Of a DNA stretch of 27,271 bases, positions 1-27,271 are shown piece after piece (position 1 is the first letter of the stretch; the number at the start of each line of letters is the position of its first letter). The translations under genes and the position numbers were made by a program. Origin of the DNA: a virus. The notes beneath the pieces were generated by a model. It saw only the letters and a list, made by a program, of their open reading frames with translations. It made no database searches and was not told the DNA's origin. Where the stretch lies: positions 1 through 27,271 of IMG/VR virus record IMGVR_UViG_3300044635_000563; one strand, 5' to 3'.

Positions 1-37
1 TGCTTCTATGCGCGGGGCCGAAATTGGGAGTTTGAAC

Positions 38-496
38 ATGGGCAAGGGCCGCAAGCCGACGCCTAAACCGCTGCTTAAGCTTCGCGGCGCTCGCGTTAGG
101 GGCCCGCACAAGTCCGGCATAGACGCCGTTCCGGGCATCCCGCCTGCTCCGCACTGGCTCTCGGATCTCGCCCGCGAGGAGTGGGAGCGGATTGTGCCGA
201 TGCTTGAGGCGTCCAAGGTAATGAGCCCCAGGCACCAGCAGACGCTGGCCGCTTACTGCGATTCGCTCGCGGACATGATTGAGGCCGACCGTGAACTCAA
301 GGCCAACGGGGCCACGTTCATGGACGATAAGGGTAGGGTAAGCAATCACCCGGCGTGGAACCGCAAACGCGACGCGAGAAACCAGATGCTAAAGTTCGCG
401 GCCGAGTTCGGCCTGACGGCCTCGGCGCTGGCCCGCGTTTCGGCGGTTGAGAATGGCCCGCAAGAAGACGACGAAGACGCCCAGATGTTCGCTTGA
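38..496 (+). CDS. terS: Terminase small subunit (P27-like)
   Basis: This is probably the DNA-recognition subunit of the packaging motor, which binds the phage end or pac site and hands DNA to the large subunit. The 152-aa product begins with a basic GKGRKPTPK segment, typical of P27-type small terminases. A helical region (about residues 40-130) follows, with the W-x-R-I-V-P-M-L and L-A-A-Y-C patterns seen in that family. An upstream in-frame ATG at position 8 exists, but the ATG at 38 has GGGAG 7 nt upstream and gives the canonical N terminus. The end overlaps the large terminase gene by 44 bp. The family call rests on residue pattern and on its place just before the large subunit. Confidence 0.85.
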   Translation: MGKGRKPTPKPLLKLRGARVRGPHKSGIDAVPGIPPAPHWLSDLAREEWERIVPMLEASKVMSPRHQQTLAAYCDSLADMIEADRELKANGATFMDDKGRVSNHPAWNRKRDARNQMLKFAAEFGLTASALARVSAVENGPQEDDEDAQMFA

Positions 497-2018
497 GCAC
501 CCGTGCGAAAAGTGCTCCTCGTGTCTGGCGGTGCGTTTCTTCCACAAGCACCTGACGCACGCCAAGGGCGAGCTCGGCGGCAAGCCGTTCACGCTTGAGC
601 CGTGGCAGCAGGACTACGTGCGCAAGCTCTTCGCCACAGAGGGCGACGTGCGAAAAGTCCGCACCAGCCTGCTGGCGATTCCGCGCAAAAATGGGAAGAG
701 CAGTTTATGCGCGGGAATCGCCCTCAAGCTGCTGATGGAGAACGAGCCCGGCTGTGAAGTCTATTCCTGTGCAGCCTCACGCGATCAGGCCCGGCTCGTC
801 TTTGACATGGCCCGCGTCTACGTCGAGCAGTCGCCCGTCCTGCGTCAGCATCTCAAGGTTTACCGGAACGCGATCGTGCGAGAGGCGACGCACGGCACGT
901 ACAAGGCGTTGAGTGCGGAGGCCGGTATTCAACATGGGCTCTCGGCTCACGGCGTGATATTCGATGAACTCCACGTCTCTAACCGCGAGATGTGGGAAGT
1001 CATGCTCAGCAGCCAAGGTGCTCGGCGTCAGCCGCTGACGGTGGCGCTCACCACGGCAGGCTTTGACCGCAAAAGCGTCTGCTGGGAAATCTGGAAATAC
1101 GCTGAGGCTGTGGCCGCCGGCACCGTGAAAGACGAGACGTTCCTGCCAGCCATCTATGCGGCCGACATTGCGGATGACTGGAAAGCCGAAGAGACGTGGA
1201 AGAAGGCCAATCCAAACCTCGGCGTTTCCGTGCGCATGGACTTCCTGCGGAGCGAATGTGCTCGAGCGGTTGAGATGCCGACTTATGAAAATGTTTTTCG
1301 CCAACTTTTTTTGAACCAATGGACGGAACAGTCAACTAGGTGGCTGCGGATGGATCACTGGCAGCAGGGCGACAAGCCCTGTCCTGTTGATCTCGCCGGC
1401 CGCAAGTGCTGGGCCGGGCTCGACTTGGCCACGACGTTTGACACCACGGCCCTGGTGCTGCTGTTCCCGCTTGATGACGGCACGTTTTGGATTGAGCCGC
1501 ACTTCTGGATCCCGAGCGACAACGCCCACCAGCGAGAGCGACGCGACAAGGTGCCATACCTAACGTGGCATCGCCAGGGGCATCTGAACATGACCGATGG
1601 CAACGTCACAGACTTCGATCAGGTGCGTTCAGACATCAACGCCATAGCCAGCAAGTACAAGCTGTGCGGCATTGGCTTGGACCCGTGGAACTCCGCGCAA
1701 CTCGGCCAACAACTGCAAGGCGACGGGCTGCCCATGGCAGACTTTCGACAGGGCTATGGCTCTCTGTCGGCACCTAGCAAGCAGCTGGAGAACCTTGTTG
1801 TGAGCGGGAAGGTGCTGCACGGTGGGCACCCAGTGCTGTCGTGGCAGGCTTCCAACGTGGCCATCCAGCAGGATTCCGCAGCCGGAAACATTAAACCGAG
1901 CAAGGCCAAGAGCACAGAACGCATAGACGGCATCGTGTCGCTAGTCATGGCCATCGGGCTGTGGCAGAAGGCAACCGCAGCCACGCCAGAACAGTCCTGG
2001 GACATGATGACGCTATGA
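453..2018 (+). CDS. terL: Terminase large subunit (HK97-type Terminase_1)
   Basis: ATPase and nuclease of the packaging motor, which pumps DNA into the prohead and cuts the concatemer. The 521-aa product has a Walker A-like PRKNGKS at about residues 77-83 and a Walker B segment, GVIFDELH. Its C-terminal nuclease domain shows acidic positions in WAGLDLATTFD, GIGLDPWN and STERIDGIVSL. The typical KG-x-x-GGKPFTLEPWQ entry motif precedes the ATPase. The N terminus carries four clustered cysteines (C12, C18, C21, C24), possibly a zinc knuckle. The ATG at 453 is preferred over an in-frame TTG at 447. The stop overlaps the portal start (ATGA), indicating translational coupling. Confidence 0.95.
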   Translation: MARKKTTKTPRCSLEHPCEKCSSCLAVRFFHKHLTHAKGELGGKPFTLEPWQQDYVRKLFATEGDVRKVRTSLLAIPRKNGKSSLCAGIALKLLMENEPGCEVYSCAASRDQARLVFDMARVYVEQSPVLRQHLKVYRNAIVREATHGTYKALSAEAGIQHGLSAHGVIFDELHVSNREMWEVMLSSQGARRQPLTVALTTAGFDRKSVCWEIWKYAEAVAAGTVKDETFLPAIYAADIADDWKAEETWKKANPNLGVSVRMDFLRSECARAVEMPTYENVFRQLFLNQWTEQSTRWLRMDHWQQGDKPCPVDLAGRKCWAGLDLATTFDTTALVLLFPLDDGTFWIEPHFWIPSDNAHQRERRDKVPYLTWHRQGHLNMTDGNVTDFDQVRSDINAIASKYKLCGIGLDPWNSAQLGQQLQGDGLPMADFRQGYGSLSAPSKQLENLVVSGKVLHGGHPVLSWQASNVAIQQDSAAGNIKPSKAKSTERIDGIVSLVMAIGLWQKATAATPEQSWDMMTL

Positions 2019-3319
2019 GCGAAAACGCCGCCGCTGACTTCAAGATGTTTGACCTGCGTGGCATCGACTGGCCCGAAGTGAGCTCCAGCCGCACGCCTTC
2101 CGGCATTCGCGTCAACGCTGACAACTCAATGGCGTGCTCGGCGTATACCGCCTGCATCCGTGTCATATCGGATGCGGTATCAGCTCTGCCGCTGCACATC
2201 TACGAGCGGATGGCCAACGGCGGGAAACAGAAGGCCACGAGCCATCCCGTGTATCGCCTGCTCCACCAGCAGCCGAATCCCTGGCAGACGGCCCAAGAGT
2301 TCCGCGATTGGATGACTGGCATGTACCTGCACTACGGTGCGAGCTACGCCGAAATCCGCCCAGGTGCTCGAGGTGCTGTGTCGGAACTGTGGCCGTTGCA
2401 CAGTTCGCGGATGGAAGCCGAGCGACTTGAGAACGGCACGCTGCGGTACATCTACCGTGAGCCAAGCGGCCGGCAGACGGTCTACAGCCAAGAGCAGATC
2501 TTCTGCCTGCGGTTCACGACCGAGGACGGCATTAAGGCCATCCCGACGTACAAGATTTTCCAGAACGCCATCGGCCTGGCCCAGGCGTTAGAGGCTCACG
2601 GCAGCACGTACTTCGGCAACGGTGCCCGGCCCGGCATCGTGCTGGAGAGCGACAACCCGATTCCCATTGAGGCTGCCGAGCGACTCCGCGAGCAGTGGGA
2701 ACGCATGCACCGTGGTGCCGATCGGGCTTTCCGCACAGCTGTGCTGCCTAACGGCGTGAAGGCCCACGAGCTCAGCGGCTCAAACGAAGCAGCCCAGATG
2801 CTTGAGAGCCGGGCTTTCCAAGTGGTTGAAATCTGTCGGGCGTTTCGCGTGCCGCCGCACATGATCCAGATGCTGGACCGCAGCACGTTCAACAACATCG
2901 AGGTGCAGGGCACAGAGTTTGTGCAGCACTGCCTACTCCCGCACTTGAAGCGGTGGGAAGCGGCCATCAGCCGTGACCTCATCGTGGATGACGAGAAATA
3001 CTTCGCAGAGCACAGCGTGAGCGGCCTGCTTCGCGGCGACCACGCAAGTCGGTCGGCCTACTACGTTTCCGCCCTGCAGAATGGCTGGATGACGGTAAAC
3101 GAGATTCGTGAGCTTGAGAACCTCAACCCGATTGGCCCGCAAGGCGATCAGCATTTCATCCAGTTGAACATGACCACCCTAGAAAAGGCGGGCGAGCCAC
3201 AGCCGCAAGATCCGCAGCCGATGCCGCAGGACACGCCGGGCGAGCCAGCGGACGGCACGCCAGAAGACGATGCCGAAGATACGACTACCGCCCAGGAGGA
3301 CACGCCCGATGGAACTTGA
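2015..3319 (+). CDS. Portal protein (HK97 family)
   Basis: Forms the dodecameric ring at the unique capsid vertex through which DNA enters and leaves and to which the connector attaches. The 434-aa product shows the HK97-type portal pattern: an N-terminal ACIRVISDAVSALPLHIYE segment, HPVYRLLHQQPNPWQTA, a central GSTYFGNGARPGIVLE, and a C-terminal crown region with ICRAFRVPPHMIQ and GWMTVNEIRELENLNPI. The last 40 residues or so are acidic, Pro/Asp/Glu/Thr-rich low complexity. The start overlaps the terminase stop (ATGA at 2015), which rules for this start over the earlier in-frame ATG at 1961. Its end overlaps the protease start by 11 bp. Confidence 0.95.
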   Translation: MSENAAADFKMFDLRGIDWPEVSSSRTPSGIRVNADNSMACSAYTACIRVISDAVSALPLHIYERMANGGKQKATSHPVYRLLHQQPNPWQTAQEFRDWMTGMYLHYGASYAEIRPGARGAVSELWPLHSSRMEAERLENGTLRYIYREPSGRQTVYSQEQIFCLRFTTEDGIKAIPTYKIFQNAIGLAQALEAHGSTYFGNGARPGIVLESDNPIPIEAAERLREQWERMHRGADRAFRTAVLPNGVKAHELSGSNEAAQMLESRAFQVVEICRAFRVPPHMIQMLDRSTFNNIEVQGTEFVQHCLLPHLKRWEAAISRDLIVDDEKYFAEHSVSGLLRGDHASRSAYYVSALQNGWMTVNEIRELENLNPIGPQGDQHFIQLNMTTLEKAGEPQPQDPQPMPQDTPGEPADGTPEDDAEDTTTAQEDTPDGT

Positions 3320-3953
3320 GCGCCGCGACTTCGCCTTTGACGAGACTGACGAGCTCATCGTTGAGCAGCGTGCTGACGGCCGGGCAGCCATCATCGGCTA
3401 CGCCGCCGTCTACAACCGCATGAGCCTTGACCTGGGCGGGTTCAAGGAAGAAATCCTGCCGGGTGCTTTTGACAAGGTGCTGAGCCGCCAGCGTGGCAAG
3501 CAGGACGTGGTGGCCCTGTTCAACCACGACAGCAACATCGTGCTCGGTCGCACCTCGAGCGGCACGTTGGAACTCACAAGTGACAGCAAGGGCCTGCGGT
3601 ACGTGGTCACTCCACCAGTGAGCCGTGCCGACGTTCTTGAGCTCATCGCTCGCAAAGACGTTGCGGGCAGTTCATTCGCGTTCACGGTTGGCAAGGACGG
3701 AGAAGCGTTTCGCACTGGCGACGGTGGCCAAGCCATCCGCCAGATCCGCGAGGTGAGCGGGCTGTATGACGTTGGCCCAGTGCTCACGCCTGCGTACCCG
3801 TCAACGTCTGCCAGCGTCGCTATGCGTTCATACGAGGCATGGATTGCATCGCAGTCCGCCAACGAGCCGGCAGTTCGGGCGGTTAGTTCGCGTTCGGCCT
3901 TGCGGGGCGTCGCCGCCGCCTGGGCTGCCACCTTAAGGCTCAAGAATGTCTGA
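3309..3953 (+). CDS. Prohead maturation protease (HK97-type, S78)
   Basis: Serine protease packaged inside the prohead that removes the capsid protein's N-terminal scaffold (delta) domain and then itself. The 214-aa product has the family blocks GYAAVYN, GAFDKVL, the His-bearing LFNHD (about residues 70-74) and the Ser-bearing AGSSFAF (about residues 118-124), the expected catalytic His and Ser. The conserved GPVLTPAYPSTSA follows. The C-terminal 35 residues, rich in Ala and Arg, vary in this family. The ATG at 3309 overlaps the portal end and aligns with the usual MELERRDF-type N terminus, so it is preferred over an in-frame ATG at 3270. It lies directly upstream of the zinc-ribbon gene and capsid. 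Confidence 0.93.
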   Translation: MELERRDFAFDETDELIVEQRADGRAAIIGYAAVYNRMSLDLGGFKEEILPGAFDKVLSRQRGKQDVVALFNHDSNIVLGRTSSGTLELTSDSKGLRYVVTPPVSRADVLELIARKDVAGSSFAFTVGKDGEAFRTGDGGQAIRQIREVSGLYDVGPVLTPAYPSTSASVAMRSYEAWIASQSANEPAVRAVSSRSALRGVAAAWAATLRLKNV

Positions 3954-4116
3954 GGCCCGCTGCACCTGCGGCGAAAAGTTGCGGTGCCGTTCCTCTCGCC
4001 CGTGTGGCGAAGAGCGTCAACAGTATTTGCGTTGCCCTCGCTGCGGCGCTCGTGCTGTCGTGTTTGTAAAAACAACACATTCGGAAGTCAGGTTCTGCAA
4101 GAGGCCGGCACGCTAG
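3946..4116 (+). CDS. Small zinc-ribbon-like protein
   Basis: A 56-aa ORF not assignable to a named family. It contains two cysteine pairs, CTC near the N terminus and CPRC near residue 30, plus three more cysteines (LRC, RPC, FC). The arrangement resembles a small zinc ribbon or rubredoxin-like knuckle. The ATG lies 8 bp inside the protease gene, suggesting coupled translation, and the stop comes 47 bp before the capsid start. The position between protease and capsid is suggestive of a capsid-associated role, but nothing in the sequence proves this. The ORF could be missed by gene callers because an overlapping capsid-frame ORF extends upstream across it. Coding status is moderately supported by the cysteine pattern and spacing. 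Confidence 0.6.
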   Translation: MSEARCTCGEKLRCRSSRPCGEERQQYLRCPRCGARAVVFVKTTHSEVRFCKRPAR

Positions 4117-4163
4117 AGGCACAGTGGAATCCATCGGCAATACCGCCGGCGGAGATATACCAC

Positions 4164-5486
4164 GTGGACAACCTCAAGAAGCTGCAGGACGAGGCCGTTA
4201 ACCTCGCCAACCGTATCGACGCCGTGCGTGCGATCGAGAGCACCGATGCCGACAAGATTGCCGAGCGCGATCTTGAGCTCGAGGCGATGAACACCGAGGC
4301 CGGCAAGCTGGCCAAGCGGATCGACTTTGAGAAGTCGGTGGCCGAGTCGGCCAAGAATCTCCGCAGCGTTGTTGACCGCTGCACGCCGGCTCCCGAAGTG
4401 ACCGAAGAGCGTAGCGAGAAGGTCCGCGTCGAGGCGGTGCCGTTCTCGGGCCGGCTCCGTGCGTTTGAGAACGCCAAGGACGCCTACTCGGCGGGCATGT
4501 GGTTCAAGGCCAAGAGCGGCGACGCTGACGCGAAGCGGTGGTGCCAAGACCACGGCGTTGAGGCTCGTGCCCAGGGCTCGACCGGCAGTACCACTGGTGC
4601 GGCTTTCGTGCCTGATGTGCTCTCCTCGACCGTGATCCGACTGGTGGATCAGTACTCGGCCTTTGCTCAGAACGCCACCAACGTGGTGATGCCGAGCGAC
4701 GTGCTGCTGTTCCCGCGGCGGACGGCCGGTGCGACTGCGTACTGGATCAATGAGAACGCTGCCATCACTGCCAGCGACCCCACTTCCAATCAGGTCACTC
4801 TGACTGCGAAGAAGGTCACGGGCGCGGTGACGATTGCGAGCGAGCTCCTGCAGGACTCGATCGTGTCGATTGCCGACTGGATCGCTGCTGAGCTGGCTCT
4901 GACGCTCTCCAACGCCGTGGAAGAGGCTGCGTGGAGCGGCAACCCGAGCAACGCTCCAGCGGTTGCCGGGCTCGTCACGACCTACACGGGTGGCCTGCTG
5001 GCGGCGTCTGCTGCCACCTATGCCGCCTCGCTCGTGACGGCGGCCGGTGACACGCCTGACGAAGTGACCAAGGCCAACCTGCTGGCCATGATGGCCAGGG
5101 TTCCGCAGCACTCGCGTGCGGGTGCCAAGTGGTTCTGCTCGCCGTTCTTCTTCTCGACCTGTATGCAGAACCTTGACCTTGCTCAGGGCGGCTCGGTTGG
5201 TCTGGCTGCTGGCATGGGCCCGACCTTCCTGGGTTCGCCGGTGGTTCTCACCGACCGCCTGCCGGCCGGTGCGGACTCGACGGGTGCCATCATGGCGCTG
5301 TACGGCAACATGGCCAACAGTTCCTACTACGGCATCCGCCAGGCCATCGAGATCGCCAGCAGCGATCAGGTGAACTTCCTGAGCGATCAGACCGTGATTC
5401 GGGCAGTGGCTCGCGTTGCCATCACGCACGCGAACCTGGGCACCGACACCGTCGCTGGCCCGATCATCGGCCTCGTGGGTGCGTGA
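4164..5486 (+). CDS. Major capsid protein (HK97 fold)
   Basis: Shell protein of the icosahedral head. The 440-aa product has a charged, helical N-terminal region of about 130 residues (KKLQDEAVNLANRIDAV and following), fitting the scaffold delta domain removed by the protease. An HK97-type core follows, with SGGA-like STTGAAFVPD, VVMPSDVLLFPRR, the E-loop/P-domain region VTGAVTIASELLQDS, and a C-terminal VLTDRLPAG and IRAVARVAI region. The frame is open upstream to 3984, but that part overlaps the zinc-ribbon gene. The GTG at 4164 has GGCGGAG about 9 nt upstream and gives the expected N terminus, so it is preferred. A strong hairpin terminator lies 30 bp downstream. Confidence 0.92.
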   Translation: MDNLKKLQDEAVNLANRIDAVRAIESTDADKIAERDLELEAMNTEAGKLAKRIDFEKSVAESAKNLRSVVDRCTPAPEVTEERSEKVRVEAVPFSGRLRAFENAKDAYSAGMWFKAKSGDADAKRWCQDHGVEARAQGSTGSTTGAAFVPDVLSSTVIRLVDQYSAFAQNATNVVMPSDVLLFPRRTAGATAYWINENAAITASDPTSNQVTLTAKKVTGAVTIASELLQDSIVSIADWIAAELALTLSNAVEEAAWSGNPSNAPAVAGLVTTYTGGLLAASAATYAASLVTAAGDTPDEVTKANLLAMMARVPQHSRAGAKWFCSPFFFSTCMQNLDLAQGGSVGLAAGMGPTFLGSPVVLTDRLPAGADSTGAIMALYGNMANSSYYGIRQAIEIASSDQVNFLSDQTVIRAVARVAITHANLGTDTVAGPIIGLVGA

Positions 5487-5515
5487 GCCTGACGGCTTGA
5501 CGAGTGTGCAATCTT

Positions 5516-5557
5516 GAGCGGGCGGCTTCCACAACGGGGCCGCCCGCTCTCTTTCTT
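5516..5557 (+). terminator. Rho-independent terminator after the capsid gene
   Basis: A perfect 11-bp GC-rich stem, GAGCGGGCGGC (5516-5526) pairing with GCCGCCCGCTC (5539-5549), with a 12-nt loop. It is followed by TCTTTCTT (5550-5557). It probably reduces transcription from the highly expressed capsid gene into the glycosyltransferase and connector genes. The T tract is interrupted by C, so read-through may be substantial. Confidence 0.8.
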
Positions 5558-5566
5558 GAGGCACGC

Positions 5567-6298
5567 ATGCTAGTCAAAGTCGGTGGCACCGAAGTTGACA
5601 TCAGGGTGGAGGCCGTGCTCTCCATGCCACGGCTCTCGTTCACGTCCAACCACTTCGCCTGGGCCCAGGCCCTGATGCCGCTTGGCATTCGCCCCACGAT
5701 GGGCACGGGTGCGTTCTGGGATCAGGTAAACACCCGCGTGATGGAGCAGTTCATCGACTCGTGCGAGTACCTGCTGGCCATCGACTACGACACCTTTTTC
5801 ACCAAGCAGGACGTTGAGCAGCTGTTCGCCATGGCGATGACGTTTCAGTGCGACGCCATCACTGGCATGCAGACCAAGCGTGAAGACGGCCGCCCCATGC
5901 TGACGCTCAAGGGCACGCTGGACAGTCCGCCAGATGATGGGCACACACAGGTGCCAAAGGAATGGTTCGCGGAGCCTGTGCAGGAAGTGGATACGGCGCA
6001 CTTTGGCTGCACCGTCATCAGCACAGCGGCTCTCAAGCGCACAAAGAAGCCGTGGTTCTGGAGCAAGCCAGACCCGCAAGGCGGGTGGGGTGACGGCAGA
6101 ATTGATTCTGACATTGCGTTTTGGAAAACCTGGCGAGACAGCGGCAACCGCGTCTTTGTCTCGCCGCGTGTCGTTTTAGGCCACGGCGAGTACGTGGTGA
6201 CGTGGCCCGGCAAGAACCTTACCGCCCCTGTTTTTCAGTGGACTACCGAGTTCACGAACACGGGTAAACCGCCAGAATCTGCATGGAGTGTGGGCTGA
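5567..6298 (+). CDS. GT-A-type glycosyltransferase
   Basis: Probably transfers a sugar from a nucleotide-sugar donor. The 243-aa product shows a DxD metal-binding motif at D73-Y-D75 inside a hydrophobic strand (LLAIDYDTFF). Upstream is the Rossmann-like segment LSMPRLSFTSNHFAWAQALMP. A downstream D-S-D-I-A-F-W-K-T-W segment resembles the acceptor/base region of GT-A folds, and a late LGHGEY could supply the histidine ligand. The start at 5567 has GAGG 5 nt upstream; an earlier in-frame ATG at 5504 lies across the terminator and is unlikely. It sits between capsid and connector genes, so virion-protein glycosylation is a plausible but unproven role; donor and acceptor are unknown. Confidence 0.75.
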   Translation: MLVKVGGTEVDIRVEAVLSMPRLSFTSNHFAWAQALMPLGIRPTMGTGAFWDQVNTRVMEQFIDSCEYLLAIDYDTFFTKQDVEQLFAMAMTFQCDAITGMQTKREDGRPMLTLKGTLDSPPDDGHTQVPKEWFAEPVQEVDTAHFGCTVISTAALKRTKKPWFWSKPDPQGGWGDGRIDSDIAFWKTWRDSGNRVFVSPRVVLGHGEYVVTWPGKNLTAPVFQWTTEFTNTGKPPESAWSVG

Positions 6299-6537
6299 TG
6301 CGCAAGATTAAGTTCACCCGCGCGTGGCGTGGCTACCGCAAGGGACAGACCGTAGAGATCTCCGGCGGCTTGGCTACGCAGCTGCTCGCTCAGCGTGTCG
6401 CGGTGGAAGACAACCAGCCGTCGCTGATTGAAACGGCCGCCATCGAGCACGACGCAGAAACCGCAGACGCCACCCCAAAGCGAAGAGGCCGCCGTGCAGT
6501 ATCGAAGCCTGACTCGACAGACGCCGCCAGCCGTTGA
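6298..6537 (+). CDS. Small head-tail region protein (unknown)
   Basis: A 79-aa product starting at the TGATG overlap with the glycosyltransferase stop. The N-terminal 40 residues follow the pattern of small proteins often found just before gp6-like connectors in phages: K-x-x-FTRAWRGYRKGQTVEI, then a helix GLATQLLAQRVAV. The C-terminal half is Ala/Asp/Lys/Arg-rich and probably disordered. The last 44 bp overlap the connector gene in another frame. Function is not known; a neck or head-decoration role is only an inference from position. Confidence 0.75.
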   Translation: MRKIKFTRAWRGYRKGQTVEISGGLATQLLAQRVAVEDNQPSLIETAAIEHDAETADATPKRRGRRAVSKPDSTDAASR

Positions 6538-7105
6538 GCCCGTCACGCTCGCGGAAGCCAAGGCCCACCTGCGGGTGGATACCAGCGGCGATGACGCCTA
6601 CATCGGCACGCTGATCACGGCGGCCCGCGAGTGGTGCGAGCAGTACCTAGACCGCACTCTGGTCAATACGCAGTGGGTGATGCGGTTCGACTCGTTCCCG
6701 CCAGACGGCACCCATGACATTGAACTGCCACGGCCGCCCATGGCGACGGCCGGCACGACCACGGCAGTGGCCCTAACGTTCACCTACGAGAACGGCACGA
6801 CAGCCACCTACTCCACAGCCAGCTACCGCGTGGACCGCAGCAGCACGCCGGGGGCGGTGAAGACTTTGTACGGCCAGACGTGGCCGCCGCACCTGATGGA
6901 TGACAACGCCATTAGCGTGACTTGGTGGGCCGGCTACGGGGCTGCTGGTTCAAGTGTGCCTGCGTCCATCCGCCACGCCTGCCTGATGCTTGTGGGCCAC
7001 TGGTATGAGAACCGCAGCACGGTGCTCGTTGGCAGCATCAGCAAGCCGCTGGAGTTTGCTGTGGAATCGCTTCTCTCGTCGCAGAAATGGGGCAGCTACC
7101 AATGA
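6494..7105 (+). CDS. Head-tail connector protein (gp6-like)
   Basis: Likely forms the ring below the portal that bridges to the tail (HK97 gp6/SPP1 gp15 type). The 203-aa product has the characteristic N-terminal VEPVTLAEAKAHLRVD and DDAYIGTLITAAREWCEQYL, followed by a beta-rich middle (YRVDRSSTPGAVKTLYGQTWP), ISVTWWAGYG, and the C-terminal helix PASIRHACLMLVGHWYENRS. The GTG at 6494 has GAGG 5 nt upstream and places the conserved segment near the N terminus; a longer in-frame start at 6428 would overlap the previous gene more. The end overlaps the next gene by ATGA. Confidence 0.88.
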   Translation: MQYRSLTRQTPPAVEPVTLAEAKAHLRVDTSGDDAYIGTLITAAREWCEQYLDRTLVNTQWVMRFDSFPPDGTHDIELPRPPMATAGTTTAVALTFTYENGTTATYSTASYRVDRSSTPGAVKTLYGQTWPPHLMDDNAISVTWWAGYGAAGSSVPASIRHACLMLVGHWYENRSTVLVGSISKPLEFAVESLLSSQKWGSYQ

Positions 7106-7506
7106 GCCTTGAAGGACGAATCAACGTAGACGTGCTGTTCCACGACAAGGACGGCACGGCATCGCTCAAGGTAGTGAGCCTGCAGGACTCGCAGGCGTAC
7201 ACCACTGGCAAGGTTGCGGTGATCACTGGGACGCTGGGCACGGCGAGCTCAACAATCACACACACTGGCTCGTTTCGTGGTGCTGACGGCGAGTACGTTT
7301 CTATTCAGTCTGTTGACTACGCCGTCTTTCGCTTTGACGGCACGGGCGGAAGCTTCAAGCGTCTGGCAATCGGCAACGCCACCATCCGGTCAAACGACAG
7401 CATCGTGTCTGCTTCCTGCGTCGGTGGTGACGATACCGGGCAGTTCACAATCACCGGAAACCAAGGAAGCACGGGCACCTACACCGTCGTGCTCTACGGC
7501 ACATGA
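7102..7506 (+). CDS. Hypothetical structural protein in the connector block
   Basis: The 134-aa product is rich in Thr, Gly, Ser and Val and predicted to be mostly beta-strand, with no motif I recognise. It starts at an ATGA overlap with the connector gene and ends at an ATGA overlap with the head-tail adaptor, so it is translated as part of the neck operon. Beta-rich repeats such as VAVITGTLGTASSTIT and QFTITGNQGSTGTYTV would suit a head-decoration or neck protein, but this is inference from composition and position. Confidence 0.75.
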   Translation: MSLEGRINVDVLFHDKDGTASLKVVSLQDSQAYTTGKVAVITGTLGTASSTITHTGSFRGADGEYVSIQSVDYAVFRFDGTGGSFKRLAIGNATIRSNDSIVSASCVGGDDTGQFTITGNQGSTGTYTVVLYGT

Positions 7507-7820
7507 TTGACGCCGGCAGCCTCCGCGAGCGCGTGACGGTGGAGCGGGCTTCCGAGTCTCGGAACGCTCTCGGGGAAACCGTGCTCTCGTGGGCCACTTT
7601 TGCTGAACGCTGGGCCAACGTGGAAGGCGTCTCGTCCCGCGAGCTTCTGCAATACGGGCAGCAGCAGATTGAGGTTTCGCACCGCGTCCGCATGCGGTGG
7701 CTGGACGGGCTGACGCAATCCATGCGGATTGTCTGGCGTGGCCGCACGCTGGAGATCGTCAGCCTGCTCGAGCACGGGAACCGTAGTGAGCACGAGCTCG
7801 TCTGCCAGGAGGCCGCCTAG
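7503..7820 (+). CDS. Head-tail adaptor (SPP1 gp16 / Phage_H_T_join-like)
   Basis: A neck protein that closes the connector and joins head to tail. The 105-aa product matches the usual length and pattern: an N-terminal G-x-LRERVTVER, then W-x-TFAERWANVEGVSSRELL, a central RVRMRWLDG and a C-terminal RTLEIVSLLEHGNRSEHELVC. The start overlaps the previous stop (ATGA), and the stop codon directly abuts the start of the next gene. Confidence 0.9.
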   Translation: MIDAGSLRERVTVERASESRNALGETVLSWATFAERWANVEGVSSRELLQYGQQQIEVSHRVRMRWLDGLTQSMRIVWRGRTLEIVSLLEHGNRSEHELVCQEAA

Positions 7821-8603
7821 ATGGCCGTTGCTGGCGTCAACCTTTCTGTTGATTCGTCAGAGCTTCTCAAGCTGCAGGCTTCGCTTGGCAAGGTGTTTGA
7901 CAACGCAGGGCTTGCCGAGACTCTTGGCGATGCTCTGGAGAAGGCACTGGAGCCGGCGAAGCTGCGGCTGCGAGAGAACACGCCAGTAGGGCCTACCGGC
8001 AATCTCAAACGTGCCGTGAATACGAAGATCGTCCGCTACAAGCGAGACGGCAACGCGGTTGGGCTTCTTGGCTACAACCGCTCTGCGCGTGGCGACTCAG
8101 AGGAAATCGCCCAACCGGGGACGGTGCGGCTCGGCCCAGACAGGGCATTCCATCAGTGGCTCTTAGAGTTCGGGACCAAGCAGCGACCGATCAAGACAAT
8201 CGCCAACAAGCCATACCAGAGACGAGCCCACACTAGAACGATGAAGTCTGGCAAGGTGGCTCAGATCAACGAGCACACCGTAAAGGCCGGGCAAGGTTCG
8301 ATGATTGCGTCGAGCATCGGGCAGCGCGGAGCGTTTGCTATCACCAAGAGCGGAAAAGGAATCACCACGCCAAAAGGCACGTTCTTCAAAAAGGGCAAGA
8401 AGGGCGAAACGCTAGTGATCAACGCCATGCAGGCCGGCGGCTACTCTGAGCCGCCCCTGCGAAAGACGTGGCGTGAGTACCAAGGCAAGGTGGCTGAGCG
8501 GCTCACGTCGGAACTGCGGATTTCGCTTGAGCGTGCCCTGGACGCGCTCACGTACACCAGCACCGGCAGCGTGACTGGTGCCACCATCCAGGCTGGAGGC
8601 TAG
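7821..8603 (+). CDS. HK97 gp10-like tail completion/neck protein
   Basis: Probably caps the tail tube or neck. The 260-aa product carries the gp10-like N-terminal pattern: an amphipathic helix region (LLKLQASLGKVFD), then A-L-E-P-A-K-L-R-L-R-E-N-T-P-V-G-P-T-G-N-L, where a PVGPTGNLKRA-type motif is the family hallmark. A later LEFGTKQRP-like segment is also typical. It is longer than the usual 110-150 aa because of a basic Gly/Lys-rich insertion (about residues 145-200). AGGAGG lies 8 nt before the ATG, which follows directly on the previous stop codon. Confidence 0.85.
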   Translation: MAVAGVNLSVDSSELLKLQASLGKVFDNAGLAETLGDALEKALEPAKLRLRENTPVGPTGNLKRAVNTKIVRYKRDGNAVGLLGYNRSARGDSEEIAQPGTVRLGPDRAFHQWLLEFGTKQRPIKTIANKPYQRRAHTRTMKSGKVAQINEHTVKAGQGSMIASSIGQRGAFAITKSGKGITTPKGTFFKKGKKGETLVINAMQAGGYSEPPLRKTWREYQGKVAERLTSELRISLERALDALTYTSTGSVTGATIQAGG

Positions 8604-8605
8604 CC

Positions 8606-9022
8606 GTGCTGAAGTCACCAGAGCAGGCAGCTGCTCGAGCACTCGTTGCAGATCCTGCCGTGGCCATGATCCTTGGCCAGCGTATCTGGCCTGTGATCGC
8701 ACCGGCGTCTGCGTCCCTACCGTTTGCCACATGGCGACGCACGGGCGTCAGCCGCTCGCAAGGGCTTTCGGGCCCGACAGGTGCCACGTCTGTGCAGTTG
8801 GCTGTGGACGTGTTCTCGACCACATACGAAGAGGCCCGCGAGGCCGCCGACAAAATCCGTTCAGTTCTGGATGGATGGGGCGGGCAAGTGACAGACTACG
8901 TAAGCGTGCGGAACGTGAGCCTCGAAACCGAGTCTGACGGCTTCGTGCAACTCGCTGGCGGTGACTTGCCGCCCGTCTATCAGGTGACGCAATCGTTTTC
9001 AATCCTCTGGCAGGAGACTTAG
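8606..9022 (+). CDS. Tail completion protein (DUF3168/gp17-like)
   Basis: The 138-aa product fits the DUF3168-type family found between gp10-like and tail-tube genes. It has an N-terminal helix (QAAARALVADPAVAMIL), an RIWPVIAPASASLPFATW strand segment, the helix TYEEAREAADKIRSVLDGW, and C-terminal strands ending in VTQSFSILWQE. It probably forms the tail terminator or completion ring that joins tail to neck. It uses a GTG start with GGAGG 6 nt upstream, two bases after the previous stop. Confidence 0.85.
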   Translation: MLKSPEQAAARALVADPAVAMILGQRIWPVIAPASASLPFATWRRTGVSRSQGLSGPTGATSVQLAVDVFSTTYEEAREAADKIRSVLDGWGGQVTDYVSVRNVSLETESDGFVQLAGGDLPPVYQVTQSFSILWQET

Positions 9023-9025
9023 CAG

Positions 9026-9424
9026 ATGGCCTTTGAAACTCCGCATGATGGCTCGGGCACAGTCCTGACCTTCAACGGCACCGCCTATACCGTCACCAGC
9101 GTGGTTGTCAGTGCCACCGACCCGACTGCCGCCGATGACAAGATTGCCGTTTCGCATCTTGGCCAGACCGCTGGCGAAACCGCTAAGACTCTTGACCTTC
9201 CGCTTGCTGGTGCCGCCTCTGGCGAAACTGGCCGCAGCGTGACGTTTGACTACATCGGCAAAACTTTCATTGCCGACAAGAGCACTGGCTCTTTTGTGCT
9301 CACCATTGGCGGTACGGCACTCGCTGGCGTGAGCAGCAAAGTTGGAACGGTCACGAGTTCAACGCTGACGCTCGCCACGCAGGACGCTATCCGAGGCCAG
9401 GCCACGATCAAGCTTGAGCGGTAA
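9026..9424 (+). CDS. Tail tube-like protein A
   Basis: The 132-aa product is beta-rich with repeated Thr/Ser/Gly strands (VLTFNGTAYTVTSVVVS, ETGRSVTFDYIGKTF, SSTLTLATQDAIRGQA). Its size and position directly before a second tube-like gene and the tail chaperone genes suggest a tail-tube or tube-associated protein. AGGAG stands about 9 nt before the ATG. I cannot tell from sequence which of the two neighbours is the main tube subunit. Confidence 0.65.
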   Translation: MAFETPHDGSGTVLTFNGTAYTVTSVVVSATDPTAADDKIAVSHLGQTAGETAKTLDLPLAGAASGETGRSVTFDYIGKTFIADKSTGSFVLTIGGTALAGVSSKVGTVTSSTLTLATQDAIRGQATIKLER

Positions 9425-9442
9425 GCCAGACGGAGGACCGTC

Positions 9443-9760
9443 ATGGCGGACTACTCAGCGGGCGTCACGGCCACTTGGAACAGCGTGAACTTCGGTGAGG
9501 TTACGGAGATATCCGTAACGCACGGCGGTGCTCTTCCATTGGCTCGCGCCAGTACTTGGACGCTTGACATTGGCACTATAGAGATGAAGTGCCTAACCAC
9601 GGCGAACATCTCAACGGCCAACTACGGCAAGCGTGCGCAAGTCACTATCACTGGCGGCGGGCTCGCTTACTCGGGCAAGGCAGTGCTTGAGAAGTTCACC
9701 ATGGCTGGCGTGGTCAATGACGTGACGCGCTACGCAGTCACGCTACGAGTCCAAGGCTAG
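9443..9760 (+). CDS. Tail tube-like protein B (candidate major tail protein)
   Basis: The 105-aa product has the pattern of small tail-tube proteins: GVTATWNSVNFGEVTEISV near the N terminus, a short loop with GGALPLARAS, strands TWTLDIGTIEMKCL and RAQVTITGGGLAYSG, and a C-terminal TRYAVTLRVQG strand. GGAGGA lies 5 nt before the ATG. It is directly followed by the frameshifted chaperone gene, the standard order for a major tail protein. It is shorter than typical lambda-type tube proteins, so the assignment is inferred from pattern and synteny. Confidence 0.7.
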   Translation: MADYSAGVTATWNSVNFGEVTEISVTHGGALPLARASTWTLDIGTIEMKCLTTANISTANYGKRAQVTITGGGLAYSGKAVLEKFTMAGVVNDVTRYAVTLRVQG

Positions 9761-9768
9761 GAGAAACC

Positions 9769-10146
9769 ATGAGCCTCAGCGTTGCAGACCTTGCCAAGCA
9801 GATCCTTGATGCCGATGACTTGCCGATTCTCAAGGTGACTGTGCGTGAATGGAAGGGCGCAGACGGCAAGCCGCTCGTGCTCGGCGTGCGAGTCATGACG
9901 GTTGAAGAGCGCGACAGCTACGAAAAGGAGTGGGTGGGCAAGAAAGAGACGGGCATTGACAACTTCCGCACGAAGTACCTGGCCCGCTGTCTGTGCCATC
10001 CAGAGAGCGGCGAACGTCTCTTTGACGAGGCTGGCATTGAGCAGCTGGCGAAGAAGTCGGCCGCCATCGTGTCCAAGCTCTTCGAGAAGGCACTCAAGCA
10101 CAACAACATGACCGAGACAGACGTGGAGGAACTCGCAAAAAACTGA
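9769..10146 (+). CDS. Tail assembly chaperone, short form (gpG-like)
   Basis: Binds the tape measure protein and helps tail-tube assembly; not expected in the finished virion. The 125-aa product begins MSLSVADLAKQILDADDLPI and carries ATVEERDSY-type and FRTKYLARCLCHPESGERLF segments common to this family, followed by helices. AGGAG precedes the ATG. The last sense codons are GCA AAA AAC before the TGA. They form an A AAA AAC slippery heptamer from which ribosomes can move into the -1 frame and read on into the gpT-like ORF to give a 226-aa fusion. Confidence 0.85.
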   Translation: MSLSVADLAKQILDADDLPILKVTVREWKGADGKPLVLGVRVMTVEERDSYEKEWVGKKETGIDNFRTKYLARCLCHPESGERLFDEAGIEQLAKKSAAIVSKLFEKALKHNNMTETDVEELAKN

Positions 10147-10185
10147 GCGTCCGCCCGACGAGGCGTTTCCTGTTTCGTCTGGCGG
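10137..10185 (+). promoter_or_regulatory. Programmed -1 ribosomal frameshift signal
   Basis: The heptamer A AAA AAC (10137-10143) is in the correct phase, with AAA and AAC as zero-frame codons and the TGA stop immediately after. Seven nt downstream a stem begins: CCGCC-C-GACGA (10151-10161) pairs with TCGTC-T-GGCGG (10175-10185), ten pairs with one internal C/T mismatch and a 13-nt loop. Heptamer, phase, spacer and stem all fit a -1 frameshift site, and the position between gpG- and gpT-like ORFs is the conserved site for one. Confidence 0.88.
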
Positions 10186-10448
10186 GGCACTTGGGAATGA
10201 CGGTGAGGGAACTGTCTCGCCGCATGGATTCGCAGGAGCTCACGGAGTGGATTGCGTTCACTCGCTACTACCACGCTCTCCCTGATCCATGGCGGCAGAC
10301 TGGCCTACTGACGAGTGCCGTGCTTGCACCGTACTCCCAGCAAGGCAAGGCACCGAAAGCAGACGATTTCAACCCGATTGAGAAACCACCCCAGCACGCA
10401 GACGAGATGAAGCGGGAGTTGCAAAAGCTCCTGGCGTTCCCCGAGTAA
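10143..10448 (+). CDS. Tail assembly chaperone, -1 frame extension (gpT-like part of gpGT)
   Basis: The frame is open without a stop from the slippery site and encodes about 101 residues. The gpT-type block RPTRRFLFRLAGHLGMTV, then RELSRRMDSQELTEWIAF, is typical of the second half of frameshifted tail chaperones and of related minor tail proteins. A TTG at 10191 could serve as an independent start, but the conserved RRFLFRLAGHLG segment lies upstream of it. Expression as a gpG-gpT fusion (9769-10143 joined to 10143-10448) is therefore favoured. The stop is 3 nt before the tape measure start. Confidence 0.85.
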   Translation: MSVRPTRRFLFRLAGHLGMTVRELSRRMDSQELTEWIAFTRYYHALPDPWRQTGLLTSAVLAPYSQQGKAPKADDFNPIEKPPQHADEMKRELQKLLAFPE

Positions 10449-10451
10449 GCC

Positions 10452-13325
10452 ATGGCCACCATCCTCTCACTCGCGCTCAAGGTAAACGCTGACGCCTCTG
10501 GCGTGGTGAAGAACCTGACGCCGGCTGAGCGGGCACTTGAAAATCTGGCCAAGCAGGCGAGTAAGGCCACAAGCATTTTTGACGAGTTCGCCGGCACTAG
10601 TGCTGCCGCTGCCAACGCTCAGTTCAATGCGTCCAAGTCCATGGCCGACTTGGCGGACAGTCTCAAGCGTGGCGAGATCACTGCCCAAGAGTTTGCGTCT
10701 AGGTATGAAGACCTCAGCGACGCAATCACCAAGGAGGCTGCGGCCCTTAAGCGTGCGGCCCAGATCACAGAAGCCAACATCTCGCCGGCAGAGAAGTACA
10801 GCAGAACTGTTGAAGAACTTGACAATCAGGTGCGAGCCGGCCGCATTTCGCAAGAGACGTACAACCGTGCTCTAGAAAAGGCCAAGGGCGATCTCGACAA
10901 GACTTCCACTGCCGTGGACAAGACCGACAAGAGCATGGAGTCTCTTGCCAGGAATACAAAGATTCTTGCCGGCATCGAGATTGGCCGCCTGTTCTTAGAC
11001 GGTCTCTCGGCCATCGGGAACGTCTTTCAAGATATTGGCTCTCGCGTCACGTCCCTCGTCTCTAGCGTCAACTCGTCTGTCGATACGCTCAATGACTTCT
11101 CGGCCCGTACTGGCATCGGCGTTGAGGCGTTGCAGGGCTACTCGCTCGCGGCCAAGCTGGCCGGCGTGGATACCGAGCAGTTCGGTGCAGCGGTCCAGAA
11201 GTTGGCAGTGAACATCGGCAAGGCTACGCCTGGGGACGCGCTCGACAAGTCGCTCAGAGGAATCAACCTTTCGGTTGCTGAGCTCAGGGCCCTTGCGCCG
11301 GAAGACCAGTTCTCGGCCATCGGTAACGCCATCTCTCAACTACCAACGGCTGCCGATCGTGCAGCTGCTGCGGTTGAAATCTTCGGCAAGCAAGGCGCTG
11401 CCCTGGCACCGCTATTCCGTGAGGGGGCCGCAAGCCTTGAGGAGCTCAAGGCCAGGGCTGAGCGGCTCGGCATCATCGTCAGCGAGACGCAGGTGAACAA
11501 CGTCGCTGACATGAACGACGCCTTTGACTTGGTGCGAGCCACCATTGAAGGCATCGTTGGGCAGGTGATTGGCAACCTTGCGCCCGCAGTCACTGACGTG
11601 ACTAATCAGTTTCTGCAGTTCGTGGAAAGCTGGAGCGGTGCTCAGGGTGAGGGCGGCACTGGCATTGCCAACGCCATCACGGATGTGCTGCTGCAAGGGG
11701 CTGAGTATTTCGCCGCAGTCTTTGACGAGTTCGTGTCTGGGCTGGTGGGGCTCGGCGTCACGTTTGAAGACACGTCAGCGACGTTCACCGCGTCTGCCAA
11801 TGCGTTCACATTTGTGAGCGAAGGGCTGCGGACGGTTGCGAACGTCTTTGAGCTTGCAGGCAATGCCCTATCTGCTGCGCTTGGCAAGATCATTGAAACA
11901 CTAGGCAGCTTCGTCAGCAGTGACCTTGAGGAATATGGCAAGGAACTGACGCGGCAGGCGATGATTGCCACCGAGCAGAACTCTCGCCAACTTGAGGACG
12001 CAGCGGCAAACGCAGGACGGGCATTTGTTGGGATATTCACAGCGGACGGCGGGACTGCTGAGAACTCAGGGAAGGGGGCCGCCGAGTCATACCTGTCTGG
12101 GCTGCGCGACGAGATCCGGAGGCAACGCTCGCCGGAAGTCAAAGTTGAGCTCAACCTTGGCAAGACCGAAGAGCGGCTGCAGCAGTTCTTGGCAACTGCT
12201 GGCGACGAGGCTTCCGTATTCCTGCAGCAGTCCATGGGAACCGTCGAGACGTTCCAGCAAATGGCAGAGGCTGGCGGGCTGACGGCGGACCAGATTGAGA
12301 TCATGAACGGCTTCATGAAGAACGTGAACGCCGAACTGGATAAGGAACTGGCGAAGAGGCAGGAGGCTGCCGATGCCGCTTTGGCCCAGGCCGACGCAGA
12401 CCGCAAGCGGCTTGACCAGTTGCTTGAGACGAAGGACGAGGGGGCCAGAATCGAAAACGACTTGCTTACCGTGCAGCGTGAGCAGGCCCGCGTCTCCGAG
12501 CAACTCGCGGCAGCACGAGCAGCCAACAATCAGGCCGACGCCGACGCAGCTGCTGCGAGGCAGGCGGAACTTGACCAACTGACGGCAAAGCTGGAAGACG
12601 AGCAGCAGGCCCTTGAGCAGGGCTTCGGTGCTGGGTTCAACGCTGCCTTCCAGTCGGTTGACCAGAACATCAGCCAACTGATTGCCAAGTCCCAGGAGTT
12701 TGGGCAGGCAGGATTTGACGCAGCCCTGCGTCTGCAGGAAGGCATCGCTGCCGCTCAAGAGCAGGCACGGGACGGCATTCTGAATGCCGAGGCTTTCAAC
12801 GCCGAAGTGCAACGGCAGCAGGAGCTCTTCAATCAGGAGCTCGCCAATATCCAAGAGGCAGAAAAGGCTAGGGACGCGGCGGCTGAAGACAGGAAGGCCA
12901 AGGAGCAGGAGCGAGCCAACGCTGAGCTCAAGGCCCAGGACGATTACCGCAAGCAGCAAGAGACTGCCCTGCAGGCGTACCAGCAACAGCAGCAGCAGGC
13001 CCAGCAGCAGTACGCCCAGGAGCAGGCCCGCATCTTTGAGGAGCAGCGCAAGGCCGCCGAGGCCGAAGCAAAGCGGCAGGAAGAGCGCATCCGCAAGCTC
13101 AACACGCTGGGCGCTCAGTCCGTTAACGTGGCGGACATCCGCAACGTCGAGAGCGCCAACCTTGTGCTGCAACTTGGGGCCAACGCCCAAGATCCCGCAC
13201 TTATTCAGCAGCGGCTGCAAACGAAGCTACTCGAGAAGATTGCCGTAGGCATCGGCCAGGCGGCAAGCAACTATTTCAACCAGCCCGTCGCCATCGTTGG
13301 CTACGCTGACGTGGGAGGCATCTAA
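10452..13325 (+). CDS. Tail tape measure protein
   Basis: Sets tail length and probably helps DNA entry. The 957-aa product is the longest in the window. It has an N-terminal helical region, a central segment with FSARTGIGVEALQGYSLAAK (a tape-measure signature) and hydrophobic helices around residues 170-240 and 400-500. Long Ala/Glu/Gln/Lys coiled coils follow, including a glutamine-rich stretch near residue 845 (AYQQQQQQAQQQ). At about 0.15 nm per residue, known for other siphophages, a tail near 140 nm is expected. Its start is 3 nt after the chaperone stop, and its stop overlaps the next ATG (TAATG). Confidence 0.92.
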   Translation: MATILSLALKVNADASGVVKNLTPAERALENLAKQASKATSIFDEFAGTSAAAANAQFNASKSMADLADSLKRGEITAQEFASRYEDLSDAITKEAAALKRAAQITEANISPAEKYSRTVEELDNQVRAGRISQETYNRALEKAKGDLDKTSTAVDKTDKSMESLARNTKILAGIEIGRLFLDGLSAIGNVFQDIGSRVTSLVSSVNSSVDTLNDFSARTGIGVEALQGYSLAAKLAGVDTEQFGAAVQKLAVNIGKATPGDALDKSLRGINLSVAELRALAPEDQFSAIGNAISQLPTAADRAAAAVEIFGKQGAALAPLFREGAASLEELKARAERLGIIVSETQVNNVADMNDAFDLVRATIEGIVGQVIGNLAPAVTDVTNQFLQFVESWSGAQGEGGTGIANAITDVLLQGAEYFAAVFDEFVSGLVGLGVTFEDTSATFTASANAFTFVSEGLRTVANVFELAGNALSAALGKIIETLGSFVSSDLEEYGKELTRQAMIATEQNSRQLEDAAANAGRAFVGIFTADGGTAENSGKGAAESYLSGLRDEIRRQRSPEVKVELNLGKTEERLQQFLATAGDEASVFLQQSMGTVETFQQMAEAGGLTADQIEIMNGFMKNVNAELDKELAKRQEAADAALAQADADRKRLDQLLETKDEGARIENDLLTVQREQARVSEQLAAARAANNQADADAAAARQAELDQLTAKLEDEQQALEQGFGAGFNAAFQSVDQNISQLIAKSQEFGQAGFDAALRLQEGIAAAQEQARDGILNAEAFNAEVQRQQELFNQELANIQEAEKARDAAAEDRKAKEQERANAELKAQDDYRKQQETALQAYQQQQQQAQQQYAQEQARIFEEQRKAAEAEAKRQEERIRKLNTLGAQSVNVADIRNVESANLVLQLGANAQDPALIQQRLQTKLLEKIAVGIGQAASNYFNQPVAIVGYADVGGI

Positions 13326-14203
13326 TGCCCATACATTCGTGGCGTGAACTTGCACGCACGCTGGAAGGAGAAGTGCGGGGCGGAACGTCGGCCACCCGTA
13401 CGTTCGTGCTGACGCTTGCGGATAACACGCTAGAGAACAACCCGCCCACTGAAACGGAACTTATCTCGGCTCTCGGCCTCGACAACTGGGGCAGCCTGCA
13501 CCCGTCTCTGAGTTTCTTGGGACTGCGGAGGCTGTCAATCACGGAGCGGTTTTCCGACTCGCCATATCACGTTCAAGTAGTTGCCGAGTATGGGCTCGTT
13601 ACGCCAAACGACCTTGAGACTCCACTGGACCGCGATGCTGAGTGGTCTTTTGTGGCTGAGCCTGCCCAGGTGCCGGCTTTCTACTACTGGGACGGCACGA
13701 CACGCAGGCCGCTGGTGAACTCTGCCAATGACTTCTACGAGTCGCTTACGACTGAGGAGCAGATTGTCAGGGCGACGATGAAAAAGAATTACGCCAACTT
13801 TCCTGCTGCTCAGATGCAGGCCACAAACAAAATCAACAGCGGCACTTACTTTGGCTGCCCTGCTCACTCGTGGAAGGTTGCTGGCGTGAACGCCACGTAT
13901 ACCGTCGAGTCCTACAATAACGTGACCTATAGCTACTGGGCCGCGACGTGTGAGCTTCTTTACCGAGAGAGCAAGTGGAACCTACGCATACCTGATGTCG
14001 GGTGGAACTACATAGACGCTGCGAGCGGGCAGAAGCGGCGCACGATGGTGTTTGACTTTGAGAACGCAGAATGGGTCGCCTCTGCCAATCCTGTCGCTCT
14101 CGACGGATCAGGTGGTCAGTCATCGAGCTTCCCCTACATTCACGACTTTCGCGTTAACGAAGAAGCCAACTTCGGCAGCCTCTTCGGCACGCCGCCAACC
14201 TGA
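13325..14203 (+). CDS. Putative distal tail protein
   Basis: The 292-aa product is unrecognised at family level. It has mixed alpha/beta character, many aromatic residues (FYYWDGT, YSYWAATCELLYRESKWNL) and a pattern in its second half that resembles phage tail or baseplate beta domains. It directly follows the tape measure gene, where a distal tail (Dit-like) protein is expected. GGGAGG lies 6 nt before the ATG, which overlaps the tape measure stop. The function is inferred from gene order only. Confidence 0.65.
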   Translation: MPIHSWRELARTLEGEVRGGTSATRTFVLTLADNTLENNPPTETELISALGLDNWGSLHPSLSFLGLRRLSITERFSDSPYHVQVVAEYGLVTPNDLETPLDRDAEWSFVAEPAQVPAFYYWDGTTRRPLVNSANDFYESLTTEEQIVRATMKKNYANFPAAQMQATNKINSGTYFGCPAHSWKVAGVNATYTVESYNNVTYSYWAATCELLYRESKWNLRIPDVGWNYIDAASGQKRRTMVFDFENAEWVASANPVALDGSGGQSSSFPYIHDFRVNEEANFGSLFGTPPT

Positions 14204-14206
14204 CGC

Positions 14207-14788
14207 ATGGCCCGCCAAAAGAAACCTTTTGACGCGGTGCAGTTCACTCGGGAAAGCGCCGAGCGGGTTGCTCGAGTTGTTCGCCAGGCCGAGCTATCAC
14301 CGCCAGCTGCGTCGCCGCTGACGTTTGATAGGCGGCTTTCGGACAGGCACCCTAAGCAGGTGCGGGCCGCGACGTTCTCAGGCGCGTGGCCGATCGGCAG
14401 CGTCAAGGCGGTGACGTTCAAGTATGCGCCGACTGCCACGGCCAACGTGGTGAATCTCTCTTGGCCAATCACGCTCTCTGGCTACGTCAACGAGAACTGC
14501 GTTGTGGGCAAAGAAGGCACCAACTGGTGGCTCGTTACGCCGATGCTTCAGACGGCCACGGCCGTAATCGTCACGTCCACGCAGTCATTCTCATTTGCCA
14601 CCGGAACAGCAACCGCTTCTGCCGTTTCTGACGTGCTGATCTCAGCAACGCTCAACACCAACAACTGCGTCATCGCCGTGGGCAAAACGCTCACGACGGC
14701 CATGATCACCGTGGTCAACTCTACGGCAACGGCAGCCGTTGTTACTGGCACTTCCGCTGCTACGTTTCTCAGAATACGAGTGCCCTGA
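14207..14788 (+). CDS. Putative tail-associated structural protein
   Basis: The 193-aa product has a basic helical N terminus (about residues 1-55; RESAERVARVVRQAELSPP). A beta-rich, Thr/Val/Ala-rich body follows (VKAVTFKYAPTATANVVNL, ATAVIVTSTQSFSFATGTA), suggestive of a tail-tip or fibre-like domain. A conserved family is not recognised. It is 3 nt downstream of the previous gene, and its stop forms TGATG with the next start. A host-contact role is possible but unproven. Confidence 0.6.
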   Translation: MARQKKPFDAVQFTRESAERVARVVRQAELSPPAASPLTFDRRLSDRHPKQVRAATFSGAWPIGSVKAVTFKYAPTATANVVNLSWPITLSGYVNENCVVGKEGTNWWLVTPMLQTATAVIVTSTQSFSFATGTATASAVSDVLISATLNTNNCVIAVGKTLTTAMITVVNSTATAAVVTGTSAATFLRIRVP

Positions 14789-15582
14789 TGGCTTGCCCTT
14801 GCTGCTGTAGCGAGCCCGGTGCGTGCTGCGTTCCTGCTGGGGACGGTTATTCGTGCCAGCAAAAAACGTCCTGCGAGTGCTCAACTCTTTCGGGATGGTT
14901 TCACGGAGCAGGTATCGCGTGCGTCGCCGGACTATGCGGCTCTTTCAATCCATGCTCGTTTTGCTGCAGTAGCCTGCCGTCAACATTCAGCGTCGCCATC
15001 AACATTGTTTTTGACAAGTTGGTGCTGATTGCAAGCACGGGCACGTTCTCATCGTCTGGGAGCAGGATCACGTCTCCGTCTGGGGTATCCAGCAGCAAAA
15101 CGCTTACTGCGAATGTGACATTGACTGGCGGAAGTGGGGCGTGCCGAAGTTACAGCTTTAGCGGGTGCGGGCCTTACGGAGACATGCAAAACATTCAAGT
15201 CTTGCTCAGTCAAAATCACTTGAATGGGGATTGTCGATGGAACCTCGCAATCACCAGCAGGCATCTTAGTGCCGCAACTTATGTGAACGATGCCAACTTT
15301 AACACGTTCAACTGTGCCACCGGCACTACTGAAAACTTTTTTGACTCAGGTAATCTGACGGTTTCTGATCTGGTCGTGACTGGACCGACGTGCAATCTTT
15401 CTGGGCTAACTTTCTCTGGCCCGACAACGATTGTGCGTGAGGCGTGCGTTGAGTCTTTTGGAACGAACACACGGCTCTGCCGCATTGCCAACTTCAACGC
15501 TGGCGAAACCAGTGCGGACATTGCTTTTGGGTCGCTGCCGGAGCAGATCATCACCGCAACATGGACAGCCACAATCGTATGA
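14788..15582 (+). CDS. Cysteine-rich tail-region protein
   Basis: The 264-aa product has 14 cysteines in its first 60 residues (C3, C5-7, C13-14, C23, C29, C31, C45, C50, C56, C59-60) and seven more later. The spacing GACC-x8-C, then a helix-like stretch, then G-W-F-H-G-A-G-I-A-C-x4-C, resembles short cysteine repeats I associate with secreted Planctomycetota proteins. The rest is beta-rich with Thr/Ser/Gly (SGSRITSPSGVSSSKTLTAN, LSGLTFSGPTTI), like a fibre or adhesin domain. No signal peptide is seen. The start overlaps the previous stop (TGATG). Likely a virion surface or tail-tip protein, by position. Confidence 0.6.
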   Translation: MACPCCCSEPGACCVPAGDGYSCQQKTSCECSTLSGWFHGAGIACVAGLCGSFNPCSFCCSSLPSTFSVAINIVFDKLVLIASTGTFSSSGSRITSPSGVSSSKTLTANVTLTGGSGACRSYSFSGCGPYGDMQNIQVLLSQNHLNGDCRWNLAITSRHLSAATYVNDANFNTFNCATGTTENFFDSGNLTVSDLVVTGPTCNLSGLTFSGPTTIVREACVESFGTNTRLCRIANFNAGETSADIAFGSLPEQIITATWTATIV

Positions 15583-15860
15583 CGCTGCTGTGCAAGTTTG
15601 ATGCTCGCGGCTTCTGCACCGTGTGCGAGCACAAGGAGTCTGCACCTGGGTTTCAACGCAACTGCTGCGGATCACCTGGGTGCATGGATGCAGCCAATCG
15701 CAAGGGGCTTGGTGATTACGTCTCCGATGCGCTTCGTCTTTTTGGAATCACAAAAGAACGCGCTCAAGCCGTGGCGTCAGCGGTTGGCGTGAAGGACTGC
15801 GGGTGCTCTCAGAGGCAGGAAGCCTTGAACGATCTCGGCCGCAAGTTCGGTATCGGTTGA
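15579..15860 (+). CDS. Small Cys-rich protein with CGC-type C terminus
   Basis: The 93-aa product starts at an ATGA overlap (15579), preferred over an upstream in-frame ATG at 15561. Eight cysteines are present: C5, C13/C16 (CTVC), C29-C30, C35 and C74/C76. The C-terminal DCGCSQRQEALNDLGRKFGIG resembles a short CGC-x-x-R-x-x-x-LN motif that I recall from the tail-end region of many phages. Two metal sites are plausible. Function unknown. Confidence 0.65.
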   Translation: MTLLCKFDARGFCTVCEHKESAPGFQRNCCGSPGCMDAANRKGLGDYVSDALRLFGITKERAQAVASAVGVKDCGCSQRQEALNDLGRKFGIG

Positions 15861-15895
15861 CGCCCCCGCTACGGTGGAAAGCGAAAGGGCGAGCC

Positions 15896-16183
15896 GTGGC
15901 AGACGATCACGTTTTCACGCTGAACGGCGACGAGCGTTGGCTACTGCGTTTCACCACGCTCAAAGGTGCTGCCTACGGGTACACGTTCAGCCAGAAGGCG
16001 AAGCACCCGCGAATCATCCTTGACGCTCGCATGCGTGGCCGCAAGAAGCTCGAGGTGTTAGTGCATGAACTTCTGCACGCCTTGAATCCAACGCAGTCTG
16101 AGGAGCACGTTGAGCAGCAGGGCAAGGATATTGCCCGCGTGCTCTGGAGTCTTGGATACCGCGAGGTGACTGATGGGCCGTAG
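15896..16183 (+). CDS. Small HELLH metallopeptidase-like protein
   Basis: The 95-aa product contains H57-E-L-L-H61, the zinc-binding HExxH motif. An SEE motif at 68-70 follows, where an acidic residue could be the third ligand. The framework LEVLVHELLHALNPTQSEEHV then KDIARVLWSLGYR matches a compact metallopeptidase-like family that I recall from phage accessory regions. The GTG at 15896, with AAGGG about 6 nt upstream, gives a clean N terminus (MADDHVFTL); the longer in-frame ATG at 15803 overlaps the previous gene. The substrate is unknown, and proteolysis has not been shown. Confidence 0.7.
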   Translation: MADDHVFTLNGDERWLLRFTTLKGAAYGYTFSQKAKHPRIILDARMRGRKKLEVLVHELLHALNPTQSEEHVEQQGKDIARVLWSLGYREVTDGP

Positions 16184-17078
16184 TGCTGGCACATTCCGCC
16201 GCAAGAACGCGAGCGACGCCTGGAACGTCACAAGCCTTGAAGGCAGCGTCACACGCATTGATTTCAACCAGCGTCTATGGGTGCTGCTCTCCAGTGACTG
16301 GCATTGGGACTCGGTGAAGTGCAACCGAGAGAAGTTGTCTGCGGACCTGACCAAGGCCCGCGAGCTCAACGCCGCAGTGCTCAGCATTGGCGATCACTTC
16401 GACGCGATGGGTGGCAAGTACGACCCGCGATCCAACGGCAAATGGGACGTGCGGCCCGAGTTCCAACGCGGCAACTATTACGATGACATCGTCACGCAGT
16501 GCGCCGAGTACCTCGAGCCGTACCGCGAGCAGATGGCGCTGATAACGCCGGGCAATCACGAGACGGCTGTGCGGAAACGGATGGAGACGTGCTTGACCAC
16601 GCGGCTCGTTGAGCAGCTGCGGGTGCGTGGCAGCAAGTGCAGGGCCGCTGGCTACTCGGGCTGGGTGATGTTTCGGGCCAAGGCCGGGAAGACGAGCACG
16701 GCACTGTACCGACTTTGGTACCATCATGGTTATGGTGGCGGGGGCCCGGTGACTCGCGGCGTCATCGACTACAGCCGCTACCTCACAGACGTAGACGCTG
16801 ACTGCGTACACGCCGGGCACGTCCACCAGCGGACGCTGATTGAGGCCAGCCGGCAACGGCTATCGCCTAATGGGCTCGTGCGGGTGCGGCCTATCCACTT
16901 GGTGCGAAGTGCGGCCTACAAGCAAGAGTGCCTCACCGATGGCTGGGCCGTAGAGAAGGGCATGAGCTCACGCCCGCTTGGCGGTTGGTGGATGCTCTTG
17001 CGGTGGAATGTAGACCATACGGAGTTGCGGGCATCATTCCACGATTCACCAAGGGACGACAATGACAACCACGATTGA
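16173..17078 (+). CDS. Calcineurin-like metallophosphoesterase
   Basis: The 301-aa product has the full set of metallophosphoesterase motifs: D42-W-H44 (SSDWHW), G-D-H-F-D (about 73-77), G-N-H-E (about 127-130), an HH pair in LWYHHGYGG (about 187) and G-H-V-H (HAGHVHQR, about 220). Two metal ions would be coordinated. Substrates for phage members include DNA ends, nucleotides or RNA phosphates and cannot be deduced here. The ATG overlaps the metallopeptidase gene by 11 bp, and the end overlaps the next gene by 17 bp, so this is one transcription unit. Confidence 0.9.
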   Translation: MGRSAGTFRRKNASDAWNVTSLEGSVTRIDFNQRLWVLLSSDWHWDSVKCNREKLSADLTKARELNAAVLSIGDHFDAMGGKYDPRSNGKWDVRPEFQRGNYYDDIVTQCAEYLEPYREQMALITPGNHETAVRKRMETCLTTRLVEQLRVRGSKCRAAGYSGWVMFRAKAGKTSTALYRLWYHHGYGGGGPVTRGVIDYSRYLTDVDADCVHAGHVHQRTLIEASRQRLSPNGLVRVRPIHLVRSAAYKQECLTDGWAVEKGMSSRPLGGWWMLLRWNVDHTELRASFHDSPRDDNDNHD

Positions 17079-17646
17079 AGACGCCAACGAGTTGCTGCGT
17101 GCTGCTGTCGAGATCCGCCGCGAGAACCAAGCGGCAGGCAAGCCGCTGAAGGACTGGTACGACGTGTCGCAGCCTGTAACGGAACCTATGCCACCTGTCG
17201 CAGAAGCAGAGGAAACGCAACACGTCGACGAGCCATACATCGAGCACTTGCTTCACGCGCACCACCTGCACCGTGCTGGCCTGACTCAGGACGAACTAGA
17301 CGAGGCCCTTGAGCGTCTGGCCGGCGACGGCATCACGCACGAGCAGCGGCCCGGCTCGCTGCCGTTCTTAGAACTGCTTGAGGAGCTCAGGCAGCTGCAC
17401 CTGAGCAAAAGCCAAGACTACGGGAGCGAGAGCGACCCGCTAGCCAACATCCGCAGCGGTGCTGACTTCGTGAACATTGAGCCGTGGCGTGGTTGTCTCG
17501 TGAGAGTGGCCGACAAGGTGCAGCGGCTGAAGACGTACTGCAAGACGGGCCGGCTCGTCCACGAGGGAGTGCGCGACACGCTGCTGGATCTCTCGGCGTA
17601 TAGCCTGCTGGCGATTGTGCTTTTCGATGAGGGCCGCAATGGCTGA
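17062..17646 (+). CDS. NMAD1/DUF1599-like protein
   Basis: The 194-aa product ends in a domain (about residues 110-190) with K-S-Q-D-Y-G, then PLANIRSGADF, VRVADKVQRLKTY and VRDTLLDLSAYSLLAIV. This arrangement fits the DUF1599 family, also named nucleotide modification associated domain 1. These proteins are thought to act in phage nucleotide modification, but the reaction is unproven. The N-terminal half is charged and may be partly disordered or an adaptor, including a HAHHLHRAGLTQDELDEAL helix pair. AAGGGA is 6 nt before the ATG. It overlaps the phosphoesterase end, suggesting joint expression. Confidence 0.75.
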   Translation: MTTTIEDANELLRAAVEIRRENQAAGKPLKDWYDVSQPVTEPMPPVAEAEETQHVDEPYIEHLLHAHHLHRAGLTQDELDEALERLAGDGITHEQRPGSLPFLELLEELRQLHLSKSQDYGSESDPLANIRSGADFVNIEPWRGCLVRVADKVQRLKTYCKTGRLVHEGVRDTLLDLSAYSLLAIVLFDEGRNG

Positions 17647-17845
17647 ACCGCTGACGCCCGAACACCTTGCCACCATGGAGCAGGCCGCCCGCCGTTTCTC
17701 GGGAGCTTACACGGGCACGAGCGGGACGCTGGCCGGCTACGTGATTCACTTGTTGCAAGAAGTGCAACGGCTCAAAGCAGAGTGGCAACTACTGGCGGTG
17801 GCTGCGGCCATGAAAGAAAACGAGCCGCCGGTTTCTTACGACTGA
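17639..17845 (+). CDS. Small protein, unknown function
   Basis: The 68-aa product begins MAEPLTPEHLATMEQAARRF and is mostly helical, ending in a Leu/Gln-rich helix (VIHLLQEVQRLKAEWQLLAV). Such small helical proteins are common beside DUF1599 genes, but no function is known. The ATG at 17639 lies 8 bp inside the previous gene with GAGGG upstream and is preferred over ATG 17615. It is the last late-strand gene before the convergent integrase. Confidence 0.65.
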   Translation: MAEPLTPEHLATMEQAARRFSGAYTGTSGTLAGYVIHLLQEVQRLKAEWQLLAVAAAMKENEPPVSYD

Positions 17846-17860
17846 CCTAGGCCAGGGCTT

Positions 17861-17900
17861 GAGCGGCGGCAGGTTTTACTCCCTTTCCCTGCCGTCGCTC
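17861..17900. terminator. Hairpin between convergent late operon and integrase
   Basis: A 13-bp stem with one G/T wobble: GAGCGGCGGCAGG (17861-17873) pairs with CCTGCCGTCGCTC (17888-17900) around a 14-nt pyrimidine-rich loop. It lies between the 17845 stop and the integrase stop (17914), where a bidirectional terminator is expected. There is no T tract on either side, so termination is uncertain; an attachment-site or other role is possible. Confidence 0.5.
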
Positions 17901-17913
17901 GCCCTGTGCCGAG

Positions 17914-18855
17914 TCATCTGGGCTTTCCTGGCCCAGCGTCGGGCCTGTCTTCGGGCCGCTGCGTGATGTCTGGCAGGTAGTCCAGGTTGCTTTCCCGCCC
18001 CGTAATCTCCTCGTCGTAGTAGTGATTTTCCGCCATCTCCTCGCTGCTGTGCCCCAGCTGCTTCTTGGCCGAAACGCCTGCTTTCTTGAGGTAACTGGCC
18101 GTCGATTTCCGGATGCTGTGGAACGGGTGGTACGGCACGCCCGCTGTGCGACAAAGCACTCGCAGGCTGCCGTAGATGGACAGAAACTCCCTGTCCTCCA
18201 CCCAAGGCCACACACGCTCGCTGGGAGCCCCTTGCTGCATGGCCAGCATCTTGGCCAGTTCCGGCGTGATCGCCCGCGTAATCGTCTCCCTGTGCCCTTT
18301 GCGGGTGGCAGCCAGAAACGTGAGCGTGTGCCGCTCCAGATCGACCTCAGACCACCGGAGCTCGAGCACGGCACCAATGCGCTCGCCCGTCTGGAACATG
18401 GCGAGAATCTTGGTCACCCAGTACCAGGCCGCTGGCTTGCCCGCTACGGTGCCTTTCCTGTGCCGGGCGGTATCCACGAGCCTTGCGAGCTCATCGGCCC
18501 GGAAAGCCTTCGGGACGGGCCGTGGAACGGTTGGCCGCTTGTAGTCGGGGAACTCGACCAGTTCGCCGTCAGACCGTTTCCAGCGTTTCTTGGCCAGCCA
18601 AGTCCACAGGCTCCGCAGGTGGGCGCTGTCTTTCGCCAGCGAGGCCGGCGAGATCTTCTTCCACTTGCTGTGCTGGGTAGCCTGCCGCCACCGCAGGAAC
18701 TTCGCGGCCGTTAAATCGTCCAGATCGTCCACCGTGGGCTCATGCCCCAAGTAGTCGCGGAACCTGTCCAGGCTGCTCAGGTACATCACCACCGAGCGGT
18801 CAGAGAGCCCCTTGAGCGGGGCCACTCGGTCAATCAGCAAATCCCTCAAAGTCAT
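17914..18855 (-). CDS. int: Tyrosine recombinase (integrase)
   Basis: Integrates and excises the phage at attP/attB by transient covalent tyrosyl-DNA links. The 313-aa product has an N-terminal SAM-like core-binding domain (about 1-105) and a catalytic domain with R159 (TGERIG), K186 (ATRKGH), H246-x-x-R249 (FHSIRK), H269 (LGHSS) and a nucleophile Y279 or Y280 (ENHYYD). The full catalytic set suggests it is active. There is no clear arm-binding domain; it resembles simpler XerC/D-type integrases. GGGAGG lies 6 nt before the ATG. It is the only clear gene on the - strand. A sigma70-like promoter with a palindromic operator in its spacer lies upstream. Confidence 0.95.
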   Translation of the reverse strand: MTLRDLLIDRVAPLKGLSDRSVVMYLSSLDRFRDYLGHEPTVDDLDDLTAAKFLRWRQATQHSKWKKISPASLAKDSAHLRSLWTWLAKKRWKRSDGELVEFPDYKRPTVPRPVPKAFRADELARLVDTARHRKGTVAGKPAAWYWVTKILAMFQTGERIGAVLELRWSEVDLERHTLTFLAATRKGHRETITRAITPELAKMLAMQQGAPSERVWPWVEDREFLSIYGSLRVLCRTAGVPYHPFHSIRKSTASYLKKAGVSAKKQLGHSSEEMAENHYYDEEITGRESNLDYLPDITQRPEDRPDAGPGKPR

Positions 18856-18887
18856 CGCACGCCTCCCATTTTCTTGTCAAAAAGGCG

Positions 18888-18916
18888 ATGCTACCGGATA
18901 CTGTACAGATGTTCAA
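18888..18916 (-). promoter_or_regulatory. Predicted integrase promoter
   Basis: On the - strand, TTGAAC (-35; + positions 18911-18916) is 17 bp from TAGCAT (-10; 18888-18893), each a partial match to sigma70 consensus, upstream of the integrase ATG. The spacer contains the CTGTACAG palindrome at 18901-18908, so a repressor bound there would overlap the promoter. Confidence 0.5.
18901..18908. promoter_or_regulatory. CTGTACAG palindrome, copy 1 (operator candidate)
   Basis: A perfect 8-bp palindrome, part of TACTGTACAG, which occurs identically at 18953-18962. It lies inside the predicted integrase promoter spacer. The paired occurrence in one divergent intergenic region suggests a regulator site; the binding protein is unknown. 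Confidence 0.5.
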
Positions 18917-18954
18917 TCTACACCCCATCCGTTAATACAATCGCCGCGAATCTA

Positions 18955-18962
18955 CTGTACAG
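18955..18962. promoter_or_regulatory. CTGTACAG palindrome, copy 2 (operator candidate)
   Basis: Second perfect copy, 54 bp centre to centre from copy 1, close to five helical turns, so both would face the same side of the DNA. It lies between the integrase promoter and the predicted excisionase promoter, positioned to affect both by looping or cooperative binding. Confidence 0.5.
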
Positions 18963-18998
18963 CGATTCCAGTGCAGTGGGCAAGGCGAGTTTGGCGGT

Positions 18999-19026
18999 TT
19001 GACGAAGTAGCGGATAGCGTTAGCAT
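18999..19026 (+). promoter_or_regulatory. Predicted promoter of the excisionase-like gene
   Basis: TTGACG (18999-19004) and TAGCAT (19021-19026) are separated by 16 bp, upstream of the ATG at 19043. The -10 hexamer equals that of the predicted integrase promoter. The leader would be very short, with AGGG (19030-19033) as the ribosome site. Confidence 0.45.
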
Positions 19027-19042
19027 CTCAGGGATGGTTGCG

Positions 19043-19306
19043 ATGACTCCACACACACTTGACGGTGGCGAATACCTCACGGTGCTTGAGGCCGTCGAGC
19101 ACATGGGCTGCTCAGAGGCATGGGTTCGCACGCTTCTCGGGCGGGGCCAACTGCCCGGCGCAAAACGGATCGGCCAACGTGTCTGGCTCATTCCCAAGTC
19201 TTCCGCCACTGAAGCCAAGTCGGCCTTGACCAGCAGGGCCACTGGCAAGCGGCACCTTGCCAAGCGTCCCGCAGCCAAGCGGAAGAAGGCCAAGCGGAAG
19301 AAGTAG
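19043..19306 (+). CDS. MerR/excisionase-type HTH DNA-binding protein
   Basis: The 87-aa product has a helix-turn-helix 17-type domain: EYLTVLEAVEHMGCSEAWVRTLLGRGQLP, then AKRIGQRVWLIPKSS. This is the standard pattern of small excisionases and MerR-like binders, with the recognition helix at about residues 24-34. The last 20 or so residues are extremely basic (KRHLAKRPAAKRKKAKRKK), a histone-like tail for nonspecific DNA contact. Divergent orientation from the integrase supports a role in excision or integrase control. The ATG at 19043 is about 9 nt from AGGG; an in-frame ATG at 19034 lies too close to it. Confidence 0.75.
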   Translation: MTPHTLDGGEYLTVLEAVEHMGCSEAWVRTLLGRGQLPGAKRIGQRVWLIPKSSATEAKSALTSRATGKRHLAKRPAAKRKKAKRKK

Positions 19307-19326
19307 CGTTTTCCCGCTGGAAACGC
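19306..19326 (+). terminator. Small hairpin after excisionase-like gene
   Basis: GCGTTTTC (19306-19313) pairs with GGAAACGC (19319-19326), eight pairs including one T/G, with a 5-nt loop. A T-rich stretch (ATCTTTTCTCT) follows only 12 nt later, so it is a weak terminator candidate. Confidence 0.3.
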
Positions 19327-19352
19327 CCAACAAAAAATCTTTTCTCTACCGC

Positions 19353-19381
19353 TTGACGCCCAAGTGACGATAGCCTAAAGT
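19353..19381 (+). promoter_or_regulatory. Predicted early promoter before 19435 gene
   Basis: TTGACG (19353-19358), a 17-bp spacer and TAAAGT (19376-19381) give a good sigma70-like promoter. It is followed about 40 nt later by AAGGAAACGAACG and the ATG at 19435. Confidence 0.55.
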
Positions 19382-19434
19382 ACACCCGTGGCGAGCAAAT
19401 GAGACTCGCCGGCCAGCAAACAAGGAAACGAACG

Positions 19435-19731
19435 ATGACCACAGCGACGCGAGCCAAGGTTGGTGGCGAGGTTGGAATGAACGGCGAGTTTTATGCCGGC
19501 GGCACCTTCCTCCCGAACACGAAGCTCGGCAAGATGAGCCGCAGCAAGCCGACTGGCAACCGCCCAGCCCGCACAATCCTGAACCCAGTTTTCGGACTCG
19601 TGGCCGTGGACAGCACCTACGCCCCGACGTTCGCCAAGGTGACCGCCAACGATCAAGCGATTGCCTACTACGGGTTCACCCGCCAGCAGGTTGAGGACAT
19701 CGTTTCCCGGTTTAATGCCGGCGAGCGGTGA
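19435..19731 (+). CDS. Hypothetical early protein
   Basis: The 98-aa product has an N-terminal segment NGEFYAGGTFLPNTKLGKM, a basic stretch (SRSKPTGNRPARTI), and a C-terminal helix YYGFTRQQVEDIVSRFNAGE that looks like a small helical domain. I do not recognise a named family. The start at 19435 has AAGGAAACG upstream; an in-frame ATG at 19399 lies right against the predicted promoter. It is the first gene of the early rightward transcript. Confidence 0.65.
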   Translation: MTTATRAKVGGEVGMNGEFYAGGTFLPNTKLGKMSRSKPTGNRPARTILNPVFGLVAVDSTYAPTFAKVTANDQAIAYYGFTRQQVEDIVSRFNAGER

Positions 19732-19823
19732 CAGCCGCACAAGGTGGGGCCACCCGGCCTGCTGCAAGCTGCAAAACGGGTGGCAATCGCACACAGGATT
19801 CTTTGGCCAAGGAGGGCCACGAA

Positions 19824-19967
19824 ATGCAACGCCGCTGGAACGCCGCACTGCAATCGCTCGTCCTAGTCCGACTAGGCCAGGAGCTCGGCACCGACTCGCC
19901 CGCTGCTCGAGCAGTGCACGATCTGCTGGAACTGCTGGCCAGCGTGGCCGGCGTTTTTTCCCGTTGA
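19824..19967 (+). CDS. Small early ORF with strong ribosome site
   Basis: The 47-aa product is a helical peptide (MQRRWNAALQSLVLVRLGQE, then DSPAARAVHDLLELLASVAG). The frame is open from 19728, where a GTG overlaps the previous stop, but AAGGAGG at 19809-19815, 8 nt before ATG 19824, decides for the short form. No family is recognised; coding potential rests on the ribosome site and composition. Confidence 0.5.
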   Translation: MQRRWNAALQSLVLVRLGQELGTDSPAARAVHDLLELLASVAGVFSR

Positions 19968-19991
19968 CAAAGTGACGCTATCCAATAGCCT
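19964..19991 (+). promoter_or_regulatory. Possible promoter with perfect -35 and GACGCTA repeats
   Basis: A perfect TTGACA (19964-19969), 16-bp spacer and weak TAGCCT (19986-19991). GACGCTA occurs at 19974-19980 and 19996-20002, flanking the -10, and a CGGCATGCCG palindrome follows at 20004-20013. It is a plausible regulated promoter for the 20119 gene. Confidence 0.4.
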
Positions 19992-20060
19992 AACTGACGC
20001 TACCGGCATGCCGCAGCGGGGAGGATTAACACCACAGCACTGGAATCTTTGTACAGACGC

Positions 20061-20088
20061 TTGCTACGTAGGTGCACACCCGTACACT
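20061..20088 (+). promoter_or_regulatory. Second possible promoter before 20119 gene
   Basis: TTGCTA (20061-20066), 16-bp spacer and TACACT (20083-20088). A near-copy of the operator palindrome (TTGTACAG, 20049-20056) and the palindrome CTACGTAG (20064-20071) lie at the -35 end. AAGGAG follows near 20104. Confidence 0.4.
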
Positions 20089-20118
20089 ACCCCAACCCAA
20101 ACGAAGGAGAGCCCCACG

Positions 20119-20355
20119 ATGATTACGAATGAATCAAGCCCAGCCGAAAACGAGTACCTCGCCGCAGTCGCCGGCCTGCACGAGCAGACGCTGAGCCCTG
20201 CCCCGAAGGTCACCTACGCCATTGGTGACTTCGTAAGCGGATGCTCAGCCGGCAAGCGTTGGCAGGGACGCATCTGGAACGTCGATGGCGACCGACTCAG
20301 CATCGAGATTGACGGCGGATGGCTGGCCGTTTCGGCCAAGGACGTGACGCACTGA
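20119..20355 (+). CDS. Hypothetical early protein
   Basis: The 78-aa product has a disordered N-terminal 30 residues, then a beta-rich segment, VTYAIGDFVSGCSAGKRWQG, followed by RIWNVDGDRLSIEIDGGWLAV. This is shaped like a small SH3-like or beta-barrel fold. No family is recognised. AAGGAG is 9 nt before ATG 20119, which is chosen over an in-frame ATG at 19972 lying in the promoter region. Confidence 0.65.
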   Translation: MITNESSPAENEYLAAVAGLHEQTLSPAPKVTYAIGDFVSGCSAGKRWQGRIWNVDGDRLSIEIDGGWLAVSAKDVTH

Positions 20356-20519
20356 ACGCAGAAAGGACCGGCGGCAAGCGGAGCTAGTTGCCGGAAGGAG
20401 AGCGGTGGAACCGCAGTAGCAGGGACGCACTTACCACCCGCCGAGCAGGACGCGGAGCGGGCTTTTTATATCGCAGAAACGACGAAAAGGGTTGGTTTTC
20501 ACATACGAAAGGACGCGAG
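20356..20519 (+). other. Hairpin-rich leader before the 20520 gene
   Basis: A noncoding 164-nt gap. Hairpins: GGCAA (20373-20377) with TTGCC (20388-20392), GCGGT (20402-20406) with ACCGC (20410-20414), and a terminator-like stem at 20437-20461. A strong GGAAGGAG (20393-20400) leads only to a four-codon reading frame from GTG 20404. The layout could be a termination or attenuation control for the downstream replication genes, but GC-rich DNA forms such stems easily. Confidence 0.35.
20437..20467 (+). terminator. Candidate intrinsic terminator
   Basis: CCCGC (20437-20441) pairs with GCGGG (20457-20461), with a further CG/CG pair inside, and is followed by C and five T (20463-20467). The stem is short for a terminator but the T run is well placed. 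Confidence 0.4.
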
Positions 20520-20948
20520 ATGAGGCGATTCAAAACAAAGGTGATCACTGACGAGTCGCAAGTGCCTGACGGTTTCAAGCGGATTTCTGTTCTGGCAGAC
20601 TCGCTTACCGACCAGAAGAAGTTGAGTGACGCACACACAGATGGCGTGATTGCGGCCGTCAAGCTGATGCGTAGCACCGACGACCGCACTGGGCCGGTGT
20701 GGGTAGATGCAGATGCTGCACGCCAAGTGCTCACAGGCGACAAGCCCAAAGCCAAGGCAAAGCAGCAGACAGATCTGCAGTACGAGTCGGTGTGCGAGTC
20801 AATGGCTGACATCGCCACTTCGCTGGCGGGACTTGAGCGGCTGCTTGAGCGGCTAGCCGCTGCCGCCGAGCAGATTGCCAAGCATCCGCTGGCCCGACTT
20901 GAAGACGTTGGCATTGTCGAGACGAGCAGCAACGGTTTCCACGAGTAA
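20520..20948 (+). CDS. Hypothetical early protein with C-terminal coiled coil
   Basis: The 142-aa product starts MRRFKTKVITDESQVPDGFK and has a helical segment KKLSDAHTDGVIAAVKLMRS, followed by VWVDADAARQVL. The latter resembles the end of small HTH domains seen in phage regulators. A Lys/Ala linker follows, then a leucine-rich helix (SLAGLERLLERLAAAAEQIA) likely to mediate self-association. Its leader and start, AAAGGACGCGAGATGA, are identical over 16 nt to those of the RecT gene. Function unknown; DNA-binding is only suggested by the pattern. Confidence 0.7.
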   Translation: MRRFKTKVITDESQVPDGFKRISVLADSLTDQKKLSDAHTDGVIAAVKLMRSTDDRTGPVWVDADAARQVLTGDKPKAKAKQQTDLQYESVCESMADIATSLAGLERLLERLAAAAEQIAKHPLARLEDVGIVETSSNGFHE

Positions 20949-20974
20949 CACCACACCACAGCAAAGGACGCGAG

Positions 20975-21829
20975 ATGACCACTGAACTTTCAACACAACG
21001 AGCCAGCGGGCTGGCTCTTCAAAGCTTTGACGATGCGTTTCGGTTTTCCAAGATGGTGGCGGCTAGCGAGTTCGCCCCCAAGGATTTCAAGGGCAAGCCG
21101 GAATCCTGCCTGCTGGCAATCCAGCACGGCAGCGAAGTCGGGCTCAGCCCGATGCAGTCCCTGCAGTCGATCGCCGTCATCAACGGGCGGCCCACGATCT
21201 GGGGCGACGCGGCCCTGGCCCTGGTGCAAGCGTGCTCAGTCTGCGAGTACGTCCGCGAGTACATGGAAGGCGAGGGCGACAGCCTTACCGCCGTCTGCGA
21301 GGCCAAGCGGCAGGGCTACCCTGCACCCACTACGGTGCGGTTCTCGGTGGCCGACGCCAAGAAGGCGTCTCTGTGGGGCAAGACAGGCCCGTGGACTCAG
21401 TACCCGTCTCGGATGCTGCAGCTGAGGGCTCGCGGGTTCGCCTTGCGTAACGCATTCGCTGACGCCCTGCGTGGGCTTGTGACAGCCGAGGAGGCCCAAG
21501 ACTACCCCACGCAGCCTGAGCCGGTTGTCGTGCGTCCCAAGTTCACCGACGAGCCCAAGGCCAGCGTGGTGAAACTCAAGGCGGATCAGCCGGCGGCTGC
21601 CAGTGATGCACTTGGCAACGCCCGTCTAGCGGTGAGCAAGGCCGACAGCATCACGGCGTTGAATCGTCTGAGAACGCTGGTGGCTCAGCGGCTCACCGAA
21701 GGCAAGTTCACGAAAGCCGAGCACGACGAGCTCGTGCAGCTAATGCTGCACAGAGCAGAGATGCTGGGCGACTCTGACGATGGCGTGGCGTTTGAGCACG
21801 AGGCCGCCGAGCACGAGGTGCACGCATGA
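20975..21829 (+). CDS. recT: RecT-like single-strand annealing protein
   Basis: Anneals complementary single strands for phage recombination. The 284-aa product has the RecT-type N-terminal block: RFSKMVAASEFAPKDFKGKP, then LLAIQHGSEVGLSPMQSLQ and INGRPTIWGDAALALVQA. A VADAKKASLWGKTGPWTQYP segment and the SRMLQLRARGFALRNAFADA helix follow, all diagnostic of phage RecT. The C-terminal third is charged and variable. No exonuclease partner lies immediately beside it. Start spacing is set by the repeated leader AAAGGACGCGAG. Confidence 0.88.
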   Translation: MTTELSTQRASGLALQSFDDAFRFSKMVAASEFAPKDFKGKPESCLLAIQHGSEVGLSPMQSLQSIAVINGRPTIWGDAALALVQACSVCEYVREYMEGEGDSLTAVCEAKRQGYPAPTTVRFSVADAKKASLWGKTGPWTQYPSRMLQLRARGFALRNAFADALRGLVTAEEAQDYPTQPEPVVVRPKFTDEPKASVVKLKADQPAAASDALGNARLAVSKADSITALNRLRTLVAQRLTEGKFTKAEHDELVQLMLHRAEMLGDSDDGVAFEHEAAEHEVHA

Positions 21830-22062
21830 GCGAGCCACTCGTGATTGACGCCAAGGTTGTGGCCGAGCACCTGGAGCGGCACCACATGCCACGAATGGCG
21901 CAGTGGGCGTTGAGCCAGGGCAACGTCGTGGCCCGTGAGCGGCTAGTGGCCGAAGTGTTTCAGCGGCAGCTGCGTGACGCACTGGCCCGCTTGGAAAAGT
22001 ACGAGCCTAAAGAGACGCACACGCCCGTCAGTTGCGTCCCACCACCGGAGTCCAGCGACTAA
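21826..22062 (+). CDS. Small protein, unknown function
   Basis: The 78-aa product begins at an ATGA overlap with the RecT stop. It is helical (VIDAKVVAEHLERHHMPRMA, then RLVAEVFQRQLRDALARLE) with a Pro/Ser-rich tail. No family is recognised. Overlap suggests coupling with RecT, perhaps as a partner or regulator, but there is no direct evidence. Confidence 0.65.
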   Translation: MSEPLVIDAKVVAEHLERHHMPRMAQWALSQGNVVARERLVAEVFQRQLRDALARLEKYEPKETHTPVSCVPPPESSD

Positions 22063-22200
22063 CGCCACGCCATTGGCGAAGCAGGCTGACGAACACAGCC
22101 GCATTGGCCGCCTAGCTGCTGGTGGCGAGTAACTGCAGCAGCCGACGCCGTTGATCCGGCGGTGAGTCGGACGCGCCGGGCGTAACCCGGCAAATACACA
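22063..22200 (+). ncRNA. Structured noncoding gap before helicase gene (candidate RNA element)
   Basis: No ORF with a ribosome site is seen in this 138-nt stretch. It folds into consecutive hairpins: CGCCA/TGGCG (22068-22078), GGCTG/CAGCC (22084-22100), GCTGCTG/CAGCAGC (22115-22142), CCGACGCCG with CGGC and GTCGG (22142-22170), and GCCGGG/CCCGGC with a 5-nt loop (22175-22191). AAAGGA follows at 22203-22208. A cis-acting RNA or an origin-like structure are possibilities; it may also be chance GC-rich pairing. Confidence 0.35.
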
Positions 22201-22218
22201 CGAAAGGATGCGTGGACG

Positions 22219-23673
22219 ATGCAGGTTTATTTGGATGACACAATCGACTCATACCGCAGATTCCTGCGTATCAAGTCGCTGCCGCGTTACGAGATCCACG
22301 GACGCATGGCGTGGTTCCCAGACGAGTACGCAGGCGACATCGGCGTAGCTGCCGACCAGCCAGCCATTGCGTCATACGAGCCACGGCCTGGGCTGTTTGA
22401 TTACCAGCGGGACATTGTGCGGCTGGCGGTTGAGAAGAAGCGTTACGCCATCTTCGCTGACTGCGGGCTCGGAAAGACGCTGATGCTGCTTGAGTTTGCC
22501 CGGCATGTCCGCGAGACGGTGCCAGACAAGCCCGTGCTGATTGTGTCGCCGCTGATGGTGGTGAAACAGACGGTTGCTGAGGCCGAGAAGTTCTACGGCG
22601 ACACGCTGCCCATTGAGCAGGTGGCCGCCAAGGATCTTGCTAAGTGGATGAAGAAGCCAGGCGGCCGGCTCGGCATCACGAACTACGACGCACTGCGAGA
22701 CGATACGCCAGATGGCGATCTGGCGGGGCTCATCTTGGACGAATCGTCCATGCTCAAAAGCCACTATGGGAAATGGGGCCAAGTCTGCCTGCGAATGGGT
22801 GCGGGCGTTGAGTGGAAGCTGGCCCTGACTGGAACGCCGGCACCGAATGACCGCATCGAATACGCCAACCACGCCGTATTTCTGGACGCCTTCCCAAACG
22901 TCAACTCATTCCTGGCTAAGTTTTTCATCAATCGTGGCCAGACGATGGAGCGTTGGGAACTGAAGCCGCACGCACTACGGCCCTTCTACCGTGCTCTTTC
23001 GCACTGGTGCATTTTCCTGACAGACCCCAGCACCTACGGCTGGAAGGACAACGTTCACAACATCCCGCCAATTCACGTCCACATTGATGACGTGCGGCTA
23101 TCTGCGGAGCAGGAAAAGGCCGTACGTGCAACGACGGGCCAGCTGTTCGTCACTGAGCTCGGCGGCATCACGACCAGGGCCAAGCTCTCGCGGATGGCCA
23201 AGTGCGAAAGCAGCATCAAGCCACAGTACATCGTGGACATGGTGCGAGAGTGGCCAACCGAAAGCACCATTATCTGGTGCCGCTACAACGACGAGCAGGA
23301 CATGCTGGCCCGCATGATTCCCGAGGCCGCGAGCATCGACGGCAAGACGCCGCAGGAAGAACGCCAGCGGCTCGTTGACGAGTTCAAGGCTGGCAGCATC
23401 AAGGTGCTCATCACCAAGCCCAAGATTCTGGGCTTTGGACTCAATCTGCAAATCTGCACGCGACAGGTATTCAGCGGCTTGCAGGACTCCTACGAGGAGT
23501 ATTACCAGGCCGTGAAAAGGAGCAACCGCGTCGGCTCGTGGCGTCCGCTCAACGTCCACGTCCCCGTGACTGACATCGAACGCCCGATGGTTGAGAACGT
23601 GCTGCGTAAGGCACGTCGCGTCGAGGCCGACACCCGCGAGCAGGAGGCGATGTTTCGTGACGCTACTGCCTGA
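22219..23673 (+). CDS. SNF2-family DEAD/DEAH helicase
   Basis: The 484-aa product is an ATP-driven helicase or translocase. Motif I is C-G-L-G-K-T (about residues 82-87), motif II is D174-E-S-S in LILDESSMLKS, and motif III is LTGTPAPN (about 203-210). The C-terminal RecA lobe has WCRYNDEQDMLA, KVLITKPKILGFGLNLQ and a motif VI-like QAVKRSNRVGSWR. No extra DNA-binding domain is present. The length suits phage Snf2-type proteins. AAAGGA is 10 nt upstream. The stop overlaps the methyltransferase start, so the two are co-expressed. Confidence 0.92.
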   Translation: MQVYLDDTIDSYRRFLRIKSLPRYEIHGRMAWFPDEYAGDIGVAADQPAIASYEPRPGLFDYQRDIVRLAVEKKRYAIFADCGLGKTLMLLEFARHVRETVPDKPVLIVSPLMVVKQTVAEAEKFYGDTLPIEQVAAKDLAKWMKKPGGRLGITNYDALRDDTPDGDLAGLILDESSMLKSHYGKWGQVCLRMGAGVEWKLALTGTPAPNDRIEYANHAVFLDAFPNVNSFLAKFFINRGQTMERWELKPHALRPFYRALSHWCIFLTDPSTYGWKDNVHNIPPIHVHIDDVRLSAEQEKAVRATTGQLFVTELGGITTRAKLSRMAKCESSIKPQYIVDMVREWPTESTIIWCRYNDEQDMLARMIPEAASIDGKTPQEERQRLVDEFKAGSIKVLITKPKILGFGLNLQICTRQVFSGLQDSYEEYYQAVKRSNRVGSWRPLNVHVPVTDIERPMVENVLRKARRVEADTREQEAMFRDATA

Positions 23674-24553
23674 CCATTCACCGTACGCCATTCACCACGG
23701 CGACTGCATTCCGCACATGCTCGAGGACATGCCGCCGCATTCGGTTGATTTCTCCGTTTTTTCGCCACCGTTCCCGAGTCTGTTTTCCTACACGTCAAAG
23801 GCTGAGGACATCGGCAACAGCGAGAACATGAAAGGCGAAGCCAAGATCCACCTGTCCTACTTCTTTCGCGGGCTCGCTCGCGTGCTGAAGCCTGGCCGAG
23901 CCGTTGTCGTTCACGTCATGCAGATACCCAGGCTTAAGCGTTCCGGCGAAGTAGGGCTGCACGACTATCGCGGGCTCAACATTCGTCTCGGTGAGCGTGC
24001 CGGGCTCGTCTACGAATACGACTGGGTGGTGCGCAAGAATCCGCAGGCCCAGGCGATTCGCACGCGAAGCCGTGAGCTCCAGTTTGCCGGCTTGGAAAGC
24101 GACAGGGCCAAGCAGCGTGGCTGCCTGCCGGATTACCTCATCAAGTTCCGAGCACCAGGCGACAACGCACTAGCGATCGACTCTGAAGGCGACGTGTCGA
24201 GGAACGAGTGGATTGACTGGGCCGAATGCTGCTGGAGTGACATCCGCGAGACGAACACGCTGAACGTAAAAGAGGCCCGCAGCGAAGAGGATACGAAGCA
24301 CATCTGCCCGCTGCAGCTGGACGTGATTGACAGGCTTGTGAGGCTGTACAGCAACCCCGGCGAGATTGTTTTTTCGCCCTTCACTGGCATTGGCAGCGAG
24401 GGTTACGTGGCACTCCAGCGTGGCCGCAGGTTCTACGGCTGCGAACTAAAGCCCGAGTACCACGCCCAGGCGTTGAAGAATCTGGCCAAGGCTGAGCGGA
24501 CGCACCAAGCGAATAGCAAGACTCTCTTCGATGCACAGGAGGCCGTGGCATGA
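23657..24553 (+). CDS. DNA methyltransferase, beta class (N4-cytosine or N6-adenine)
   Basis: The 298-aa product has the catalytic S36-P-P-F39 motif near the N terminus (VFSPPFPS) and an AdoMet-binding F-S-P-F-T-G-I-G-S-E-G motif near residue 240, followed by GCELKPEYHAQAL. The order of these motifs marks a beta-type methylase. SPPF/Y is often N4-cytosine, but adenine methylation is not excluded. The GTG start at 23657 has GGAGG 9 nt upstream and overlaps the helicase by 17 bp. An earlier in-frame ATG at 23591 lies well inside the helicase. No companion restriction enzyme is obvious unless the HNH protein acts so. Confidence 0.88.
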   Translation: MTLLPDHSPYAIHHGDCIPHMLEDMPPHSVDFSVFSPPFPSLFSYTSKAEDIGNSENMKGEAKIHLSYFFRGLARVLKPGRAVVVHVMQIPRLKRSGEVGLHDYRGLNIRLGERAGLVYEYDWVVRKNPQAQAIRTRSRELQFAGLESDRAKQRGCLPDYLIKFRAPGDNALAIDSEGDVSRNEWIDWAECCWSDIRETNTLNVKEARSEEDTKHICPLQLDVIDRLVRLYSNPGEIVFSPFTGIGSEGYVALQRGRRFYGCELKPEYHAQALKNLAKAERTHQANSKTLFDAQEAVA

Positions 24554-25194
24554 GCGATTATTACCAGAGCGATGAGAAGAGGCTCGCCGAGTTGCCTTTG
24601 TTCGGCTCGTTTGCGAAGTCGCTGGCTGTGGTTGTTGAGCCGGCGCAGCAAATGAAAGAAACGTCGAGGGACTTTCATGCAAGCAGGCAGGCCCAGCAGC
24701 ACGCTCTGACAAAGTTGCGAGCCGGCCACGGACTAACAAAGGCTGTTTACGAACAGTCGTTCGGCGATGGCAGGCGGCTAGCACCAGCAATTGAGCAACT
24801 TCGTAATGCTCACGGATTCTCGATTGAAGGACACGGCACATGCAAGAAGCCGTACAGGCTTTGTGATGTTTTGCAGCGACCAATGATGGCGATGGTAACG
24901 CCAGACATGAAGGCGATTTACTACACGCTGCCGCATTGGCATAGGGTCAAGCAGGAACGCCATGCACGGGACTCGCATCGGTGCGTCCTGTGCATGTCCG
25001 GGTCAGACCTTCGGTGCCATCACGTGTCGTACAGCAAGCTCTTCAATGAGCCGATCGAAGACCTGATGACCCTGTGCGAGACATGCCACGAAAGGGTTCA
25101 TGAAGAATGTCGGCTAAAGTTCCCGAGCGGTGTGTCCGTTCAGTATGCCCATTGGTTGGGCTGGAAAGAGTTTGAGACATGGCTGCTGCCGTAA
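24550..25194 (+). CDS. HTH-HNH endonuclease
   Basis: The 214-aa product ends in an HNH-type domain: H-R-C-V-L-C (about 142-147), R-C-H-H-V-S-Y (about 155-161), L-C-E-T-C-H-E-R-V-H (about 175-184). The two CxxC pairs bind a structural zinc, and the HH and final H are the catalytic or metal residues. The N-terminal 110 residues include LTKAVYEQSFGDGRRLAPAI, like a winged-helix DNA-binding unit. AGGAGG is 7 nt before the ATG, with an ATGA overlap to the methyltransferase. It could be a homing, packaging-related or restriction-like nuclease. Confidence 0.85.
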   Translation: MSDYYQSDEKRLAELPLFGSFAKSLAVVVEPAQQMKETSRDFHASRQAQQHALTKLRAGHGLTKAVYEQSFGDGRRLAPAIEQLRNAHGFSIEGHGTCKKPYRLCDVLQRPMMAMVTPDMKAIYYTLPHWHRVKQERHARDSHRCVLCMSGSDLRCHHVSYSKLFNEPIEDLMTLCETCHERVHEECRLKFPSGVSVQYAHWLGWKEFETWLLP

Positions 25195-26150
25195 CGAGCT
25201 TGGCAAAGATCAGCGAGGCCCGACGCGCGTTGGCGTCGGCGCAGACGCTTGATGACGTACTGAGCATTCGGGACCAAGCGAAGGCATTGGAGGCGTGCCT
25301 AAAAATCGTTGGCGAAAGCCTAGAGGCGGCGAACGACGCAGCCGAGGTGAAGCTGCGTGCCGAGCGGAGGGCTGGCGGAATGCTCGCCGAAAGAAACGAC
25401 GCGAGGGGGAGAAACCAGCACTCGCACGAGGATGCTGACATCGTGTCAGGACCCTCATTAAAAGAACTTGGAGTTAGCGAGCAGCAGTCGTCTCGTTTTC
25501 AGCGTGAGTCCAAGGTTGATGACGACACGTTTGAGCAGTACCTCGCGTCATGCCGCGAACAGCAACGTGAGATTACGCAAGCCGGCTTACTCAACATTGC
25601 CAAGGGCTGCCACGTCTCGGCCAACAGCGGAGAAAACGAGTGGTACACGCCGCGGGAATACATTGAGGCGGCCCGCGATGTGATGGGCAGCATCGACCTT
25701 GACCCGGCCAGCTGCGATACGGCCCAGGCCAACGTCAAGGCTCGGCGGTTCTACACGGCCGACGACGACGGTTTGTCCAAGAAGTGGAATGGAAACGTTT
25801 GGCTAAATCCTCCCTACGGGAAGGACGTGATCGGCTTGTTTGCAGAAAAGTTGGTCGATGAGTCTCGCCGCTTTGACCAAGCCGTTGTGCTTGTCAACAA
25901 CGCGACAGACACAGCGTGGTTCCATCGGCTTGCTTCTGTCGCGTCCGCCGTCTGTTTTATTTGCGGTCGGGTGAAGTTTCTCGACAAGAGCGGCAATCCT
26001 GCAAACACGCCAGTGCAAGGTCAAGCAGTTCTCTACGTCGGCCGAAGCGTCGAGCATTTCAGAAGTCGGTTTTCGGAGTTTGGTCTTGTTGTTATCCCCG
26101 TGCGTGACGTTCTTGAGGCCGGGACGCTTTACGACCTCGGACATCGCTAA
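25179..26150 (+). CDS. Dam-type N6-adenine methyltransferase with N-terminal accessory domain
   Basis: The 323-aa product's C-terminal half is the phage Dam family: EWYTPREYIEAARDVMGSID, then LDPASCDTAQANVKARRFYT, DDGLSKKWNGNVWLNPPYGK (catalytic NPPY) and NNATDTAWFHRL. The N-terminal about 145 residues form a charged helical region (IRDQAKALEACLKIVG, VKLRAERRAGGMLAERN, LKELGVSEQQSSRFQR) seen stand-alone in other mobile elements, perhaps a DNA-binding adaptor. The fusion is notable. It overlaps the HNH gene by 16 bp. Likely methylates phage DNA at a short adenine site. Confidence 0.92.
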   Translation: MAAAVTSLAKISEARRALASAQTLDDVLSIRDQAKALEACLKIVGESLEAANDAAEVKLRAERRAGGMLAERNDARGRNQHSHEDADIVSGPSLKELGVSEQQSSRFQRESKVDDDTFEQYLASCREQQREITQAGLLNIAKGCHVSANSGENEWYTPREYIEAARDVMGSIDLDPASCDTAQANVKARRFYTADDDGLSKKWNGNVWLNPPYGKDVIGLFAEKLVDESRRFDQAVVLVNNATDTAWFHRLASVASAVCFICGRVKFLDKSGNPANTPVQGQAVLYVGRSVEHFRSRFSEFGLVVIPVRDVLEAGTLYDLGHR

Positions 26151-26161
26151 GGAGGCCACGG

Positions 26162-26983
26162 ATGGCCGGTGAATGGATTCCCATCGACTGCAACCTTGCC
26201 ACGAAGCCCGAAGTGCTCGAGCTCGTGGACGAGACTGGCGAACCGCAGGACGCGGTGATTGGCCGCGTCGTGCAGCTGTGGCTGTGGGCCGCAATGAACT
26301 CTGAGGATGGCACGGCCCGCATGACAGTGCGGCGTCTGGCCCGGCTGATTGGTGGCAGTGACACGTTCTGGGCGGGAGTCCAGCGTGTCGGCTGGCTCAA
26401 AGTGGACGAGGCTACGGGGACTGTGGCGATCCCAGGATGGGAGCGTCGGTTCTCTTCTTCAGCCAAGGCTCGGGTGCAGGCTGCCGTCCGTCATGCCAAG
26501 GATAGGCAGGTGCGGCGCTCGTGCGCCCAGGGTGAGGGCGCTGATGCGTCGGACCATGGGCGCTCGTGCGCCCCAGAATTAAGAGGAGAAGAGAAGAGAA
26601 ATTCATCCTCCTCCACGCGAGTGACTTGGGGAGAAATCCAGAAAGCATGGGAATCCAGTGGGCTGAAGCCCTGGAAACTGGACCGCCCGCCAAAGCAGAA
26701 CGCCCACCTGGCGGACGATCCCGACTGGTGCCGCGATGCCCTGGCCGCCATCGAGAGGCTGCCTAAGTGCCGCTTCTTCAAGACGCCGGCCACGATGCTG
26801 CAGCTGTTCTCGCCCGGCTTCGTGGACAAGGTGCTGGCTGGCTCGTTTGACGATGCGCCCGGCAAGCAGTCTGGCCGTGACTTTGCAGACGCACCCGCAC
26901 CGCCACGAGCATTCACCGGCGACGTAGCCGAAGCGTTTGACCGTACCCGTAGAAAACTTGCAGCCGCCAAGGAGGGCACATGA
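26162..26983 (+). CDS. Replication initiation / replisome organiser-like protein
   Basis: The 273-aa product has a winged-helix N terminus: W-I-P-I-D-C-N-L-A-T-K-P-E-V-L-E-L, GRVVQLWLWAAMNSEDG, and RRLARLIGGSDTFWAGVQRV followed by GWLKV. This layout is common in phage replication initiators and helicase-loader proteins. A Ser-rich linker follows (RNSSSSTRV), and the C terminus resembles a DnaD/DnaT-type helicase-interaction region (PDWCRDALAAIERLPKC, FFKTPATMLQLFSPGFVDKV). AAGGAGG precedes the ATG at 7 nt. It probably recruits the host replicative helicase; the exact family is uncertain. Confidence 0.75.
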   Translation: MAGEWIPIDCNLATKPEVLELVDETGEPQDAVIGRVVQLWLWAAMNSEDGTARMTVRRLARLIGGSDTFWAGVQRVGWLKVDEATGTVAIPGWERRFSSSAKARVQAAVRHAKDRQVRRSCAQGEGADASDHGRSCAPELRGEEKRNSSSSTRVTWGEIQKAWESSGLKPWKLDRPPKQNAHLADDPDWCRDALAAIERLPKCRFFKTPATMLQLFSPGFVDKVLAGSFDDAPGKQSGRDFADAPAPPRAFTGDVAEAFDRTRRKLAAAKEGT

Positions 26984-27216
26984 CCCCAGAAAACACCACC
27001 ACCATCGAGCGTCTGCCGCTCACGCCATCGCAGCAGCGGGCGTACGAGTTCATTGCGTCAACCGCTGGCATGTGGGGGCCAAGCGTCCGCGAGATCGCGG
27101 CCGGGCTCGCCTACAAGTCGCCGCACGCTGTGACGGGAATGCTGGAGCAGCTGGAGCGTAAGGGCTGGATTACACGCGAGCCGGGCCAAGCCCGTGGAAT
27201 CAGGGTGCGAGCATGA
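26980..27216 (+). CDS. Stand-alone LexA-type winged-helix DNA-binding protein
   Basis: The 78-aa product is nearly all LexA N-terminal domain: L-T-P-S-Q-Q-R-A-Y-E-F-I, W-G-P-S-V-R-E-I-A-A-G-L, then SPHAVTGMLEQLERKGWITR and PGQARGIRV. There is no room for the S24 self-cleavage domain, so it cannot be inactivated by RecA in the usual way. It may act as an SOS-box binder or a phage regulator. It overlaps the previous stop (ATGA) and the next start (ATGA). Confidence 0.85.
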   Translation: MTPENTTTIERLPLTPSQQRAYEFIASTAGMWGPSVREIAAGLAYKSPHAVTGMLEQLERKGWITREPGQARGIRVRA

Positions 27217-27271
27217 CAACCGAAAGACTTATCAAGCGTCTGCTGCGTCTGCAGGGTGGCTGCATCCACGC
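27213..27271 (+). CDS. Partial ORF at window end
   Basis: ATGA overlap with the LexA-like stop opens a frame that starts MTTERLIKRLLRLQGGCIH and runs off the window. Too short to assign. Confidence 0.5.
   Translation, partial: MTTERLIKRLLRLQGGCIH

Follow-up and report, generated by a model that had tools for sequence, protein, structure and literature searches.

Excerpts of PMC10408124 describe many phage tail fibres and tailspikes as a fixed anchor carrying an exchangeable head, and modular receptor-binding proteins as having a conserved N-terminal attachment part, an exchanged C-terminal part and horizontal swapping between close relatives. The product of the gene analysed here, p264, is like these proteins in those features and in having its gene in the tail module, after that of the tape measure. 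It differs from them in the size and composition of its putative anchor (about six residues with a cysteine cluster vs. a tentative 150 aa in the same excerpts), in the cysteine content of its alleles (7.8% on average) and in having neither a recognisable enzymatic domain nor a known binding domain. A second likeness is to a GACC repeat of Planctomycetota, for which no family name was found (protein C226 of genome G005): cysteine spacing, a G-x-x-x-G-x-G signature and a profile match are shared, but p264 has a single copy, in which the first loop is three residues longer and there is one more cysteine, lacks a signal peptide and is encoded within the tail operon of a phage. The same module is carried by proteins from other viral contigs (L129, L165, L163 and others), some with CCC or CCCC starts, but these are mostly far longer, with bodies unrelated to p264 and, in many cases, collagen-like GPTGPTG stretches. 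Phages predicted to infect freshwater Planctomycetes are mentioned in excerpts of PMC6802176, in which the term "tail fib" was absent. Among the titles and abstracts listed in literature searches, none described the cysteine-tagged family reported here.

Genome context and reality of the gene

The window, that is, the whole stretch of DNA analysed (27,271 nt), is the 27-kb IMG/VR virus record IMGVR_UViG_3300044635_000563. It encodes a large terminase, portal, protease, capsid, connector proteins, tape measure, integrase, RecT and methylases, and the virus is probably a siphovirus with an HK97-type head. A protein of PHROG 1574 (function unknown, E 1.2e-7) is encoded at 5504-6298, between the capsid and head-tail adaptor genes. 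The features considered were as follows:

10452..13325, plus strand: tail tape-measure protein (PHROG tail length tape measure families, best named match E 4e-26)
13325..14203, plus strand: p292, conserved tail protein of 292 aa directly behind the tape measure, constant left flank (57 viral loci)
14207..14788, plus strand: p193, putative adapter of 193 aa (33 viral loci; alignment)
14547..15881, plus strand: exchanged cassette, outer limits (blastn homology breaks)
14771..14805, plus strand: 35-base island at the LRIRVP/MACPCC junction (88.6% identity in L018)
14788..15582, plus strand: p264, cysteine-rich hypervariable protein of 264 aa (ORF, relatives)
14788..14805, plus strand: N-terminal cysteine tag MACPCC of p264, proposed dock (alignment of alleles)
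14818..14937, plus strand: GACC module of p264, residues 11-50 (profile match to the Planctomycetota repeat)
14953..14967, plus strand: second cluster CSFCC of p264, residues 56-60 (C56, C59 and C60 conserved in L303)
14977..15579, plus strand: variable body of p264, residues 64-264, predicted all-beta (32 body clusters among 68 alleles; low-confidence model, pLDDT 52)
15579..15860, plus strand: p99, cysteine-containing downstream gene of 93 aa, exchanged with the cassette (ATGA overlap with p264)
15896..16183, plus strand: p126, HELLH metallopeptidase-like, conserved right flank (weak Pfam matches)
20975..21829, plus strand: RecT-family annealing protein (Pfam PF03837, E 1.5e-6, over its cut-off)

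The tape-measure frame was also matched by one PHROG family bearing no function name (E 5e-30), and was followed by the genes for p292, p193, p264, p99, p126 and a phosphoesterase, in that order. The ATG of p264 lies on the TGA of p193 (TGATG) and p264 and p99 overlap by ATGA, so these three genes are probably translated together. The Pfam matches of p126 (Peptidase_M78 and SprT) were weak and under the cut-off. The phosphoesterase (16173-17078) was 94-99% identical in most close relatives, in which the nearby cassette was unrelated.

The AlphaFold model of p292 reached a pLDDT of 77.5. In a structure alignment of residues 1 to about 91, 31 of the 50 rows shown were phage tail, neck, baseplate or injection-system proteins (Z up to 5.7), the best row being an unrelated protein, and a Foldseek search of viral models gave 17 matches (E 0.001 or better), none of which was listed with a named function. 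The modelled N-terminal domain may be tail-tube or Dit-like, consistent with a tail-tip operon.

The sequence-only reading of this locus had drawn attention to 14 cysteines within the first 60 residues of p264, with CCC and CC clusters. The count was correct (residues 3, 5, 6, 7, 13, 14, 23, 29, 31, 45, 50, 56, 59 and 60; CCC at 5-7, CC at 13-14 and 59-60), and at least 14 cysteines in 62 residues had a binomial probability of 1.8e-14 at the background of ten other window proteins (1.18% cysteine). The whole protein has 21 cysteines in 264 aa (7.95%, vs. 0-2.3% in the 18 listed ORFs from the small terminase to p193). The frame is a real gene under purifying selection, as judged from the one comparable allele pair (92% DNA identity; 14, 13 and 35 differences at the first, second and third codon positions, respectively; dN 0.047, dS 0.209). 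In this pair, codons 1-62 held four differences, all at third positions and one of them residue-changing, and the dN/dS beyond codon 62 was about 0.24 (0.060/0.250). By inspection p264 had no signal peptide, its MACPCC start being without a hydrophobic segment.

A constant tag in front of variable bodies

Relatives were fetched with p193 (33 viral loci) and p292 (57 viral loci) as baits, and further ones by a TGATG-MxCPCC junction pattern, which gave 70 stretches; 48 of these had an upstream frame of at least 60 aa and a downstream frame of at least 50, and 40 of the 48 upstream proteins ended in RVP. The allele set was built from 119 loci, several of which shared a contig, that had both a p193 tblastn match and a downstream frame, and comprised 68 distinct ORFs of at least 60 aa, ten of them cut by contig ends and some near-duplicates of others. 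Forty-seven started with MxCxCC and 19 more had CC within 35 residues (66 of 68 in total); the two exceptions had CSPCC just past residue 35 (L064) and CCC in the next ORF (L036). M1, C3, C5 and C6 were invariant across 17 aligned alleles, rows that had been picked for such a start. The bodies of the 68 alleles fell into 32 clusters (blastp E 1e-3, 30% coverage), which may be an undercount since inserts rather than bodies account for some of the links (e.g. L019-L293). Among the 64 alleles with a full p292, those pairs whose p292 proteins were at least 90% identical had unrelated bodies in 64 cases and related bodies in 21. Cysteine content averaged 7.8% in the 58 complete alleles (range 2.55-16.8%). 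The protein that had been singled out from the window is thus one allele of a hypervariable gene in which only a short N-terminal cysteine tag is shared.

Twelve p292-bearing loci had no p193 match, and eight of them end 220 bases or less past p292. In two others (L067 and L068) a p193-like gene was seen by eye, followed by a gene starting with the strand-plus-CCC form of the tag. L089 has a p193-like gene and then a 629-aa ORF with no early CC, and L066, which was left out of the p292 alignment for a stop inside its translation, has no tagged gene in its remaining 1.4 kb; both carry a different tail-tip gene set behind p292. The tag is therefore the rule but not universal, these two loci having no tagged gene in the sequence present.

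The GACC module, on which the sequence-only reading had centred, was one among several kinds of insert behind the tag. Much of the body is preserved in L303, 33% identical to p264, as are the tag, the second cluster and all six canonical cysteines of the module; scanning further for relatives of p264 gave only contigs already known, among them that of L303. Other alleles had cysteine patterns with a presumed resemblance to WAP domains (L019, L026, L058, L060 and L293) or granulin (L032). In three pairs of alleles, alike bodies followed unlike inserts. The bodies of L007 (no insert) and L026 (a WAP-like insert) share 57% over 189 aa, those of L016 (no insert) and L019 (a pair of WAP-like units) 31% over 178 aa, and those of L032, behind a granulin-like insert, and L293, behind a WAP-like one, 33% over 91 aa. 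The 251-aa allele of L032 has a run of CCGG/CCP motifs (the presumed granulin resemblance), a proline stretch and then the L293-like body. Three forward ORFs of 254 aa (L061, L062 and L063) have a poly-serine stretch of dozens of residues after the cysteine tag, a further spacer type following a similar tag.

Tag type and the upstream protein

The N-terminal half of p193 (about 110 aa) was conserved and the C-terminal half variable, ending in LRIRVP; 41 of 68 p193 homologues ended in RVP. Three tag/tail types were distinguished: a direct CxCC tag with an upstream LRxRVP end, a strand plus CC/CCC, and AAGMYP plus CxxCC, the last two both with a cysteine near the upstream C-terminus. An RVP-like end was found upstream of 48 of 54 direct tags, and a cysteine within the last seven upstream residues in all 13 alleles of the other two types (nine and four, respectively). 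Tag class and upstream C-terminus were associated (Fisher 3e-10, a value that takes the alleles as unrelated, with classes set after the data had been seen and one unclassed allele counted among the rest). Median upstream length was 193 residues for direct tags vs. 146 for strand plus CC/CCC and 106 for AAGMYP. This association between sequences supports docking of the tag on the upstream protein and is not proof of it; tag and tail may be merely co-inherited, since both lie inside the exchanged cassette. The type C tags are hydrophobic, which could mean membrane insertion instead.

Exchange of the cassette

Twelve relatives were compared with window positions 12501-17500 by blastn. Two (L004 and L006) had the same allele as the window and aligned throughout, L004 as far as its contig end. 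In the other ten, homology stopped at 14547-14584 (14422 in L049) and resumed at 15795-15881 (only at 17080 in L039). By these positions, the unit exchanged between relatives is a cassette of about 1.2-1.3 kb that takes in the C-terminal half of p193, p264 and the greater part of p99. One of the ten other-allele relatives (L018) conserved the 35-base junction island inside the otherwise unmatched region. In many relatives the position of p99 is taken by other genes, among them several cysteine-containing kinds (with motifs such as CGCPV...LSKLSWADQ.CP and C.C...A..MD..GP..C).

No inverted repeats were found at the cassette, and no reverse transcriptase among the 22 window proteins scanned with Pfam, in a window that may be an incomplete genome. 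A diversity-generating retroelement as the source of diversity was not supported; the alleles differ by replacement. The RecT protein is a plausible driver of the exchange.

The GACC module and the Planctomycetota repeat

A pattern search found, in G005, a protein (C226) with a signal-like N-terminus and 15 tandem GACC repeats. A profile of these repeats, built with the window excluded, matched p264 at residues 11-50 (29.6 bits, E 1.1e-5 for one sequence), where the six canonical cysteines are spaced CC..C-x7-C-x13-C-x4-C, as in the repeat. In three shuffle controls of residues 1-62 (5,000 each) the maxima were 19.8, 21.7 and 28.7 bits and none of the 5,000 reached 29.6, the narrowest margin being that of the control in which cysteines only were moved (28.7 bits). 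The GACC...C...C spacing noticed in the sequence alone is thus beyond chance, and the likeness to cysteine repeats of secreted Planctomycetota proteins that had been proposed with it gained support from the same match.

With the window row included, the repeat profile matched nine of 246 Planctomycetota genomes, G005 among them, vs. none of 249 Pseudomonadota (eight of 245 vs. none of 249 with G005 excluded, p 0.0035), at most 31 candidates being scored per genome and Pseudomonadota serving as the sole control phylum, with no positive control inside it, which limits the weight of its empty result. The matched proteins that were read were long, several with signal-like N-termini by eye (L092, L100, L101, L102 and L108). 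The 64-aa segment as a single query in 99 Planctomycetota genomes matched G001 alone, and there a frame interrupted by two stops, so that a single sequence is too weak a query and a profile was needed. A narrow DNA pattern for the form GACCxxDGxC of the repeat was found in one of 99 Planctomycetota and in none of 100 Pseudomonadota.

Alleles that matched the profile at the same locus were L303 (E 1.7e-6) and L134 (E 6.5e-5), the latter of type C and with the module at its C-terminal end; L076 has a possible module whose profile score was not significant. In other viral contigs a profile-supported module was present at 65 of 120 loci among the matches listed, many beside collagen-like repeats. 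Very long proteins mixing GPTGPTG collagen-like repeats with GACC modules were seen, among the matches listed, in L129, L165, L163, L176 and others, and module proteins starting with CCC or CCCC clusters in L147, L149, L223 and L232. In L232 (6190-6852, minus strand), a CCC tag and a GACC module are fused to a domain like that encoded by the relatives' separate gene downstream of the adhesin; this arrangement of sequences suggests that the products of the adhesin and downstream genes may cooperate. As the module is frequent in other viral contigs too, it is no proof of a planctomycete host or origin, and p264, having no signal peptide, shares the module with the secreted Planctomycetota proteins and is not a member of them.

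Known families, fold and host

No family match for p264 was found in Pfam, PHROGs or NCBIfam and no real match among PDB sequences; none of these four held a known receptor-binding protein matching it. Neither p264 (tblastn) nor p292 had a match in the records of the "phages" collection, and two host repeats had none in phage records. In plasmids p264 gave by tblastn two matches only, both at E 5 and to Aeromonas tail-type proteins. The first 64 residues of p264 alone gave one match at E 6, in a Thermus phage. Structure prediction, also proposed from the sequence alone, was uninformative: the p264 model was poor (pLDDT 52) and Foldseek gave no match at E 0.001 or better.

The p292 family was found in two binned contigs: L088, assigned to Planctomycetota, with an MPCPCC gene in place, and L089, assigned to Alphaproteobacteria (5.3 kb), with no MPCPCC-type gene. 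Larger genome samples gave the same two genomes only (one of 392 and one of 398). The parts of L088 and L089 that were read look viral, so that host assignment is a matter of binning, with conflicting results; the host evidence for this phage group is weak and conflicting.

Discussion

We consider it rather probable that p264 serves a tailed phage as its distal, exchangeable adhesin or receptor-binding protein, with a docking tag, a rigid spacer and a variable head and subject to cassette swapping. In such a protein the MxCPCC tag would dock p264 at the tip of the tail, the likeliest partner being the C-terminal end of p193; the small cysteine-rich module (here one GACC repeat) would act as a stiff stalk or spacer; and the rest of the protein, rich in beta structure, would be the variable head touching the host surface. 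Adapter tail, adhesin and downstream gene would be swapped as one cassette by recombination in the conserved flanks, and the cysteines might either stay reduced until lysis and only then be joined by disulfides, or, in the tag, be ligands of a metal. The adhesin reading has the following in its favour: the position of the gene behind the tape measure, p292 and p193, with overlaps on both sides; the early CC of 66 of 68 alleles over 32 body clusters; the unrelated bodies (64 pairs vs. 21) at near-constant p292; the homology breaks at about the same two places in ten of 12 relatives, with the junction island kept in L018; the pairing of tag type with upstream C-terminus; alike bodies behind different inserts; purifying selection on p264; and the anchor-and-head architecture of many tail fibres and tailspikes (PMC10408124, in excerpt). 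Counting against an adhesin are the failure to match any known receptor-binding protein, the poor model with no Foldseek match, the lack of p264 and p292 matches in the "phages" collection, the possible co-inheritance of tag and tail, the hydrophobic type C tags, the two alleles with no early CC (L064 and L036) and the two loci with no tagged gene (L089 and L066).

The same observations bear on other roles. The GACC module of secreted Planctomycetota proteins, the phage integrase and the hydrophobic N-termini of type C alleles would all suit a host-derived secreted or surface protein (a moron) made in infection or lysogeny and no part of the virion, which might for example modify the host surface or exclude phages; this is unlikely for a protein that begins with MACPCC, has no signal peptide by inspection and overlaps its neighbours on both sides in a tail operon, and a tagged gene stands here in nearly every relative with a p193 match, unlike a typical accessory gene. 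Of the host-derived adhesin piece of the sequence-only reading, adhesin is the likeliest role given the exchange pattern, and host origin is a mere possibility for a module that many other viral contigs carry too; overall, that reading was partly supported.

Small metal-tipped spikes are known in other phages, and an invariant CxCC spacing over unrelated bodies suits a metal site, so p264 might be a tail-tip or decoration protein whose tag putatively binds iron or zinc at the tip axis, its variability reflecting relaxed constraint and not receptor choice. We regard this too as improbable: the body dN/dS of the single allele pair is low for relaxed constraint, and bodies are replaced wholesale instead of drifting. 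Least credible, and very improbable in our view, are phage effectors or anti-defence proteins diversifying against host defences; their small size and high diversity would be accounted for, but neither a constant N-terminal tag tied to the upstream C-terminus nor a place among the tail genes would be expected of a soluble effector, and no family match was found in Pfam, PHROGs or NCBIfam.

Within the adhesin reading, a more specific and tentative proposal, which we think may well not hold, is a plug-and-socket joint: a three-cysteine tag, locked to a matching adapter tail by metal or by post-lysis disulfides, would mount any head, in at least three tag/tail types and with interchangeable cysteine-rich stalks like the modules of bacterial surface proteins.

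If p264 is such an adhesin, the host-recognition gene of an uncultured phage group could be found in metagenomes by MxCPCC behind LRxRVP in spite of dissimilar bodies, and the tag would be a minimal anchor by which binding domains could be attached to a tail. It would then be testable by what route a virion protein so rich in cysteine matures after synthesis in a reducing cytoplasm, and a plug-in adhesin would let the phage change what surface p264 sticks to.
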